A stretch of DNA of 64,000 bases. Origin: Mucilaginibacter sp. SG564 (lineage in GTDB: Bacteria; Bacteroidota; Bacteroidia; Sphingobacteriales; Sphingobacteriaceae). Below are positions 1 to 64,000 of the stretch, piece after piece; position 1 is the stretch's first letter; every line of letters begins with the position of its first letter. The stretch lies in NCBI RefSeq assembly GCF_013149275.1, contig NZ_JABGNA010000002.1, positions 310,001 to 374,000 of the forward strand, in the 5' to 3' direction. The notes under the pieces were generated by a model that saw only the letters and a list, made by a program, of their open reading frames with translations, made no database searches and was not told the origin of the DNA. Made by a program: the position numbers and the translations under genes.

Positions 1-30
1 CTCCGTTCAGCATGACAAATCTATTTTTTA
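1..30. repeat. Edge of a dispersed intergenic repeat (partial)
   Basis: The first bases carry a CTCCGTTCAGCATGACAAAT word. It resembles the right half of the GTCAT...GATCCTTCG-type repeat seen complete at 37327-37407. The left half lies outside the window. The bases from 31 to 153 show no gene, only a pyrimidine-rich then purine-rich stretch with ACCCC/GGGGT complementarity. Confidence 0.35.
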
Positions 31-153
31 CCCCTTTCCGCTATAGGCGAAGAGAGGGCCGTACAGCGAAGCGTAAACGGGGTGAGTCGGCTCTGCGATC
101 TGGCTCCGCAAGCTTTGCTGCCACAAAAGCAAAACTTTTACTATAATTGCTTT

Positions 154-1080
154 ATGCATAAACCAGCCGACGACGCTTCTTCCGGACTCCGCCCACCTTA
201 TTTAAAAAAAGGCGATAAGATAGCGATCACCTGTCCGGCAAAGAAACTGCCCCGGCCCATGAACGATGCCGTGGCCCTGCTACAATCATGGGGACTGGAA
301 GTGGTTTCGGGCGATACAGTAACCGCATCTTACCACCAGTTTGCCGGCGATGATGATCTGCGCGCGCGTGATCTGCAACGCTTTATTGACGACGACAGCA
401 TCAAAGCCATTATAGCGGCCCGTGGGGGCTATGGCACCATCCGGATGATTGATAAGGTTGATTTTAGCCGCTTTGCCAAACACCCAAAATGGCTCATCGG
501 TTTTAGCGATATCACCGTGCTGCATACCCATTTGCTGGCCAACTATGGGGCTCAAACCATACACGGGCAAATGCCGGTTAACATTCCCGATGCGTCCAAA
601 CATTCATTGGATACTTTGCGCCAGGCCTTGTTTGGTGAAGCGTTAAGTTATCAATACCATGCCCACGGCAAAAACCGCAGCGGCAACGGCAGCGGAATAT
701 TGGCAGGCGGCAACTTATCCCTATTGGTAAGCGTAGCCGGTTCGGTATCCGACCTTGACTATGCGGGCAAAATATTATTTATAGAAGATGTTGGCGAATA
801 TCTTTACTCGGTTGACAGGATGCTGCGCAGCCTGAAACGGGCAGGCAAGCTCGCCTGGCTCGCGGGCCTGGTTGTAGGTGGTTTTAGCGATATGAAAGAT
901 AACGACATTCCCTTCGGGCAAACCGTACCTGAGATTGTTATGAATATTGTGCAGGAATATGATTACCCCGTATGCTTTGATTTTCCGGCCGGGCACATCC
1001 CCGATAATTGCAGTTTGATATTTGGCAGGAAGGTTCAGCTATCTGTACAGGGGCAGGACGTAGGTTTGCAGTTTCTTTGA
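154..1080 (+). CDS. LD-carboxypeptidase (peptidase family S66)
   Basis: Probable murein tetrapeptide LD-carboxypeptidase, 308 aa, which in this family removes the terminal D-Ala from cytoplasmic muropeptides during cell-wall recycling. The S66 signature is clear. RGGYG lies near residues 90-94. GFSDIT holds the likely nucleophile Ser118. FIEDVGE near 209-215 supplies the acidic residue, and AGHIPDN near 279-285 supplies the histidine (His281), giving a Ser-Glu-His triad. The start is taken at the ATG at 154. A longer frame opens at GTG 82, but its extra 24 residues are not family-like. There is no signal peptide, fitting a cytoplasmic enzyme. It stands alone, without other recycling genes nearby. 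Microcin-resistance MccF proteins belong to the same family, so the exact substrate is inferred. Confidence 0.88.
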   Translation: MHKPADDASSGLRPPYLKKGDKIAITCPAKKLPRPMNDAVALLQSWGLEVVSGDTVTASYHQFAGDDDLRARDLQRFIDDDSIKAIIAARGGYGTIRMIDKVDFSRFAKHPKWLIGFSDITVLHTHLLANYGAQTIHGQMPVNIPDASKHSLDTLRQALFGEALSYQYHAHGKNRSGNGSGILAGGNLSLLVSVAGSVSDLDYAGKILFIEDVGEYLYSVDRMLRSLKRAGKLAWLAGLVVGGFSDMKDNDIPFGQTVPEIVMNIVQEYDYPVCFDFPAGHIPDNCSLIFGRKVQLSVQGQDVGLQFL

Positions 1081-1422
1081 ACTTAGAATTAACTCCGTTG
1101 AGGGCTTCGCCGTTTCCAGAATTAAGGGGGTTACTGGATCTCCCTCGCCCAAAAGATAAAAACTTCTGCGATTTAGACCAGGTATTTTTCCAGTTCTCTC
1201 CCTACGGGAGAGGTGCGGCTGACATGAGTGTAAAAGCAAAGGGGTATTTATACAAGCAGTATAAACCGGCAATGATACATAAACCCCTTCCTCCCCTTCC
1301 CGAGGGAAGGAATGTCACAGGCCCGGGCTTTTGCTCGGCATGCCCATTTTCTTCCTGAAAGTATTTTTTATATATTAAAACCAAATTTCAACCCTGTTAA
1401 ACAAAACTTACCATTATAATTT
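1081..1422. other. Gene-free spacer with two short hairpins
   Basis: No convincing gene lies between the S66 peptidase and the DoxX gene. Two small perfect hairpins are visible. CTCTCCC/GGGAGAG is at 1196-1212 with a 3-nt loop. CCTTCCC/GGGAAGG is at 1295-1310 with a 2-nt loop. Neither is followed by a T run, so they look like remnants of dispersed GC-rich repeats rather than terminators. The last 70 bases are AT-rich and probably hold the doxX promoter, though I see no clear -7 element. Confidence 0.5.
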
Positions 1423-1830
1423 ATGGCAATACTGAGCAACTTAAGCAATTACAAAAACTTTGGACTGTTGATCATCCGCTTGGGACTGGGTATCACTTTT
1501 ATTTTTTATGGTTACCCTATGCTCATGGGCGGCGTAAGCGGCTGGAAGGAGCTGGGCCACTCTACCAGGCATATCGGCATCCATTTCTGGCCGGTGGTGT
1601 GGGGTTTCCTGGCGACGCTAACAGAAGCATTTGGCGGCGTTTTACTCATTATAGGCTTTGCCTTTCGTCCGGTATGCATACTGATGATATTGACGCTTAT
1701 TGTAGCTGCTGCATCCCATTTTGCCAGAGGTGAAGGGTTTGGCGGCGCTGCCCATGCTCTAGAAGATGCCCTGATATTTGCTGGCCTTTTATTTGTTGGC
1801 CCGGGTAAATACAGCGTGGATAAAAAATAA
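1423..1830 (+). CDS. DoxX family membrane protein
   Basis: This 135-aa protein has four predicted membrane segments, roughly residues 13-30, 50-75, 78-97 and 105-127. The opening segment GLLIIRLGLGITFIFYGYPM is typical of DoxX/DoxD-like proteins. Members sit in the cytoplasmic membrane; some are linked to thiosulfate oxidation or redox stress, but most have no known role. The gene stands alone on the plus strand and converges on the SusD gene. A strong bidirectional terminator at 1854-1891 separates them. The family assignment is good; the function is open. Confidence 0.82.
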   Translation: MAILSNLSNYKNFGLLIIRLGLGITFIFYGYPMLMGGVSGWKELGHSTRHIGIHFWPVVWGFLATLTEAFGGVLLIIGFAFRPVCILMILTLIVAAASHFARGEGFGGAAHALEDALIFAGLLFVGPGKYSVDKK

Positions 1831-1853
1831 ACTGTTTAATTTTGGACTGTAAT

Positions 1854-1891
1854 AAAAAAGGGATTTGCCATGCTGGCAAATCCCTTTTTTA
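1854..1891. terminator. Bidirectional rho-independent terminator
   Basis: Perfect 11-bp stem GGGATTTGCCA/TGGCAAATCCC (1860-1870 with 1874-1884) with a 3-nt loop. It is flanked by A6 on the left and T6 on the right, so it can end both the doxX transcript (+) and the first SusCD transcript (-). Confidence 0.9.
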
Positions 1892-1912
1892 TTATTTAAA
1901 CGTTATAGCTAA

Positions 1913-3352
1913 CTATTTAGGCATAACATTTTTATCAAAAAACAGCCTGGTTGTTACCACATCGCCGCCAATGGCTGCAGATGCTGCTTTATAATTAGCT
2001 GGGTTTACATTTGCCTCATCAACCGGGTATTTGAAACGAACCGGAAAATCACTAAACGCGCCGGTTGCTGGTTTATAAAGCACAGGAAAGTCAAGTCTCC
2101 TGGTCTCGATCCATGCATCCCACCCCCTGTTAAAGTTAGCAACCCATTTTTGAGTAGCCAGGTTATTAGCTGTATAAGGGTTAGCAGCAATAAAGGCTGT
2201 CGCGCTTCCCGCTTTCCAATAATCAAACGAGGCCTGAACACCTTTTTCATAATAAGAGGCGGCGGCATCTCCGTTAGTTATCAAGTTTTTTGCTTTTGCT
2301 TCTGCTAAATAAAATGAAACCTCTGCGTAATCAAGCAATAAACCAGGGGCAGTAGCTGCAGTTACAACAGCTCCTACATGCGAAAAACTTTCATAGTTTG
2401 CTTTTACACCAGGATCGGCACCTAAATATATACCTGGATCATTAGCTGTTGCCTTATAAAGGGTGAAATATTTTGATGCGCGGGGGTCAAGTATCCCGTT
2501 ACTGTTATTGAGTTGCTTAACTAATGTAGCACAAGCTACAAAGTCATTTCTGCCGCTTTGAACAAGGTCAACCCATATTGGGTTGGTATTCGGTGTTGCA
2601 GCCAGGTATACCAATGTAGCATTATCTGCATTATCGGTAAAAACACCTGCATCCAATGCCGCCTGAACAGTTGTTTTAGCTAAAGCCGCATCATAATCGG
2701 CAATGGTCATACCCATTTTCAATTTAAATGAGTTGGCAAATTTTTTCCATTTGGCAACGTCTCCGCCATAAATAATATCGGCAGAACCCAAACTTGCCGT
2801 ACCGCTTAATGCAGCCACATCGGCATCAAGGCGTTTTAACAGATCTTTATAAATGGTTGCCGCATCATCATATTTTGGAAAATTGTTTTTAGCATCAAGC
2901 GCCTGCGAATAAGGCACATCGCCAAAAGTAGTAACCAGGTAATAAAAAGAGTAAACCTGTAATATATCGGCAATCGCGATATCATTCTTTTTTACAGCAT
3001 CGCCAACTACGGTAGGGTCGCCGGGAATGATGTCTTTAGCTAACTTTAAATTGTTTAGCACATCACGAAACAGGCTACCCCACATCTGCCGGTTGATGTT
3101 ACGGGTATCAAAATTGTACAAGCTTTCGTCGTTATAAGTAGTTTCCTGCCATTGTTGTTCAACCAGCCTGAAAACATTATTATTTACGCTTGCTGATGTA
3201 AGGGCATTTGAAAGTTGCCGCTCGGCCTGTGTAATTAACGTTGGAGCAGGTACCGTAGGGAAAAGCTTAGGATTGGTATTCAGGTTTTCAAAATCCTTTT
3301 TGCACGCCCCCAGCATAACCAGCGGAAGCAGTGCCCATATATATTTTTTCAT
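1913..3352 (-). CDS. SusD/RagB-family outer-membrane lipoprotein (pair A)
   Basis: This 479-aa surface lipoprotein captures substrate and acts as the lid of the adjacent SusC transporter. The N-terminus is a lipoprotein signal ending in LGAC, with Cys17 as the lipidated residue, followed by KKDFENLNTNP, a typical start of the SusD-like_2 subgroup. Tetratricopeptide-like helical sequence follows, with the family words YSFYYLVTTFGDVPYSQAL near residues 135-155 and NRGWDAWIETRRLDFPVL near the C-terminus. It lies 5 bp after the SusC gene in the same transcript. No glycoside hydrolase, peptidase or sulfatase is in the operon, so the substrate cannot be read from context. SusD-like_2 members are often paired with non-starch, sometimes peptide-type, systems; that is only suggestive. 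Confidence 0.92.
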   Translation of the reverse strand: MKKYIWALLPLVMLGACKKDFENLNTNPKLFPTVPAPTLITQAERQLSNALTSASVNNNVFRLVEQQWQETTYNDESLYNFDTRNINRQMWGSLFRDVLNNLKLAKDIIPGDPTVVGDAVKKNDIAIADILQVYSFYYLVTTFGDVPYSQALDAKNNFPKYDDAATIYKDLLKRLDADVAALSGTASLGSADIIYGGDVAKWKKFANSFKLKMGMTIADYDAALAKTTVQAALDAGVFTDNADNATLVYLAATPNTNPIWVDLVQSGRNDFVACATLVKQLNNSNGILDPRASKYFTLYKATANDPGIYLGADPGVKANYESFSHVGAVVTAATAPGLLLDYAEVSFYLAEAKAKNLITNGDAAASYYEKGVQASFDYWKAGSATAFIAANPYTANNLATQKWVANFNRGWDAWIETRRLDFPVLYKPATGAFSDFPVRFKYPVDEANVNPANYKAASAAIGGDVVTTRLFFDKNVMPK

Positions 3353-3357
3353 ATTGG

Positions 3358-6300
3358 TTAAAATCTTACTTTTAAGTTTAGGGTAAACATTCTGGCCGTT
3401 GGGAAAGCACCGCTTTGATAACCTTGAAGGTTACCTGCACTCAGGGCTTCTTCAGGATCTGAGTAGGGTAGATTTTTGTGGATGATCCATAAATTTCTGC
3501 CGCTTACTGCAAGCTCAACTCCTTTAATTGGCCCCCATTTAGAGGTGAGGCTTTGCGGAAACGAATAGTTCAATGACGCTTCGCGCAATTTCACATAACT
3601 TGCATCGTAAACATAAGCAGCTGCCGGGTTGTGCTCATAACCATATAAACCGGTAGCATCATTGCGTACCCTGATATTATTTTTGTTGCCATTAGCCGCA
3701 ATACCTTGAATGATTACCCCTCCGCCGTTAGCAAGCGAGTTTCTTGACGGATTACCCAGGTCATTATTGCCAACGGTTTCTGGATATAAACCCGTATCCA
3801 TACCATAGTAAGTATCCAGGGAGAATACGTCACCGCCTTTACGAATATCGATCAGGAAGCTCAAAGTAAAGTTTTGAACGCGTACAGAGTTGGTAATACC
3901 CCCTATCCAATCCGGGTTAATATTACCTATGGTACTGGTGCTCGGCGATTGTTTATAATAACCCGCGTTATCGCCGGTTTGATCAACAACACGGCCACCG
4001 TCTTTGTTCAGGTATGGTTTTCCGTTGATATCGGTAAAAGCAGTACCGCGGATATCGCCATACGGACGGCCCAATGTAGCATTCAATGATACACCGCCCT
4101 GGAATGATGATAACAACAGGTTTGTTGCAGGCTGGCCGGTTGGGTCTACATAAAGCGATAAAACCTTATTCTTGTTTTTAGTGAAGTTAACGCCAACTTT
4201 CCAGGTTACCAGCTTACTGTTTACAGGGGTACCGTTCAATGAAACCTCGATACCCTTGTTTTGTATAGTACCGGAGTTAATATAGGTAGCATCGTAACCG
4301 GTAGCTCTTGACAGGGCAACAGGCAAAAGCTGATCGCTGGTTTTAGATTCATAATAAGTGAAATCAAAACCTAAACGGCTGTTAAAAAACTGCATCTCTA
4401 AACCCGCTTCTTTCGATTTTGAACGTTCGGGTTTTAAAGTGGCATTGTTTTGAACAACGCCTATGAAAGATTGCGGGTTTGAGCCAAACGGTGTACCAAA
4501 AGAATAAAAGTTTTTGGTAAGGAAAGGCTGACCGCCATTACCCACTTCGGCATAGTTAACTCTTACTTTACCGTATGACAACCACTCATATTGTTTAAGC
4601 AGTTCGGAAAAAGTAAAACCTAAATTAACAGATGGATAATAAAACTTATTGCTGTAAGATGGTAAAGACGATGAGGCATCACGGCGTAATGTTCCGTCTA
4701 AAACTACCATTTTTCTCCAGGTAAAGGTGGCTCCTGCAAATAAGCCATCAACTTCTTGTCTGATATCGTTTTCGGTAGGAGCAGCCGGCGCATTTTTAGA
4801 GTTTGCCAAAGCATAAACATTCGGGATAATTAAACCGCCGTTTGTTGCTGCCGAAATTAACTCATATCGGTTTTTCCTGATGTTAACACCTAACAATCCT
4901 TTAAAATTAAGGTCGGAGCTAATGTTTTTGTCAACCGTAGCCAGGAAGTCTAAATTGGTTTCGTTAAAATTGATATTTCTCCTGGTATAAGCAGATACGC
5001 CTTGTGAGCCAAAAGCACGTCTTTCTTCCTGTATCATGCTTGAATTATCAACGGTTACACGACCCATTAAATTTATCCAGTCGTTAACCTTATAATTCAG
5101 GTTCACATTGCCAAAGTAATGGTGACGCCTGTCTGTTTCATAATTTTGATAGCGGGTGAAGTATGGATTATCCTGGAAATTAGGAACAAGGTTGGTTGGG
5201 CTTTTCCAGTTCCAGGTGATATCTTTTCCTCCCGATGCAAAATAGGCGTCTTTTTGTGCCTTAATATCGGTATTCATCTGCCACCATTGCCTAAAGTTGC
5301 GTATAACGTTTTCGGTTTGATAACCACTGCCATAGCGGCCCTTACCATCTGTACGGGTGTAATTAATACTTGCGCCCGCGGTTAATTTGTTGGTAATTTT
5401 ATAGGTGCTTGCAAAATCAACACTGTTTTTTAATTCATTACTGTTAGGTAAAAAACCGGTTTGATTATTACGGGTATAACCTAATTTAAAGCTGCCGTTA
5501 TCGCCGCCATTGGTAACAAACAAACTTTGGTTATTAGTTACCGGGTGAACAAAAAAGGTAAGCGGATCATTGGCCGCGGCAACCCATGGCGTTGCTTTTC
5601 CAAAATTTGGAGATGTGGCCACAAATGAATCCCATTGATAAACCTTTAAATTAGGATCAAACCGATGGCCATAAGAAGCATCTTCATGCATAGGGGCTAC
5701 CAGGTCGGTAACACCATCGCCATTAACATCCTGCGTCAGGAAATAGCCGGTTGGGTCTATCCCATCCTTTTTATTATAAATAGGACCATAACCAGCGCCG
5801 TACTCATGCTGATAAGTAGGCAATGTTGATTTATCAACGGCGCCAAAACCAACGCTACTGTTAAAAGTAACACCTAAGCCTCTGCCTGGCTTTTTAGTGG
5901 TAATTACAATAACACCATTGGCACCTATAGAACCGTACAGGGCGCTACCTGCCGCTCCTTTAAGTATGGTAACCGATTCTATATCATCAGGGTTAATATC
6001 CGAAATAGGTGATCCGTAATCATACCCCCCCCTGCCTGTTTCAACAGTACCAAGGTTACCCGATGCATTAGCACCTGTACCGCCGGCACCGGCATTATTA
6101 CTTCCGCCGTTTCCTGAGCCCGGGCCACCATTGTTCATGGGCACACCATCAACTACAAATAATGCCTGGTTGTTTCCTAACAATGACTTTGTACCCCTTA
6201 AAACCACGTTGGTTGAACCACCTAACGCGTTGTTTTGCCTGATCTCTAAACCGGCAACTTTACCTGAAAGGCCGCTTACAAAGTTTGAACCACGCTGTTT

Positions 6301-6693
6301 GCTCACCTCATCACCGGCAACCTGCTGGGCGGCATAAGCCTGCTGGTTACGGGTTCGGCTTAAGCCTAAAGCGCCAGTTACCACAACTTCGCCAAGCTGC
6401 TTGCTCGACATGGCAAGCCTTACGTTTACTACAGAACCCTTTACCTGTACCTCTTGCGTTGCATAGCCAATAAAGCTGATGATCAGTGTAGAACCATCCG
6501 GAACACTTAACGTGTATTTTCCGTTGCTGCTGGTTTGGGTACCAGTTGTAGTTCCTTTTACCTTGACGGTTACTCCCGGGATTGGCAGGCCGTCTTCCAG
6601 GCCTGTAACCGTACCGGTAACTGCACGGTTTTGTGCAAATGTTTGTGTTATTGACAACAGGAAACACAAACTTACTAGTAGAAGTTTTTTCAT
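3358..6693 (-). CDS. SusC/RagA-family TonB-linked outer-membrane transporter (pair A)
   Basis: TonB-dependent barrel that imports oligomers across the outer membrane, 1111 aa. In order: a signal peptide (about 1-20, ending TFAQ), a carboxypeptidase-regulatory-like beta-sandwich (about 24-97), the plug domain with the SusC signature LFVVDGVPMNNGG near residues 178-190, and the beta-barrel ending in a terminal Phe (LNLKVRF) as needed for BAM assembly. There is no STN domain, so it is not of the type that signals to an anti-sigma factor. A Gly/Asn-rich insert of about 35 residues follows DGVP. It is transcribed first, with SusD 5 bp downstream. Confidence 0.95.
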   Translation of the reverse strand: MKKLLLVSLCFLLSITQTFAQNRAVTGTVTGLEDGLPIPGVTVKVKGTTTGTQTSSNGKYTLSVPDGSTLIISFIGYATQEVQVKGSVVNVRLAMSSKQLGEVVVTGALGLSRTRNQQAYAAQQVAGDEVSKQRGSNFVSGLSGKVAGLEIRQNNALGGSTNVVLRGTKSLLGNNQALFVVDGVPMNNGGPGSGNGGSNNAGAGGTGANASGNLGTVETGRGGYDYGSPISDINPDDIESVTILKGAAGSALYGSIGANGVIVITTKKPGRGLGVTFNSSVGFGAVDKSTLPTYQHEYGAGYGPIYNKKDGIDPTGYFLTQDVNGDGVTDLVAPMHEDASYGHRFDPNLKVYQWDSFVATSPNFGKATPWVAAANDPLTFFVHPVTNNQSLFVTNGGDNGSFKLGYTRNNQTGFLPNSNELKNSVDFASTYKITNKLTAGASINYTRTDGKGRYGSGYQTENVIRNFRQWWQMNTDIKAQKDAYFASGGKDITWNWKSPTNLVPNFQDNPYFTRYQNYETDRRHHYFGNVNLNYKVNDWINLMGRVTVDNSSMIQEERRAFGSQGVSAYTRRNINFNETNLDFLATVDKNISSDLNFKGLLGVNIRKNRYELISAATNGGLIIPNVYALANSKNAPAAPTENDIRQEVDGLFAGATFTWRKMVVLDGTLRRDASSSLPSYSNKFYYPSVNLGFTFSELLKQYEWLSYGKVRVNYAEVGNGGQPFLTKNFYSFGTPFGSNPQSFIGVVQNNATLKPERSKSKEAGLEMQFFNSRLGFDFTYYESKTSDQLLPVALSRATGYDATYINSGTIQNKGIEVSLNGTPVNSKLVTWKVGVNFTKNKNKVLSLYVDPTGQPATNLLLSSFQGGVSLNATLGRPYGDIRGTAFTDINGKPYLNKDGGRVVDQTGDNAGYYKQSPSTSTIGNINPDWIGGITNSVRVQNFTLSFLIDIRKGGDVFSLDTYYGMDTGLYPETVGNNDLGNPSRNSLANGGGVIIQGIAANGNKNNIRVRNDATGLYGYEHNPAAAYVYDASYVKLREASLNYSFPQSLTSKWGPIKGVELAVSGRNLWIIHKNLPYSDPEEALSAGNLQGYQSGAFPTARMFTLNLKVRF

Positions 6694-6701
6694 TTTTTGT
6701 G

Positions 6702-6724
6702 AATAAGATCAATTAATAGTTAAT
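6702..6724 (-). promoter_or_regulatory. Conserved leader block upstream of SusC A
   Basis: A 23-nt block beginning 8 nt upstream of the susC A start codon matches the block at 11791-11813 in front of susC B at 22 of 23 positions. The plus-strand words are AATAAGATCA followed by ATTAATAGTTAAT. Its position in the untranslated leader of both genes suggests a shared translational or transcriptional signal; recent duplication is the alternative. Confidence 0.5.
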
Positions 6725-7026
6725 ACTATGTGAATTGTGGCGTTATCGTATAATATATTTTGCAGAACTATAAAATAACGCAGGGGCTATATTACATAAA
6801 ATATTGTAAGAAATTAACTCTTTTTTAAATTATTGTAACATATTTATTACATATTTTACCTATAATGCCTACCTGATATATATATTATTTTATTGCCTTA
6901 AAGGATGCTTTTTTGCGTAAAATAAAATTTATTGACAGATTGTTAAGAGTGCTTTGCTGAAAGGTTTTCAAGCCGTTGGGCGCGGAAAAATGTAACGCGG
7001 ATGAGCAGTGGTTTACTGCTCGTTTC

Positions 7027-7066
7027 AAAAAAAAAATGACGGTTTCTGTAATGAAAACCGCCATTC
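7027..7066 (-). terminator. Terminator of SusCD pair B
   Basis: Read on the minus strand, AATGGCGGTTT pairs with AAACCGTCATT around an 8-nt loop and is followed by a run of nine or more T. It sits just after the stop codon of the SusD B gene. Confidence 0.8.
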
Positions 7067-7088
7067 CTATGGTTTTTATAACTTTCAA

Positions 7089-8618
7089 TTAGTCAACATC
7101 CCAAAAAATTCTGTTATTAAAAATATCAATTTTAGGAACATTGGCACCGTTTCCATTCACTTCATTTTGTGGATAAGGTAATCGTACCGGGAATTTGCCA
7201 CCGCTTTGTTGATTTTGCGTAAGTGGGTTTCCTGTAGGATAACCTGTTCTTCTAAATTCGCACCAAGCTTCAAAACCATTGATCCCGTTTAATGCAATCC
7301 ATTTTTGAGTTATAATGGCCTCGATTTGCTGATTTAAACCTACCGCTAAATTAAAGTTAATTAACCGATTAGCTGCGCCTGCGGTAATATAAGCATCCGC
7401 TGCATTTGCTGTTGAGCCCAATACTTTAAATGACTCTTCAACACCTTTTTGATAATTGATTGCTGCACCTGCTACCCCACCTGTTAAATAGCCTCTAACT
7501 TGGGCTTCTGCTTGTAAAAAGTAACTTTCCGAAGCGGAAATTAAATAGGCCGGCGTAGCGTATCCGCCATCCGCTGAAGCTTTAACAATACTTGCTCCAA
7601 CAGGGGATAAATCGGCCGATCTATTACCTGAAGCAGCTGTACTTCCAGCTATAACACCTTTATAAACATTCGATGTGGTAATATTTGGAACAGGGCGATA
7701 AAGTAAAGTCAAGCGAGGGTCACTACTATTAGCTAAAAAGTCAACAGCAAATTTATTACCTCTGGTGGCCTGATAATTACTGGTTTGCGCTCCTGTTAAA
7801 GTAAAACCAATAGAAGTATAAATTGGACTGAATTGACCAGATTGATTTGCATAACCTGGATTACTTGCAGCATTAGTCTCTAAAAATGAGGCGCCAGATA
7901 AAGATGCAAAGCCTGCTGTTACTTGTGATGTCCTGCTTGTAGCACGACTTTGACGTATCAAAACCCTTAACTTCAATGTATTTGCAAAACGTTTCCAAAA
8001 ATCCATTTCAGCAATAAGAGCAGAGCTACCGAATACGATATCGGCAGCAGCTGGTCTAATTGCGGTTGCTGAAACATCAATACTAGCCACGCCATCGTCA
8101 ATTAGTTTAATAATACCATCGTAAACACTGGTTGCAGCATCATATTTAGGGGCAATAACTTTTGTATTCTTTAGCGCATCGTTAAATGGAATATCTCCCC
8201 ATGCATCAGCCAACACCTGAAAATCATAAGCCTGCATGATCTTTGCAATTGCCACCAGGTTCTTTTTACCGTTAGCATTATCAATCACATACTGCAGGTT
8301 TTTTAATGAGTTGGCGTAAAAGTTAGTCCACTGGGTATCATAAGTACCAGGCGTAAGGTTGTAAGTTTCCTGTGGAAGATAAAACAGAAAATCTGGCGCC
8401 TGTCCCCAGTTGCCGGTAAGCAAGTTACCTAGCACGTTAAAACTACCATTTACCTGGCTGCCTGCAAAGTTCACTGCACTAGGTAAAACCAACTCAGGTG
8501 TTGAAGTTGATGGATTGTTTGGACTCGTATTCACATCCAAAAAATTCTTTTCACAGCTCGAGGTTGTTATTGCCAGGGCGGCCGCCACAAATCCTCTTAA
8601 AATATATTTAGTTTTCAT
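7089..8618 (-). CDS. SusD/RagB-family outer-membrane lipoprotein (pair B)
   Basis: This 509-aa substrate-binding lipoprotein belongs to the second SusCD pair. The signal sequence ends in TSSC, with Cys22 lipidated, followed by EKNFLDVNTSPNNPST, the typical SusD-like_2 N-terminus. Family words include ADAWGDIPFNDALK near residues 138-151 and a C-terminal GFEAWCEFRRTGYP. It shares architecture with the SusD of pair A but is clearly divergent, so the two pairs probably bind different ligands. It lies 22 bp downstream of its SusC and is followed by a strong terminator. No enzyme gene is included, so the substrate is unknown. Confidence 0.92.
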   Translation of the reverse strand: MKTKYILRGFVAAALAITTSSCEKNFLDVNTSPNNPSTSTPELVLPSAVNFAGSQVNGSFNVLGNLLTGNWGQAPDFLFYLPQETYNLTPGTYDTQWTNFYANSLKNLQYVIDNANGKKNLVAIAKIMQAYDFQVLADAWGDIPFNDALKNTKVIAPKYDAATSVYDGIIKLIDDGVASIDVSATAIRPAAADIVFGSSALIAEMDFWKRFANTLKLRVLIRQSRATSRTSQVTAGFASLSGASFLETNAASNPGYANQSGQFSPIYTSIGFTLTGAQTSNYQATRGNKFAVDFLANSSDPRLTLLYRPVPNITTSNVYKGVIAGSTAASGNRSADLSPVGASIVKASADGGYATPAYLISASESYFLQAEAQVRGYLTGGVAGAAINYQKGVEESFKVLGSTANAADAYITAGAANRLINFNLAVGLNQQIEAIITQKWIALNGINGFEAWCEFRRTGYPTGNPLTQNQQSGGKFPVRLPYPQNEVNGNGANVPKIDIFNNRIFWDVD

Positions 8619-8640
8619 TATCTTTTTAAATTAAACATTA

Positions 8641-11600
8641 TTAAAATGTTGCTCTAATATTCAAACCAAAGTATCTGGTTGATGGCGTATTGCTGATCTC
8701 ACGACCCTGAGAATTATTGGTACCAAAAGCATTAGCTTCAGGATCAATGTATTGATTAGATTTTGGAGTCCACAATAAAATGTTTGATCCGGTTAATGCC
8801 ACACTTGCACGACCAAAAGGAGTACCTTTCAACAGGTTTTTTGGTAATTGGTATTCTAATGAAACATCTCTTAATTTCAGGAAGGCAGCATCAACAATAT
8901 TATTGGCGGCAACTTGATTATAAACACTATACCAATAATCAAAGCCACCATCGGCTGTTTTCAGTGTGGTATTAGGTGTATAACTTCCGTCTGCATTTTT
9001 AATTACAGAGTTAGGGAACACAAATGGCTGACGATTATATTGAGTTGTTAAAGGAGTTGAACCAGTAAAGATTAAAGTATTCATTGTACCTGAATAGATC
9101 ACATTTCCTGTTCGGTAATCTAAGGTACCACTCAGTGTGAAGCCTTTGTAAGAGATGCTATTAGAGAAACCTATGATATGTTTCGGGTTTACCTGTCCTA
9201 GTACCTGGTTAGAAGGGTCTTTAATAGGGTTACCATTAGCACCTACTACAACATGCCCCTGACCATCTGTTAGGAATTTACTTCCGTATAATACCGGGTA
9301 TTGCTGGCCAACAATTGCTGCCGGAACAGGGTCTCCTGTACCTAACGGCAATATTTTAGAATCCTGATAAACTCTGGTCACTTTACTGTCGTTATGGGTA
9401 TAGCTTACTGTAAAATTCCAGCTAACTCCATTTGCACTTGAAAATGGCTTTCCTCTTAAAGCAATCTCAACACCCTTATTCTTGATATCGCCAGCGTTAA
9501 GTGTAGCTTGAGTATAACCTGTTGATGATGCTAAAGCAACGTTAGTGATCAGGTTACTGCTTTTGGTTTGATACCAAGTAAAATCCAAGCCCAGTTTATC
9601 TCGTAAAAAGGATAGTTCTGTACCTAACTCATATGAGGAAGTAAACTCTGGCTGTAAATTAGGATCCGGGTAAGTATTAGTCAAACTAAATGAGGCAGCT
9701 GAACCGTATGGGTAGCCGCTACCAGGATTAAAGGTTGGCAACAAACTGTACGCGTTAGCGTTGTTACCCACTTTAGCATAACTGGCTCTTAATTTAGCAA
9801 ACGATAAAGCATCGCTATTTTTAAGCTCAGGAATTGACTCTGTTAACAAATAACTTAAGCTGGCAGATGGGTACCAGTATGATCTGTTACTCGGAGCAAG
9901 TGTTGATGAATGGTCATTTCTTAATGTTGCATTCAAGTATAAATATTTACGAAAATCAACTGTCAAGTCACCTGCAAATGAATATCTTCTGGTCAGGAAT
10001 GTTTGCTCTGAACCGGATAATTGTCCAACCGCATTGCTCAAGTTAAAAAAGCCCGGTATAGCGATAGCATTTGCTGTTGTAGAAAGCAATCTTTGGTTGG
10101 TTTCATATATGTTGTTTAACAATATGAAGGTGGTGGAGAAATCTTTGTTTAGATCCTTTTTAAATGTAAGCAATAAATCTGAGTTTAAGATACGCTCATA
10201 GTTGCTTCCCTCTATCACACTACCGGTAGTTGAGCCCGGGCGCTGAGTGGGGCTAATGGCCGTTAAACCATAGGTTGTTCTTTCAAAAGTTTGCTTACGA
10301 TTGTCAATACTCACATCTGTACCTAAACGATAAGTGATGTTTAACCACTTGAACGGATCATAACCAACTTGCATACTACCTAACAAGTGATCCAACATAC
10401 TGTTAAACCTGTTATTTTCCAGTGCGTAATATGGGTTAGGATAGTAACCATCAAAATAACCATCAGGCCCCGCAAACGGATTATGCCTCCAATCCTTAAA
10501 GTTTTCAATATTGATTTGGCGGCTGCTGTTTAAAACTGCGTTATAAACACCAGTTGCTCCGGTACCTCCTTGAAATGAAGTCCGGGTAATATTCCTGTTG
10601 TATTGAATATTGCCGCTAATTGTAAATTTATTTGACAACTGAGCACTACCGGAAAGCTTTACTGTATTACGACGGAATTTGTCCATTGGGATAACACCGC
10701 TTTGTTCAACATCAGAAAAGGAAGAATAAAATGAGCTTTTATCATTACCTCCACTAAAAGCAACAGAGTTATTCCAGGTTTTGCCTGTGTTAAAGAAGTC
10801 TTTAACATTGTCTTTAACAGCCGAAAAAGGAATCATGTTTTTGCTGCCATCGGCCAGAGTTGGGCCAGACTGAACCATATGACCATCTAACTCAGGCCCC
10901 CAATTTGTATTCTCAATCTGATCATATTCTCCGTTATAACCGGAACCATACTGGTTTTGGAAAGTAGGAAGCTTTTGAACCTTGTCCAAGCCAAAAGATG
11001 AAGAAAAGCTTACCTCATATTTCTTATTACGGTTTTTACCATTTTTTGTGGTAATAATAATCGCACCATTTGATGCCAATGAACCATATAATGCCGCTGC
11101 GTTTGGACCGTTCAGCACGGTTACCGATTCAATATCCTCCGGGTTAACGTCACCAATTCGACTACCAACGTCAACCTGATTTCCAGATGTTGTTGAAGGC
11201 TGGATGCTGCTATTACTCACCGGAACACCGTCGATAACGAATATAGGTTCGCTTGATTTTGAGAATGAGCGCTGTCCTCTTAATGAGATACGTACCGCTG
11301 TGTTAACGCCACCTGTTGAACGCCCAATTTGTAAACCCGGCGCTTTAGCCGATAAACCACTTAGTAAGTTAGTTGGATTAGCCTGGGTAATTTCACCTGC
11401 TTTAATGGTGTTTGCGGCAACACCTAAGGAGGCTGCCGAACGAGTGATACCGGCTGCGGTTACAACCACCTCTGTAAGGTCTCTTGAGGTGTTGGCTAAA
11501 GACACATTGATCACCTCGCTTGTACCCACCTCTTTAGTAACTGGCGCATAACCGATAAAACGGAAAATTAGCACGGCATTACCGGAAACGCTGATTGAGA

Positions 11601-11781
11601 ATTTACCATTTGCATTTGTTTGTGTACCGCTGGTAGTACCTTTTACGATAACGCTTACTCCCGGGAGGGGTAGACCATCATCTTTGGCCGTAACCGTACC
11701 AGTAACTGTACGGTTTTGTGCAAAAACCTGTGTAATAGACAACAACAGAATGCACAAACTTGCTAGTAGAAGTTTTTTCAT
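8641..11781 (-). CDS. SusC/RagA-family TonB-linked outer-membrane transporter (pair B)
   Basis: This 1046-aa outer-membrane transporter has a signal peptide (about 1-21, ending VFAQ), a carboxypeptidase-regulatory-like domain (about 25-98), a plug with IFVIDGVPVSNSS near residue 180, and a barrel ending NIRATF. There is no STN domain. The first 65 residues and the 5' leader are nearly the same as those of SusC A, while the barrel differs, as expected for duplicated uptake systems that diverged in substrate. The gene is divergent from padR, with 184 bp between starts, so a common regulatory region is possible. Confidence 0.95.
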   Translation of the reverse strand: MKKLLLASLCILLLSITQVFAQNRTVTGTVTAKDDGLPLPGVSVIVKGTTSGTQTNANGKFSISVSGNAVLIFRFIGYAPVTKEVGTSEVINVSLANTSRDLTEVVVTAAGITRSAASLGVAANTIKAGEITQANPTNLLSGLSAKAPGLQIGRSTGGVNTAVRISLRGQRSFSKSSEPIFVIDGVPVSNSSIQPSTTSGNQVDVGSRIGDVNPEDIESVTVLNGPNAAALYGSLASNGAIIITTKNGKNRNKKYEVSFSSSFGLDKVQKLPTFQNQYGSGYNGEYDQIENTNWGPELDGHMVQSGPTLADGSKNMIPFSAVKDNVKDFFNTGKTWNNSVAFSGGNDKSSFYSSFSDVEQSGVIPMDKFRRNTVKLSGSAQLSNKFTISGNIQYNRNITRTSFQGGTGATGVYNAVLNSSRQINIENFKDWRHNPFAGPDGYFDGYYPNPYYALENNRFNSMLDHLLGSMQVGYDPFKWLNITYRLGTDVSIDNRKQTFERTTYGLTAISPTQRPGSTTGSVIEGSNYERILNSDLLLTFKKDLNKDFSTTFILLNNIYETNQRLLSTTANAIAIPGFFNLSNAVGQLSGSEQTFLTRRYSFAGDLTVDFRKYLYLNATLRNDHSSTLAPSNRSYWYPSASLSYLLTESIPELKNSDALSFAKLRASYAKVGNNANAYSLLPTFNPGSGYPYGSAASFSLTNTYPDPNLQPEFTSSYELGTELSFLRDKLGLDFTWYQTKSSNLITNVALASSTGYTQATLNAGDIKNKGVEIALRGKPFSSANGVSWNFTVSYTHNDSKVTRVYQDSKILPLGTGDPVPAAIVGQQYPVLYGSKFLTDGQGHVVVGANGNPIKDPSNQVLGQVNPKHIIGFSNSISYKGFTLSGTLDYRTGNVIYSGTMNTLIFTGSTPLTTQYNRQPFVFPNSVIKNADGSYTPNTTLKTADGGFDYWYSVYNQVAANNIVDAAFLKLRDVSLEYQLPKNLLKGTPFGRASVALTGSNILLWTPKSNQYIDPEANAFGTNNSQGREISNTPSTRYFGLNIRATF

Positions 11782-11790
11782 TTCGTTAAT

Positions 11791-11813
11791 AATAAGATCA
11801 GTTAATAGTTAAT
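11791..11813 (-). promoter_or_regulatory. Conserved leader block upstream of SusC B
   Basis: Counterpart of the block at 6702-6724, at almost the same distance from the start codon (9 nt). One base differs over 23. Confidence 0.5.
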
Positions 11814-11926
11814 TAATCATAAAAGTAATGTTACATTATCAAAAAGTCAAGTTAATTCTGATAAATGCATGACTTTTTTTTAAAAAACTCAATTTTTACC
11901 TACAATAATAATAATTACAGTACTAT

Positions 11927-11961
11927 GTATTGCATAATACAATTTAAAACATATATCTTTG
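11927..11961 (+). promoter_or_regulatory. padR promoter and likely autoregulatory operator
   Basis: A Bacteroidetes-type promoter is visible: TTG at 11930-11932, a 21-bp spacer, and the -7 element TATCTTTG at 11954-11961. The padR ATG follows only 4 bp later, so transcription would start at or inside the start codon (leaderless mRNA). A perfect inverted repeat GTATT-GCAT-AATAC (11927-11940) covers the -33 element and is a good place for PadR binding. Another GTATTAT word overlaps the start codon. Confidence 0.55.
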
Positions 11962-11965
11962 TATT

Positions 11966-12298
11966 ATGATCGTAGAAAACACACAAACCCAAATGAGGAA
12001 AGGCATACTGGAGTATTGCATTCTTTCCATCATATCCCGGGGCGAAATATATGCGTCAGACATTATTGCTGAACTTAAAAAAGCCCAACTACTTGTAGTT
12101 GAGGGTACTCTGTATCCTTTACTTACGCGGTTAAAAAATAATGGTCTGCTCACTTACAACTGGGTCGAGTCTGTTTCGGGCCCGCCACGAAAGTATTATG
12201 TACTATCGGAAGAAGGAAAAAACGTATTGGAACAGCTGGATAAAACCTGGCAGGAACTGGTTTATGCCGTGCAAACCGCCATTGGCGACAGAAAATAA
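11966..12298 (+). CDS. PadR family transcriptional regulator
   Basis: Winged-helix repressor of 110 aa. The family pattern is clear: KGILEYCILSIISRGEIYASDII at the start, then VEGTLYPLLTRLKNNGLL as the recognition region (about residues 50-67), and SGPPRKYYVLSEEGK as the wing. It has the short PadR-s2 form without a large C-terminal dimerisation domain. It is followed 24 bp later by the PspC-domain gene, a pairing often seen in Bacteroidetes, so it probably controls its own small operon. Its ligand is unknown. Confidence 0.9.
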   Translation: MIVENTQTQMRKGILEYCILSIISRGEIYASDIIAELKKAQLLVVEGTLYPLLTRLKNNGLLTYNWVESVSGPPRKYYVLSEEGKNVLEQLDKTWQELVYAVQTAIGDRK

Positions 12299-12322
12299 AA
12301 ACCTATAAAAAAATCACAGATC

Positions 12323-13996
12323 ATGAATAAAACTATCATCATAAATATAAATGGCATCGTATTTCATATAGAAGAGGATGCTTATGAGGTACTCAAAGCT
12401 TATATGACCGACGTAAAACGTCACTTTTCCACGTCGGCCGACAGCCTGGAAATAACCACCGACATCGAAAACCGCATAGCCGAAATGTTTAACGAGCTAT
12501 TAGCAAACCAAAACAAACAGGTAATTGTAGAAGCTGATGTTAAACTCGTTATTGAGCAAATGGGTTCGGTGGAAGATTTTGAATCGGCCGAAGATGACGC
12601 CAAACCTACCGGTAATGCTTCTTATAGTTATAATACAGAACGCCGCCGCCTTTTCCGCGACCCCGACGACCACCTGGTTAGTGGAGTAGCCGCCGGTATT
12701 GCCAATTATTTTGACATTCCGGCTGTTTGGATCAGATTGGCCTTTGCCCTTTCACTAATTTTCGCGGGTAGCGGACTTATATTATACGTTATATTATGGA
12801 TAGTAGTACCCAAAGCTACAACCCGGGCCGACCGTATGGCCATGAAAGGCGAAAAACAGGATCTGAAAGGCTTTAAAAAGAACTTTGAAGACGAAATGAG
12901 CCTGGTAAAAGAGAACCTTTCTAATTTTCGCCAGGAGGCACGCCCCTTTGTTTATAAAGTGCGTGATTTTCTGGGTGATTTTTTTGACCACTTTGGTACA
13001 TTTATAAGAGGCACCGGTAGTTTCCTGGGCAAACTGATTGCAGTAGCTATTCTATTAGTCAGTTTTGGGCTTGCTATTGCCCTTATTGTGGTGTTCATCG
13101 GCTTTATCGCTTTTGGCAAAACAGATATATTCCATATATTCCCGTTCAATATTGTTAATGAAGATACCAATCTGGTATTTCTTACCGGAGGTTTCTTGCT
13201 TTTGGCTATACCTTTATTAACCCTGATATTAGTAACCATCGGTTTTTTATTCAAAAATGCCTCCTTCAACCGCTCTATTGGTACTACCTTACTGTGTGTA
13301 TGGCTTGCATCGCTTGGCGCGGTTGTATATTACGGAGCGAAGGCCTCGGCCGATTTTAGGGAAGGCGCTAAGCTGAGCAAAACCATTAACATCAAGGCAA
13401 CGCCCAACAACACCTATTATTTACAGTTGAACGATGCCAAGTATTTAACCAACGAGGATAGTACCCGCCTGCGCATTAAAGAAAGGTTTAATGGCATGGT
13501 TATTCTTGACGACGATTATAATAGTAATGATTTTGACAGTCCGGATCGTGTTCGTATTGATATTGAAAAAAGTGACGTGCCTCAGCCAATCCTTGTTCAG
13601 TCGTTTATGGCAAGGGGGCGTAATGATGAAGATGCGCTTACCAATGCCCGCAACATCAGCTATCGCTTTGTACAAAAAGACTCGGTATTGAAGTTTGACC
13701 GCCACCTGGAAAGACTTGGCCGTGCCATGTGGCGCGGACAGGAGCTGCACATGACCCTCAAAGTTCCACTGAACGCCAAACTAATCATTGATGGCAAACT
13801 TGACCGTAACCTTGATCTTAATTTATACAATTGCGGACAGGATAATACACCAAAGAACCCGGCCGGCGCTGTGTACATTATGGCCAATGATGGTTTGCAA
13901 TGTAAAATAGATACGGCGGCAAGAGCAGCAGCCGCAAAAGCCGACAGTATCAAAAATCACTTGGTGCCCGATACCGCAAAAAATCAAGACGAATAA
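12323..13996 (+). CDS. PspC domain-containing membrane protein
   Basis: This 557-aa inner-membrane protein has a soluble N-terminal segment (1-100) typical of Bacteroidetes PspC proteins. A PspC domain follows at about 107-170, opening RRRLFRDPDDHLVSGVAAG and running into a hydrophobic segment. Three or so membrane helices lie between about 225 and 345. The C-terminal soluble region (about 355-557) is predicted to be periplasmic. PspC in enterobacteria belongs to the phage-shock envelope-stress response; here no pspA or pspB is adjacent and control by PadR is more likely. The fusion of PspC with a long C-terminal part is usual in this phylum. Confidence 0.85.
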   Translation: MNKTIIININGIVFHIEEDAYEVLKAYMTDVKRHFSTSADSLEITTDIENRIAEMFNELLANQNKQVIVEADVKLVIEQMGSVEDFESAEDDAKPTGNASYSYNTERRRLFRDPDDHLVSGVAAGIANYFDIPAVWIRLAFALSLIFAGSGLILYVILWIVVPKATTRADRMAMKGEKQDLKGFKKNFEDEMSLVKENLSNFRQEARPFVYKVRDFLGDFFDHFGTFIRGTGSFLGKLIAVAILLVSFGLAIALIVVFIGFIAFGKTDIFHIFPFNIVNEDTNLVFLTGGFLLLAIPLLTLILVTIGFLFKNASFNRSIGTTLLCVWLASLGAVVYYGAKASADFREGAKLSKTINIKATPNNTYYLQLNDAKYLTNEDSTRLRIKERFNGMVILDDDYNSNDFDSPDRVRIDIEKSDVPQPILVQSFMARGRNDEDALTNARNISYRFVQKDSVLKFDRHLERLGRAMWRGQELHMTLKVPLNAKLIIDGKLDRNLDLNLYNCGQDNTPKNPAGAVYIMANDGLQCKIDTAARAAAAKADSIKNHLVPDTAKNQDE

Positions 13997-14024
13997 CAAC
14001 TCAACCTAAACCTATCATTATATA

Positions 14025-14243
14025 ATGAGAGCTCTGATAAAATACATAAGCCTGCTATTATTTAGCGGGCTTATTGTTCCCTTTTGTTTTCAGCTAAGCA
14101 CCCAAACATCACTTCCATTAAAATCCGGGCAATTGATATCGGCAAAAAACACACCGCTTAAAAATCCAACACATGGGATTCTGTTTATTGCCCGCCTGGT
14201 TAAAAATGCCTTCCCGGTATTAAAAAGTTTAAACCCGCTGTAA
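14025..14243 (+). CDS. Small hypothetical protein with a hydrophobic N-terminus
   Basis: A 72-codon frame begins 28 bp after the PspC gene on the same strand. The first 20 residues (IKYISLLLFSGLIVPFCF) look like a membrane anchor or signal peptide; the rest is basic and of low conservation value. I do not recognise a family. The position suggests a third gene of the padR transcript, but a chance frame cannot be excluded. Confidence 0.35.
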   Translation: MRALIKYISLLLFSGLIVPFCFQLSTQTSLPLKSGQLISAKNTPLKNPTHGILFIARLVKNAFPVLKSLNPL

Positions 14244-14587
14244 CCTTATTCCTCTTTTTAGCATCTTAATGTAAAATCCACACCAAGCCGGGATTTAGCC
14301 GGGTTGGGAAATATAAAGTAAAAGGGTTGTAAATGTTCATCGGCGTTTTTGGGGCGTTTACCGGAAGTTTAGATATTTTCGCCTAAAAGCATTACTCAAA
14401 AACCGGATCTGTTTGCACATTTGAACTATAAAAAACAAACACAATGAAAAAAATCGCCTATATAAAATAATATACTAAAACCATTGCCGATTAACAGCCG
14501 GATCGACCAAAAACTTATTCATCAAATTTAAAAAGAAGCATATTCTTTGATGGCTCGCTATTGCCTGAACATTTTAACACCAAAAAC
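14244..14587. other. Spacer upstream of the TonB-dependent receptor
   Basis: There is no supported gene in this 344-bp gap. A direct repeat CCGGG...CCGGG lies near 14288-14306, and an 8-codon frame (MKKIAYIK) opens at 14443. An imperfect -7-like TATTCTTTG is near 14541. The receptor promoter is presumably in the last 150 bases. Confidence 0.4.
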
Positions 14588-17038
14588 ATGAAAACTCTTA
14601 CAAACAACATATTTTGCACCCTCCTGCTTGTAGCTATCAGCTGGAGTACCTCTTTTGCCCAGGGTGGCAAATCAGGCGGTGCCAGAGTATCCGGTTCATT
14701 ATTGAATGAACAGGGTAAACCTATGGATTACGCCACCGTAAGCCTCATCAGGGCCACCGACTCAACCGTTGTTAAAGGCGCATTGAGTAATGATAACGGT
14801 GTTTATACCTTTGATAACATCCGCTCAGGCAAATACCTGGTTAAGGCTTCTGTAGTGGGTTATCAAAAAGCGGTAACTACGCCTTTCACCGTTCCGGAGA
14901 GTGCCGCAACCGTTACCGCGCCAGCGTTGAGCATGCGTGTAGGCAGTACCGAATTGAAAGGTGTAACCATTACCGCCAGCAAACCACTCATCGAACGCAA
15001 GATTGACCGCACCGTAATGAATGTGGAAAACAGCGTACTGGCAGCAGGCAATACCGCATTGGAGATATTGGAGAAAGCGCCAGGTGTTACTGTTGATAAA
15101 GACGATAACATCAGCCTGAAAGGCAAACAAGGCGTAACCGTGATGATCAATGATAAATTGACTTACCTGAGCGCCGCACAACTGGCTACCTTATTACGTT
15201 CAACAGATGGTAATACTATCAAATCCATCGAGATCATTACCAACCCATCAGCCAAATATGATGCTGCCGGTAACTCAGGTATCATCAATATCAAACTTAA
15301 GAAAAACAGCCAATCAGGCACAAATGGTAGCATTACTGTGGGTACCGCCCGTGGTAAATACTGGAGAGATAATACCAGTTTAAACTTAAATCATAAAGAG
15401 GGAAACCTGAATGTGTTTGGAACTTTTAGCCGTGGCGATAACAAAAACACCCGCGATATCTATATCGACCGTATTACCCGCGACAGCACAGGCAAGCCTA
15501 CTTATTTTAACCAGCTCACCACTATGCCGCACGTTTATCATTATAATAACTACCGCATAGGCGCCGATTATGATGTAACTTCTAAAAACACTATTGGTTT
15601 TGTGGTAAGCGGTTATTCAAACTCCGAATTGGACAATAACAACGGCAGTACTAAAATTGGCGCGGCACCTAACCGGGTCGACTCCTCTTTAACGACCGTA
15701 TCAACCATCGATCAATCATACAAAAACTTTGCTGCCAACCTGAACGACAGGTTCAAGATTGATACCAGCGGCCAGGAATTAAGCGTTGACCTGGATTACT
15801 CTAAATTTAAAAACAATTCTATAGCTCAATATAATACTAACTATTTCCTGCCCGATGGCAGCACACCCCACGCACCCCAATTGCTGCGTAACCAAACCCC
15901 ATCAAACATTACTATATATACAGCCAAGGTTGATTATACCAAACCGCTTTCTAAAACCGTAAAGCTGGAAACAGGCGCAAAATTCAGCAGTGTTAAAACA
16001 GATAACAACCTACAGGCCCAGATATTTAACGGTAATAACTACGTGAACGACACCACCCGTACCAACCGCTTTATTTACACCGAGAAAATAACTGCCGGCT
16101 ATCTTAACCTGAACAAACAGTTCAAAAAAACATCCATACAATTAGGCCTGCGTGGTGAGTACACCCAATCAAATGGTAACCTGTTGGGCAGCACCCCGGT
16201 TGATCGCAGTTACTTTAATATTTTCCCAAGCGCGTTTATCAACCATACGCTGAATGATAAAAACGAGATCAGTTTTTCTTACAGCCGCCGTATCGACCGC
16301 CCGGGTTATGACGATCTGAACCCATTTGTATATTACCTTGATCCGTACACTTTTTCAAAAGGCAATGCCTTCCTGAAACCACAATACACCAATAACTTTG
16401 AGTTTAACTATACCTATAATAAAAGCATCAATGTAAGTTTAGGTTATAGCCGCACTACCGATGTGATCACCGAGATCATATTAACCGAAGGCCAGAAATC
16501 ATTCCAAACCAATCTGAACCTGCAAACTCAAAACTCATACAGCCTTAACATCAATGCGCCATATACCATTACCAAATGGTGGAGCGGTAATGTCGACGTA
16601 AACAGCTTTTACCTGGGCTTTAAATCAGACTCAGTTGGAACCGGCAAGCTAAGCGACGGGCAAGTAACCGTGCAGATCAAAGCCACACAAACATTAACAT
16701 TCGGCAGCTACAAATTTGAGATCAGGGGCGATTACCAATCACCGCTTACCTATGGTATCTACAAAATAAAACCACGCTATGGTGTTGATGCCGGTGTAAG
16801 CCACTCATTCGCCAACAAAAAAGCGAATATAAAACTGGCGCTTGATGATATATTCTTTATCCGTCGTAATAACGTAAGCAGTCATACCCTGGGTAACGAT
16901 TTTGATATCCGTCAAATTAACGATTCACGTGTTGGCCGCCTAACCTTTACCTACAACTTTGGTAACAACAAAATCAAATCCCGCGAACACCGTAGCGGCG
17001 CCGACGATGAAAAAGGCAGGGTGAAGGGAGCGAATTAA
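14588..17038 (+). CDS. TonB-dependent receptor, outer membrane beta-barrel family
   Basis: Outer-membrane receptor of 816 aa. It has a signal peptide ending SFAQ (about residues 1-25), a carboxypeptidase-regulatory-like domain (about 32-118, from GSLLNEQGKPMDYATV), a plug (about 130-220, with IIDKDD-like and GNSGIINIKLKK words) and a large barrel of the OMP_b-brl_3 type. It lacks the DGVP signature, so it is not a SusC and has no SusD partner. The start is placed at ATG 14588 because it opens a proper signal peptide; a TTG at 14561 is in frame but unlikely. Substrate unknown. These proteins often track with iron, metal or stress responses. Confidence 0.88.
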   Translation: MKTLTNNIFCTLLLVAISWSTSFAQGGKSGGARVSGSLLNEQGKPMDYATVSLIRATDSTVVKGALSNDNGVYTFDNIRSGKYLVKASVVGYQKAVTTPFTVPESAATVTAPALSMRVGSTELKGVTITASKPLIERKIDRTVMNVENSVLAAGNTALEILEKAPGVTVDKDDNISLKGKQGVTVMINDKLTYLSAAQLATLLRSTDGNTIKSIEIITNPSAKYDAAGNSGIINIKLKKNSQSGTNGSITVGTARGKYWRDNTSLNLNHKEGNLNVFGTFSRGDNKNTRDIYIDRITRDSTGKPTYFNQLTTMPHVYHYNNYRIGADYDVTSKNTIGFVVSGYSNSELDNNNGSTKIGAAPNRVDSSLTTVSTIDQSYKNFAANLNDRFKIDTSGQELSVDLDYSKFKNNSIAQYNTNYFLPDGSTPHAPQLLRNQTPSNITIYTAKVDYTKPLSKTVKLETGAKFSSVKTDNNLQAQIFNGNNYVNDTTRTNRFIYTEKITAGYLNLNKQFKKTSIQLGLRGEYTQSNGNLLGSTPVDRSYFNIFPSAFINHTLNDKNEISFSYSRRIDRPGYDDLNPFVYYLDPYTFSKGNAFLKPQYTNNFEFNYTYNKSINVSLGYSRTTDVITEIILTEGQKSFQTNLNLQTQNSYSLNINAPYTITKWWSGNVDVNSFYLGFKSDSVGTGKLSDGQVTVQIKATQTLTFGSYKFEIRGDYQSPLTYGIYKIKPRYGVDAGVSHSFANKKANIKLALDDIFFIRRNNVSSHTLGNDFDIRQINDSRVGRLTFTYNFGNNKIKSREHRSGADDEKGRVKGAN

Positions 17039-17042
17039 GAGA

Positions 17043-17187
17043 AGATGTGCAGATGTGTGAATGTGCAGATGAAAACCACATAAATAAAAAGACCTTCCTG
17101 TAATTCAGGAAGGTCTTTTTATTTACTTCACAATGGTTATATCATTTCATCATCTGCACATCTATATATCCGCACATCTGCACATCT
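17043..17187. repeat. Inverted-repeat spacer of GATGTGCAG units
   Basis: The convergent spacer is bracketed by AGATGTGCAGATGTG on the left (17043-17071) and its inverted counterpart on the right (17150-17187, ending in CATCTGCACATC). The arms are made of a reiterated GATGTGC(A/G) unit. The same unit builds the arms at 19739-19886 on the far side of the peptidase gene. Confidence 0.75.
17086..17120. terminator. Bidirectional terminator inside the repeat
   Basis: The perfect stem AAAAAGACCTTCCTG/CAGGAAGGTCTTTTT has a 5-nt loop. It can end the receptor transcript (+) and the peptidase transcript (-). Confidence 0.9.
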
Positions 17188-17188
17188 T

Positions 17189-19693
17189 TTACTGTCCCAC
17201 CATAAACACCGCGTTGCTGAACAGCAGTTTGCCGTTTTCCCAGAAACTGCGGAACAACGGATCATCAACCATATAGATCACCGAGCCGCGACCCTGTGAT
17301 TGCACACCCAGCAACAAGCCATTATTGATTTTTTGTTTGGACTGTGCACCCACAAAACCCGATACGTAGCTGTTCTTTTTCACCGTACCTACGTTCCAGC
17401 CATCTTCGCTGCTTAAATAGTCATAAATATCGTCATTTAGTTTTAGCGAGTAATAATAGTTGGGTAAACCGAAACCAAGCGGGTGTGTATTATCCAGCGT
17501 GAGCTTAAATATAGCGCCTGGGATCATGGAGCGGATGGCATCACGATCTCGGTCGCCATATATTTTAATATTCTCTTTTTCTTTGGCCTCGGCTTTTTCG
17601 TCCTTCTTCTCTTCTTTCTTTTTCAGGGCGAAACCTTTTTTATCAGCCAGTTGCGCTACCGCGTTATCCAGGGCTATTAATCTGCCGCCATCACGGATCC
17701 AACCCTGCAGTTTCTCTGACGGAAAATCATCATAATTACCATCCGGAAAAATAGCCACATCAAAATCGGCAAGCCGGGTACGACCAAGACTCTGATAGTT
17801 TACCAACGTAATAGGATAACCCAATTGCTGTTCAAACAAATGCCATACCTCGCCCATGGCTTCGGCGTTTACGCCCTCGCCAGATATGAGCATTACGCGG
17901 GGCTGGCGGATATACCTTACGGCATCCGAGCCCAGGTCTGATCCTTTATCCACAAAGCCCGAAGCCAAAGGCGTTAATCCTTCATTTAATGCAGCTGCCG
18001 TTTGGGTAACTACCTGATCAAAATCGCCCCTATCGTTACTGGCCCTGGTGATGAGCAATGAGCCAGCCATGAATTTTTTACCGGCGGCTTCAAACGGTTT
18101 TTCGGAGTAGCGCACCTTAATATTCTTTTTGAGCAAAGCGGCCAAAAACCGCACATCATTAAGCGATTGCCAGTTGGCCACATAAGCATAGGCATGGGTA
18201 TTAATCAGCGGCTGCGGCTCAACAATGCCCGAAATTGTACTGGCCGGTTTTAACGACTCTTTTACGCCATAGGTTTTTAAGCCATAAGCATAAGGGAGCG
18301 CCCAGCCCGTAATATCATAAGTATTGGAGTCGGCAATAAAGGTTTTGGGTTCTAGCAATACATGCAGCAGCACCGCTTTGGGCTGATGCGCGTTGATCAC
18401 CATATCATTGGGCCCTACTTTATATTGCTCGGTTTTGCCGGTAAAATAATCGTACCCGATAACGGTTTTATTGCCTAAGCCAAAACCATACTGGATACCA
18501 TTACGACCCAGCATTTTGGCCAGGGTATTGATGTTATTGTTATTATCGTTTTTGATCACATAGGTTTTATACTCGCCCGGAGGATTGGTACGGTTATTAT
18601 CATAAAATTTCTTAAACTCCTCCAGCAGTTTCGGGGCGTTGGCCGATGCTATTTCAACTGTGCTTAAACCTGTGGTATGGTGATGCGCTATCCGCTGGGC
18701 AAAGGTAAGCGTATCGCCACTACGGGTAAGCACGGCCAGCCCGGCACTGATACCACCCTGCTCATAGGTCATGCCGATGGAGCCATTATATAAAGGATAA
18801 GTATCGCCATAAGATGGATAAAGCAGATCGAACTCCTGCTTGGTAAAATACATCCAGCCATTCTGATCAAAGTATTTGGCGTTGTTTTTACCGATGGTCA
18901 CCTGGAAATCGCGCTGCCATTTGGTGATATCTTTATGATATGGCTCGGCAGCGGGGGCAAAATAATAAGGCGCGTTATATCCCTGTTCATGATAATCAAC
19001 ATGAACTTCGGGCAGCCATTGGTTAAACAGGCCTACACGTGCCTGCGTTTCTTTTTGTGCCTGCCAGGCCCAGTCGCGGTTCAGGTCAAAATAATAATGG
19101 TTGATGCGTCCGCCGGGCCACGGCTCTACGTGCTCACGGGCTGTGGGGCTGGCATCGGGAACAGCGCCTCGCACCGAATTATAGAAATGTACATAACGGT
19201 CGCGCCCGTCGGGGTTCAAACAGGGGTCGATAACCACGACCGAGTTTTTGAGCCAGGCTTTTGTGGTCGTATTTGCAGGGTCAACCATATCAAACAAGGT
19301 CCACATGGCGGCCTCGCTTGATGCCGGTTCGTTGCCGTGTACGTTATAGCTCAGCCAGGTAATGATGGGCGCGTTGGCAATGGTGGTACCGCCCTCCATA
19401 CCAGCCAAACGCAGGTTGTTGTGCCGTATCTCTTCCAGGCGACTAATATTCTCGTCCGAGGCGATGAACATGGCCAGCAGCGGGCGACCTTCATTGGTAC
19501 TGCCAAACTGCTGCAGCTTTACATTTTTTGATGCCTGGGCAATATATTTAAAGTACTCCACAATGCGGTAATGCGGTGTAAACTGGTCGCCCAGTTTATA
19601 TCCCAGGAATTCATCGGGCGATTGTATTTTTTGTGCAAAAGCAGCCGATGCGGAAGCAACAGCTATTAAAATAAGGAGTAGCTTTTTTAGCAT
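17189..19693 (-). CDS. Secreted M14-family zinc carboxypeptidase
   Basis: Exported metallopeptidase of 834 aa. A signal peptide ends AFAQ near residue 21. The M14 zinc site is visible: NVHGNEP gives His119 and Glu122, VDYHEQG gives the third ligand near His235, and MTYEQGG near residue 320 is a candidate for the catalytic glutamate. The substrate-binding word LNPDGRDRY is near 159-167. The C-terminal half (about 480-834) has glutamine-amidotransferase-like features and a Lys/Glu-rich linker. Such long M14 proteins are common in Bacteroidetes and probably degrade peptides in the periplasm or outside. The gene is monocistronic and enclosed by GATGTGC repeats on both sides. Confidence 0.88.
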   Translation of the reverse strand: MLKKLLLILIAVASASAAFAQKIQSPDEFLGYKLGDQFTPHYRIVEYFKYIAQASKNVKLQQFGSTNEGRPLLAMFIASDENISRLEEIRHNNLRLAGMEGGTTIANAPIITWLSYNVHGNEPASSEAAMWTLFDMVDPANTTTKAWLKNSVVVIDPCLNPDGRDRYVHFYNSVRGAVPDASPTAREHVEPWPGGRINHYYFDLNRDWAWQAQKETQARVGLFNQWLPEVHVDYHEQGYNAPYYFAPAAEPYHKDITKWQRDFQVTIGKNNAKYFDQNGWMYFTKQEFDLLYPSYGDTYPLYNGSIGMTYEQGGISAGLAVLTRSGDTLTFAQRIAHHHTTGLSTVEIASANAPKLLEEFKKFYDNNRTNPPGEYKTYVIKNDNNNNINTLAKMLGRNGIQYGFGLGNKTVIGYDYFTGKTEQYKVGPNDMVINAHQPKAVLLHVLLEPKTFIADSNTYDITGWALPYAYGLKTYGVKESLKPASTISGIVEPQPLINTHAYAYVANWQSLNDVRFLAALLKKNIKVRYSEKPFEAAGKKFMAGSLLITRASNDRGDFDQVVTQTAAALNEGLTPLASGFVDKGSDLGSDAVRYIRQPRVMLISGEGVNAEAMGEVWHLFEQQLGYPITLVNYQSLGRTRLADFDVAIFPDGNYDDFPSEKLQGWIRDGGRLIALDNAVAQLADKKGFALKKKEEKKDEKAEAKEKENIKIYGDRDRDAIRSMIPGAIFKLTLDNTHPLGFGLPNYYYSLKLNDDIYDYLSSEDGWNVGTVKKNSYVSGFVGAQSKQKINNGLLLGVQSQGRGSVIYMVDDPLFRSFWENGKLLFSNAVFMVGQ

Positions 19694-19738
19694 AGTAAAG
19701 ATACAGTTAAGTTATACGCTAATATGCAGAATTTAATT

Positions 19739-19886
19739 GATGTGCGAATGTGCAGATATTCAAATGTGCGGATGAAAAAGATATGCGGATGTGCAAATTT
19801 CAGATGTGCAGATGAAAAAACTGTTAACGTTGATTCAAGCATCATCCAAAATTTGCACATTTGCATATCTGCACATCCGCACATCT
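19739..19886. repeat. Inverted-repeat spacer of GATGTGCGGATG units
   Basis: Left arm 19739-19775 and right arm 19843-19886 are inverted copies over roughly 37 nt with few mismatches (GATGTGCG.ATGTGCAGATA type), and further units lie between them (19790-19814). The right arm ends 8 bp before the recQ start codon. Transcribed, it would form a long hairpin directly upstream of recQ. Confidence 0.8.
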
Positions 19887-19894
19887 AAACTGAC

Positions 19895-22051
19895 ATGACA
19901 CCCCAGGAGGCCCTTCAAAAATATTTCGGTTACAGCAAATTCCGGCACCAACAGGAGGCCATTATTCAGCATGTGTTAAACAAGCAGGATGTAATGGCGC
20001 TGATGCCTACTGGTGGTGGCAAGTCGCTGTGTTATCAGTTGCCCGCGGTATTGCTCAATGGGCTTACCATCGTGATATCGCCGTTGATAGCCTTGATGAA
20101 AGATCAGGTGGACAGTTTGAATGTAAGCGGCATCCCGGCAGCGTTTTTGAACTCGGCCCAAACACCCGAGGAGCAGCGCCAGTTGGTGGAGCGGCTAAGA
20201 AACAGCCAGGTAAAACTATTATATCTGGCACCCGAGCGTTTGTTTGGCGCTGAAAACAAACTGGTGCCATTTTTAAAAACACTCAACGTTGTACAAATAG
20301 CTATTGACGAGGCGCATTGCATATCGCAATGGGGTCACGATTTCAGGCCCGAATACCTGATGCTGGCCCAACTCAAAAATGAGTTCCCGAATGTGCCGGT
20401 TATCGCCCTAACAGCCACAGCCGATAAGCTGACGCAAAAGGACATCCTCGAAAAGCTGAACCTGCATCAACCTAAAGTATTTGTATCCTCATTTAACCGG
20501 GCCAATATCACTTACCGGGTTATCCCTAAAAAGAACAGTTTTAAACAGCTCATCGCTTTTTTAAACGAGCGCCCGGACGAATCGGGCATTATCTATTGTC
20601 TTTCGCGTAAATCAACCGAGGATCTGGCAGCCGACCTCAAAGATGAGGGCTTTGCCGCCGAAGCCTACCACGCGGGCCTTAACAATGAAATTAAAGCCAA
20701 AAACCAGGAAGCTTTTTTGCGTGATGATGTCAAGATCATTGTAGCCACCATCGCTTTTGGTATGGGTATCAATAAATCAAATGTGCGCTACGTGGTGCAT
20801 ATGGATCTGCCGAAGAATATCGAGGGTTATTACCAGGAAACCGGTCGCGCCGGTCGCGATGGTTTAGCGTCGGAAGCCTTGCTGCTTTATTCGCCGGGTG
20901 ATGCGGGTAAGCTGCAGCACTTTGCGCGGATTGAAGGCAACGAAGAGCAGAGCCGCATTATGCTCAACAAGCTGAACGATATGGTTCGGTACTGCCAGCT
21001 GCAAACCTGTCGCAGGCAATATCTCATGAATTATTTCGACGAGGCATTTCCACCGGATTGTGGCTCCTGCGATGTTTGTTTGACGGAGTTTAAGCGTTTT
21101 GATGGAACCCTGATCGCTCAAAAAGCACTGTCGGCAGTATCGCGGCTCAATGAACGGTTTGGGATTAACTATGTAATCGATTTTTTACGGGGATCCAAAA
21201 ATGAAAAGATCCGCGAAGAACATAAACAACTTAAGACCTACGGCATTGGCGCCGATATCAGTAAAGTGGATTGGCAACGTTACATCAGGGAGCTAATCAC
21301 CCTGGAATATTTACAGGTAACCGATGATGGCTACCCGGTATTGAAATTAACCGGCCAGAGCTCGCTGGTGCTTAAAGGCCTGCAAAAAGTTGAATTTATT
21401 GAAACACAAACCACCGAAGAGCACTATACCGAAGCCGCTCCACCGCATGAAGCCGAATTGCTGAATTTGTTGAAAAGCGTCCGTCGGGATATTGCCCAAC
21501 TGGAAAATGTGCCGCCATACATCATTGTTTCTGATGCTACCCTGCTGGAAATGGCCACCTATCTGCCCCAGAGTTTAGATGAATTGAGATTGATATCCGG
21601 CTTTGGCGATATTAAACTGGCCCGTTACGGTCGTGAACTTTTACAACCGGTAAAAGATTATTGCAAGGCCAAAGGTCTGGAATCAAAGATCGCCTATAAA
21701 TCACCCAAGCGGGAGCGCAAAACCAAAACGGAACGCCCTGCCCGCTCTCCGCGCAGCGGAACAGATACCCGTACCGAAACTTTTAACTTATACCGCCAGG
21801 GTAAAAATGCTACAGAAATAGCCGCGGCACGAGGTCTTTCGCTGGTAACTATCGAAAGCCATTTGAGCCATTTTGTACAAACCGGTGATCTGGATGTTAA
21901 AGAGCTCGTTGCCGAAAACAAGCTGACTATAATCATAGAAGCCGTAGAAAACTACGGTGCCGAACGCCTGGCCCCACTCAAAGAAGTACTGGGCGATGCC
22001 TACACCTACGGCGAAATCAAAGCCGTGATAAGCTGGATGAATAAAAATTAG
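19895..22051 (+). CDS. recQ: ATP-dependent DNA helicase RecQ
   Basis: 3'-5' DNA helicase of 718 aa acting in recombination and fork repair. Walker A TGGGKS is at residues 39-44, the DEAH box with ISQWGHDFRPEY near 137, and helicase motif VI near residue 320 (QETGRAGRDG). The zinc-binding cysteines are CRRQ, CGSCDVC near 365-395. An RQC winged helix follows, then an HRDC domain (about 520-595) and a C-terminal helix-turn-helix segment (about 620-665, GKNATEIAAARGLS). The HTH extension is usual in Bacteroidetes and Firmicutes RecQ. The start codon lies just after a large inverted repeat. Confidence 0.95.
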   Translation: MTPQEALQKYFGYSKFRHQQEAIIQHVLNKQDVMALMPTGGGKSLCYQLPAVLLNGLTIVISPLIALMKDQVDSLNVSGIPAAFLNSAQTPEEQRQLVERLRNSQVKLLYLAPERLFGAENKLVPFLKTLNVVQIAIDEAHCISQWGHDFRPEYLMLAQLKNEFPNVPVIALTATADKLTQKDILEKLNLHQPKVFVSSFNRANITYRVIPKKNSFKQLIAFLNERPDESGIIYCLSRKSTEDLAADLKDEGFAAEAYHAGLNNEIKAKNQEAFLRDDVKIIVATIAFGMGINKSNVRYVVHMDLPKNIEGYYQETGRAGRDGLASEALLLYSPGDAGKLQHFARIEGNEEQSRIMLNKLNDMVRYCQLQTCRRQYLMNYFDEAFPPDCGSCDVCLTEFKRFDGTLIAQKALSAVSRLNERFGINYVIDFLRGSKNEKIREEHKQLKTYGIGADISKVDWQRYIRELITLEYLQVTDDGYPVLKLTGQSSLVLKGLQKVEFIETQTTEEHYTEAAPPHEAELLNLLKSVRRDIAQLENVPPYIIVSDATLLEMATYLPQSLDELRLISGFGDIKLARYGRELLQPVKDYCKAKGLESKIAYKSPKRERKTKTERPARSPRSGTDTRTETFNLYRQGKNATEIAAARGLSLVTIESHLSHFVQTGDLDVKELVAENKLTIIIEAVENYGAERLAPLKEVLGDAYTYGEIKAVISWMNKN

Positions 22052-22056
22052 CTAAT

Positions 22057-22240
22057 TAGTATCAAGTATCAAGACAAAAAAATGCATAATTTAGTAGCAA
22101 GCAACTAGTATCAGGTATCAAGACAGAAAATGCATAATTTTAAGGCGTTTTAATACATCAATAGAAAAGTATCGGCATTTAAGAAAAAGTCTTGATACTT
22201 GATACTAACTACTTGATACCAGAATCAGCTACTTGATACT
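22057..22240. repeat. Inverted-repeat spacer of TAGTATCAAG units
   Basis: TAGTATCAAGTATCAAGAC at 22057-22075 recurs as a direct copy with one change at 22106-22124 and as a perfect inverted copy at 22189-22207. Further CTACTTGATAC units run to 22240. The direct copies extend into a shared AAAATGCATAATTT tail. The element fills the whole gap, from 6 bp after the recQ stop to 5 bp before the murF start. Same family as 34731-34823. Confidence 0.85.
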
Positions 22241-22245
22241 AAAAT

Positions 22246-23589
22246 ATGACTACTACTGAACAACTTTACAAGATATACCTCCAGCATCCCACAATAAGTA
22301 CCGATACCAGAAAAATTACACCGGGAAGCCTGTTTTTTGCGCTTAAAGGCGACAAGTTTGATGCCAATACCTTCGCACAGCAAGCTATAGAAGCCGGGGC
22401 TGCTTATGCCATTATCGATAACCAGGAGTATCAGCTGGGCAACCGCTATTTACTGGTTGAAGATGCGTTAACCGCTCTGCAGGATCTGGCCCGTCACCAC
22501 CGCCGGCAATTAAAAATTCCTGTTGTAGGGCTTACCGGCACCAATGGCAAAACCACTACCAAGGAACTTATCAACGCAGTATTATCCCAGCATTTTAAAA
22601 CCCAGGCCACACAAGGCAACCTCAATAACCACATCGGTGTACCGCTTACTGTATTAACCATTGATTCCACGCATGAGGCGGCCGTAATTGAAATGGGTGC
22701 CAATCATCAAAAGGAAATCGAATTACTTTGCAGCATCTCGCAGCCATCACACGGCCTGATCACCAACGTGGGTAAAGCGCATTTGGAGGGTTTTGGCGGC
22801 GTGGAAGGTGTAAAAAAGGGCAAAGGGGAATTGTATGATTTCTTAGCCACTCAACTCCCTGAAGGGGGAGCAAGCCGCATTGCTTTTATTAATAGCGATG
22901 ATACGGTGTTAATGGAAATGGCCGCTGCACGGCATTTACATCATGTAGTTTATTACGGCATACAAGATATTGATAACCTGATCAGTGGTGAGATCATCAA
23001 GAACGCGCCACTACTTACCATTCAGTGGACCAATAATACAACTGGCCAAACCTATACTGTGAAAACCCAGCTTACCGGGGCTTATAACCTCAACAATATA
23101 TTGGCAGCCATTAGCATCGGTACTTATTTTAAACTAAGTGCACAGGAAATAAACGCGGGTATCGAGGGTTATCAGCCCAAAAACAACCGTTCGCAAATTG
23201 TGCAAATGGCTACCAATACCCTTATTTGCGATTATTATAATGCCAACCCGAGCAGCATGGCCGTAGCTATCGAAAATATGGACAAGATTAGCGCGAAACG
23301 CAAGGTATTGATCCTGGGTGATATGTTTGAACTGGGTGATGAATCGCCTGCCGAGCACCTCACCATCCTTCAAAAAGCGCTGGATGTACCCGTTAATGAA
23401 CGGATATTTATCGGCAAGGATTTTGAAAGTCAAAAGTCAAAAGTCAAAAGTCAAAACCAGGCAGCCACTTTTTATTTAACGGCCGAAGAAGCCATTGCGG
23501 GGCTGAAAGCTCATCCCATAAAAAATTCCACCGTTCTGATCAAGGGTTCGCGGGGAATGGCTTTGGAGCGTTTGGTGGAGTTGTTTTAA
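22246..23589 (+). CDS. murF: UDP-N-acetylmuramoyl-tripeptide--D-alanyl-D-alanine ligase
   Basis: ATP-dependent ligase that adds D-Ala-D-Ala to the UDP-MurNAc-tripeptide, the last cytoplasmic step of peptidoglycan precursor synthesis. The 447-aa protein shows the Mur ligase order: N-terminal UDP-binding domain with STDTRKITPGSLFFALKG near 19-36, the P-loop GLTGTNGKTTTKE near 98-110, central motifs EMGANH and NVGKAHLEGFGG, and a C-terminal domain with ILGDMFELGDESP. Two stretches look like repeat units read in frame: TQLPEGGASR (DNA 22850-22876) and SQKSKVKSQN, encoded by four AGTCAAA units at 23428-23455. A change in repeat number would alter the last 45 or so residues. It overlaps the converging gene by 4 bp. 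Confidence 0.95.
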   Translation: MTTTEQLYKIYLQHPTISTDTRKITPGSLFFALKGDKFDANTFAQQAIEAGAAYAIIDNQEYQLGNRYLLVEDALTALQDLARHHRRQLKIPVVGLTGTNGKTTTKELINAVLSQHFKTQATQGNLNNHIGVPLTVLTIDSTHEAAVIEMGANHQKEIELLCSISQPSHGLITNVGKAHLEGFGGVEGVKKGKGELYDFLATQLPEGGASRIAFINSDDTVLMEMAAARHLHHVVYYGIQDIDNLISGEIIKNAPLLTIQWTNNTTGQTYTVKTQLTGAYNLNNILAAISIGTYFKLSAQEINAGIEGYQPKNNRSQIVQMATNTLICDYYNANPSSMAVAIENMDKISAKRKVLILGDMFELGDESPAEHLTILQKALDVPVNERIFIGKDFESQKSKVKSQNQAATFYLTAEEAIAGLKAHPIKNSTVLIKGSRGMALERLVELF

Positions 23590-24185
23590 TAAACACGAAG
23601 TATCTTCCCGGTAATATTGGTGTTAAGGCATTGCAGATAGGCATCGGTGATTTCGGTCATAGGTATAGCCCGTAATCCGGGAAAAAGATGACCGTAATCT
23701 TTTGCGGAATCTTCCACCATGCCGGGGCTCACCACGTTTACCCGCAAGCCTCTTTTCAGCTCTAAAGCAGCCGAAAGCACAAAACTATGCAACGCACCGC
23801 TCACCACACCACCACCGGTTACACCCTTGGCGGGTTCATCGGCAAATATGCCGGATGTAAGGGTAAATGAACCATTGTCATTTAAATAGTGCTGTCCGGT
23901 TAAAACCAACTGGGCCTGGCCAAAAAACTTGCCCCTCATATTATCATAAAGCGCGTCGGCAGTGAGTGTGTCAAAATCGTCCATAGCCCCCGATGCCGCG
24001 GTACATATCAATGCATCAACTGAACTTACTTTTTTAAACATTGCTTCGATAGCCTGCCCTGAAGTAATATCAACCCTGATGTCACCACTGTTTCTACCGG
24101 CGGTAATAATCTCATGACCGGGGCTTATCTGCTCCATGATCCTTTTTCCCACAGTACCTTGCGCACCTACGAATAATACCCTCAT
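23586..24185 (-). CDS. Short-chain dehydrogenase-like protein, atypical
   Basis: This 199-aa Rossmann-fold protein has a nucleotide-binding FVGAQGTVGKRI near residues 5-16 and the SDR word VVSPGMVEDS near 155-165. The expected active-site YxxxK is not present; the corresponding region reads GGGVVSGALHSF. It may be an inactive or unusually acting SDR, a subgroup found widely as short chain dehydrogenase without known substrate. It overlaps murF tail to tail by 4 bp and lies downstream of another SDR on the same strand, separated by 122 bp. Confidence 0.75.
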   Translation of the reverse strand: MRVLFVGAQGTVGKRIMEQISPGHEIITAGRNSGDIRVDITSGQAIEAMFKKVSSVDALICTAASGAMDDFDTLTADALYDNMRGKFFGQAQLVLTGQHYLNDNGSFTLTSGIFADEPAKGVTGGGVVSGALHSFVLSAALELKRGLRVNVVSPGMVEDSAKDYGHLFPGLRAIPMTEITDAYLQCLNTNITGKILRVY

Positions 24186-24307
24186 AATAGCTGTTATTTT
24201 ATCAGAACAAATTTAACAGCCTAAGTTTATTCCGGCTCAACAACACCTAATTGTAAGCACCTTACAAAAAGTAAGTATGGCCGTTAATATATAACGGCCA
24301 TAACTCA

Positions 24308-25048
24308 TTAACTATTAAACCCGCCATCAATGGTCATGATAGACCCAGTTGTAAAGCTTGCTGATGGGCCGGCTAAATAGGCCACCACCTCGGCTATCTG
24401 CTGCGGATCGCCATATTTGGGGATGGCCATTAAGCTGCGTGCTTTATCGGCATGGCCGCCATCTGCCGGGTTCATGTCGGTATTCACCGGCCCGGGCTGT
24501 ACCAGGTTCACCGTAATACCCTTCGGACCTAAATCGCGGGCTAACCCTTTTGTAAGACCAACCAATGCCGATTTGCTCATAGAATACAATGTTCCTTGTC
24601 CGGCAACCACCCTATCGGCCATATTACTGCCGATGGTAATAAACCTGCCCGATTTTTCCAGCTTTTGCGCTGCAAAAATGGCCGCCTCAAAAACCGCTTT
24701 TACATTTATATCCATAACAAAGCGGTAATCATCCAGCGTGTGATCTTCCATCGGCTTGCCGCCATAAACCCCGGCGTTGTTCACCAGGATATCCAGCTTC
24801 CCGAATTTTTCAACCGTTTGCGTTAAGGCCGAGGTTATTTCGTTCTCTAAAGCATTATCCGCTTTAACCGCCGATACATTTAATCCTTCACTGGTTAATT
24901 CATCCACCAATGCTTGCGCTTTTTCTTTCCCGTTTACATAGGTAAAAACCACGGTGGCGCCTTCCCGGGCCATTTGTTTTACTATCGCCGCGCCCATACC
25001 CCGACTGCCTCCGGTAACCAGGGCTATTTTATCTTTTAATTTTTGCAT
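24308..25048 (-). CDS. SDR family NAD(P)-dependent oxidoreductase
   Basis: Classical short-chain dehydrogenase of 246 aa: cofactor loop TGGSRGMGAAI near 13-23, NNAG near 88-91, active-site YSMSKSAL near 153-160, and PGPVNTDMNP near 183-192. The TGGSRGMG loop followed by a 3-oxoacyl-ACP reductase-like body is typical of broad-specificity reductases. It is divergently transcribed from the HxlR regulator with 94 bp between starts, a standard arrangement in which the regulator controls the oxidoreductase. Substrate unknown; an electrophile-detoxifying role is a reasonable guess given the HxlR partner. Confidence 0.88.
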   Translation of the reverse strand: MQKLKDKIALVTGGSRGMGAAIVKQMAREGATVVFTYVNGKEKAQALVDELTSEGLNVSAVKADNALENEITSALTQTVEKFGKLDILVNNAGVYGGKPMEDHTLDDYRFVMDINVKAVFEAAIFAAQKLEKSGRFITIGSNMADRVVAGQGTLYSMSKSALVGLTKGLARDLGPKGITVNLVQPGPVNTDMNPADGGHADKARSLMAIPKYGDPQQIAEVVAYLAGPSASFTTGSIMTIDGGFNS

Positions 25049-25072
25049 TACTGTTTGTTTTTAATACTGTTG

Positions 25073-25080
25073 CAAAGCTA
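25073..25080 (-). promoter_or_regulatory. -7 element for the SDR gene
   Basis: TAGCTTTG on the minus strand fits TAnnTTTG and lies 24 bp upstream of the SDR start codon. No clear -33 TTG is at the usual distance. Confidence 0.45.
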
Positions 25081-25092
25081 CCGCCAAACCCA

Positions 25093-25122
25093 TACATTTG
25101 TATATACTGATAAATTTGTATA
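25093..25122 (+). promoter_or_regulatory. HxlR promoter with direct-repeat operator
   Basis: Two -7 candidates, TACATTTG (25093-25100) and TAAATTTG (25111-25118), lie in a perfect direct repeat ATTTGTATA at 25096-25104 and 25114-25122, 18 bp apart. The repeat is centred between the divergent SDR and HxlR genes and is the best operator candidate for HxlR. Confidence 0.5.
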
Positions 25123-25142
25123 GTACTAACATAAATGTAAGT

Positions 25143-25541
25143 ATGAGAAAAGAAACCTCCACCAACCTGGAAAATGAGCAGCTGATCCTGGCCGGTTGTG
25201 GAACCTCCTACACGCTCGACCTAATCGGCGGCCGTTGGAAACCGCAGATCCTGTGGCGATTGCTATTGCAGGGCAGCATGCGTTATAGCCAGCTCAAAAA
25301 TTCCATGCCCAATGTTTCTGAACGGATACTGATTTTACAACTGCGTGAACTGGAAAAGGATAAACTCATCAGCAGGCAGGTTTACGCCGAAGTACCACCA
25401 AAAGTAGAGTACCGGCTAACCGATTTGGGCCTGAGCCTGAAACCCGTACTGTGTTGCCTGTCTACCTGGGGCGAAGCCAACCGACCGAATAGGGTTGAGA
25501 ACCCAGCACCGGAAGTTGTAATTGAAGGGGTGCAAGTTTAG
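25143..25541 (+). CDS. HxlR family winged-helix regulator
   Basis: DNA-binding regulator of 132 aa. The HxlR core is clear: LDLIGGRWKPQILWRLL near residues 24-40, RYSQLKNSMPNVSERIL near 47-63 as the recognition helix, and PPKVEYRLTDLG near 82-93 as the wing. Cys19 precedes the core in the place of the redox-sensing cysteine of YodB/HypR-type members, so it may sense quinones or other electrophiles. The start is taken at ATG 25143; an upstream in-frame start at 25098 would overlap the promoter repeats. Divergent from the SDR gene. Confidence 0.88.
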   Translation: MRKETSTNLENEQLILAGCGTSYTLDLIGGRWKPQILWRLLLQGSMRYSQLKNSMPNVSERILILQLRELEKDKLISRQVYAEVPPKVEYRLTDLGLSLKPVLCCLSTWGEANRPNRVENPAPEVVIEGVQV

Positions 25542-25617
25542 ATTGTAAAATCAATTCTCTTCATGTCAATGAGGATAGACACCAATAATGTTCGAAAGAA
25601 ATAAATTTCTGTCAAAT

Positions 25618-25858
25618 TTGTCATTTCGATGAGCCGAAGTGGGGATTTGTGTTAGCAGGCGAATAGAAATCTTGTACTATTTGCTAAGCCTGACGTATAA
25701 GATCTCTCCTCGTGTCTCGTTCGAAATGACAAATTCTTCTTATTCCACTCACAAACAGCCCATTAAGAATATCAATACTATACGTATACGCCCGGTAAAG
25801 CGGCCCTGCATATCGGGGATTGCCACGTCGTTCCTCCTCGCAATGACGAGCTAAATTA
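25618..25858. repeat. Cluster of dispersed Bacteroidetes-type repeats
   Basis: The 324-bp gap between hxlR and the FAD oxidoreductase contains no gene. It holds TCATTTCGATGAGCCGAAG (25621-25639), its degenerate inverted partner with TCGTTCGAAATGACAAA (about 25701-25732), and CGTCGTTCCTCCTCGCAATG (from about 25826). The last word recurs at 35866-35893. These are mobile-looking palindromic repeats often found between genes in this phylum. Confidence 0.65.
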
Positions 25859-25865
25859 AAAAGGC

Positions 25866-27005
25866 CTATCCTTTCAACATCAGCTCCGCTACCTCTTCCC
25901 CTACTAAACTCCCCATTGCCACGCCCATCCCATTGCAGCGAACAGCGCAATAGATATTGGGTTGTATTTGCTTGACTATCGGAGTAATTTGCTCACCAAA
26001 ACCCATGATGCCGCTCCACCAATAGTCAACTTCAACATCCTGGCCCGGTAATATTACTTCACGCAGGTAACAAATCAGTTTCTCTTTTACCGCATCGGTA
26101 TGTCCAAAATCCCAGGTTTTTTCAGCATTGTAGTCGAGGTTGCGGCCGCCGCCAAAGAGTATGCGGTTATCAATATTCCGGAAGTAGTAATAGCCTTCGT
26201 TAAAATGATAAGTGCCTTTCAGTTTTAAGCGGGGGACTGGTTTGGTAACCAACACTTGTCCCCTGCCCGGGATTACGTTGAGCTCGGGATATAGCTGACT
26301 GGCAAAAGCATTGGTAGCCAATATCACCCTGCCTGCTTTAAAGTTACCCTGCGAAGTACTGAGCCTTAAATGTTTATCATCCGGTTCAATAGCCGTTATT
26401 TCGCAATCGTTTAATACCAGCATACCTAAACTATATACCTTATATAATAGGGCGCGCATCATTTTGCCGGTATGCAATTGGCCTTCAAACGGATTATATA
26501 TCATGTGACTAACATTGCCGAAGCCGAAATCTGCAATTTTTTCATCAGCTACTGCATAAATGTCAGGCTTGCCGATGGCTTGCTGTAATAATTTATTGAG
26601 ATGACCGATTTTTTCTATACAGTTTTGAGCTATAGCTTTTTCATCACTCATAAAAAGCTCGTGTCCACCATACTGGTAATAATCCATTCCGGCATCGCCC
26701 AGGTTTTCCCTTAAGCGCTGTAAACCACTCCATTTATAGGCCACTAAACGCATGGCTTCTTCTTCTGAGGATTGATTGATGACAGAAATTTGCTCAGAAA
26801 CTGTACCAAAACAGGCAAAACCTGCGTTTTTAGTACTGGCGCCTGATGGTAAAAACCCACGCTCCAAAACCAGTACTTTTAAATTGGGTTGTTGCTTTTT
26901 CAGATGAAGCGCAGCGCTGAGGCCAACAAGACCACTGCCGATAATGACTACATCGGCCTGATCAATAAACGCAGTGCGCTCCCAGTATGAAAAAGACGGC
27001 TTCAT
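25866..27005 (-). CDS. FAD-dependent oxidoreductase (DAO family)
   Basis: This 379-aa flavoprotein has an N-terminal FAD-binding motif, VVIIGSGLVGLSAALHL near residues 19-35, followed by LERGFLPSGASTKNAGF, which is characteristic of the D-amino-acid oxidase/glycine oxidase/sarcosine oxidase superfamily. Further words are NAFAS and GRGQVLVT in the middle and YCAVRCNGMGVAMGS near the C-terminus. It probably oxidises an amine or amino acid in the cytoplasm. No pathway gene accompanies it. The closest description is a YurR/PuuB-like DAO oxidoreductase; the substrate cannot be decided. It is divergent from the zinc peptidase gene. Confidence 0.85.
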   Translation of the reverse strand: MKPSFSYWERTAFIDQADVVIIGSGLVGLSAALHLKKQQPNLKVLVLERGFLPSGASTKNAGFACFGTVSEQISVINQSSEEEAMRLVAYKWSGLQRLRENLGDAGMDYYQYGGHELFMSDEKAIAQNCIEKIGHLNKLLQQAIGKPDIYAVADEKIADFGFGNVSHMIYNPFEGQLHTGKMMRALLYKVYSLGMLVLNDCEITAIEPDDKHLRLSTSQGNFKAGRVILATNAFASQLYPELNVIPGRGQVLVTKPVPRLKLKGTYHFNEGYYYFRNIDNRILFGGGRNLDYNAEKTWDFGHTDAVKEKLICYLREVILPGQDVEVDYWWSGIMGFGEQITPIVKQIQPNIYCAVRCNGMGVAMGSLVGEEVAELMLKG

Positions 27006-27063
27006 TTTAAGTCAAAAGTAAAAATTGCGAAGCACTCTTGAACACCATAAACAATAAAACGTG

Positions 27064-27190
27064 AAAAATTCAAAATTCAAAAGTACTTACATACAAGAAA
27101 CTTAAATTTTGAATTCGCCGACTGGCTTAAACCGGAATAGTTTTTGAATAGAGAAATTGACGGGGATTTTGAATTTTAACTTTTGAATTA
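27064..27190. repeat. Inverted repeat of AATTCAAAAG units
   Basis: AAATTCAAAATTCAAAAGT at 27066-27084 is mirrored by TTTTGAATTTTAACTTTTGAATT at about 27167-27189, with another ATTTTGAATTC word at 27106-27116. The right arm ends 5 bp before the peptidase start codon. An AAGTCAAAAGT word at 27008 matches the unit found inside murF. Confidence 0.65.
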
Positions 27191-27194
27191 ACAA

Positions 27195-27923
27195 ATGAAT
27201 CACTTATCAATAATTATTGGATATATCGGCTACAATTCGGCCTGGTTCCTGATGATCGCAATCGCTCTGATAAGCTTTATAGTACAGTGGCGGTTCCGAA
27301 GTAAGTTTAAACAATACTCAGAGGTTGCGTTATTGTCCGGCCTTTCAGGTCAGGAGGTGGCCGTAAAAATGCTGCGTGCCCATGGCATATTTGACGTACA
27401 GGTAATATCTGTTGAAGGACAATTGACCGATCATTATAATCCCGAAACTAAAACGGTAAACTTAAGCCAGGATGTTTTTTACGGCCGAAGTATTGCCGCC
27501 GCTGCAGTAGCCGCGCACGAGTGCGGTCATGCGGTACAGCATGCACAGGCTTATGGGTGGTTAAGTTTCCGCTCGGCTATGGTGCCTGTTATTAACGTGG
27601 CATCAACCCTAACCCAGTGGACTTTATTTATAGGTATCATGCTATTATTCTTCGCCCAGAGCCCCTATGTCTTGGCTGTGGGTGTTGCCGCGTTGGCATT
27701 GGTTACCTTTTTTAGTTTTATAACTCTGCCCGTTGAATTTGACGCCAGCAGGCGGGCGTTGGCCTGGCTCGATAATAACTACAGCATCATGCAAACCGCA
27801 CAGGAACATGAGCAAGCCAAAGATGCCCTCTGGTGGGCTGCCATGACCTATGTAGTTGCCGCACTAAGTGCTCTGGCTACGCTGGTTTACTATGCTTCGT
27901 TTTTGTTTAATAGAAGAAATTGA
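27195..27923 (+). CDS. Membrane zinc metallopeptidase (Zn_peptidase_2/YugP family)
   Basis: This 242-aa protein has a membrane segment at about 13-32. The zinc-protease motif AAHECGHAVQHA gives His108, Glu109 and His112. Two or three C-terminal hydrophobic segments follow, about 135-175 and 205-235. The conserved LPVEFDASRRAL word is near 180-191. It matches the neutral zinc metallopeptidase family typified by Bacillus YugP, whose targets are unknown. It is a single gene followed by a terminator. Confidence 0.88.
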   Translation: MNHLSIIIGYIGYNSAWFLMIAIALISFIVQWRFRSKFKQYSEVALLSGLSGQEVAVKMLRAHGIFDVQVISVEGQLTDHYNPETKTVNLSQDVFYGRSIAAAAVAAHECGHAVQHAQAYGWLSFRSAMVPVINVASTLTQWTLFIGIMLLFFAQSPYVLAVGVAALALVTFFSFITLPVEFDASRRALAWLDNNYSIMQTAQEHEQAKDALWWAAMTYVVAALSALATLVYYASFLFNRRN

Positions 27924-27983
27924 GGAACGAGAGGCAATAATCAAGAAATAAGACTTCTGACCTGATCGTAACGAACAGGCCTT

Positions 27984-28017
27984 AAAAAAAACATGTCAGC
28001 AATGGCATGTTTTTTTT
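27984..28017. terminator. Bidirectional terminator
   Basis: A8 followed by ACATGTCA, a 4-nt loop, then TGGCATGT with T8. It sits between convergent genes for the zinc peptidase and the GMC oxidoreductase. Confidence 0.8.
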
Positions 28018-28032
28018 ATCGAGTTTTCCGAC

Positions 28033-29709
28033 TTACAAATTCCCCAACTTTAACTCTTCAACTGCAAAATGTGCAGCTCGTGCGGTAAAGGCCATGTAAG
28101 ATAAGGATGGGTTTACACAGGATGAGGATGCCATGAACGAGCCATCGGTAACAAATACATTTTTGGCATCCCAAACCTGGTTCCATTTATTAAGCACCGA
28201 TGTTTTGGGATCATTCCCCATACGCGCCGCACCCATTTCATGGATTGCACCTATGTTTTTCCGGGCGATAAAACCTTTCACATTCTTTAGTCCTGCTTTT
28301 TCAAACATCTCTACCGCGTCGGCTAGCGACTCTGCTTCCATTTTACGCTCATTTTCCTTCATTTCAATATCTACAGATAAAGTATTGAGTCCCCATTTAT
28401 CTTTAACCTCTTTATTAAGGCTGATCTTATTATCATGATAGGGCAGTACTTCGCCAAAGCTCGCCATTGACATGGCCCAGTTTCCGGGTTCAGTCAGCGC
28501 ATCCTTAAAATCGGCGCCTATGCTTAGCTCCGCGATTTCCCTGCTCCAGCCTTCGCGCCCAGCAGATCCCTGGAAACCAAAGCCCCGCAGGTAATCGCGT
28601 TTATCGCCAAACAGATTGCGATAACGTGGTATATATATGCCGTTGGCCCTGCGGCCAAAGTAGTATTTATCCTCATAGCCTTCCATAATACCGCTGGCAG
28701 CACCGGCTACGTGGTGATCCATCACGTTATGCCCCAGTTCGCCGCAGCTGCTGCCCAATCCGTCGGGCCATATATCCGTTGCCGAGTTCATCAATATCCA
28801 GGCGCTGTTAAAAGTGGAGGCGTTTAAAAAAATGATCTTTGCGGTATAGGTATAGGTTTTATTGTTTTCAGCATCCAGCACCTCTACACCTGTGGCCTTT
28901 TGGGTATCCTTATTATACAATACCCGGGTAACTATTGACCATGGGCGAACCGTAAGGTTACCAGTAGCCATTGCAGCGGGCAGTGTTGACGATTGTGTAC
29001 TGAAATATCCACCGAACGGACAGCCCAGCGCGCACTTATTGCGGTACTGGCAATTGGTTCGGCCGGGTAATGGTTGGGTAATATTAGCCGTACGCCCAAT
29101 GATCATATGCCGCTGACCATTGTATTGTTTTTTTATACGAACTGATACGTCCTTTTCCACACAATTCAACTCCATGGGGGGCTGAAACTGTCCATCGGGT
29201 AAATGCGGCAGGTTTTCGAGCGAACCGCTAATGCCGGCAAAACGCTCCACATGGTCATACCAGGGTGCAATATCTTTATAACGAACGGGCCAGTCGATAG
29301 CGATACCCTCTTTGGTATTGGCTTCGAAATCAAAGTCGCTCCAGCGGTAGCTCTGCCTGCCCCACATTAAGGAGCGGCCACCTACATGGTAACCCCTGCG
29401 CCAATTATAGGGCTTAACCTGCGTATATGGGCATTCCTGCTCGTTCACCCAATAATCCATATTGGCTTCATTAAGCCCGTGGGCCTGATTTTGCACCTGG
29501 TATTCCTTTATTTTTGCTTGCGGCGCCACATCGCGATGCGGCAGCTCCCAGGGAGCCTTGGTAGCATTGGTATAACCTTTTATATGTTCAATATTTTGTC
29601 CGCGCTCCAGCATCAATACCTTTAAACCCTGTTCGGTAAGCTCTTTTGCCGCCCATCCACCCGAAATTCCGGAACCTACAACAATGGCATCATAATGGTA
29701 ATTATCCAT
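28033..29709 (-). CDS. GMC-family oxidoreductase
   Basis: FAD-dependent alcohol or sugar dehydrogenase, 558 aa. The Rossmann motif VVGSGISGGWAAKEL is near residues 10-24 with LERG near 34. A cysteine-containing CQYRNKCALGCPFGG word is near 220-234. The C-terminal GMC domain has GAIHEMGAARMG near 487-498 and FVTDGSFMASSSCVNPS near 513-529. It is closest to gluconate 2-dehydrogenase flavin subunits. The usual small subunit-3 partner with a Tat signal is not adjacent, nor is a cytochrome, so electron acceptor and location are open. No signal peptide is seen. Confidence 0.88.
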   Translation of the reverse strand: MDNYHYDAIVVGSGISGGWAAKELTEQGLKVLMLERGQNIEHIKGYTNATKAPWELPHRDVAPQAKIKEYQVQNQAHGLNEANMDYWVNEQECPYTQVKPYNWRRGYHVGGRSLMWGRQSYRWSDFDFEANTKEGIAIDWPVRYKDIAPWYDHVERFAGISGSLENLPHLPDGQFQPPMELNCVEKDVSVRIKKQYNGQRHMIIGRTANITQPLPGRTNCQYRNKCALGCPFGGYFSTQSSTLPAAMATGNLTVRPWSIVTRVLYNKDTQKATGVEVLDAENNKTYTYTAKIIFLNASTFNSAWILMNSATDIWPDGLGSSCGELGHNVMDHHVAGAASGIMEGYEDKYYFGRRANGIYIPRYRNLFGDKRDYLRGFGFQGSAGREGWSREIAELSIGADFKDALTEPGNWAMSMASFGEVLPYHDNKISLNKEVKDKWGLNTLSVDIEMKENERKMEAESLADAVEMFEKAGLKNVKGFIARKNIGAIHEMGAARMGNDPKTSVLNKWNQVWDAKNVFVTDGSFMASSSCVNPSLSYMAFTARAAHFAVEELKLGNL

Positions 29710-29977
29710 AACGGTTTATCATATTATTGGTGATGTTACTTTGCCAGGCGCAAAGCATCTTTTGCTAAAATAAAAATACGCTTTGTATTTTTTATATGTT
29801 ATATATACAATTAAAAAAATAGCCTGCTTTAAAAACCGCAAGGGTCATTAGCCGCTCTGCCAGTCACGCCCATCTATCATATTTATTTGTTTTTCAGCAA
29901 CTTACAATTTCATGAAGCTTTGATGAAGAGCTATTTAAGTCGTGATAAATCTTAATGTAATATTCATGTTACCCCTA

Positions 29978-29985
29978 TAGGTTTG
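29978..29985 (+). promoter_or_regulatory. -7 element for the YXWGXW gene
   Basis: TAGGTTTG fits TAnnTTTG and lies 16 bp before the start codon. A proper -33 TTG is not evident. The rest of the 292-bp spacer (29710-30001) is AT-rich and shows no gene. Confidence 0.45.
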
Positions 29986-30001
29986 GTTAAAATTTATCGA
30001 C

Positions 30002-31033
30002 ATGAAAAAAAACATTAAAATATTCATACTGCTTCTGGCAACATCGTTAGTGGCAGTTAAAAGTCATGCACAGGTAAGCATTGGTGTATCAGTGAGGATA
30101 GCCCCGCCGGCACTACCGGTTTACGCACAACCCCCATGCCCTGTTGATGGCTATTTATGGACTCCCGGTTACTGGGCTTATGCCGACGATGGTGGCTATT
30201 ACTGGGTACCCGGTGTTTGGGTAGCTCCTCCCCGCGTGGGCTTCCTGTGGACCCCCGGCTATTGGGGATACGATGGTGGCGTGTATCTTTTTCACCAGGG
30301 TTACTGGGGCAGGCACATTGGCTTCTATGGCGGTGTAAACTATGGCTATGGTTATGGCGGTGCAGGCTATGTAGGCGGCAGATGGGCCGGTAATTCCTTC
30401 CAGTACAATACCGCTGTGGTTAATGTAAATAATACCGTGGTACACAATACCTACATCAACAAAACGGTTATCAATAATAACGTAACTGTAAACCGTACCA
30501 GTTTTAACGGCCCTGGCGGTGTAAATGCCCAGGCAAGGCCCGAAGAGCTGGCCGCAGCCCGCGAACAACACGTACAACCAACCAATGATCAGGTGAGCCA
30601 TCAGCAGGTGGCTGGTAAAGATCATAACCAGTTTGCGTCGGCCAATAATGGTCGCCCGGCTACAGCAGCCATGAATAAGGTGGATGGAAACCGATTTAAT
30701 ACCGAAGGTCGCCGAGCCCGGACCTCATCGCCCGACGGCACAAATAACATTGCCGACCGCAACAATCGCCCACAAGCCAACAACAATCCTGATAACCACA
30801 ATCCGGCCAACCAGGATAATGCTAATAAAAGCGCGTCACCGGCCAACCAGCCTGCAAGGACTCCGCACCAATGGCAAACAGGTAACAATCCTAATGCAGG
30901 TAATGCTCATCAACCGGCCCAACATCCACAGGCTAACAACATGGCCCGTGCACCAAGACAGCTGGTAAGACATCCCGCACCCGGAAGACCACATCCAGCT
31001 CCAAGGCCCGAAGGGCATGAAAGGCACAGATAA
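30002..31033 (+). CDS. YXWGXW repeat-containing exported protein
   Basis: Secreted or envelope protein of 343 aa. A signal peptide ends SHAQ near residue 24. Then come tandem aromatic repeats (GYLWTPGYWAY, YYWVPGVWV, GFLWTPGYWGY, YLFHQGYWG) within residues 50-105, the YXWGXW type. A Gly/Tyr-rich stretch and a Val/Asn-rich segment of NNTVVHNTYINKTVINN style follow. The tail from about 190 is low-complexity, rich in Asn, Gln, Pro and His. Such proteins are common in Bacteroidetes and Proteobacteria envelopes with no settled function. The gene is monocistronic, with a terminator behind it. Confidence 0.85.
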   Translation: MKKNIKIFILLLATSLVAVKSHAQVSIGVSVRIAPPALPVYAQPPCPVDGYLWTPGYWAYADDGGYYWVPGVWVAPPRVGFLWTPGYWGYDGGVYLFHQGYWGRHIGFYGGVNYGYGYGGAGYVGGRWAGNSFQYNTAVVNVNNTVVHNTYINKTVINNNVTVNRTSFNGPGGVNAQARPEELAAAREQHVQPTNDQVSHQQVAGKDHNQFASANNGRPATAAMNKVDGNRFNTEGRRARTSSPDGTNNIADRNNRPQANNNPDNHNPANQDNANKSASPANQPARTPHQWQTGNNPNAGNAHQPAQHPQANNMARAPRQLVRHPAPGRPHPAPRPEGHERHR

Positions 31034-31067
31034 TTTCTTTTCCCCAAATTTAATGTTATATATACGC

Positions 31068-31103
31068 AAAATCCCGGTTGATAAATCAAACCGGGATTTT
31101 TTA
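31068..31103 (+). terminator. Terminator of the YXWGXW gene
   Basis: Stem AAAATCCCGGTT/AACCGGGATTTT around a 9-nt loop, ending in T6. Confidence 0.85.
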
Positions 31104-31106
31104 TAT

Positions 31107-31138
31107 CTTGATTCTTGACTCTAATCTCTTGATTCTTT
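31107..31138. repeat. Short tract of CTTGATTCT units
   Basis: The tract reads CTTGATTCTTGACTCT followed by another CTTGATTCT. A related tract is at 37428-37460. It looks like a single arm of the same style of intergenic repeat, without an inverted partner here. Confidence 0.5.
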
Positions 31139-31141
31139 TCC

Positions 31142-31528
31142 CTAATTCATCCTGTATGGGGCGATCAGGTAAAATTCGGGGATTTGTACATTAAAAGAAG
31201 CATTATCCAACAAACGGTTCATTTGGTACTCGCCTTTCATGCTGCCCATATCGGTTTTAAGGTTACAGCCCGATACGTATTCGTGCGCATGCCCTGGTTC
31301 AATAACCGGTTGCTGGCCTACCACACCTTCGCCTTCCACTTCACGTTTCGCCCCGTTTGAATCAAAAATATACCAGTGCCTGCTGATCAGTTGGATAGCA
31401 TAGTTACTCATATTTTCGATATTCACCTTGTAGGCAAACATAAAATGGTCATTAGCCGGATTTGAATATTCGGGCTGATATACGGTCTCGATAGAAACCT
31501 TAACACCCTCAGTTATAGTAGTAACCAT
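31142..31528 (-). CDS. apaG: ApaG domain protein
   Basis: This 128-aa protein is a single ApaG domain with a fibronectin-type fold: VSIETVYQPEYSNP near residues 11-24, FAYKVNIENMS, QLISRHWYIFDSNG near 42-55, and VVGQQPVIEPG near 65-75. ApaG in enterobacteria is linked to Co2+/Mg2+ resistance and Ap4A metabolism, but its biochemical role is unsettled. It starts 46 bp upstream of the dusB stop and has its own -7 element, so it is probably transcribed separately. Confidence 0.92.
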   Translation of the reverse strand: MVTTITEGVKVSIETVYQPEYSNPANDHFMFAYKVNIENMSNYAIQLISRHWYIFDSNGAKREVEGEGVVGQQPVIEPGHAHEYVSGCNLKTDMGSMKGEYQMNRLLDNASFNVQIPEFYLIAPYRMN

Positions 31529-31550
31529 GTGAATTGTTTCTGTTTAGTTC

Positions 31551-31558
31551 CAAATATA
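31551..31558 (-). promoter_or_regulatory. -7 element for apaG
   Basis: TATATTTG on the minus strand matches TAnnTTTG and lies 22 bp before the apaG start codon. Confidence 0.45.
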
Positions 31559-31574
31559 AACATCTAAACAAATA

Positions 31575-32567
31575 TTACGCCATCTCAACAGTATATTTTT
31601 CGTCAATTTCTGCTAAAATTTCGTAGAGCTCTTCCAATGTACCGGCTGTTACCAGTTTCATACGATATTCTTTAAAGTTTTCGATGCCTTTAAAGTAGTT
31701 GGAATAGTGTCTGCGCATTTCAAAAACACCTGTTTTAGGGCCTTTCCATTCAATTGATTTTTGTAAATGGGTAGTACAGGCAGCAATACGCTCGGTGATG
31801 GTTGGCTTGTCCAGATGTTCGCCAGTGGCAAAAAAATGCTTCACCTCGCGGAATATCCAGGGATAACCAATCGCCGCACGGCCTATCATCATACCATCCA
31901 CGCCATACTCCAGGCGCCAGTTAGCGGCCTTTTCGGGCGAATCGATATCGCCATTGCCAAATATCGGAATTTGTATGCGGGGGTTTTTCTTAATATCGCG
32001 TATCAGCGACCAATCGGCCACGCCTTTATACATCTGTGCCCTGGTACGGCCATGAATGGTGAGGGCTTTTATCCCTACATCCTGCAGGCGCTCGGCAACT
32101 TCGTACACGTTTTTGGTATTATCGTCCCAACCCAGGCGCGTTTTTACGGTTACCGGCAAATGTGTAGCATTCACAACGGCTTTTGTCATGGCCACCATTT
32201 TGTCAATATCCTGTAATAAACTGGCCCCGGCACCGCGGCAGGCCACCTGTTTTACCGGGCAGCCATAATTGATGTCCATCAGATCGGGTTTGGCCAGCGT
32301 AGCTATCTCGGTGGCCTCGCGCATATGATCAATATCACTGCCAAATATCTGGATGCCTATGGGGCGCTCATATTCAAATATATCCAGTTTCTGGCGACTC
32401 TTGGCCGCGTCACGGATCAATCCTTCTGATGAGATAAACTCTGTATACATCATATCCGCGCCATTTTGCTTGCACACATAACGGAAGGGTGGATCACTCA
32501 CATCCTCCATCGGCGCCAGCAACAGCGGGAACTCACCTAAATCAATATTTCCTATTTGTACAGACAT
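31575..32567 (-). CDS. dusB: tRNA dihydrouridine synthase
   Basis: FMN enzyme that reduces uridines in the D-loop of tRNA, 330 aa. TIM-barrel motifs are clear: LLAPMEDVSDPPFR near residues 16-29, DINYGCPVKQVACRGAG near 97-113 with the catalytic cysteine, VKTRLGWDD near 140-148, HGRTRAQMYKG near 171-181 and GNGDI near 204. Assigned to the DusB class by overall resemblance; the exact uridine position is not shown. It is divergent from the CPBP protease gene with 39 bp between starts. Confidence 0.93.
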   Translation of the reverse strand: MSVQIGNIDLGEFPLLLAPMEDVSDPPFRYVCKQNGADMMYTEFISSEGLIRDAAKSRQKLDIFEYERPIGIQIFGSDIDHMREATEIATLAKPDLMDINYGCPVKQVACRGAGASLLQDIDKMVAMTKAVVNATHLPVTVKTRLGWDDNTKNVYEVAERLQDVGIKALTIHGRTRAQMYKGVADWSLIRDIKKNPRIQIPIFGNGDIDSPEKAANWRLEYGVDGMMIGRAAIGYPWIFREVKHFFATGEHLDKPTITERIAACTTHLQKSIEWKGPKTGVFEMRRHYSNYFKGIENFKEYRMKLVTAGTLEELYEILAEIDEKYTVEMA

Positions 32568-32583
32568 GCTTATCTTTAGCCTG

Positions 32584-32591
32584 CAAAAATA
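32584..32591 (-). promoter_or_regulatory. -7 element for dusB
   Basis: TATTTTTG on the minus strand fits TAnnTTTG, 16 bp upstream of the dusB start in the divergent spacer. Confidence 0.45.
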
Positions 32592-32606
32592 CGAATTTTA
32601 CAACAA

Positions 32607-33551
32607 ATGATAAAAGACCCCACTAAGGAAACACAAACCTATCAGACTGATATATATCCACTATTACAATTACTGATTATTTTCTTCTTCCTGATCTTTG
32701 TTCCCGGGATAGGTTATTTTGTAGCCAAAGGCATCACCACCCTGCTTTATGGAGCAAAAACCTGGGCCGATGTCGGCACTTTTAACATTGCAAACCCCAA
32801 TGTAAAAAACGGCCTGTGGATATTACAGATCGTGAGTACCACTATTCCATTATTTGTAATCCCTGTACTATTTGCCCGTTTTATTGTACGCGATACGCGA
32901 ACTTACTTAAAATCAACCTTTAATTTCCCACCGGTTTTATTGGTATTGGTATTCGCGATCATGCTGTTTTCATCACCGGTGATGGAGGTACTGGTTAATC
33001 TGAATCAAAAACTTACCCTGCCTGCTCCTCTTAAAGCCATTGAGGATTTGATGCGTACCATGGAGCAGCAGGCTCAGAAAGCTACCGATGCCATGCTGAG
33101 CATGAAAAACATTGGCGACCTGCTTTTTGCTATATTGACTGTTGGCTTATTAACCGCTATTGCCGAAGAATTTTTATTCAGGGGATGTATCCAAACCATC
33201 TTTGTTAAATGGACCGGCAATACCCACGCTGCTATCTGGATCACGGCCATAGCGTTCAGCGCCTTTCACATGGAGTTCTTTTCGTTTTTACCACGCGTAG
33301 CACTGGGCGTTTTCTTTGGCTATTTTGTAGCCTGGAGCGGCAGCGTGTGGACGGGCGTTTGGGCGCATTTTTTAAATAATGGTTCGGCAGTGCTAATCAC
33401 ATATCTGTATCAGCACAAACTTATCAAGCTCAATCCCGACGATCAGCACGTATTTAATTATGGCGCATATGTGTTTAGCTTGATAATTATTTTAATTTTG
33501 CTTTACATATACAGGAATATAGCGCTCAAAAGGCCCATGTTTGATTTTTAA
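32607..33551 (+). CDS. CPBP family intramembrane glutamic endopeptidase
   Basis: This 314-aa membrane protein has about eight hydrophobic segments. The ABI/CPBP motifs are present: AIAEEFLFRGCIQ near residues 185-197 (EExxxR), FSAFHMEFFSF near 217-227 with the conserved histidine, and HFLNN near 261-265. The family includes CAAX-processing and bacteriocin-immunity proteases. Its stop codon overlaps the next start by one base (TAATG), which implies translational coupling to the DUF2007 protein. Confidence 0.9.
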   Translation: MIKDPTKETQTYQTDIYPLLQLLIIFFFLIFVPGIGYFVAKGITTLLYGAKTWADVGTFNIANPNVKNGLWILQIVSTTIPLFVIPVLFARFIVRDTRTYLKSTFNFPPVLLVLVFAIMLFSSPVMEVLVNLNQKLTLPAPLKAIEDLMRTMEQQAQKATDAMLSMKNIGDLLFAILTVGLLTAIAEEFLFRGCIQTIFVKWTGNTHAAIWITAIAFSAFHMEFFSFLPRVALGVFFGYFVAWSGSVWTGVWAHFLNNGSAVLITYLYQHKLIKLNPDDQHVFNYGAYVFSLIIILILLYIYRNIALKRPMFDF

Positions 33552-33763
33552 TGGAAAAAGGCTGGATCAAAATTTTTACTTCGTCCAATTTTTATCAATC
33601 AGAAATTGTTAAACAGGTACTAACCGGCCATCATATTGATACGGTTTTGATCAACAAGCAAGATTCATCACACAAAGCCTTTGGCAATATAGAAGTATAC
33701 ATTCACCAGGAGGATTTTAGCAAAGCCATCGAGATCATGATTCTCAATCAAATTAATTTATGA
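33551..33763 (+). CDS. DUF2007 family protein (putative signal-transducing protein)
   Basis: Small cytoplasmic protein of 70 aa matching the DUF2007 pattern: FYQSEIVKQVLTGHHIDTVLI near residues 13-33 and GNIEVYIHQEDFSKAIEI near 43-60. The ferredoxin-like fold is known from the family; the function is not. Coupled to the CPBP protease by a TAATG overlap. The stop codon lies at the edge of the inverted repeat that fills the following spacer. Confidence 0.82.
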   Translation: MEKGWIKIFTSSNFYQSEIVKQVLTGHHIDTVLINKQDSSHKAFGNIEVYIHQEDFSKAIEIMILNQINL

Positions 33764-33888
33764 TTTTGGGAGTAAAGTTTTTGAGAGCAAGGATATTTAG
33801 ACCGATGGTTTTATAGAAGCAAAAGATGAATACAGAAAAGATAAAAAATACTTACTCCAAATATCCTTACTCTTTGCTCCAAAAATCA
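33761..33888. repeat. Inverted-repeat spacer of GGAGTAAAG/GAGCAAGGAT units
   Basis: The left arm (33761-33798) begins with the TGA stop codon of the upstream gene and reads TGATTTTGGGAGTAAAG, then GAGCAAGGATATTT. The right arm (33859-33888) is its inverted counterpart, AAATATCCTTACTC then TTTGCTCCAAAAATCA. They agree over about 30 nt with a small insertion and few mismatches. The cdsA start follows 22 bp later. Confidence 0.75.
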
Positions 33889-33910
33889 CTAATTCACTAA
33901 TTCAAAATTA

Positions 33911-34711
33911 ATGAAAGTACGCGCCATTACCGGCTTCTTTTTTGTTATCGTAATGCTGGGCTCCGTTTTCTTGGGCTCTTATGTATTCAGTGCATTTTAC
34001 CTGATACTTACTTCTTTTTGTTTGTTTGAATTTTACAAACTGGTACGCGAAGGGGGTTTTAAACCCAGTCGCGAAAGTGGGCTCATTAATGGTTTCTTGG
34101 TATTCCTGTTTTTCGCTGCCCAATACTATTTTCCTGAATGGAAACTTATCTTTTTATTGCCGGTAACCTTAAGTGCAATTTATATACAGGAGTTGTATAA
34201 AAAATCGCCTAACCCGTTTCCTAACTTGGGTTTTACTTTTTTGGGGATCCTTTTAGCGGTTGTGCCCTTTATATTTTTTCACGCCATGGCCTTTATAAGC
34301 GGAAGTTTCAACTTTCATATCCCCATGGGCTTTTTGATCATGTTGTGGAGCAATGATACCGGGGCTTATTTGGCTGGCCGCGCGTTTGGGCGAACCAAAC
34401 TGTTTGAGCGCCATTCGCCCAAGAAAACCTGGGAGGGATTTTTTGGTGGCGTGGTGATCAGCGCGGTAGCGGCACTGATTATGAGCCATTATTATGCAGA
34501 GCTTTCCTGGAAACAATGGGCAAGCATAGCTGTTTTAATATCCTGTTTCGGCACTCTGGGTGACCTGGTAGAATCCATGTTTAAACGGAGCATCAATGTG
34601 AAAGACAGTGGCGGGATATTACCTGGACACGGTGGTTTGCTTGATCGGTTCGATGGGCTTTTATTAGCCGCGCCAATTGTTTACGCGTACCTATACTTCA
34701 TTTCAAATTAG
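33911..34711 (+). CDS. cdsA: Phosphatidate cytidylyltransferase (CDP-diacylglycerol synthase)
   Basis: Inner-membrane enzyme making CDP-diacylglycerol from phosphatidate and CTP, 266 aa with about seven hydrophobic segments. The CdsA signature is near the C-terminus: SNDTGAYLAGRAFGRTKL near 146-163, SPKKTWEGFFGG near 168-179, and LPGHGGLLDRFDGLL near 237-251. It is followed, after a repeat-filled spacer, by phosphatidylserine decarboxylase, so the pair serves phosphatidylethanolamine synthesis; the phosphatidylserine synthase is not in the window. Confidence 0.94.
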   Translation: MKVRAITGFFFVIVMLGSVFLGSYVFSAFYLILTSFCLFEFYKLVREGGFKPSRESGLINGFLVFLFFAAQYYFPEWKLIFLLPVTLSAIYIQELYKKSPNPFPNLGFTFLGILLAVVPFIFFHAMAFISGSFNFHIPMGFLIMLWSNDTGAYLAGRAFGRTKLFERHSPKKTWEGFFGGVVISAVAALIMSHYYAELSWKQWASIAVLISCFGTLGDLVESMFKRSINVKDSGGILPGHGGLLDRFDGLLLAAPIVYAYLYFISN

Positions 34712-34730
34712 TAGTTTTGTAAATAAATAA

Positions 34731-34823
34731 TAGTATCAAGTAGCTAGTATTACGTATCAAGATTTTCTCACTTTCTGTATTGCCTGCAAGTTGTCGTGAT
34801 ACTTGATACTAGCTAATTGATAC
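34731..34823. repeat. Inverted-repeat spacer of TAGTATCAAG units
   Basis: Left arm 34731-34761 (TAGTATCAAGTAGCTAGTAT...) and right arm 34796-34823 (...ATACTTGATACTAGCTAATT) pair over about 28 nt with few mismatches. Same unit family as 22057-22240. The element occupies most of the cdsA-psd spacer, from 19 bp after the stop to 22 bp before the next start. Confidence 0.8.
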
Positions 34824-34845
34824 CCAAACAATAAAACATCGTAAC

Positions 34846-35757
34846 ATGACTTTTCATAAAGAAGGATATACTTCACTGGCCATAACAGTATTGTTTATTT
34901 TTGTATTAAATGCCCTAATACAGTTTTACCTGCCACAGGCACACGCATTAAAATGGATCGTGTACATTTTATCGTTCCTACTGTTTGTAATTATCGTGCA
35001 GTTTTTCCGCAGTCCGTTTTTTGATATTACTACAGACGAAACTACTGTACTTTGCCCTGCCGATGGTAAGGTTGTGGTAATAGAAGAAGCTGACGAAACC
35101 GAATATCTGAAAGACAAACGCATCCAGCTATCCGTTTTTATGTCGCCGGTAAATGTACACGTAAACCGCAACCCAATAGCAGGCGTGGTAAGTTACTTTA
35201 AATACCACAAAGGCAAATACCTGGTGGCCTGGCACCCTAAATCATCAACCGAAAATGAGCGTACTACCGTTGTTGTTCAAAACCGTGAAGGTGTATCGGT
35301 ATTATTCAGGCAGATAGCCGGAGCATTGGCCCGCCGTATTGTATGGTATGTAAAAGAAGGTGATATTGTGGAACAGGGCCAGCAGTTTGGCTTTATTAAG
35401 TTTGGGTCGAGGGTGGACTTATTTTTACCCCTTGGCTCCAAAATACTGGTAAACATTGGCGATGTAGTTAAAGGCGGCCGTACTGTTCTGGCCGAGTTGC
35501 CCAGCGCGTTAACCGCGGTTACCACTGCAGAGGAGCCTGCTATCAAACCGGTATCCATAGAATCGCTAACAGCCTCTGCACCTATTGCAGAACAAATAGC
35601 CGAAGAAGAGCTAACTATAATTGAAAACGAAGCTCATCAAGGCGAATTACCATTGGTAATTGATCATCCTAAAGTCGAAGAGCCTAAAAAGCCAGCAAAG
35701 AAAGCGGCGCCAAAAAAACCCGCTGCAGCTAAAACACCCAAAGGTAAAAAGGAGTAA
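34846..35757 (+). CDS. psd: Phosphatidylserine decarboxylase family protein
   Basis: Pyruvoyl enzyme producing phosphatidylethanolamine, 303 aa. Two N-terminal membrane segments (about 10-25 and 29-48) are followed by the catalytic domain with CPADGKVV near 68-75, FMSPVNVHVNRNP near 101-113 and the self-cleavage site IKFGSRVDLFLP near 185-196, where Gly-Ser is the processing point in this short type of Psd. Residues 225-303 are an extra tail, first acidic, then Lys/Ala/Pro-rich (PKKPAAAKTPKGKKE), absent from most homologues of about 220 aa. It is followed by a terminator. Confidence 0.9.
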   Translation: MTFHKEGYTSLAITVLFIFVLNALIQFYLPQAHALKWIVYILSFLLFVIIVQFFRSPFFDITTDETTVLCPADGKVVVIEEADETEYLKDKRIQLSVFMSPVNVHVNRNPIAGVVSYFKYHKGKYLVAWHPKSSTENERTTVVVQNREGVSVLFRQIAGALARRIVWYVKEGDIVEQGQQFGFIKFGSRVDLFLPLGSKILVNIGDVVKGGRTVLAELPSALTAVTTAEEPAIKPVSIESLTASAPIAEQIAEEELTIIENEAHQGELPLVIDHPKVEEPKKPAKKAAPKKPAAAKTPKGKKE

Positions 35758-35771
35758 TTATTTATTGCGAT

Positions 35772-35795
35772 AAGCCGGTTTATGACCGGCTTTTT
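35772..35795 (+). terminator. Terminator of psd
   Basis: Stem AAGCCGGT/ACCGGCTT with a 5-nt loop followed by TTT. Confidence 0.75.
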
Positions 35796-35807
35796 GTGTT
35801 CTTCCAC

Positions 35808-35895
35808 CTCATTGAGCGGAGCCTGACAATCCCTGATAAAATGAGCCGCTCTGTAATTAGGTGATTCCCATGTCGTTCCTCCTCGCAATGACGCA
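35808..35895. repeat. Dispersed repeat with TCGTTCCTCCTCGCAATGAC core
   Basis: The right half (35866-35893) matches the sequence around 25820-25848 at nearly every base. The left half (TTGAGCGGAGCCTGACAAT) appears to be a degenerate partner. No gene is found in this 281-bp gap apart from the terminators on either side. Confidence 0.6.
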
Positions 35896-35957
35896 TGGAG
35901 AGAAATCAAACATACATATCTCAGGTAAATCAATAAGACAAATAAAATTTTTCCCAT

Positions 35958-35999
35958 AAAAAAGGCCTTCCCGGATAAATATCCAGAAAGGCCTTTTGC
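35958..35999 (-). terminator. Terminator of rplS
   Basis: AAAAAAGGCCTTCCCGGAT and ATCCAGAAAGGCCTTTTGC pair with a small internal mismatch and a 4-nt loop. On the minus strand the stem ends in T6. Confidence 0.8.
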
Positions 36000-36038
36000 A
36001 ATATCAAATACTTTTCCGTTATAAACGGAGAAGGGAAA

Positions 36039-36386
36039 TTAAACTCTTTTTGATTTGATACGGGCTGCTTTACCGGTAAGGGCACGCAGGTAGTATAGTT
36101 TAGAACGACGTACTTTACCTACGCTGTTCACTTCAATTTTATCAATGTTTGGAGAGTTGATAGGGAAGATACGCTCTACACCTATGCCATTTGAAACTTT
36201 ACGAACGGTAAATGTTTCAGTAGTACCAGCACTGTTACGTTGAATAACAACACCTTGATAAAGCTGAACACGTTCTTTATTTCCTTCTCTGATTTTATAA
36301 TGTACACTTACAGTATCACCAGCCTTAAAGGAAGGAAACTGCTTTTTTTCTACTGATTGCTCTTCAACAAATTTTACTAAATCCAT
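36039..36386 (-). CDS. rplS: 50S ribosomal protein L19
   Basis: Large-subunit protein at the 30S-50S interface, 115 aa, the usual length. [13 protein letters not shown] near residues 20-32, [10 protein letters not shown] near 42-51, [19 protein letters not shown] near 58-76 and [21 protein letters not shown] near the end are diagnostic. It is the last gene of the rpsP-rimM-trmD-rplS cluster but is separated from trmD by 224 bp of AT-rich DNA, in which TATAATTG (minus strand, near 36431) is a possible degenerate -7 element, so it may have its own promoter. Confidence 0.97.
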
Positions 36387-36610
36387 GATTTTTAGCTCTT
36401 AAAGCGATTTTTAGCCCGTAAAAATCGGATTGCAATTATAGGGATTTTTTTTAATATATGAAAGTGTATTTTAAAAATTTCCACATTTTGTTTTTTACTA
36501 ACAAAATATGGGTGGTTTTTGGTTGATTTTATTGATTACGAGCGTGGTTAGCAATTATAAAAAATCAAGAAACAATTGTAAAATAGTATTACCTTTTGCT
36601 CTAACTCGAT

Positions 36611-37285
36611 TTACTCCAGCAGATCGGGTCTACGAGCTTTGGTGCGCTCCAAAGCTCGTTCGAAACGCCACTTTTCAATTTCGGGCGTGTTGCCGCTCAG
36701 CAGAATATCGGGCACCTTGTGGCCATTCCAGTCAGCCGGGCGGGTATATACCGGGGCATCGAGCATATCATCCTGGAAGGAGTCGCTCAGGGCTGATGTT
36801 TCGTCACTCAGCACACCGGGTATCAATCGCACCACCGCATCTACTAAAACAGCAGCAGGCAATTCGCCACCCGATAGTACATAATCGCCAATGGAAATTT
36901 CACGGGTTACATAAATATCGCGGATACGCTGATCGATACCTTTATAATGTCCGCATAAAATAATGATGTTGCCTTTGATGGAAAGCTGATTGGCGATAGC
37001 CTGATTTAGTCGCTCACCATCCGGCGACATGAAAATGATCTCGTCATATTCCCGCTCGGCTTTCAATTTTTCAATGCAAGCCGCAAAAGGTGGAATGGTC
37101 ATCACCATACCGCTGCCACCACCGTAAGGATAATCGTCTACGCTTTTTTGTTTACTGGTGGAGTAATCGCGCAGGTTATGCACATAAATTTCGGCGATGC
37201 CTTTTTTTTGGGCACGCTGTAAAATGGAGTGTGCAAACGGACTTACCAACAGATCGGGCAAAACGGATATGATATCAAAACGCAT
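36611..37285 (-). CDS. trmD: tRNA (guanine-N1)-methyltransferase
   Basis: Methylates G37 of tRNAs to prevent frameshifting, 224 aa. The SPOUT knot motifs are clear: [10 protein letters not shown] at the start, [14 protein letters not shown] near 51-64, [11 protein letters not shown] near 86-96, [11 protein letters not shown] near 110-120 and [12 protein letters not shown] near 130-141. The start is the ATG at 37285; the frame extends two codons to a TTG. In most bacteria it follows rimM directly; here three unrelated genes and repeats lie between. Confidence 0.96.
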
Positions 37286-37326
37286 GTGCAAATATGCAGA
37301 TTATTGATCGATGTGCTTTAAACAAA

Positions 37327-37407
37327 TTGTCATCCTGAATGAAGTGAAGGATCTGCTATTGAACTGTGCATTACATTGAATAGATCCTTCGTTCCTCAGG
37401 ATGACAA
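37327..37407. repeat. Palindromic dispersed repeat (GTCATCCTGA type)
   Basis: TTGTCATCCTGAATGAAGTG (37327-37354 as a whole arm, ending AAGGATCT) is mirrored at 37382-37407 by AGATCCTTCGTTCCTCAGGATGACAA, with a 27-nt loop. It is the familiar dispersed palindrome of Bacteroidetes intergenic regions. Confidence 0.8.
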
Positions 37408-37427
37408 GTTTTTCTATTTGATTTGTC

Positions 37428-37460
37428 TTGATTCCTGATTCTAATTTCTTGACTCTCTTC
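37428..37460. repeat. Tract of CTTGATTCCTGATTCT units
   Basis: Reiterated TCTTGATT, CCTGATTCT and CTTGACTCT words just downstream of the VOC gene's stop. Related to the tract at 31107-31138. Confidence 0.5.
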
Positions 37461-37461
37461 C

Positions 37462-37851
37462 TTAAATAACTTTTTCAATTATCCACCGGTGGCCAAAAGG
37501 GTCTGTAAATTCACCCTGGCGATAACCGTATTCAAAATCGGTAACGGGCATTACCAGGGTAGCGCCGGCGGCAATGGCCTTGTCAAAAACGGCGTGTACA
37601 TCATCAACCATTAAACCAACGCTAACCGTACCCCCACCAGCGTTCGCAGGCGTTTTGGTGCCGCTAAATTGCGTTACCTCATGAACGTGAAACATAGCGC
37701 CGTCTATAGTAAATTCGGCCACGTGTATGCTGCCATCATCGTTTCGAAGGCAAAAATTTTCGATAGCGTTAAAAGCCTTTTTATAAAAATCAATGCTGGT
37801 TACCCCGTTGGCTATAGCCAGCATGGGTGCAAATGAAGTTTTTGTTTTCAT
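37462..37851 (-). CDS. VOC family (glyoxalase-like) protein
   Basis: This 129-aa protein has the paired beta-alpha-beta fold of vicinal-oxygen-chelate proteins: MLAIANGVTSIDFYKKAF near residues 9-26, then DGAMFHVHEV, a DVHAVFDKAIAAGAT word near 85-99, and YRQGEFTDPFGHRWIIEKV near the C-terminus. It is PhnB-like rather than a classical glyoxalase I. The substrate cannot be inferred. It is the last of three genes inserted between rimM and trmD, starting 11 bp after the HTH gene. Confidence 0.85.
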   Translation of the reverse strand: MKTKTSFAPMLAIANGVTSIDFYKKAFNAIENFCLRNDDGSIHVAEFTIDGAMFHVHEVTQFSGTKTPANAGGGTVSVGLMVDDVHAVFDKAIAAGATLVMPVTDFEYGYRQGEFTDPFGHRWIIEKVI

Positions 37852-37862
37852 TATTGGCTCAT

Positions 37863-38063
37863 TTAATCTTCATCCTCTAATATAAACACTTCCTCAACAG
37901 GTTTTTCAAATATGCGGGCTATTTTTAAAGCCAGCACAGTTGAAGGCACGTATTTATTACTCTCGATGGTATTGATGGTTTGGCGTGATACACCTACCTG
38001 ATCGGCCAGATCGGCCTGCGTAATATTTTTGATAGCGCGCTCTACGCGGATGTTATTTTTCAT
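37863..38063 (-). CDS. Small XRE-type helix-turn-helix regulator
   Basis: A 66-aa DNA-binding protein that is almost only an HTH_3 domain: ITQADLADQVGVSRQTINTI near 15-33, NKYVPSTVLALKIARIF near 36-52, and an acidic tail. It belongs to the YozG-like group that is commonly encoded next to a small membrane protein. Its start overlaps the membrane protein's stop by 4 bp (38060-38063), so the two are co-translated and probably act together. The target is likely its own operon. Confidence 0.9.
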   Translation of the reverse strand: MKNNIRVERAIKNITQADLADQVGVSRQTINTIESNKYVPSTVLALKIARIFEKPVEEVFILEDED

Positions 38064-38974
38064 GACGCCAGCTCCCCCTGTTCTGTTGCTTTGTTGTACT
38101 TCCGTAATATATAGTTAAACCGTATCACAAAGAAAAGCGTAATGGTGCTCAGGTTTATAAACATAAATACCATAAAATCTGTGAAAAATAAAAAGCAATT
38201 AGCTACCAGCAAAATAATATAGTTTGTATATACTGCCAACTGCATTGACTCTAAACGGAGGGTTGCGATAAATTCATCTTCGTTCTTTTCTTTGCTGTAG
38301 GTCCAAAGCAGTAATGCCAATGGTAAAAAAAGCATCATATCTTCCAGAATATCCTCATTAATTCTGTTGCCACTCACCCATTTTATTATAAATGACAATA
38401 ATATCCCCGTCAGCATTACAATAGATACTGATATACCTATTACTTTGAAGGGCTTATAAGGCAAATAAAACAACTTATCAATCTTGTATTCGTTGTTTTT
38501 ACTGTACCGCAGATAATAATACCTGATCACAAAAATAACAAGCGGTGTAAAGAGGTTATATATCCATATGGGCAATATATCTGTAAAAAAATTACTCAGA
38601 ACCCGGACCTGGTTGTTAAAGAAAAAAAGATCGTGTACAAGTGCAACAACCAACCAGACACCGTAAATTAAATAGTTGATTAGTATGGCCCAATATAACG
38701 CATTATAACGCATCCTAACTGTTAGCTCATCTTCTTTTTTTTCTCTAGAGAAAGCAATAAACAACAGCCCCAGCAAAACCAATATCAACGCCAGCTCATT
38801 GGTAAAATTCTCGATTGATGGTACAAACAGGGCATCCTTGTCTCTCAATCGTAATTCAAAACCTGGTATCTTATATTCATGATATAATACAAAATAACCT
38901 AAAACAAATCCTGGTACTGCTAAAAACCACCCCAGCAGCTTAAACTGGTATGGAAATAAGAATCGTGATTTCAT
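38060..38974 (-). CDS. Hypothetical multi-pass membrane protein with internal duplication
   Basis: A 304-aa protein with about eight predicted membrane helices and no recognised family name. Two halves appear duplicated: FSREKKEDELTVRMRYNAL in the first half and YSKEKNEDEFIATLRLESM in the second, each followed by two to three hydrophobic segments. Single-unit proteins carrying the EKxEDE...LR word are often encoded with XRE regulators in Bacteroidetes. The start is taken at ATG 38974 because the in-frame extension to 39037 lies in the spacer. Coupled to the HTH gene by a 4-bp overlap. Confidence 0.8.
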   Translation of the reverse strand: MKSRFLFPYQFKLLGWFLAVPGFVLGYFVLYHEYKIPGFELRLRDKDALFVPSIENFTNELALILVLLGLLFIAFSREKKEDELTVRMRYNALYWAILINYLIYGVWLVVALVHDLFFFNNQVRVLSNFFTDILPIWIYNLFTPLVIFVIRYYYLRYSKNNEYKIDKLFYLPYKPFKVIGISVSIVMLTGILLSFIIKWVSGNRINEDILEDMMLFLPLALLLWTYSKEKNEDEFIATLRLESMQLAVYTNYIILLVANCFLFFTDFMVFMFINLSTITLFFVIRFNYILRKYNKATEQGELAS

Positions 38975-39049
38975 GGTTGTAAAGTTTAATTTACCAAATG
39001 TAAAATAAGCTTTACAAATGTCAAGTATATTTGACAAAATATTTTCAAA

Positions 39050-39077
39050 TAAAAAAGCCAGTGTTATTACAGGCTCT
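39050..39077 (-). terminator. Probable terminator of rimM
   Basis: On the minus strand AAAAGAGCC, a short imperfect stem, and GGCTTTTTT follow the rimM stop. The stem is short (AGCC/GGCT plus two inner pairs), so it may be leaky. If active it isolates rimM from the inserted membrane-protein operon. Confidence 0.5.
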
Positions 39078-39096
39078 TTTATCCTTACTCCAGAAG

Positions 39097-39624
39097 CTAC
39101 CCTTCCAGGTAAACATCCAGCAAACCTTCGGGCAGATCAATATAGATCTCGCCGCCTTCAACATCAATACCTTTTATAATATCCACATTAAGCGGGAACA
39201 TTACCTCCTTATTTTTGTATTGAACAGTGGCTATCAACTGTTGAGGATATTCCTGCACCTCCAATATTTCGCCCAGTTCGCCGTGGGTTTCATCAACTGC
39301 AATAAAGCCTTTTACATCGTTCAGGGTAAATTCGCTCTTTTTCTTTTTGGGTTTTAGCTTGTTGGGTAGGTAGATGTCTTTTTTTACCAGCATGGCTGCT
39401 TTTTCAATAACATCTACATCCTCCAGGTATAAATAGGCATTATTCTTTTGCAGATATTTAATGGAGGCTACAAAGTAAGGAATCAGTTTACCTGCAATAT
39501 CCACAAATAAAGCGTCGAACTTAATGGCATCCAGGCCGTCAAAATCAACGTATATCTGCATCTCTCCTTTAAGGCCCTTGGTTTTTAATATACTACCTAC
39601 CCGGAAACAATCTTCGGTTTTCAT
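39097..39624 (-). CDS. rimM: Ribosome maturation factor RimM
   Basis: 30S maturation factor that works with S19, 175 aa. The N-terminal RimM domain reads RVGSILKTKGLKGEMQIYVDF near residues 8-28, and the C-terminal PRC barrel has LNDVKGFIAVDETHGELG near 101-118 and FPLNVDIIKGIDVEGGEIYI near 141-160. It follows rpsP on the same strand as in the canonical cluster, but a strong hairpin terminator lies between the two. Confidence 0.94.
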   Translation of the reverse strand: MKTEDCFRVGSILKTKGLKGEMQIYVDFDGLDAIKFDALFVDIAGKLIPYFVASIKYLQKNNAYLYLEDVDVIEKAAMLVKKDIYLPNKLKPKKKKSEFTLNDVKGFIAVDETHGELGEILEVQEYPQQLIATVQYKNKEVMFPLNVDIIKGIDVEGGEIYIDLPEGLLDVYLEG

Positions 39625-39638
39625 AAAAAATAGCTTTT

Positions 39639-39673
39639 AAAAACAAAGGCGAAGCTGTTTTGCTTCGCCTTTG
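39639..39673 (-). terminator. Strong hairpin terminator between rpsP and rimM
   Basis: A perfect 12-bp stem, CAAAGGCGAAGC (39644-39655) with GCTTCGCCTTTG (39662-39673), 6-nt loop, followed on the minus strand by T5. It lies 49 bp after the rpsP stop and 15 bp before the rimM start, so most transcripts should end before rimM unless it is an attenuator. Confidence 0.85.
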
Positions 39674-39721
39674 ATGAGAATTGAGAAGTCGGACTTTAAA
39701 TTCCTTACTTCTTCAAAAAAA

Positions 39722-40249
39722 TTATTCTGCGCTTTCAGCAGCGTCTGTTTCAGCAGCAGCTTCTTCGGCCGGAGCTTCTTCTTCTGCAACAGGAGCGTTT
39801 TTAGCAGCAATAGCAGCAGCTTTTTCTTCTTTCTTTTTAGCTTCAGCAGCCAAAGCAGCTTTACGCGCTTCGTCTTTTGCTGATAGTAAGCTGGTTTTTT
39901 TGCCAGTGATCTTACCTTCTTTTTGCTCAGTCCATTCTGCAAATTTAGCTGCAGCTTGTTCTTCGGTTAAAGCGCCTTTTTTAACACCACCTTCTAAGTG
40001 TTTTTTGTAAAGCACACCTTTGTATGAAAGGATAGCACGACAAGTATCTGTTGGCTGGGCACCAGTGTTAACCCATTCTAAAGTTTTGTCGAAGTTAATG
40101 TCGATAGTTGCAGGATTAGTGTTTGGGTTGTATGAACCTAAACGCTCAATGAAACGACCGTCGCGTGGAGCGCGGGCATCTGCTACTACGATGTAGTAAA
40201 AAGGTTTGCCTTTTTTACCGTGTCTTTGCAGTCTGATCTTAGTTGCCAT
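39722..40249 (-). CDS. rpsP: 30S ribosomal protein S16 with long C-terminal extension
   Basis: Small-subunit protein of 175 aa. The S16 core occupies about residues 1-90: [21 protein letters not shown], then [13 protein letters not shown] and [13 protein letters not shown]. The remaining 85 residues are an extension unlike the usual 80-90 aa protein: first a charged region, then an Ala/Glu/Lys-rich tail ending [10 protein letters not shown]. Long S16 tails of this style are known in Bacteroidetes. The repetitive codons create open frames in other phases that are not genes. Confidence 0.97.
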
Positions 40250-40274
40250 TTTTTCTTTTTATGTATTCAACATG

Positions 40275-40298
40275 TCCCCGGAGTACTTTCTGCGGGGA
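40275..40298 (-). promoter_or_regulatory. Hairpin in the rpsP leader
   Basis: TCCCCG/CGGGGA pair around a 12-nt loop in the untranslated leader of rpsP, just after the predicted transcription start. It could be part of an S16 autoregulatory leader; I cannot test a match to any described r-protein leader. Confidence 0.4.
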
Positions 40299-40300
40299 TG

Positions 40301-40308
40301 CAAAGGTA
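40301..40308 (-). promoter_or_regulatory. -7 element for rpsP
   Basis: TACCTTTG on the minus strand fits TAnnTTTG, 51 bp upstream of the rpsP start codon. The -33 region is not clear. Confidence 0.45.
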
Positions 40309-40404
40309 TAAATTATTTGTAATAATTTAAAACCCTTGTAATTAATTATTTATTTAGCCCGAACAAGTTATGGTGTAATTGAAAAAAATCGCAATTTCAG
40401 GCCC

Positions 40405-40947
40405 ATGAGCTTAAATAGAAAACTACGCATAGCTATTGATATGGACGAGGTAATGGCAGATACCATTGCCAAATTTATTACCCTGTATGATGAACGGCAT
40501 CAAACTAAAATATCGCTGGGCGATATGCATGGTAAAGAGTTTAGGGAGATACTCCCACCCCATCTGAGCGCCACCCTCAGGGAATACATCAACGAAAGGG
40601 GCTTTTTCCGTGATCTGCCGGTGATGCCAGACTGCCAGGAAGTGGTGAAAGCATTACATGAAAAGTACGATGTGTACATTGCTTCGGCGGCCATGGAATT
40701 TAAGTACTCATTGGAAGATAAGCTGGATTGGCTTAATGAACACTTCCCTTTTATTTCCTGGACAAATATTATTTTTTGCGGTCACAAGATTTTGGACGTT
40801 GACATCATGATTGATGACCGCATCAAAAATTTTGTCACCTTCAAAGGCCGCAAGCTATTATTTACCTCGCCACATAATCTTTTGATCACCGATTTTGAAC
40901 GTGTAAACAGCTGGAATGAGGTTGCAACTAAATTATTACGTGAATAA
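40405..40947 (+). CDS. 5'(3')-deoxyribonucleotidase-like HAD phosphatase
   Basis: This 180-aa protein belongs to the NT5C family of the HAD superfamily. IAIDMDEVMADT gives the nucleophile Asp12 and acid-base Asp14. DCQEVVKALHEKYDVYIASAA near 77-98 supplies the HAD motif II region, and DIMIDDRIKNFVTF near 132-145 supplies the metal-binding acids. It probably dephosphorylates deoxynucleoside monophosphates in the cytoplasm. It is divergent from rpsP and followed 67 bp later by the PAS gene. Confidence 0.87.
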   Translation: MSLNRKLRIAIDMDEVMADTIAKFITLYDERHQTKISLGDMHGKEFREILPPHLSATLREYINERGFFRDLPVMPDCQEVVKALHEKYDVYIASAAMEFKYSLEDKLDWLNEHFPFISWTNIIFCGHKILDVDIMIDDRIKNFVTFKGRKLLFTSPHNLLITDFERVNSWNEVATKLLRE

Positions 40948-41014
40948 GATGAACAAGTTGTGAAATAAATATCCTATATTTAATTGGTAGCCCCCCTTAC
41001 CATTAATTTATAGT

Positions 41015-42733
41015 ATGTTAAACCATACAACTATTAACGCCGTTGATTGCGTACTGGCTTATGATACCCATGAGCAAAAGTACCTGTTTGTAGGGCCTGG
41101 CATAGATACCATTTTGGGTATAACTGCTCAGGAGCTCTATCAAAATAATGACGCATGGGATCAACTGATCCCCAAAAAGCATCTTGCGGGCATAAAATCC
41201 CTCGTTAATAATCTCGCAGAGAACAACAGCATTGAGTTAAGTTATCAGATAACTACCCCTCAACAAATCATTAAAAGTATTACCGATAAAAAAAGTCTCA
41301 TTACCGATGAGGCTACCGGGCACAAGATACTATTAAGCACCATTAAAGAAACACCGGCAAAACCGATCTGCATTACCGCAGCATCAACCGGCGCCGAACA
41401 TAGTCAGCAGTTCCTAAATTCACTTATTGATTCACAAACTAGTTTTTTGATCCGGATAAACACTGATGGAAATTATACTTTTGTTAATAAACAATATTTA
41501 AAAACCCTAGGATATAAAGCCAAAGATGTTTTAGGTCAGCATTTTTCGATAACAAGCTTACCCGAAGAATCCCATCTTTGCGAGACTGCTTTTATGGAAT
41601 GTCTCAATAATCCGGGTAAGGTTGTTCGCTTATTGCACAAAAAACCCGATGTGCACGGCAATCTGCATGATACCGAATGGGAACTGATATCTATAGTTAA
41701 TGAAACCGGCCAGGTGTGCGAGATACAGGGAATTGGCCACGATGTAACGGAGAAGATCAAGATAGAAGCTGAGATCAGGGACACCGCTCAAAAGCTGGAT
41801 ACTTTTATTGAAAGCATTACTGATTCGTTTTTTATTATTGATAACGAATGGCGGTTTGTACGCGTGAATGCCGCGTTTGAAAAAGTATGGGGGAAGCCCC
41901 GTGCACAGTTATTGGGTAAAACAATATGGGATCTGTTTCCTGAGCTCATTAATACTCCTTTTGAAACCGCGTATCGTGAAGCGCGAACCAAACAGGAAAG
42001 CGTAAAGTTTATGGTACATTTTGCCCCATTGAATAAATGGTTCCGTACGGCAGTTTACCCATCTGCCGAGGGCTTAACCGTATTTGCCAAGAATGTTACT
42101 TATGAGATGCGTGCGCAGGAAGATGCACTGTGGACCAAAAACAACCTGGAAGCGCTGATCAATAATACAAATGATAAAATATGGTCGGTAGATACAGAAA
42201 GCCGCTATGTTTATATGAACAATGCCTATATCGCGCAAATAAAGGCTATGACAGGCGTATATCCGCAAAAAGGGGAATATTCTTATAAAGACATGGGCTT
42301 TCCGCAGGAGGTTATTGACGAGTGGAGCGCCTATTATCAGCGTGCATTAAATGGCGAAAATTATACCCTTGTTTTAGAAAGCGTTGATGATGAAGCCAAA
42401 AATCCTGCCTTCTACGAGGTAAACTTTAACCCTATTTTTGCTTCAAACGGCGAGATCAAAGGTGTTGGCTGTTTTGCCCATGACATATCAGAGCGGCTTA
42501 AAATAGAACAAGAACTGCTGAGCCAAAATAAACGTATGCGCAACATAGCCTCGCTGAGCTCCCATGAGTTAAGAAGACCTGTTGCCAGCATGCTGGGGCT
42601 CATTAATATTATCGACAGGGAAAACCCCAACAACCCCGAGAACAAACAAATTATTGATTATCTGCAAATTGTAAGCACCGAAATAGACGATGTAATACGC
42701 CTCATAGTTGATCACACTTTCACGGGAAAATAA
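41015..42733 (+). CDS. Multi-PAS sensor protein with HisKA-like end but no ATPase domain
   Basis: A 572-aa cytoplasmic protein without membrane segments. Four PAS-type units are visible, about residues 5-110, 130-250, 260-370 and 375-500, with words such as INTDGNYTFVNKQYLKTLGY and IIDNEWRFVRVNAAFEKVWG. The last 65 residues form a dimerisation/phosphoacceptor-like helix pair containing SSHELRRPVASMLGLINI, the H-box of histidine kinases. The protein then ends; no HATPase domain (N, G1, G2 boxes) follows, and the next gene converges 16 bp later. It could be a receiver of phosphate from another kinase or a signalling scaffold. No response regulator is adjacent. Confidence 0.85.
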   Translation: MLNHTTINAVDCVLAYDTHEQKYLFVGPGIDTILGITAQELYQNNDAWDQLIPKKHLAGIKSLVNNLAENNSIELSYQITTPQQIIKSITDKKSLITDEATGHKILLSTIKETPAKPICITAASTGAEHSQQFLNSLIDSQTSFLIRINTDGNYTFVNKQYLKTLGYKAKDVLGQHFSITSLPEESHLCETAFMECLNNPGKVVRLLHKKPDVHGNLHDTEWELISIVNETGQVCEIQGIGHDVTEKIKIEAEIRDTAQKLDTFIESITDSFFIIDNEWRFVRVNAAFEKVWGKPRAQLLGKTIWDLFPELINTPFETAYREARTKQESVKFMVHFAPLNKWFRTAVYPSAEGLTVFAKNVTYEMRAQEDALWTKNNLEALINNTNDKIWSVDTESRYVYMNNAYIAQIKAMTGVYPQKGEYSYKDMGFPQEVIDEWSAYYQRALNGENYTLVLESVDDEAKNPAFYEVNFNPIFASNGEIKGVGCFAHDISERLKIEQELLSQNKRMRNIASLSSHELRRPVASMLGLINIIDRENPNNPENKQIIDYLQIVSTEIDDVIRLIVDHTFTGK

Positions 42734-42749
42734 CCGCGAAGGCTAAAAC

Positions 42750-43727
42750 TTACATAGACAGTATTTCAACCAGTTTTAACAGGTTGGGATTGATCTCGAT
42801 GTGGTGTTTAATGGCGTGCTCAAATGGAGTATAGGCTATCTCGTTATGAATAATACCTATCATTTCATTACGGTGCCCGTCTCTTAAAGCCTCAACTGCA
42901 GCAGCTCCTACACGGCTGGCCAATACCCTGTCCATACAACTTGGCGCGCCACCACGTTGTATGTGTCCTAATATAGAGATGCGGGTATCATAATGCGGAA
43001 ATTTTTCCTGAACCAGGCGGCCAACCTCAAAAGCACCACCGGCTTCTTCACCTTCGGCTACAATAACAATCCTGGAGGTCTTATCTTTCCGGCCATGTTC
43101 AAGCCGATTAAATAACCCTTCCATTCCACCCTTACTTTCGGGGATAAGTATAGCTTCGGCACCGGCAGCAATACCCGTGCGCAGGGCGATCAGACCAGAG
43201 TCGCGGCCCATTACTTCAACAATAAATAAACGGTCGTGTGATTCGGCGGTATCTCGGATCTTATCCACCGCTTCAACAACCGTATTAATGGCTGTATCAT
43301 AACCAATGGTAAAATCGGTGCCCAGCAAATCATTATCAATGGTACCGGGTAAACCAATTACCGGAATATCGTATTCACTGCCAAATACTTTTGCACCGGT
43401 AAAAGTACCATCGCCCCCAATAGCCACCAGGGCATCAACATTATGTTTTTGTAACTGATCGAATGCTTGTTTGCGCCCCTCAGGCGTTCTGAAATTGTCA
43501 CAGCGCGCTGTTTTCAGAATAGTACCTCCGCGTTGTATAATATTGGAAACCGATTTGCGATTCATGGGTATAAAATCGCCCTTGGTCATGCCGTCATAAC
43601 CCCGGCGAATGCCCGTTACTTCAATACCATAGTATATGGCCGTACGTACAACCGCCCTGATGGCAGCATTCATTCCCGGCGCGTCGCCACCTGAAGTAAA
43701 AAGTCCGATATTTTTAATCTGCGTCAT
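42750..43727 (-). CDS. pfkA: ATP-dependent 6-phosphofructokinase
   Basis: Glycolytic kinase converting fructose 6-phosphate to fructose 1,6-bisphosphate, 325 aa, the usual length. LFTSGGDAPGMNAAIRAVVR near residues 9-28 binds ATP, AIGGDGTFTGA near 101-111, GLPGTIDNDLLGTDFTIGYDTA near 123-144 holds the catalytic Asp, and EVMGRDSGLIAL near 169-180 binds substrate. The GGDGT motif suggests ATP rather than pyrophosphate use. It appears monocistronic; a terminator of the upstream dsbD gene lies in front of it. Confidence 0.96.
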   Translation of the reverse strand: MTQIKNIGLFTSGGDAPGMNAAIRAVVRTAIYYGIEVTGIRRGYDGMTKGDFIPMNRKSVSNIIQRGGTILKTARCDNFRTPEGRKQAFDQLQKHNVDALVAIGGDGTFTGAKVFGSEYDIPVIGLPGTIDNDLLGTDFTIGYDTAINTVVEAVDKIRDTAESHDRLFIVEVMGRDSGLIALRTGIAAGAEAILIPESKGGMEGLFNRLEHGRKDKTSRIVIVAEGEEAGGAFEVGRLVQEKFPHYDTRISILGHIQRGGAPSCMDRVLASRVGAAAVEALRDGHRNEMIGIIHNEIAYTPFEHAIKHHIEINPNLLKLVEILSM

Positions 43728-43812
43728 TTTTTATCCTGATACGGGCATTAGGGGCCCTACCTTTAAAAAATTGAATAATTTAAATTTGAGTGCTTTTAAA
43801 GTAGCCTTTAAA

Positions 43813-43845
43813 TAAAAACGCGGCTAAGCTTTAAAACTTGCCGCG
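43813..43845 (-). terminator. Terminator of the dsbD-like gene
   Basis: On the minus strand CGCGGC pairs with GCCGCG around a 15-nt loop and is followed by TTTTTATTT. It separates the DsbD operon from pfkA. Confidence 0.7.
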
Positions 43846-43874
43846 AATTTACATTTTATTTTTTAACGCCGTGC

Positions 43875-45629
43875 CTACTTTTTGAAAGCTGCTATGCCGC
43901 TATCTAAAAATTTAGTATAACTGGCTATATCGTAATCGGCCGGAGAAGTTGGGATATCCTTACCTGTGGCATCTTTTAAAAAGTTGCCATCGCTATCCAA
44001 CATCACGTATAAAGGCTGGGAGTTAGAGTTAAAACGACTGGCCTCCAAATCACTCCACTTACCTCCAAGTGTAGTTATTTTTTTGCCACTATAGGTTGAT
44101 ACAAACTGGTCTTTTACATCCAAAGAGGCTTTATCATCAACAACCAATTGAAGCAGTACAAAATCATCGCGCAATCGCTTGAAAACTCCCGGATCCGACC
44201 AAACATTGGCTTCCATTTTACGGCAATTTACGCAGTTAAATCCGGTGAAGTCAATCAAGATAGGTTTATGTGTAGCCTTTGACACTTGTAAAGCCTGGTC
44301 ATAATCATACCATGAATCAAGCCCACGGGTTTTTATCCGGGTATAATTGTTAGCATATTTCTTTTCACCAATGCTCGCAGGTATAACAGCTGCGGGAGCT
44401 GAAGAAGGCGCTGCCGCACCACCCGGAATACTTGATAAGTTAAAATCCTGCGTTGCCTCAGGAGGCAGAAATGCGCTTATAGATTTTAAAGGAGCCCCCC
44501 ATAAACCCGGTATCATATAAATTACAAACGCAAATACAACGATAGCCAAAAAGGTGCGCGGGATAGAAAGATAAGATACATCACTGTCATGCGAAAACTT
44601 GATCTTACCAATAAGATAAAGCCCCATCAACAAACCAATGGCAATCCATAGCGACAAAAATATTTCCCTGTCGAACCAGTTCCAGTGATAAGCCAAATCA
44701 ACATTTGATAAAAACTTAAGCGCGAAAGCCAATTCCAGAAAACCCAAAACTACTTTTACACTATTGAGCCAGCCCCCTGATTTTGGCAGGCTTTTTAACG
44801 CTGAAGGAAACAATGCAAATATGGTGAATGGCAGGGCCAGTGCTAATGCAAAACCAAACATACCAATGGCTGGACCCAGTCTGTCGCCTTTGGAAGCTGC
44901 ATCAACCAGCAGGGTGCCAATAATTGGCCCGGTGCATGAAAAAGATACCACTACCAGGGTTGATGCCATAAAGAATATGCCGGCAAGACCTCCCTTATCT
45001 GCATTTGCATCCAGCTTATTAGCCAGTGAACTTGGCAACGTAATTTCAAACGCGCCCAGGAACGACATACCAAATACAATAAGCAGTAAGAAGAAAAATA
45101 TGTTGAATATACCGTTAGTTGCCAGCTGATTAAGTGCATCGGAGCCAAAAATAATAGAGATCAGCAAACCCAGGGTTACATAAATAATAATGATGGAAAC
45201 CCCATAAATAAGTGATTGACCAATAGCTTTTTGGCGGCTACCGCTTTTTTTGGTAAAAAAGCTTACTGTTAATGGTAGTAATGGGTATATACAAGGCAAT
45301 ATTACAGCAGTAAACCCGCCTAGCAGACCAAATATAAATATCTGCCAAAGCGTTTTTGGTTTTTCTGTTGATGGCGCTTTTTGTGATAGCGTCTTTTGCT
45401 TTGCCGCAGCCTGTGTTTTCGCTGCCGAGTCGGCAGCTTTTTTCCTGATCGCTATGCTATCGGCAGCAGTAGGAATATCCGTAAACTGAACATCTGTAGT
45501 TGATACGGTATCCGCTTTACTTTTTTGTACGGCTAAGGCTGGTGCAGAGCCTACGGAACAAAAAATGGCCAGTACCATCAATGTAGCCAGTATAACGCGT
45601 AAATAAACGCCCTTTTTTAATAGTTTCAT
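43875..45629 (-). CDS. DsbD-like transmembrane reductase with thioredoxin domain
   Basis: This 584-aa membrane protein moves electrons from the cytoplasm to the periplasm. It has a signal peptide (about 1-33), a Lys/Ala-rich linker, a CcdA/DsbD eight-helix domain (about 95-370), and a C-terminal periplasmic thioredoxin domain (about 435-584). The intramembrane redox pair is visible in ILPCIYPLLP and SFSCTGPIIG. The thioredoxin active site is NCVNCRKME. Compared with E. coli DsbD it lacks the N-terminal interaction domain, which is encoded by the preceding gene. It is the last gene of a birA - dsbD-N - dsbD transcript ended by a terminator. Confidence 0.92.
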   Translation of the reverse strand: MKLLKKGVYLRVILATLMVLAIFCSVGSAPALAVQKSKADTVSTTDVQFTDIPTAADSIAIRKKAADSAAKTQAAAKQKTLSQKAPSTEKPKTLWQIFIFGLLGGFTAVILPCIYPLLPLTVSFFTKKSGSRQKAIGQSLIYGVSIIIIYVTLGLLISIIFGSDALNQLATNGIFNIFFFLLLIVFGMSFLGAFEITLPSSLANKLDANADKGGLAGIFFMASTLVVVSFSCTGPIIGTLLVDAASKGDRLGPAIGMFGFALALALPFTIFALFPSALKSLPKSGGWLNSVKVVLGFLELAFALKFLSNVDLAYHWNWFDREIFLSLWIAIGLLMGLYLIGKIKFSHDSDVSYLSIPRTFLAIVVFAFVIYMIPGLWGAPLKSISAFLPPEATQDFNLSSIPGGAAAPSSAPAAVIPASIGEKKYANNYTRIKTRGLDSWYDYDQALQVSKATHKPILIDFTGFNCVNCRKMEANVWSDPGVFKRLRDDFVLLQLVVDDKASLDVKDQFVSTYSGKKITTLGGKWSDLEASRFNSNSQPLYVMLDSDGNFLKDATGKDIPTSPADYDIASYTKFLDSGIAAFKK

Positions 45630-45651
45630 TGCTATCTTCCTTAAGGTAAAA

Positions 45652-46104
45652 TTACTTGCCTAAAGGAATAGTGAAGTCAACATCTTCTGGTGGAAGACAT
45701 TTTTTGTCGTTACAGGTCATGTACGTGAGCTTGCCGGTTACGCTGGCCACTGATGCTGATTTAAGACTTATTTTTTGTTGAAAAACCACTTCTTTTTCAA
45801 AGTAGCTTACATTCATACTAAAAGCTTTCTCGAATTTGGTTACCGGGGTTGGCTCTGATGGTTTGCCCACCGGAGCGTACAGTTTTGAAGGTGTAAATTC
45901 AAATGAAGTTTTTATTGGACCGCCATCTTTAACATTAAGGGAGTAAATATGCCAGCTGGGTTGAATAGTAGCTTTTAAAAATACAACAGCTTCTTTATCA
46001 TTCAACTTTTTTGCCGCGTATGACCATCTTACAGGCGTTTCGATCTGGGCATAAGCCCCTGCGCATAGCACTAATGCAACAATTACCAACAGTACTTTCT
46101 TCAT
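45652..46104 (-). CDS. Stand-alone DsbD N-terminal domain protein
   Basis: Periplasmic protein of 150 aa with a signal peptide ending AYAQ near residue 20. It has an immunoglobulin-like DsbD alpha domain: WHIYSLNVKDGGPIKTSFEF near 51-70, and the paired cysteines in TYMTCNDKKCLPPEDVDF near 128-145. It should receive electrons from the thioredoxin domain of the adjacent membrane protein and pass them to periplasmic targets. The split into two genes is normal in Bacteroidetes. It lies 22 bp upstream of the dsbD-like gene and 4 bp downstream of birA. Confidence 0.87.
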   Translation of the reverse strand: MKKVLLVIVALVLCAGAYAQIETPVRWSYAAKKLNDKEAVVFLKATIQPSWHIYSLNVKDGGPIKTSFEFTPSKLYAPVGKPSEPTPVTKFEKAFSMNVSYFEKEVVFQQKISLKSASVASVTGKLTYMTCNDKKCLPPEDVDFTIPLGK

Positions 46105-46108
46105 TTAA

Positions 46109-46879
46109 TTATTTATTTAAAAATTCAATTTGTTTTAAACTAAACTCTTGTTGCCCGTTATTATTTTCAACAACCAGCATTCCATTTTCTTTTACGTTTT
46201 TTATAACTCCTTCAAAAACCTGGTCGTTTGACCTGAAGGGCTTTGCTTCGTTTAACCAATATAGTCGGGATAAATAAGTATTTCTTACAAACAAAAATTT
46301 ACCCGCCCTTAAATTAAGGTAATATGCTTCAATATGACTGCAAATTTCTGACAATATTGTTTTTAAATCATAATCCCTGTGTAAGATTTGCTTGAGGGAG
46401 ATGGCGTTGCCAGCTCCAGATTCAAAATTCTCCTGGTTAATATTAAGCCCAATACCAATAATAGCATCCTTGATATGGGTACCCTGTATGTGTGTTTCTA
46501 TGAGTATACCGCCCAATTTCCGGTCGCCATAATATATATCATTGGGCCATTTTATTTTAAGTTCATCGCCAAGGTACGGATACAAACCCTCGTAAACACC
46601 CAAGCTTATAACCCGGTTCAGGTCAAACTGATCGCTCACAGCCAGAAACGCCGGTGTCAGTAAAATACTGAAAGTAAGGTTTTTTCCGGGCTCACTATGC
46701 CACTTATTTTGCTGCTGGCCTCTGCCTGCATATTGGCTTTCTGCCATAATGACCGTACCTTCGGGCAATGGCTTGGAATTTGACAGTAAAGTTTTAAGGA
46801 ATGTGTTAGTTGAGTCAACTTGTTGAATTGTTACTAAATTTTGACCAACAAATAATGCCGAAAATATGTTATTTTGCAA
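46109..46879 (-). CDS. birA: Biotin--[acetyl-CoA-carboxylase] ligase
   Basis: Attaches biotin to the carrier domain of acetyl-CoA carboxylase, 256 aa. The catalytic motif YAGRGQQQNKWHSEPGKNL is near residues 50-68, and KWPNDIYYGDRKLGGILIET near 109-128 completes the active site. It begins directly with the catalytic domain, so it lacks the DNA-binding domain and is not a repressor. A C-terminal SH3-like part follows. Divergent from rsfS with a 47-bp spacer. Confidence 0.94.
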   Translation of the reverse strand: MQNNIFSALFVGQNLVTIQQVDSTNTFLKTLLSNSKPLPEGTVIMAESQYAGRGQQQNKWHSEPGKNLTFSILLTPAFLAVSDQFDLNRVISLGVYEGLYPYLGDELKIKWPNDIYYGDRKLGGILIETHIQGTHIKDAIIGIGLNINQENFESGAGNAISLKQILHRDYDLKTILSEICSHIEAYYLNLRAGKFLFVRNTYLSRLYWLNEAKPFRSNDQVFEGVIKNVKENGMLVVENNNGQQEFSLKQIEFLNK

Positions 46880-46926
46880 AGTATAATAATTTTTAACCCA
46901 AGAACGTTCAAAACTAATTCTTTTTG

Positions 46927-47301
46927 ATGGTAAAAAACAAAGTGTTAAATCAATCGGCCTATATTTCTGAGCTGGCCATACATGGCATACAGGAAAAAAA
47001 GGGGAATGATATTATAAGGTTAGACCTCCGGAATATATTGGGCTCGGTATCGGATTATTTTGTGATCTGCCATGCCGATTCATCAACACAGGTAAAAGCT
47101 ATTGCCAATAGTATTGAAGAAGAAATTTTTAAAGCTACGCAACAGGAACCCTGGCGCAAGGAGGGACTTGAATATGCAGAATGGATACTACTTGATTATG
47201 TGGACGTTGTAGTTCATGTTTTCAGAACCGACAAACGTGAGTTTTACGGCGTGGAAGATCTGTGGGGTGATGCCGAGATTAAATATTACAAAAGTGCTTA
47301 A
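46927..47301 (+). CDS. rsfS: Ribosome silencing factor
   Basis: A 124-aa protein of the RsfS/Iojap family, which binds L14 and blocks subunit joining when nutrients are scarce. DIIRLDLRNILGSVSDYFVICHADSS... covers residues about 27-52, WRKEGLEYAEWILLDYVDVVVHVF about 77-100, and YGVEDLWGDAEI near the end. The ATG at 46927 is preferred over the TTG one codon earlier. It is followed 94 bp later by ftsH, which has its own promoter. Confidence 0.94.
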   Translation: MVKNKVLNQSAYISELAIHGIQEKKGNDIIRLDLRNILGSVSDYFVICHADSSTQVKAIANSIEEEIFKATQQEPWRKEGLEYAEWILLDYVDVVVHVFRTDKREFYGVEDLWGDAEIKYYKSA

Positions 47302-47346
47302 ACTTTCGTCACAATTACCCTCCGGTTTGAGTCATGGTACTAAACC

Positions 47347-47379
47347 TTTGTAAATTTTAAATTATAGATTGTAAGTTTG
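47347..47379 (+). promoter_or_regulatory. ftsH promoter
   Basis: TTTG at 47347-47350, a 21-bp spacer, and TAAGTTTG at 47372-47379 match the Bacteroidetes -33/-7 consensus closely. The start codon is 16 bp downstream. Confidence 0.65.
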
Positions 47380-47395
47380 AGCTCGTAATAAAGAA

Positions 47396-49498
47396 ATGAA
47401 AGATATTAAAGATAATAAATCAGAAAGTCCGAAACCTATCAGGAAAATACTTAATAAAAAAACACCGCCTAAACCACCCAAGTTTAATATTATGTGGCTT
47501 TATGGCATTGTTATTTTAGCGTTTTTATTGGTGCCTACCCTTTTGAGCGGCGGTTCGGGTACCCCTACTACCTTTAAAGATGTGGAAGGCATGCTTAAGC
47601 AAAATGATGTTGAAAAACTGATAGCTTATAAAAGCGGCGACCTGGTAACAGCCGAAGTTTACATCAAAAAAGAAAGTTTAAACAAACCACAATATGCCAA
47701 AGCCGGCAAAGACCAGCGTTTGTTTAACACCACAAATAATGGCCCTCAATACACTTTTACCGATGCATCATACGAAAGCCTAAAGCAATCTGTAGCGAAT
47801 GCACAGAAAGACATGCCGGAGGATCAAAAAATAAATATTCAATACGAGCAAGGGCATGAGAGCTTTTTATCAAACTGGTTGGTACAAGGCGTTATCATGG
47901 TTATCCTGTTTGCTGGTGTATGGATATTTATTATGCGCCGCATGTCAGGTGGTTCAGGAGGCGGCCCGGGTGGTCAAATATTTAATATCGGCAAATCAAA
48001 AGCTACTCTTTTTGATAAAGAAGCACAGGTATCGGTAACATTTAATGATGTAGCCGGCCTCGAAGAAGCAAAGCAAGAGGTAATGGAAATTGTAGATTTC
48101 CTTAAAAACCCCAAAAAATACACTAACCTGGGTGGTAAAATACCCAAAGGAGCCCTGTTGGTAGGTTCACCAGGTACAGGTAAAACATTATTGGCCAAGG
48201 CCGTTGCCGGCGAAGCACAGGTTCCGTTCTTCTCGCTTTCAGGGTCTGATTTTGTGGAGATGTTTGTAGGTGTGGGTGCTTCACGTGTACGTGATTTATT
48301 CCGCCAGGCAAAAGATAAAGCTCCATGTATCATATTTATTGACGAGATTGATGCTATTGGCCGCGCCCGCGGTAAAAACAATATTGTTGGTGGTAATGAT
48401 GAACGCGAAAACACGCTGAACCAGTTATTGGTAGAGATGGATGGTTTCGGTACCGATTCGGGCATTATTATCCTTGCTGCAACCAACCGCCCTGATGTAT
48501 TGGATTCGGCGCTGTTACGCCCGGGCCGTTTCGACAGGCAGGTATCTATTGATAAGCCTGATTTGATCGGTCGAGAGCAGATCTTCAAAGTTCACCTGAA
48601 ACCTATCAAATTATCTGATGGCGTTGACGCGAAAAAATTATCGGCACAAACCCCAGGCTTTGCCGGTGCAGAAATAGCTAACGTTTGTAACGAAGCCGCT
48701 TTGATAGCCGCCCGTAAAAATAAAGAATCGGTTGATATGGCCGATTTCCAGGATGCTATTGATCGTGTTATCGGTGGTTTGGAAAAGAAAAACAAGATCA
48801 TATCGCCCGAAGAAAAACGCATTGTTGCTTACCACGAAGCTGGTCACGCTATTGCTGGCTGGTTCTTGGAACATGCCGACCCATTGGTTAAAGTATCTAT
48901 CGTTCCGCGTGGTGTGGCAGCATTGGGTTATGCTCAATATCTGCCAAAAGAGCAGTTTTTATACACTACCGAACAATTGCTTGATGAGATGAGCGTTTCG
49001 ATGGGTGGTCGTGTTGCCGAGGACATTGTTTTTGGCAGGATATCAACCGGCGCCCTAAGCGATCTGGAACGTATTACCAAACTGGCTTATGCCATGACCA
49101 AAATCTACGGTATGAACGGTAGTGTAGGTAATGTATCCTTCTACGACCCGCAAGGCGAATATCAGTTTAACAAGCCTTATTCTGATACTACTGCCGAGAT
49201 GATCGACAACGAAGTGCGTAAACTGGTTGACGAGGTTTATCAGAAAACCAAAGATTTGTTGAATAACAAACGCGATGGACTTGAAAAAATAGCTCAGAAA
49301 TTGTTAGAGAAAGAAGTACTGTTTCAATCAGATCTGGAAGAGATATTGGGTAAGCGGCCATTTGACGAACGTACCACTTACGATAAGTTTGTGAACGGCG
49401 AGGCTGCGCTAAACCCCGATGTGGATAACAATGCCATTCCGGATAACTTAACAAATCCGGAGCTTTCCAGAATTGACGGAGAAGATCCAAAGTTTTAA
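47396..49498 (+). CDS. ftsH: ATP-dependent zinc metalloprotease FtsH
   Basis: Hexameric membrane-bound AAA+ protease that degrades misfolded membrane proteins, 700 aa. Two membrane segments (about 33-51 and 161-180) bracket a periplasmic domain. Walker A GSPGTGKT is at 257-264, Walker [12 protein letters not shown] near 313-323, the second region of homology [11 protein letters not shown] near 374-384, and the zinc site [12 protein letters not shown] near 478-489. The C-terminus is acidic, ending GEDPKF. Flanked by rsfS upstream and a LUD-domain gene downstream, as is common in this phylum. A strong terminator follows. Confidence 0.97.
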
Positions 49499-49514
49499 TA
49501 TACATTAATCGTAT

Positions 49515-49550
49515 AAAGCCATCAGCTAAGCTGATGGCTTTGCTGTTTTT
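49515..49550 (+). terminator. Terminator of ftsH
   Basis: Perfect 12-bp stem AAAGCCATCAGC/GCTGATGGCTTT with a 3-nt loop and a trailing T5. It lies only 3 bp before the next start codon. Confidence 0.85.
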
Positions 49551-49553
49551 ACC

Positions 49554-50204
49554 ATGAGGGATATTACCACATCAAAAGAAAAACTGCTTAAAAAGATCCG
49601 CAAGGCTCTTCTGGAGAAAAGGGACAACCCCTACCCTCAATTGGAGGACCTGCCGCTTTATGCAGCCGCTGAGGAGATCCCGGAGGTAATGTTTGCCCAA
49701 CAGTTCACTACCGTTAACGGGCAGTTTGTTTTTTGCGAGGATGAAGTGCAGTTTATTGAAACCTTGCTTACCCTGGCCGAAGAGCGAAACTGGCGCAAAA
49801 TATATTGCTGGGAACCCGGCTTGCAGGAAATCCTTACCCGTTTTGAATACCCATTTTATGAAACCGACAAAGACTTTGAACAGGCCGACGTTGGTTTTAC
49901 CTTTTGCGAAGCCCTGATAGCCCGTAATGGAAGCATACTCCTGTCAAACGGCAACATGGCAGGCCGTCGCTTGAGCATTTATCCCCCAGTACACATTGTG
50001 TTGGCCTATACCTCCCAAATGGTGCTCGATCTTAAAGATGGCTTTAAGCTGATCAAAAAGAAGTATGATAACCAGCTGCCATCGATGATCAGTAATGTGA
50101 CCGGCCCAAGCCGCACCGCCGATATCGAAAAAACTCTCGTATTGGGCGCCCACGGCCCCAAAGAACTTTTCGTTTTTTTGCTGGATGACAGCAACTTATC
50201 TTAA
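49554..50204 (+). CDS. LUD domain-containing protein (LutC/YkgG-like)
   Basis: A 216-aa cytoplasmic protein with the LUD fold: VGFTFCEALIARNGSILLSNG near residues 105-125, SIYPPVHIVLAYTSQMVLDL near 140-159 and ISNVTGPSRTADIEKTLVLGAHGPKEL near 177-203, the typical LutC end. LutC works with LutA and LutB in lactate oxidation, but those are absent here. Its place behind ftsH recurs in other Bacteroidetes, so it may have a different role. A weak AAAATAATA/TATTATTTT hairpin overlaps its stop codon (50203-50234). Confidence 0.87.
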   Translation: MRDITTSKEKLLKKIRKALLEKRDNPYPQLEDLPLYAAAEEIPEVMFAQQFTTVNGQFVFCEDEVQFIETLLTLAEERNWRKIYCWEPGLQEILTRFEYPFYETDKDFEQADVGFTFCEALIARNGSILLSNGNMAGRRLSIYPPVHIVLAYTSQMVLDLKDGFKLIKKKYDNQLPSMISNVTGPSRTADIEKTLVLGAHGPKELFVFLLDDSNLS

Positions 50205-50406
50205 AATAATATTTTGCCCCTAAAGTATTATTTTGCGATTATAAATTTTATTGATAAGATCAACTACTTGCTTTAAATTTAACTTTCGTAAGGGATAGTA
50301 CATAAACAATGCTTTAATTTACTTTTCCTCTGTCGTTCTACCACCAAACACATAAATATAATAATATCGATAATAGCGTTTATCTTTACTGCCATCAGTA
50401 ATATCT

Positions 50407-51057
50407 ATGTTTTATTTATATTTCTTTTTTGAATTATTTGCATTTATAAGTTGCCTGTACGCTTATAAAAACCTAGATAGAAACTTTAAAATTTTTCTCC
50501 CGTTTCTCGCATTTGTTGTTGTTTATGAGTTTATAAATATCTTCTTTATGAAGCTAATTTTATTACATCATTCAAATGCCTGGTGCAATAATCTGGAGGG
50601 TGTTATCGAACTATTGGTATATGGGCAATTCATGGCATCCTTAGATGAGCGAAAAAAGTACAAAAAGAGGGTGTATATGGCCGTTGCCATTGGCCTGTTT
50701 ATAACTTTGATTGACATCTTTTTTATTCATAGTTTCTGGACTGTCGCTACCGTAGCCAGTGCATCACAAAGCATTATATTGGCTACCATGGCATTTGTAT
50801 ATATATATAACTTATTTAAACATTCGGACGAATATCCCTATTTGCTCTTTTTCCCGCCATTTTTAGCTGCCGTGGGATTATTGTTGTACTCATTGGCCAA
50901 TTATTTTTATTTCGCATCATTTGACAACCTATTGGTTAAAAACAATTATCATTTTTATTCGATCGCTCATTTAATCTGCGAAATGGCTTGTTTATTTATA
51001 TATGTATTTTTAGGCCTTGCGTTTTTATGCTTTACAAAAGTCAAAAAACTATCCTGA
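50407..51057 (+). CDS. Multi-pass membrane protein, 7TM-like (paralogue 1)
   Basis: A 216-aa protein with about seven hydrophobic segments and no family I can name. It is clearly paralogous to the protein at 51716-52381. Shared words are FFELFAFISCLYAYKNLDRN near the start, FLPFLAF, HHSNAWCNNLEGVIELLVYG near residues 53-72 and YKKRV near 82-86. The conserved His, Asn, Trp and Glu between helices two and three could form a ligand site. It lies 5' to a small soluble protein, the second copy, and a kinase/regulator pair, which suggests a membrane sensor. Confidence 0.75.
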   Translation: MFYLYFFFELFAFISCLYAYKNLDRNFKIFLPFLAFVVVYEFINIFFMKLILLHHSNAWCNNLEGVIELLVYGQFMASLDERKKYKKRVYMAVAIGLFITLIDIFFIHSFWTVATVASASQSIILATMAFVYIYNLFKHSDEYPYLLFFPPFLAAVGLLLYSLANYFYFASFDNLLVKNNYHFYSIAHLICEMACLFIYVFLGLAFLCFTKVKKLS

Positions 51058-51120
51058 TATACATTATTTTTCGCCTTATTTTGATTTATATCCGTATAAG
51101 GATAATTTCTAAAAAAAACC

Positions 51121-51128
51121 TATTTTTG
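51121..51128 (+). promoter_or_regulatory. Possible -7 element for the 7TM2-kinase operon
   Basis: TATTTTTG fits TAnnTTTG. It lies 156 bp upstream of the next start codon, leaving a long leader with a TATCC/GGATA hairpin nearby. The -33 element is not visible. Confidence 0.3.
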
Positions 51129-51284
51129 AGTAATCCGTATTATTTATGGATTTTGTACTGATCTTATTTACGTTTTTCACCAACCAACCTAAGCTGGCGT
51201 TTTCCTCGTATATTATACCCCCTATCAAATTCGGCTGTATTTTATTAAGGAAGAGACAGCTTAATTGAATAAAAACCACAAATA

Positions 51285-51650
51285 ATGGAACCTATCGATT
51301 TATCTATCGCCCAAAAAATGGTGGACCACTACGCTGCCACCCGAAAAAAACTGATTGACAAAGAACACAATATCAACGATACGCAGTCTGTCTGGATACC
51401 GCTTGATAAATTAAAATCCTTTATCAACAACCTACCCGAGCAGGCTACGGGAGTAAGAATTCATTTTGCCGCTTACGATCATAAAAACGAGCATTCGCCC
51501 AATCAAACTACAGCTATATTGATAGGCACCGTTGAAAATCATACTGAACATACCGATGCCATAGAAGATGGCGTTGGGCCATTGGGCACTGAAGATCCAA
51601 TGGGGCCTTTTAACAATGGCAGAACATGCCCTCCACTTTGCCCATCGTAA
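51285..51650 (+). CDS. Hypothetical soluble protein between the 7TM paralogues
   Basis: A 121-aa cytoplasmic protein I cannot assign to a named family. It opens with an amphipathic helix (IDLSIAQKMVDHYAATRKKL), contains a probable beta-sheet core with GVRIHFAAYDHKNEHSPNQT near residues 62-81 and AILIGTVENH, and ends in a Gly/Pro/Cys segment, NNGRTCPPLCPS. The two cysteines near the C-terminus could bind a metal. Proteins of this look occur elsewhere in Sphingobacteria as I recall; context ties it to the two membrane paralogues and the kinase. Confidence 0.75.
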   Translation: MEPIDLSIAQKMVDHYAATRKKLIDKEHNINDTQSVWIPLDKLKSFINNLPEQATGVRIHFAAYDHKNEHSPNQTTAILIGTVENHTEHTDAIEDGVGPLGTEDPMGPFNNGRTCPPLCPS

Positions 51651-51715
51651 GCAATCCTTTAAAATATTTTTGTAAGGCCATATTCGTCAAAAGGCAAATG
51701 CTTTAATGTAATCTT

Positions 51716-52381
51716 ATGCTTGATTATATCTATTTTTATTTTGAGCTTTTTGCGTTTTTTGTTTGTTTATACACCTACAAAAAGCTTGATCGTAACTTTA
51801 AGGTATTCCTTCCTTTTTTGGCGTTTATCGTAATTTATGAGTTTGCGAACCTTAAATATTGGACGCTATGGCACCATACCAATGCTTGGTGCAGCAATCT
51901 GGAAACAATTATTGAAATAGTTATTTACACCCGCTTTATAAGCGCTCTTGATACAAGAAGATCATACAAAAAAAGGGTAAATATTGTGCTTTTCATAATA
52001 GTCCTGTTTTCTTTTATAGACATGATCTTTATTCAGGGCTTTTTTATGCTAAACACCATTGCCATAGTACTTCAATACAGCATGCTTACTGTGTTGGTGT
52101 GCTTGTATTATTTTAAATTAATTAACAATGTTGATGAAAGCCTCGATATTATACGTCACCCGCCATTTTGGGCCACTGCGGGAATATTATTTTATACGCT
52201 TGCTTTTCTGTTTTATTACATAGCTTTCAGTTACATGGCTTACAAACAAAATTATAAGTTCTTTATATTGGCTCAGGTTATACCGAATATTGCTTGTCTT
52301 ATTTTATATTCGTTACTGTCTGTTGCATTTATATATCAGTATAAAAAAGCAAAATCTATTGCCGCTGTTATAAAAACATAG
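51716..52381 (+). CDS. Multi-pass membrane protein, 7TM-like (paralogue 2)
   Basis: A 221-aa homologue of the 50407-51057 product, with the same seven-segment layout and shared words YFELFAFFVCLYTYKKLDRN, HHTNAWCSNLETIIEIVIY and YKKRV. It lies 65 bp after the small soluble protein and 51 bp before the histidine kinase, on the same strand. Since that kinase has only one membrane helix and no sensing domain, this protein is the most likely partner that supplies the input signal. Confidence 0.75.
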   Translation: MLDYIYFYFELFAFFVCLYTYKKLDRNFKVFLPFLAFIVIYEFANLKYWTLWHHTNAWCSNLETIIEIVIYTRFISALDTRRSYKKRVNIVLFIIVLFSFIDMIFIQGFFMLNTIAIVLQYSMLTVLVCLYYFKLINNVDESLDIIRHPPFWATAGILFYTLAFLFYYIAFSYMAYKQNYKFFILAQVIPNIACLILYSLLSVAFIYQYKKAKSIAAVIKT

Positions 52382-52432
52382 TAACATCTTTTATCTATAT
52401 CCAAACCATTAATATGATCAGCCCATTCAAAT

Positions 52433-53263
52433 ATGCTGTTTAAGGATGAAGAAATCATTTTATTGATAATTGCAGGCACCGCCATAGTGATGCTGCTGGG
52501 GGTTTTTATCGTCAGCTTTTTGTTGCTATACCAACGCAAACAAAATAAAAATGTATTGGAAAAGGAGCAACTGAAATCATCCTTTCAACAGGAATTGCTG
52601 AAAACCCGCATGGAAATTCAGGAAGAAACGCTAAATCATATTAGTCGCGAGTTGCATGATAATATTACCCAGGTGCTATCATTTGTAAAACTTAACCTGG
52701 GCGTGTTGGGCAGAAACCTGGGCGAACATGAAAAGGCCCGGGTAAATGACAACCGCGAACTTATTGCCCAATCCATAAGTGATCTGCGAAACCTTTCCAA
52801 AAGTCTTAGTTTTGAACATATCAGTGTAATGGGCCTCATAAAAACGCTGGAAATAGAAACCGAACGTGTTAACAGAAGTGGTATCATTAACGTATCGTTA
52901 TTGGTTGATGGTGATTATTACACACTTGGCGAACAGCGGGAGCTGGTATTATTCAGGATCTTTCAGGAGGCCTTAAATAATGCCTTAAAATACGCGCAAG
53001 CCGATAACTTTAAAATGAGTTTGTATTATAAGGAGCAAATGTTTAATTTAACCATCGAAGATGACGGTGTTGGTTTTGAGCCTGAATTGCTTAAAGATAA
53101 GGGGGGCTCGGGTTTGCGTAACATTGTGAACAGGGCCGCCTTAATAGGAGCCGAAGCAACTATTAATAGTTCACCAGGCAATGGCTGCAGCATTAACCTT
53201 TCACTCAACCCCCTCATACAAGAAACTTATGTTAACGGAACCTATTCAAATAGCCCTGGTTGA
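52433..53263 (+). CDS. NarX/LiaS-type sensor histidine kinase without a sensing domain
   Basis: A 276-aa kinase. One membrane helix (about 8-33) is followed by a coiled linker. The HisKA_3 dimerisation domain has ISRELHDNITQVLSFVKLNL near 70-89, with His75 as the phosphorylation site. The HATPase domain (about 165-265) shows FQEALNNALKYA as N box and DDGVGFEPE as G1. There is no periplasmic or PAS domain, so input must come from another protein. It overlaps its response regulator by 35 bp, so the two are produced together. Confidence 0.92.
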   Translation: MLFKDEEIILLIIAGTAIVMLLGVFIVSFLLLYQRKQNKNVLEKEQLKSSFQQELLKTRMEIQEETLNHISRELHDNITQVLSFVKLNLGVLGRNLGEHEKARVNDNRELIAQSISDLRNLSKSLSFEHISVMGLIKTLEIETERVNRSGIINVSLLVDGDYYTLGEQRELVLFRIFQEALNNALKYAQADNFKMSLYYKEQMFNLTIEDDGVGFEPELLKDKGGSGLRNIVNRAALIGAEATINSSPGNGCSINLSLNPLIQETYVNGTYSNSPG

Positions 53264-53873
53264 TGATCATCGCCTTTTCAGAAGCGGCATTGCTTCTATG
53301 GTGGAGAGCTTTAACCGCTACAACATACTATTTGAAGCCGCGCATGGTAAAGAATTGGTTGACAAAATAGCTTCGGGGTTAGTTCCAGATATTGTTATTC
53401 TGGATATTAATATGCCGATAATGGACGGCATTTCAACCGCGCAATGGCTTAAAAAGTTCCAACCATCTATCCGTACTATTATCCTATCCATGTTTGAAGA
53501 CGCCGAAAAGGTACTCACCATGGTTAAAATGGGTGTAAAAGGGTATCTTCTTAAAGATGCTGAACCACATGAGTTTGAGGCTGCTTTGCTCAAAGTAACA
53601 GAAGGAGATCTTTACTATCCGGATTTTGTTACTAAGCATTTATTAAATAATTTCAATAACGATAAAACGGCCGTTGTAAAGTTAAATCCCCGGGAAATTG
53701 AATTTTTACGCTTAACCGGAACCGAACTCACCTATAAAGAAATTGCCGACACCATGTGCATCAGCGTGCGTACCGTTGATAGCTATCGCGATCAGCTTTT
53801 TGAAAAACTGGGCATTAAGAGCCGCGTTGGCCTGGTATTATACAGCATAAAAAACAAACTGATCGATTTGTGA
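53229..53873 (+). CDS. NarL/LuxR-type response regulator
   Basis: A 214-aa regulator. The receiver domain has acidic pocket VDDHR near 11-15, phosphorylated Asp59 in VILDINMPIMDG, and Lys in LLKDAEP near 107. The C-terminal LuxR helix-turn-helix (about 148-210) reads LNPREIEFLRL and ISVRTVDSYRDQLFEKLGI. The start is taken at ATG 53229, which gives a canonical receiver beginning. A longer frame from 53181 lies within the kinase gene. Cognate to the kinase just upstream. Targets may include the upstream membrane-protein genes. Confidence 0.93.
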   Translation: MLTEPIQIALVDDHRLFRSGIASMVESFNRYNILFEAAHGKELVDKIASGLVPDIVILDINMPIMDGISTAQWLKKFQPSIRTIILSMFEDAEKVLTMVKMGVKGYLLKDAEPHEFEAALLKVTEGDLYYPDFVTKHLLNNFNNDKTAVVKLNPREIEFLRLTGTELTYKEIADTMCISVRTVDSYRDQLFEKLGIKSRVGLVLYSIKNKLIDL

Positions 53874-53902
53874 TTTGCTAAAAATATTAGCAAATTTGTT
53901 AA

Positions 53903-54973
53903 ATGGAACAGGATGATAATACCGGCTTTTTTAAAGGTCGGGGAGCGCAGCTAAATACCCACAACAAATTTTTAAAGAATAAATATGTCGCCGAGCACAT
54001 CGAGGGGATCGACGAGCCTTTATTGGAAAATACCGCCACACAGCTTTTTGAGGAAACACCCAAAAAGATAGTAAGTGAATCTAATAGTCCAGATCTGAGC
54101 CACATGTATTCTATAAATCCTTACCAGGGTTGCGAACACGGTTGCATTTATTGTTATGCCCGCAACAGTCATGAATATTATGGTTTTAGCGCTGGGCTTG
54201 ATTTTGAACGCAAGATCATCATCAAACCCAATGCCCCTGAGCTTTTGGAGCAGTATTTTAACAAGAAAAACTATCGGCCGGTATCTATCATGCTTTCGGG
54301 CAATACCGATTGTTACCAGCCTGTAGAACGTCGCTTAAAGATCACCCGTGGACTACTGGAGGTTTTTTTGAAGTATAAAAACCCGGTAAGCATCATCACC
54401 AAAAACAATGTGATCCTGCGCGATCTGGACATTCTTACCGAACTAGCCTCTATGAAACTGGTGCATGTAAACGTTTCTATTACCTCATTGAATGAGCAGC
54501 TGCGTCAAAAACTGGAACCGCGGACCGTGACGGCTACCGGAAGGCTGGCCGTGGTACAGAAACTATCCGAAAAAGGGGTCCCTGTGAGGGTAATGGCAGC
54601 TCCTATTATCCCAGGACTTAACAGTAACGAAGTACCCAGCATTATCAAAGCCGCTGCCGACCGGGGCGCGTTGGCCGCAGGATTTACCATTGTACGACTC
54701 AATGGCAGTATAGCCGAGATATTCAGCGACTGGATATACAAGGCTTTTCCTGATCGTGCAGAGAAAGTGCTCAACATGATACGCTCATGCCATGACGACA
54801 AATTAAATGATAGCGATTTTGGCCGCCGTATGAGCGGCGAAGGCAAAATAGCACAATCCATCCACCAGATGTTCCGGATGGCCTGCAATCGCTTTATGGC
54901 GGGTCGGGAGATGCCCGAATACGACTATACCTTATTTGTGCCCAGGAAAGGTAAACAGACGAGTATGTTTTAG
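53903..54973 (+). CDS. PA0069-family radical SAM protein (SplB-like)
   Basis: A 356-aa radical SAM enzyme. The 4Fe-4S cluster motif is INPYQGCEHGCIYCYARN with Cys77, Cys81 and Cys84. It is followed by SIMLSGNTDCYQPVERRLKI near 132-151 and by PIIPGLNSNEVPSI near 231-244. It resembles spore photoproduct lyase in sequence and belongs to the PA0069 group, common in non-sporulating bacteria, with unknown substrate, probably DNA or RNA repair. It converges on the DUF2809 gene with a 4-bp overlap. Confidence 0.9.
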   Translation: MEQDDNTGFFKGRGAQLNTHNKFLKNKYVAEHIEGIDEPLLENTATQLFEETPKKIVSESNSPDLSHMYSINPYQGCEHGCIYCYARNSHEYYGFSAGLDFERKIIIKPNAPELLEQYFNKKNYRPVSIMLSGNTDCYQPVERRLKITRGLLEVFLKYKNPVSIITKNNVILRDLDILTELASMKLVHVNVSITSLNEQLRQKLEPRTVTATGRLAVVQKLSEKGVPVRVMAAPIIPGLNSNEVPSIIKAAADRGALAAGFTIVRLNGSIAEIFSDWIYKAFPDRAEKVLNMIRSCHDDKLNDSDFGRRMSGEGKIAQSIHQMFRMACNRFMAGREMPEYDYTLFVPRKGKQTSMF

Positions 54974-55344
54974 GTTGTACTGTGCTGTTGAATTAACCTA
55001 TCAATCCAAACACCAAAAACAATTCCAATAGTATAACAGAGCAGATCGCTCCATAAAAATCCTTCGCCCAAAACCAGGCGACCAAACAGCGTGTGCCTTA
55101 AATTATTTATCCAGGGCGCTTTATACAATTGACTAAATTCTATGATATAGCAAAACAACAGACTGGTTATAACAATGAGCTTAACAGGCTTATCAATAAA
55201 CAGAAACCGCATAATAAAGTAAACCATCAAGGCCCAAAGGATATCGCCTATAAATAATGGAATAAAAGAAAAATGACGGGATAGCAGGCCTGAGCTAATG
55301 GCGATAACAATGAGACAGGCATATGTTACCCTTAACCTGTCCAT
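54970..55344 (-). CDS. DUF2809 family membrane protein
   Basis: A small protein of 124 aa with four hydrophobic segments (about 7-22, 25-47, 53-68 and 95-115) and the family words GLLSRHFSFIPLFIGDILWA near the start, FCYIIEFSQLYKAPWINNLR in the middle and GFLWSDLLCYTIGI near the end. The function of DUF2809 is unknown. Its start overlaps the DinB stop by one base (TAATG), so it is co-translated with the DinB-like gene. It overlaps the radical SAM gene tail to tail. Confidence 0.8.
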   Translation of the reverse strand: MDRLRVTYACLIVIAISSGLLSRHFSFIPLFIGDILWALMVYFIMRFLFIDKPVKLIVITSLLFCYIIEFSQLYKAPWINNLRHTLFGRLVLGEGFLWSDLLCYTIGIVFGVWIDRLIQQHSTT

Positions 55345-55790
55345 TAATTATCCAGTAACCTTCGGTGGTAATTAACCTGCCCCAGGTGATATGACAAATG
55401 AGTAGCCAGATGCGTTAAGAAATATCCTGTACTTACTTTTCCATCAGACACATCCTGAGGATATTCATCAGCCATTTGCTCCTCATTTAGTTTATCAAGC
55501 GTTCCAGCTATCATCCGTGAAGTCTCATCTATACGCTTCAAAAGTTCGGCTCTTGGAATAGGACCTGATGAAAACTCCAACGGCCGATCGCGGATATAAC
55601 CCGTTTTGCCCAGTTCTGCCCCGATATAAGTATTCAAATTGCCTATCAGATGCAAGCAAAGATTACCGGCCGTATTGGCAATTTGTTTATCAATAATCCA
55701 GATATTTTGCTCCTGCTGATATAACTCCAACTCTGTCTTAAGTTTTTCCAGATCGCGCAGAAATAGTTTTTTCAGGATAGATAGTAACAT
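55344..55790 (-). CDS. DinB-like (DUF1572) protein
   Basis: This 148-aa four-helix-bundle protein has the LCLHLIGNLNTYIGAELG word near residues 45-62 and TGYFLTHLATHLSYHLGQVNYHRRLL near 121-146. The conserved histidines of the helices (H47, H131, H135-type positions) bind a metal in this family, which includes bacillithiol-transferases and damage-inducible proteins. The actual reaction is unknown. First gene of a pair with DUF2809. It has no lexA-type box that I can see. Confidence 0.83.
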   Translation of the reverse strand: MLLSILKKLFLRDLEKLKTELELYQQEQNIWIIDKQIANTAGNLCLHLIGNLNTYIGAELGKTGYIRDRPLEFSSGPIPRAELLKRIDETSRMIAGTLDKLNEEQMADEYPQDVSDGKVSTGYFLTHLATHLSYHLGQVNYHRRLLDN

Positions 55791-55837
55791 GGATAATTGT
55801 TTATTGGCTATGGCAAGATAGTTAATTATTCAGGTAA

Positions 55838-55870
55838 CAAAAAAGAGCGCCTGATTGGGGCGCCCTTTTT
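55838..55870 (-). terminator. Terminator of the zinc-ribbon gene
   Basis: AAAAAAGAGCGCC and GGGCGCCCTTTTT pair around a 6-nt loop. It follows the stop of the zinc-ribbon gene on the minus strand and has U-rich ends in both directions. Confidence 0.75.
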
Positions 55871-55889
55871 AATATTTATAAACTAACGT

Positions 55890-56633
55890 TTATGCTTCTT
55901 CTGCTTCCAGAGCCATTTGCTCATCAACAAGGATACGTCCGCAATGCTCACAAACAATAATCTTTTTACGCTGACGAATGTCAGACTGACGTTGAGGCGG
56001 GATCTGGTTAAAACAACCTGAACATGAATCGCGCTGGATAGTTACCACAGCTAAACCATTTTTTGCGTTTTGACGCAGGCGGTTATAGGCGGTTAATAAA
56101 CGCTCTTCGATATTTCCGGTAGCTTTTTCTGCCTGGGCAACCAGTTCTGTCTCTTCTTTTTCAGTTTCGGCTGTGATGGTACCTAGTTCTTCTTTTTTAG
56201 CATCAAGATCACTCTTGCGCAAATCCAGATCGGCCAGTGCTTTTTCATATATCTGGGTTTTTGAAGTGATCTCAAAACCATACTCGCGTATTTTTTTCTC
56301 GCTTACCTGAATATCTAATCCTTGTATCTCAATTTCTTTTGATATGGCATCATACTCACGGTTGTTCTTAACTTCGTTAAGTTGCGCTTCGTATTTTTTG
56401 ATATTGGCCTGAGCTTCTTTGATCAGGTTTTTGCGGGTTACAATCTCATCTTCTACATCATCCAGCTCGGCTTTGATCTTTTGAATGCGGGTTTCAAGAC
56501 CAGCAACATCATCTTCCAGATCTGCAACCTCCATTGGCAGTTCACCTCTTACCTGGCGAATTCTATCAATTTTGGTGTGGATGGTTTGTAGTTCGTATAA
56601 AGCTTTAAGCTTTTGTTCTACGGTTTGTTCCAT
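55890..56633 (-). CDS. C4-type zinc ribbon domain protein
   Basis: A 247-aa protein with a long antiparallel coiled coil (about 5-185, heptad-rich with many Glu and Lys) followed by a zinc ribbon with two CxxC knuckles, CSGCFNQIPPQ near 201-211 and CEHCGRIL near 229-236. It belongs to the DUF164/CT398 group, thought to act in RNA or nucleic-acid binding or as a chaperone; no function is settled. The start overlaps the Nif3 gene's stop (TAATG), a pairing conserved across many bacteria. Confidence 0.88.
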   Translation of the reverse strand: MEQTVEQKLKALYELQTIHTKIDRIRQVRGELPMEVADLEDDVAGLETRIQKIKAELDDVEDEIVTRKNLIKEAQANIKKYEAQLNEVKNNREYDAISKEIEIQGLDIQVSEKKIREYGFEITSKTQIYEKALADLDLRKSDLDAKKEELGTITAETEKEETELVAQAEKATGNIEERLLTAYNRLRQNAKNGLAVVTIQRDSCSGCFNQIPPQRQSDIRQRKKIIVCEHCGRILVDEQMALEAEEA

Positions 56634-57730
56634 TAAATAAAATATTTGACGGGGTTTGTATTTACTTCTGTTAAACGGACGGCAAAGATAGGAAATTTTT
56701 TCCTTATTATTTCATACAATAATTGCGCCGTAAATTGTTCACTCTCAAAGTGTCCGATATCTGCGATCACTATCTTTCCTTCAGCATCAAAAAACTCATG
56801 ATACTTGTAATCAGCAGTGATAAAAACGTCGGCACCTGCCGATATGGCATGCTTTAATAAAAAGCCTCCGGCACCACCACAAACAGCAACTCTTTTCACA
56901 TGTTTACCGGTTAATGCCGTATGCCTGATCACATGGGTGCGCATCTTATCTTTTACATGAAACAGGAAAGATTCTTCGTTCTGCGGTATCTCCAATTCAC
57001 CGATCATACCCGCTCCTACCTGCTGATGTTGATTAGTCAACGGAAACAGATCGTAAGCCACCTCTTCATACGGATGAGTCAGCACCAGCGCCATCAGTAT
57101 TTTACTTTCCAGGTTAGCTGGGTACACAGTCTCGATACGTACCTCATTTTCCTGATGACGACTACCCGGCTCCCCAACATAGGGATTGGTAACCTCGTTA
57201 CCTTTAAATGTCCCCTTACCTTCGGTATTGAAACTGGTTTCGCTGTAATTACCAATATTTCCAGCTCCGGCAGCAAATAGAGCATCGCGCACGGCATCGG
57301 CATGGCTGCCTGGTACAAAAGTTACCAACTTTTTCAACAGGTTATGCTTAGGTAATAAAATGCGGCAGTTCTTCAGCCCCAGGGTATCACAAATACGCTG
57401 GTTTACGCCCTCCATGATATTATCCAGGTTAGTATGTATAGCGTAAATGGCAATGCGGCTGCGAATGGCCTTCTCTACTACCCTTTCCACGTATGTTTTG
57501 CCGTTAAACTTTTTAAGTCCTTTAAAAACTATGGGATGGTGAGATATGATCACCTGGCAACCAGTGGCAATGGCCTCATCAACCACAGCTTCGGTACAAT
57601 CAAGAGACAGTAATGCCTGGGTAACTTCCTGTTCGGGGCTTCCCACAATAAGACCCGCGTTATCATAATCTTCCTGGTACACCAAAGGGGCCAGGCTTTC
57701 TAAATATGCGGTAAGTACAGCTAATTTCAT
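56633..57730 (-). CDS. Nif3-like dinuclear metal centre protein
   Basis: A 365-aa protein of the NIF3/YqfO family. The metal-binding N-half has IISHHPIVFKGLKK near residues 58-71 and HTNLDN near 98-103. The C-half has the second Nif3 part with HFESEQFTAQLLYE near 326-339. The insert between them (about 130-240) is the CutA1/PII-like domain present in the long form (YqfO type). The family has been linked to GTP cyclohydrolase I-like activity, but this is unconfirmed. Translationally coupled to the zinc-ribbon gene. Confidence 0.9.
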   Translation of the reverse strand: MKLAVLTAYLESLAPLVYQEDYDNAGLIVGSPEQEVTQALLSLDCTEAVVDEAIATGCQVIISHHPIVFKGLKKFNGKTYVERVVEKAIRSRIAIYAIHTNLDNIMEGVNQRICDTLGLKNCRILLPKHNLLKKLVTFVPGSHADAVRDALFAAGAGNIGNYSETSFNTEGKGTFKGNEVTNPYVGEPGSRHQENEVRIETVYPANLESKILMALVLTHPYEEVAYDLFPLTNQHQQVGAGMIGELEIPQNEESFLFHVKDKMRTHVIRHTALTGKHVKRVAVCGGAGGFLLKHAISAGADVFITADYKYHEFFDAEGKIVIADIGHFESEQFTAQLLYEIIRKKFPIFAVRLTEVNTNPVKYFI

Positions 57731-57762
57731 GAATAGATTTTGTAATATGGCCGATTTATCCT

Positions 57763-58131
57763 TTATTTCTGATTACTCAGAATGGCCATCCGGTGGCTTT
57801 CATAAGCCATTTCCTTATTATACTTTAAAGTAAGCGATTTATTGTTCACCAGGTCAACAATAGTACCTATTAAACAAAGACCGGCAGTTAAAAAATAAAG
57901 GATACCCATACCTATCTGTCCTAAAACAAACCGGTGTATTCCAGAAACACCCACTAAACCAAGCAATGTAAAAATGAGTATTTCATTCGCATTCTTGCGT
58001 TTACCGCTATAAACCATATAAAAATATTTCTTCTGGTCTTCGCTAAGCTCCCTGGTAGCTTGCTGCAAGAAACCCATTTCTTCGGGGCCCATATCGGCAA
58101 AGTTCATGTAGGGATCCTGGTGTATGTTCAT
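57763..58131 (-). CDS. TM2 domain-containing protein
   Basis: A 122-aa protein with a soluble N-terminus (about 1-45) and a TM2 domain of two helices, ILIFTLLGLVGVSGIHRFVLGQ near 51-72 and YFLTAGLCLIGTIVDLV near 79-95. The residues VSGIHRFVLGQIGMGI fit the TM2 loop motif. Function unknown. It is the first gene of the stretch to nif3 and zinc ribbon, 32 bp apart, so it may be co-transcribed. Confidence 0.85.
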   Translation of the reverse strand: MNIHQDPYMNFADMGPEEMGFLQQATRELSEDQKKYFYMVYSGKRKNANEILIFTLLGLVGVSGIHRFVLGQIGMGILYFLTAGLCLIGTIVDLVNNKSLTLKYNKEMAYESHRMAILSNQK

Positions 58132-58160
58132 ACTATTAAGGTTTGTGGTGAGTGCTTTTT

Positions 58161-58168
58161 CAAAAATA
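58161..58168 (-). promoter_or_regulatory. -7 element for the TM2 operon
   Basis: TATTTTTG on the minus strand matches TAnnTTTG, 29 bp before the TM2 start codon. Confidence 0.4.
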
Positions 58169-58337
58169 AATATTTTATGATATAAACCTATAAGTAAGCC
58201 GCGGTAATTTGCCTGGTCACTTATGAAACTTTATCTGTAAAATTTATAATTGTAATTATGTCACTTTCACCGGGTAAACGCGTCTGTATAAAGATATCCA
58301 CCCTTCGCATTCACTTTAAAACCAACGGCTTCTTAGC

Positions 58338-59006
58338 ATGAATTGTAAAATAATCATAGGCTCTATCATTTTAGCCTTTTTATTAGGATCAACAAGCGCC
58401 TTCTGCCAACAGCATACCGTTAGTTATGATCTGTCGAAATTGCTTTCAGCACATCAGCTCAGCATCAGCAACCGGGAGGCTGCCGTATTGCCTAATCATG
58501 AAAAAAACGGGATCATGTTATCGGCCAATGATGATGACGGTGTAGCCTTGATCAATGATGTAACTTTTAGCGACGGCATTATTGAGCTGGACATCCGCGG
58601 AAAAGATGTGTATCAAAAGAGCTTTTTAGGGGTAGCTTTTCATGCGGAAGATGCCAAAACTCTTGATGCGGTATACTTTCGTCCTTTTAATTTTTTGACA
58701 ACTGATTCTGTTCGTCATATACACATGGTACAGTATATATCTCATCCGCAATTTCCCTGGTTTGTATTGCGCGATAAATTTAACGCGCAGTATGAAAAAG
58801 CAATTACTTCGCCCCCGGATCCCAATCAATGGTTCCACATCCGGATAGAAATAAAATATCCCCAGGTAACGGCTTTTATCAATGGCCAAAAAACACCTTG
58901 TTTAAGCATTAAGCAATTGAGCGACCGTAAAAGTGGAAAACTTGGATTATGGGTAGGCGATAGCTCTGACGGTGCATTTGCCAACCTAAAAGTTACTTTT
59001 TTTTAA
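58338..59006 (+). CDS. Exported concanavalin-like domain protein
   Basis: A 222-aa protein with a signal peptide (about 1-23, ending AFCQ). The body looks like a beta-sandwich of the DUF1080/LamG type: FSDGIIELDIRGKDVYQKSF near 79-98, LGVAFHAEDAKTLDAVYFRPF near 99-119 and WFHIRIEIKYPQVTAFING near 168-186, where a sugar-binding lectin fold would place its strands. It has no catalytic residues that I can identify. It stands alone on the plus strand, 206 bp after the TM2 gene start. A glycan-binding role is a guess from fold only. Confidence 0.72.
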   Translation: MNCKIIIGSIILAFLLGSTSAFCQQHTVSYDLSKLLSAHQLSISNREAAVLPNHEKNGIMLSANDDDGVALINDVTFSDGIIELDIRGKDVYQKSFLGVAFHAEDAKTLDAVYFRPFNFLTTDSVRHIHMVQYISHPQFPWFVLRDKFNAQYEKAITSPPDPNQWFHIRIEIKYPQVTAFINGQKTPCLSIKQLSDRKSGKLGLWVGDSSDGAFANLKVTFF

Positions 59007-59065
59007 ATAGATAAAAATTTACAGCCAGACGTAGGGGTAAATGATTATCCGGGTGTAATACGGGT

Positions 59066-60148
59066 ATGAAAGTATTAGTTACCGGAGCAACTGGTTTTAT
59101 AGGCAGGCAATTATGCCTTGCATTAGCAACAGCGGGTTATGAGGTAAGGGCTTTATGTCGCGATACTGATCATCCTTATCTCATCACACACCCCAACATT
59201 GAACCCGTATTAGGCAATATCCTTTACAAACAAACATTGGCCAGGGCCATGGATGGATGTGAACAGGTTTATCATACCGCCGCCATGGCCAAAATGTGGT
59301 GCCGCAACCCCGACGACTATCATGAAACCAATGTTACCGGAACCCGTAACGTACTGGAAACAGCCAAAAGTTGTGATGTAGAAAAAATGGTATATACCTC
59401 CACCTGCGGCGTATGGGGGCCAACTATAAAACACCCAATGACCGAAACCGACCCGCGTATAACCGGTTTCCCCATCGCTTACGAACGTACCAAATACCTG
59501 GCCGAGCTGGAGGTTCAGCAATTTGTAAAACAAGGCCTGCCCGTTGTTATTGTAAACCCTTCAAGGGTATATGGTGAAGGTCCGGTGACCGACAGCAATA
59601 CCGTTGGCAAAATGGTATCGGGCTATTTAAAAGGAACTTGGCGTTTTATTCCCGGTAATGGAGAACAGGTGGCCAATTATGCTTTTTTAGATGACGTAGT
59701 TGCCGGCCATATAGCTGCCATGAGCAAAGGAGTCATGGGCGAACGTTATATTTTGGGTGGTCATGATATCAGCTTTAATACTTTTTTTGAAACATTACAA
59801 CTACTATCAGGCAAAAAGCTGGACATGGTTCGCATACCACTAAAACTCATACAGTTTTACAGCCAGTTGGAATGGCTCAAAACCAGGCTCACCGGTATTG
59901 CCCCTGTATTTTTACCCGAATTTGCCGACCGGCTTAAATACGACCAAAAATATAGCAGCAATAAAGCGATAACCCAATTAGATTACAGGATAACCCCATT
60001 TGCCGAAGGTTTGAGCAAAACGGCTAATTATTTAAGAGGATTAAAGAATAATGACCTTGGGATTAAAGACAACGAATCAAGAGACTCTATTAATCCCATA
60101 CATCAGGGTTCAGAACTCAATCAACCTGCGCAATTATGCAACAACTAA
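59066..60148 (+). CDS. NAD-dependent epimerase/dehydratase
   Basis: A 360-aa extended short-chain dehydrogenase. The N-terminal cofactor motif VTGATGFIGRQL is near residues 4-15, AMAKMWCRNPDDYHETNVTG near 74-93, and the active-site YERTKYLAELE near 138-148. It resembles dihydroflavonol-reductase-like and 3-beta-hydroxysteroid-like members. The last 30-35 residues (NNDLGIKDNESRDSINP and beyond) look like translated repeat sequence and not part of the domain. It overlaps the next gene by 13 bp, so the two form a pair. Confidence 0.87.
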   Translation: MKVLVTGATGFIGRQLCLALATAGYEVRALCRDTDHPYLITHPNIEPVLGNILYKQTLARAMDGCEQVYHTAAMAKMWCRNPDDYHETNVTGTRNVLETAKSCDVEKMVYTSTCGVWGPTIKHPMTETDPRITGFPIAYERTKYLAELEVQQFVKQGLPVVIVNPSRVYGEGPVTDSNTVGKMVSGYLKGTWRFIPGNGEQVANYAFLDDVVAGHIAAMSKGVMGERYILGGHDISFNTFFETLQLLSGKKLDMVRIPLKLIQFYSQLEWLKTRLTGIAPVFLPEFADRLKYDQKYSSNKAITQLDYRITPFAEGLSKTANYLRGLKNNDLGIKDNESRDSINPIHQGSELNQPAQLCNN

Positions 60149-60927
60149 CAGCCATTGTAACCGGTGCCAGCGAGGGTCTCGGAAAATCATTTGCTATTGA
60201 ATTAGCAGGGAGGGACATAAACCTGGTACTGGTGGCTTTACCCGGATCCGGGTTACCAGAACTGGCCTCCTTTATCCGTAAAAACTTCGCGGTGACGGTT
60301 CATCATTTAGAGATCGACCTGACACATACCGAAAGCTACGCTGAAATTTTTACCTGGCTAAAAGAGCAGCACATCACAGCGCATCTGCTCATCAACAATG
60401 CCGGGCTGGGCAATTGGTCGTGGTTTGAGGATAAAAACATCGCCTTTTATAAAATGCAGATTGAGCTGAATGTGATTACGCCCGTGCTGCTTACCCGCTT
60501 GTTTCTAGCCCAGGCCGATGCATCTGTTACCTCTTATATTTTAAATGTGGGTAGTTTAGGTGGTTTGTTCCTGGTGCCGAAGAAGCAGGTTTATGGCGCC
60601 ACCAAATCATTTATCCGCTACTTTACCAAGTGTTTACAGTTGGAATTGTACGGATCAAACGTAAAACTCAGTCTGCTGAGTCCTGGCGGTATTAATACCA
60701 AACCCGAGTTGCTGGTGATGAACAATACCCTGAAAGGAATATCCAAAGCTACTGTATTGGAGCCCGAACAGGTTGCCCGTATAGCCATTGATGGACTGTT
60801 GAAAGGCAAAAAAGAGATCATCCCCGGCGTAGTTAACCGCTTACTGGTTTTATTAAACAGTTTACTGCCTGCTTATATAAAAGATAATATTATCAAACGA
60901 AGATTAAATACTATTTTAGTATCGTGA
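60136..60927 (+). CDS. SDR family NAD(P)-dependent oxidoreductase
   Basis: A 263-aa short-chain dehydrogenase with TGASEGLGKSFA near 8-19, LLINNAGLG near 84-92, Tyr-Lys in VYGATKSFIRYF near 153-164, and LSPGGINTKPELL near 179-191. The ending is hydrophobic and basic (VNRLLVLLNSLLPAYIKDNII), suggesting association with the membrane, like DltE/11-beta-HSD-type SDRs. Coupled to the upstream epimerase-like gene; the two may act on one lipid-like substrate. Confidence 0.87.
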   Translation: MQQLTAIVTGASEGLGKSFAIELAGRDINLVLVALPGSGLPELASFIRKNFAVTVHHLEIDLTHTESYAEIFTWLKEQHITAHLLINNAGLGNWSWFEDKNIAFYKMQIELNVITPVLLTRLFLAQADASVTSYILNVGSLGGLFLVPKKQVYGATKSFIRYFTKCLQLELYGSNVKLSLLSPGGINTKPELLVMNNTLKGISKATVLEPEQVARIAIDGLLKGKKEIIPGVVNRLLVLLNSLLPAYIKDNIIKRRLNTILVS

Positions 60928-60934
60928 ATTGAAT

Positions 60935-61210
60935 ATGATCCTATCGTTACCAATATACCGACTTATCAAAAATTTGCGCAGCTATTTTAACCGCACCAGC
61001 AATACCTGCGAGGTAATTGATGATGAGATCATTATTGTTAACTCGGGCAGTTTGCGTGGATTGATCCTGGAGTTTCATTATAATTTTTGCCAGGTAAAGA
61101 TCTGCGGGCGTTTTAGCCTTTGTATCGACATTACCCGTGATATTTCTGTAGATGTACTTATGCGGATACTAATGAGCCACAATATTATTTCGAGCCCTCC
61201 AGCCCCCTGA
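60935..61210 (+). CDS. Small hypothetical protein
   Basis: A 91-codon frame beginning 7 bp after the SDR gene. It has a sequence with alternating hydrophobic residues (CEVIDDEIIIVNSGSLRGLI), which looks folded, and an end in PPAP produced by the start of a repeat-like CCAGCCCCCTGAAGG stretch. I recognise no family. Proximity and codon use resembling the neighbours favour a real third gene of this operon. Confidence 0.5.
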   Translation: MILSLPIYRLIKNLRSYFNRTSNTCEVIDDEIIIVNSGSLRGLILEFHYNFCQVKICGRFSLCIDITRDISVDVLMRILMSHNIISSPPAP

Positions 61211-61321
61211 AGGAAAAGGTTTTGACTAGCCTATTTTACATTGTTATTGGAAAAAACAGGACAATTTGTTCGCTGCTTCATCTAATAATTAAGGAAACAA
61301 AATAAACCAACAATAAAAATC

Positions 61322-61756
61322 ATGCGAGCAATTAATCCCTGGATCAACTTCAATGGCAATGCCGAAGAAGCATTCACTTTTTACAAATCAGTTTTTGGCG
61401 GCGAGTTTACAAAAATCATCCGTTTTAAAGACTTATCAGGCCCTGAATTTCACGTAGCCGAAGATGAGGCAAGTAAAATAATGTACATTGGCCTGCCGCT
61501 TGGCAAAAACAATGTTTTAATAGCCAACGATATTCCCGGATTCATGGGGCGGGTAAGCGAAAATGAAAACCGTTCTAAAATATATTTGAATGCCGAAAGC
61601 CCTGAAGAGGCAGATAAAATATTTAACGGATTATCTGCAGGCGGAGAAGTGGAAGGGCCCATTGGCGACAGCCCATGGGGTACCTATGCCGGAATGTTCA
61701 GGGATAAATATGGCATTGAATGGATTGTAGAGTTCGATCCAGGTTATAACGGGTAA
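61322..61756 (+). CDS. VOC family PhnB-like protein
   Basis: A 144-aa protein of the PhnB/3-demethylubiquinone methyltransferase-like glyoxalase group: [20 protein letters not shown] near residues 4-23, [10 protein letters not shown] near 26-35, a central [20 protein letters not shown] near 93-112 and [15 protein letters not shown] near the C-terminus. It is probably a small dimeric cytoplasmic protein of unknown substrate. It stands alone and is followed by a terminator-like hairpin. Confidence 0.85.
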
Positions 61757-61814
61757 GGCAGCCAGCACCCTTTCGTTGGCGCATGTACGTTGTGTGCGCA
61801 GAAACTATAATACC

Positions 61815-61850
61815 AAAAAAGAGGCAGTCCCATTTAAAACAGCCTTTTTT
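61815..61850 (+). terminator. Terminator downstream of the PhnB-like gene
   Basis: AAAAAAGAGGC and GCCTTTTTT pair around an imperfect inner stem; T6 follows. A small GCGCA/TGCGC hairpin lies just before it (61779-61799). Confidence 0.6.
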
Positions 61851-61880
61851 CTCATTTCCTTCCATCAATCTGGTCAAAAC

Positions 61881-61908
61881 TTCCCCCTTCAGAGGGTTAG
61901 GGGGCAAA
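61881..61908. repeat. CCCCCTTCAGAGGG repeat word
   Basis: TTCCCCCTTCAGAGGGTTAG followed by GGGGC is a dispersed GC-rich repeat unit. Related words occur at 61199-61215, 63609-63630 and inside murF at 22850-22876. Confidence 0.45.
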
Positions 61909-61916
61909 TTTTTTGT

Positions 61917-61924
61917 TACTTTTG
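61917..61924 (+). promoter_or_regulatory. -7 element for glnS
   Basis: TACTTTTG matches TAnnTTTG, 20 bp before the start codon, within the palindrome GTTAC-TTTT-GTAAC (61915-61928). Confidence 0.45.
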
Positions 61925-61944
61925 TAACTATTGCTATTTTATTT

Positions 61945-63603
61945 ATGAGCGAAGAGAGATCACTGAATTTTTTAGAAGAAATTGTTGAAGAAGATATAGC
62001 TGCCGGTAAAAACGGCGGTAGGGTATTAACCCGTTTTCCGCCAGAACCTAACGGTTATTTACACATAGGGCATTCCAAATCCATTTGTTTGAACTTTGGA
62101 CTGGCACAAAAATACAACGGCAAAACCAACCTCCGTTTTGACGATACCAATCCCACCAAAGAAGAGACTGAATACGTAGACAGCATCAAAGAAGACATCA
62201 AATGGCTTGGTTTTGAATGGGCCGAAGAGTTGTATGCTTCTGACTATTTTGACCAGCTATATGAGTTTGCCGTAACCCTGATCAAAAATGATTTGGCTTA
62301 TGTTGATGACAGCACCGCCGAAGAGATAGCTAAACAAAAAGGAACTCCAACCGAACCCGGTACGCCAAACCAGTACCGTAGCCGTTCTGTTGAAGAAAAT
62401 CTGCAGTTATTTGCCGATATGAAAGCCGGTAAATATCCGGATGGAGCCAAAGTGCTACGCGCCAAGGTCGACTTGGCATCGCCAAACATGCACCTGCGCG
62501 ATCCACTGATGTACCGCATTAAACACGCACATCATCACCGCACGGGTGACAAATGGTGTATCTATCCGATGTATGATTTTGCCCATGGCGAATCAGACGC
62601 TATCGAAAAGATCACTCATTCTGTTTGTACACTGGAGTTTGTACCACACCGTCCGCTATACGATTGGTTTATTGAAAAGCTCGATCTTTTCCCGTCAAAA
62701 CAATATGAGTTTGCCCGGTTAAACCTCAACTATACTGTAATGAGCAAGCGTAAGCTGTTGCAATTGGTAGAGGATAAACATGTGGAAGGTTGGGACGATC
62801 CGCGGATGCCTACCATTAGTGGCTTGCGCCGCCGTGGTTATACGCCCGCCAGTATCCGTGAGTTTTGCGACCGCATCGGCGTAGCCAAACGCGAAAACAT
62901 GATCGACGTTGGTTTGCTGGAATTCTGTATCCGCGAGGATCTCAATAAAACCGCCTGGCGCCGCATGGCTGTACTTGACCCGATCAAATGTATCCTGACC
63001 AACTACCCGGAAGGTGAAACCGAGATTATGCATGGTGAAAACAATCCCGAGGTTGAGGGTGGCGATGGTAGCCGTGAGTTTCCGTTTAGCCGCGAACTAT
63101 GGATTGAGCGCGAGGATTTTATGGAAGAGCCACCAAAGAAATTCTTCCGTCTGGGTGTTGGCCTAATGGTACGCCTGAAAAATGCCTATATCATCCGCTG
63201 CGACAGCTTTATAAAAGATGCTGATGGCAACGTGACCGAGATCCACTGTACTTATCTGCCCGAGTCAAAATCAGGCAATGATACCAGCGGTATCAACGTA
63301 AAAGGCACCATACACTGGGTGAGCGTACCACATGCTAAAACTGCCGAAGTGAGATTGTACGACCGCCTGTTTCAGGTTGAAGATCCATCAAACGAGGATG
63401 GTGACTTTAAAGATTACCTGAACCCGAACAGCCTGCAAATATTACCGAAGGCCTATATAGAACCCGATCTGGCCAACGCCACACCAGGTAAAGCCATACA
63501 GTTTATGCGTAAAGGCTATTTTACCTTAGACAAATATTCTACTCCAGATCATCTCGTGTTTAACCGCACCGTGACATTGAAAGATGGCTGGGTGAAGAAA
63601 TAA
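61945..63603 (+). CDS. glnS: Glutamine--tRNA ligase
   Basis: Charges tRNA-Gln with glutamine, 552 aa, class I synthetase. The HIGH motif is in [14 protein letters not shown] (residues about 33-46), [12 protein letters not shown] near 62-73, and the KMSKS-like VMSKRKL near 262-268. The C-terminal beta-barrel anticodon domain follows. The start is the ATG at 61945; a longer frame opens upstream at 61783 but crosses the terminator and the repeat. A full-length GlnRS means direct charging instead of the GatCAB route. The gene has its own -7 element. Confidence 0.95.
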
Positions 63604-63652
63604 ACGAAGCCCCAGCTCTCTAAAAGGGGAGCTTTTGATTGGCATATTTTTT

Positions 63653-63683
63653 AAAGCCCGGTTTTCAGGAATCGGGCTTTTCT
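63653..63683 (+). terminator. Terminator of glnS
   Basis: AAAGCCCG/CGGGCTTT stem with a 12-nt loop followed by TCTTGTTTT. Confidence 0.7.
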
Positions 63684-63728
63684 TGTTTTCGGAGTAAGGG
63701 TATATACGCATTAAGGTGTCATGGTTTT

Positions 63729-63989
63729 ATGAAAAAGTTAATGCTATCCATCATAATGCTCGTATTCTTGATGAGCTGCAAAACGCAACAAATATCATTG
63801 GGCTTATCCGAGCAAAAATTCACCCGGGATCACCCTACTGCTACTCGTGTAGAACTCTCCGTTTACAGAACCGTTTACCAGGATAATCAGACCACCGAAT
63901 TTTATTATTTTAAAGACGGTAAGCTATACAAAATGGATCATGGATTTGCACCTTATGGGTCAACAAAGCCGGTACCTACACGTCAATGA
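63729..63989 (+). CDS. Small lipoprotein
   Basis: An 86-aa protein with a lipoprotein signal, MKKLMLSIIMLVFLMSC, the lipobox ending at Cys17. The mature part has VELSVYRTVYQDNQTTEFYY and a DGKLYKMDHG word. I recognise no named family, though such small lipoproteins are frequent in Bacteroidetes. The start ATG at 63729 gives the signal sequence; an in-frame upstream extension overlaps the glnS terminator. Only 11 bases of the window remain after its stop. Confidence 0.75.
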   Translation: MKKLMLSIIMLVFLMSCKTQQISLGLSEQKFTRDHPTATRVELSVYRTVYQDNQTTEFYYFKDGKLYKMDHGFAPYGSTKPVPTRQ

Positions 63990-64000
63990 CTCCTCTCTTA

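Follow-up and report, generated by a model that had tools for sequence, protein, structure and literature searches.

How does a histidine kinase without an extracytoplasmic sensor domain receive its input? The question is raised by a row of five genes in Mucilaginibacter sp. SG564, located within a 64,000-nucleotide stretch of DNA that was analysed as a whole and is here called the window. The five open reading frames, all on the + strand, encode a seven-helix membrane protein (7TM-A), a small protein, a second seven-helix protein (7TM-B), a one-helix HisKA_3 kinase and a NarL-type response regulator. Short sensor-less kinases of this type have no visible input; if the reading developed below is true, their receptors are the adjoining 7TM proteins.

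Gene order in the window and across Bacteroidota

The following features were assigned in the window.

50407..51057, + strand: 7TM-A, extra seven-helix receptor-like copy, 216 aa (open reading frame)
51285..51650, + strand: small partner protein, leaderless, 121 aa, with a predicted alpha/beta core (open reading frame)
51609..51647, + strand: conserved C-terminal tail FNNGRTCPPLCPS of the small protein (family alignments A2 and A7; tail-class counts)
51716..52381, + strand: 7TM-B, seven-helix receptor-like protein adjoining the kinase, 221 aa (structure model and loop charges)
52433..53263, + strand: sensor-less histidine kinase, 276 aa (one TM helix, HisKA_3, HATPase_c)
52433..52585, + strand: N-terminal docking-helix segment of the kinase (match to profile A9, E 9.7e-19; the segment is itself among the A9 seeds)
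53229..53873, + strand: NarL-type response regulator (Response_reg and GerE)

7TM-B and the kinase gene are separated by 51 nt, the kinase and regulator genes overlap by 35 nt (the longest possible regulator frame begins at 53181), and 7TM-A ends 227 nt before the small gene. The two 7TM proteins are 44-45% identical, have the word HH.NAWC.NLE in common, and fall together in one Mucilaginibacter clade of the 7TM family. The open reading frames agree with a preliminary description of this DNA in the five genes and their positions, the paralogous membrane proteins, the CPPLCP end of the 121-aa protein, the 51-nt spacing and the overlapping regulator; Pfam domains bear out its one-helix HisKA_3 kinase without a sensing domain and its NarL regulator. 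The neighbours of the cassette are LUD-domain and radical SAM genes (Pfam). Nothing between 47000 and 56000 reached an Rfam gathering threshold, and a Bacteroidetes-type promoter pattern matched 4 times in the window against 3.77 expected, with no match near the cassette starts. A footprint before the small gene is confined to three near relatives (L007, L078 and L079) and is lacking in the window.

The cassette is not local. A row of small protein, 7TM, sensor-less kinase and regulator recurs in many Bacteroidota; this is the recurrent unit, and 7TM-A of the window is an extra member. Of 151 genomes from the window's family, 72 carry 7TM genes, as do 88 of 392 genomes in a phylum sample; a single genome has up to 8 paralogues. 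Nor is the row a chance arrangement: the window's genome contains two further ones (L005 and L036), the small protein of L036 being recognised only by its position and PSPP tail. Tandem 7TMs recur, and the exact order of the window, 7TM-small-7TM-kinase-regulator, was found in one further case, Chryseobacterium sp. Bi04 (L137). Caspase genes were observed near the cassette in 3 loci (among 179 with a 7TM record and the later loci); neither these nor M43 proteases near cassettes were accepted as a regulon.

The order of the genes was consistent. In the 151 family genomes, a small-protein match lay at most 1.2 kb upstream of 101 of 142 7TM matches (median gap 50 nt), and the co-occurrence survey proposed in the preliminary description found a 7TM downstream of 105 of 115 small-protein matches. 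When only the regulator was used to fetch loci, 75 of the 80 had the kinase and 69 the 7TM as well; 67 of these 69 also had an upstream small open reading frame, 53 recognised by profile and 14 by position only. When loci were fetched by the 7TM, the kinase was directly behind in 29 of 29 cases (L007-L035); phylum-wide, this held for 33 of 55 7TM genes, with another 7TM behind 12 more. Over 198 7TM genes, a kinase followed directly in 164, another 7TM in 14 and neither in 20, so the contrary expectation, that 7TM or small genes would mostly stand without a nearby kinase, does not hold. Small-7TM pairs without a kinase do occur (L058, L061, L063, L069 and L071). Our searches of the open-access literature found no description of the cassette, in agreement with the preliminary description, whose author knew of no system with such a layout.

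The membrane helix of the kinase

The kinase has one TM segment near its N-terminus, followed by HisKA_3 from residue 68 and HATPase_c, and the regulator consists of Response_reg and GerE, all above the Pfam cut-offs. The two-component domains of both proteins are intact, and the phospho-acceptor D59 is invariant in 18 cassette regulators. Within 20 genomes, a 7TM gene directly precedes 41 of the 43 short HisKA_3 kinases, compared with 0 of 77 long ones; the 2 short kinases without a 7TM also lacked a match to the helix profile.

The sole membrane helix of the kinase is a conserved segment tied to the position behind a 7TM. The profile of this segment (A9) was built from HisKA_3 kinases alone. 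In the 20 genomes, which like the second set were hand-picked, mostly for having 7TMs, all of its 41 best matches (E<=8.2e-5) lay just behind a 7TM. The second set comprised 28 genomes of other families, none of which contributed to the profile; here a 7TM preceded all 33 matches with E<=1e-6 and, when the limit was relaxed to E<=1e-3, 62 of 67. One of the 5 exceptions does have an unrecognised 7TM, together with a small open reading frame with a GLCPPGTC tail. The profile also matches the helices of PAS-HisKA_3, PAS-HisKA and HisKA kinases located behind other 7TMs, and HisKA-REC-REC hybrids behind 7TMs reach only E 0.1-0.6. The kinase class is exchanged behind related 7TMs.

The seven-helix protein, its small partner and the proposed mode of signalling

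The structure model of 7TM-B, a confident one (pLDDT 94.8, pTM 0.90), has seven helices, and the loop charges predict an outside N-terminus and an inside C-terminus. The best conserved positions in 198 sequences are F151, W152, G156, N56, N61 and Y198, and a conserved catalytic-looking residue set is absent from the family. Pfam and NCBIfam have no family for the 7TM or for the small protein. A match to a known enzyme or transporter family, named in the preliminary description as contrary evidence, was not found above cut-off for the 7TM (Pfam on 58 members; NCBIfam). Relatives were sought within Bacteroidota and in viral contigs, and 7TM-B had no relative among the latter. PADLOC defence models did not match either 7TM, the small protein or the kinase, and gave only E 0.0084 and 13.8 bits for the regulator. 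Several candidate assignments of the 7TMs were rejected: the geobacillin-26 family for 7TM-A (E 0.0013, 18.6 bits against a cut-off of 40, one member only) and glyco_rpt_poly (weak, one 7TM only). An AgrB-like enzyme, suggested by the Cys tail and the HH..C of the window's 7TMs, was dropped because these residues rank below the most conserved positions of the 198 7TMs.

The small protein of the window ends NNGRTCPPLCPS. The tail, disordered in the model (pLDDT below 50; 79.7 for the protein), is the best conserved part of an otherwise divergent protein: P116 occurs in every one of the 30 rows of A2 and is nearly invariant in A7, and tail classes occurred in 165 of 175 small proteins versus 59 of 424 other open reading frames. 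About a third of the small proteins (44 of 147) have an N-terminal hydrophobic or lipobox segment; by this crude test, 103 of 147, including that of the window, have no export signal. A hidden signal peptide can be dismissed in the window, since the stop-to-stop frame measures only 125 aa. Judged by these segments, the proteins that bear one would be periplasmic and that of the window cytoplasmic, and a single role fails to account for small proteins predicted on both sides of the membrane. Fold searches gave no match (Foldseek best E 0.95; VIA best Z 2.5). BSAP5b (E 0.00024) and DUF2714, each weak and for one small protein only, and RNA polymerase subunit L for that of the window (E 0.038, 14 bits against a cut-off of 134), were rejected.

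We consider it likely that the cassette encodes a split receptor-kinase. The 7TM would be the sensing subunit and would touch the kinase at its one membrane helix, a dedicated docking helix; this contact would set kinase activity, with the signal presumably running from 7TM to kinase, and the HisKA_3 kinase would phosphorylate the NarL-type regulator, whose gene overlaps its own. The small protein, translated just before the 7TM, appears to be its obligate partner, whose folded core and Pro/Cys tail would most likely bind and tune the 7TM-kinase complex. In the window, this kinase might be shared with, or contested by, the second, diverged 7TM copy. Computational support comes from gene order, the near-confinement of short kinases to 7TMs, helix conservation, the exchange of kinase classes and tail enrichment. 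The preliminary description had proposed the 7TM as the input of the sensor-less kinase, and this part is supported by the counts for short and long kinases and by the conserved helix, found also in other kinase classes; a modulator role for the small protein, two ligands as the meaning of the duplication, and physical contact are its more conjectural proposals.

Conservation within one operon cannot identify the sensing subunit, and other arrangements have to be weighed. The 7TM might be a LiaF-like inhibitor that silences the kinase until the envelope is stressed, no specific ligand being involved. LiaRS is of the HisKA_3/NarL type, and LiaFSR too combines an accessory membrane protein with such a kinase and regulator; many accessory proteins act as repressors of their kinases, according to PMC8534201 and PMC3543457. 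However, Pfam detected no relation to the LiaF family in the window 7TMs or in any of 58 7TMs, and the number of paralogues per genome and their deep divergence fit many specific inputs better. We regard this possibility as doubtful. The small protein could instead be a signal or precursor whose tail, exported or presented, is the 7TM ligand, in a comQXPA-like layout. Its gene directly precedes the receptor gene, the conserved tail is disordered, and the N-terminal segments of a minority would export them; yet most small proteins lack an export signal, the tail is conserved whereas pheromones are usually variable, and the neighbours scanned (at other loci in part) included no transporter, peptidase or isoprenyl transferase. 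This explanation seems unlikely.

It is still less probable that the 7TM and small protein are a target (an enzyme, transporter or export unit) under two-component control. The kinase-less pairs would suit such a role, but it leaves unexplained both the distribution of short and long kinases and the conserved kinase helix, and the 7TM has neither a conserved catalytic-looking residue set nor an above-cut-off match to an enzyme or transporter family. That the four genes merely travel together without a joint mechanism is highly improbable. Vertical inheritance at fixed sites covers part of the pattern (window, L076), and the small, 7TM and kinase distances are only moderately correlated (Spearman 0.29-0.41, beyond 300 permutations, with species relatedness still included); against this, the cassette is kept across families and classes, several paralogous cassettes occur per genome at different sites, and kinase classes are exchanged behind related 7TMs.

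If the split receptor-kinase reading is true, the Bacteroidota, a phylum that matters in soil, in water and in animals, gain a receptor family, a family of small proteins and a docking helix. A bolder version, which we put forward tentatively and think rather unlikely, is that these are Bacteroidota-wide modular GPCR-like receptors, in which the tail of the cassette's own small protein activates or gates the 7TM and the docking helix carries different kinase classes, one design thus serving many signals per genome.

Relation to known systems

The seven-helix arrangement of the 7TM-B model resembles that of GPCRs and microbial rhodopsins. VIA aligned it with GPR34 (Z 13.1, rmsd 3.8, 211 aligned), a designed GPCR-like fold (Z 13.0, rmsd 3.4, 196 aligned) and MAR rhodopsin (Z 11.8, rmsd 4.0, 195 aligned), although a Z near 13 can reflect a common helical arrangement. 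With Foldseek the probability was up to 0.99 and the best E 0.15, so this fold match is not statistically significant. The family differs from microbial rhodopsins in having no conserved retinal-binding lysine in helix 7: in none of the columns from 184 to 204 does Lys occur in more than 14 of the 198 sequences.

BtsS and LytS-type 5TMR-LYT receptors likewise have seven helices with the N-terminus outside and feed a kinase (PMC10653868 and PMC11109136), but are fused to it, whereas the cassette receptor is separate. PF07694 gave no Pfam match in 58 7TMs (hhalign probability 0.2%, the partner being only two E. coli proteins), and the 50 Foldseek and 50 VIA matches listed contained no S-component chains, which are related in fold to 5TMR kinases. 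The 7TMR-DISM domain (PF07695) is also a bacterial seven-helix receptor domain, with members in the window's genome; in the matches examined it is fused inside one large protein, unlike the separate cassette 7TM, and Pfam found no match in 58 7TMs (hhalign probability 3.4% with 12 members).

The regulator of comQXPA is of NarL type. As in the cassette, a small protein, membrane receptor, kinase and regulator stand in a row (PMC4008528). In the cassette, however, receptor and kinase are separate proteins, the small protein of the window is predicted to lack an export signal, and no ComQ isoprenyl transferase was among the neighbours scanned (window; other loci in part).

Also among the closest known systems are the intramembrane-sensing kinases with accessory membrane proteins, LiaF-LiaS-LiaR and BceAB-BceS, reviewed in PMC8534201. 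They show the same combination of a kinase without a sensing domain, a separate membrane protein that likely receives the signal, and contact through membrane helices. The LiaS equivalog Strep_LiaS (NCBIfam), a streptococcal model, scored 68.7 bits against a cut-off of 450. LiaFSR/BceS-type systems belong to Firmicutes and the cassette to Bacteroidota, and the cassette is further distinguished by an unrelated seven-helix receptor, one kinase helix rather than two, an extra small partner, and related helices that precede several kinase classes.

Gene order and recurrence of the cassette

The cassette, which ends with genes for a HisKA_3 kinase and a NarL-type regulator, lies between an LUD-domain and a PA0069-family radical SAM gene, with all five genes on the forward strand. 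The 6.8 Mb genome is Mucilaginibacter-like, and its 7TM profile matches number four, in three rows (window, L005 and L036).

Window 50407–51057 (+), 7TM-A, extra upstream copy of the seven-helix, receptor-like membrane protein (7TM)
Window 51285–51650 (+), small protein, 121 aa
Window 51716–52381 (+), 7TM-B, the copy beside the kinase
Window 52433–53263 (+), short kinase; the N-terminal segment with its single membrane helix (putative docking helix) at 52433–52585
Window 53229–53873 (+), regulator
Window 47396–54973, ftsH, LUD-domain gene, cassette and PA0069-type radical SAM gene, ordered as in SP1R1 (L076)
L005, small protein of 171 aa with tail CPGSTGCP, then 7TM, kinase and regulator
L036, small ORF assigned by position with tail NPSPPA, then 7TM, kinase and regulator

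Among the matches listed in a genome scan with the regulator alignment, the nearest named relative of the regulator was from Mucilaginibacter sp. SP1R1 (93% identical). Its locus has the identical flank order ftsH-like, LUD, cassette, radical SAM, as judged by eye from the sequences, and lacks 7TM-A. A further locus, L016, is flanked by LUD and radical SAM genes as well; there the regulator is missing from the interval between the kinase and the radical SAM gene.

The regulator alignment was run against the genomes of 84,980 species, and the best 80 loci were taken; these came from Mucilaginibacter, Pedobacter, Chitinophaga, Puia, Chryseobacterium, Flavobacterium, Polaribacter, Fulvivirga and Dyadobacter, and from Bacteroidales or unclassified Bacteroidota MAGs. 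A kinase adjoined the regulator in 75 of them and was preceded by a 7TM in 69 of these 75, a count that leaves out L084, which also carries a 7TM. A small ORF preceded the 7TM in 67/69 loci; the profile recognised 53 of these ORFs, and the other 14 were assigned by position only. The position-only counts are weak, since any in-place ORF of ≥70 aa was accepted and, for 7TM-A, the LUD gene was wrongly counted. Among 151 genomes drawn from the window's family, the 7TM profile matched 142 places in 72 genomes and the small-protein profile 115 places in 67, with both present in 62. A small-protein match lay ≤1.2 kb upstream of 101/142 7TMs (median gap 50 nt), and a 7TM lay downstream of 105/115 small-protein matches. 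By eye, most of the 40 loci selected for a missing partner (30 of the 41 7TMs without a small-protein match and all 10 small-protein matches without a 7TM) contain a partner that had escaped recognition and ends in a CPxxC, NPSPP or PPP tail; small-7TM pairs without a kinase were found in this set at L058, L061, L063, L069 and L071.

Across the phylum, a 7TM match (E ≤ 1e-5) occurred in at least 88 of 392 genomes (47 of 178 genera), a lower bound because few candidates per genome were scored; eight of these 88 genomes are outside the window's class. Directly behind the 198 7TM genes of all loci stood a kinase (164), another 7TM (14) or neither (20), and the 194 not at an edge had an upstream small ORF by profile in 149 cases and by position in 34. 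A kinase was directly behind 29/29 7TMs in loci fetched by 7TM match (L007–L035), 33/55 in phylum 7TM matches (L156–L195; another 7TM behind 12), 31/39 in loci selected for a missing partner (L036–L075) and 69/72 in L076–L155, which were selected by regulator and are therefore no test.

Three cassettes, from different genera, have a Peptidase_C14 (Caspase-domain) gene near the small gene and in opposite orientation to it; in L144 the Caspase-domain gene is adjoined by a trypsin-like gene. Chryseobacterium cassettes are flanked by M43 (pappalysin-like) metallopeptidase genes, by eye probable lipoproteins.

L217:4277–5269, L021:1–492 and L144:1408–2253, Caspase-domain genes
L112:5381–6391, L115:1308–2306 and L115:7085–8089, M43 metallopeptidase genes

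Upstream of the small gene, three further cassettes (L007, L078, L079) share the near-palindrome CCGTGTTTAAACGG then GTGAAATAACGG, a possible regulator site that is not present in the window.

Short kinases and their putative docking helix

The sensor of the cassette is probably the 7TM, because in 20 genomes short HisKA_3 kinases almost all follow a 7TM and long ones never do. This sample (13 genomes chosen with 7TMs, six without, and the window's genome) gave 120 HisKA_3 matches. With frames of ≤330 aa, 41/43 kinases lay ≤900 nt behind a 7TM, as against 0/77 with longer frames (Fisher p 4e-30, with paralogues and relatives as non-independent points); no recognised 7TM was found for the two exceptional short kinases. 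The window's genome itself encodes seven HisKA_3 kinases: three short ones (269–281 aa frames), all behind a 7TM, and four long ones (666–1048), none behind a 7TM.

A first profile, built from the N-terminal helices of 155 short kinases, also matched other kinases behind 7TMs, namely PAS-HisKA_3 (L162, L160, L165), PAS-HisKA (L158), HisKA (L074, L030) and PAS-HisKA-REC (L164, E 8e-5) kinases and, more weakly, those of L156 and L157. Its top match away from any 7TM had E 0.034. HisKA-REC-REC hybrids behind 7TMs (L048, L218, L219) reached only E 0.1–0.6, and a shared helix is therefore not claimed for them. A second profile, seeded with 38 of these helices, gave 41 matches at E ≤ 8.2e-5 in the 20 genomes, all just behind a 7TM, and 42/53 at E ≤ 0.01; many seeds came from these same genomes, an overlap that raises sensitivity and not specificity. 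Among 28 genomes from other families, selected because they have 7TMs and contributing no seeds, matches just behind a 7TM numbered 33/33 (E ≤ 1e-6), 51/54 (1e-4) and 62/67 (1e-3), and 61/95 7TMs had a helix match behind them. Three of the five exceptions were inspected: L222 does contain a previously missed small-7TM pair, and L223 and L224 showed none.

The membrane protein and its small partner

The 7TM was modelled from 58 sequences with pLDDT 94.8 and pTM 0.90. Loops 1, 3 and 5 and the C-terminus carry 2.77, 3.24, 1.89 and 3.03 basic residues per sequence, against 0.06, 1.08, 0.64 and 1.22 on the opposite side, a distribution that favours N-out, C-in. The most conserved positions include F151, W152 and G156, where helix 6 begins on the cytoplasmic side, together with N56, N61 and also E42 on the outer side, suggesting a putative outer pocket and inner coupling patch. 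The PDB neighbours of the 7TM model are GPCRs and rhodopsins (best Foldseek E 0.15; VIA Z ≤ 13.1), a likeness that may only be the common arrangement of helical bundles; helix 7 lacks a retinal lysine. Both 7TM-A and 7TM-B fall in a Mucilaginibacter clade of 10, within which the branching order is weakly supported. Tandem 7TMs behind a single small protein occur in L077, L158, L159 and L170, among others, and the mirror image, two small-protein genes ahead of one 7TM gene, in L092, L176, L180 and L195.

In its model, the small protein combines an alpha/beta core (pLDDT 79.7) with a disordered tail; no structural match was found in the PDB. By our own patterns, a CPxC, PP or NGxxP tail is present in 165/175 small proteins vs 59/424 of the remaining ORFs in the loci, and in 22/28 position-only small ORFs, a subset not picked by profile; for CPxC alone the counts are 88/175 vs 4/424. 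Of 147 profile-recognised small proteins, 103 are without an N-terminal hydrophobic segment, 29 have one and 15 have a lipobox; that of the window leaves no room for a hidden signal peptide. A single role does not explain a tail that would lie on one side of the membrane in some small proteins and on the other side in others. Long variants of 288–350 aa that have a hydrophobic or lipobox segment at the N-terminus occur in L033, L080, L081, L085 and L106; by eye, that of L033 apparently has two domain copies and one tail.

Comparison with known systems

No Pfam/NCBIfam family matched more than 2/39 small proteins or 1/58 7TMs at E ≤ 0.1. Against PDB sequences, the 7TM profile had no match and the small-protein profile three chance-level ones (E 0.83–0.91). 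No description of this cassette was found in the open-access literature searched. Profile comparison excluded a visible relation of the 7TM to 7TMR-DISM and to BtsS-type receptors, the latter represented by two sequences only. Accessory membrane proteins that serve kinases lacking a sensor form a known mechanism class (PMC8534201, PMC3543457). Since this class is already known and the component families are unmatched, we regard the cassette as a variant of a known mechanism, with component families that, judged from sequence, are new.
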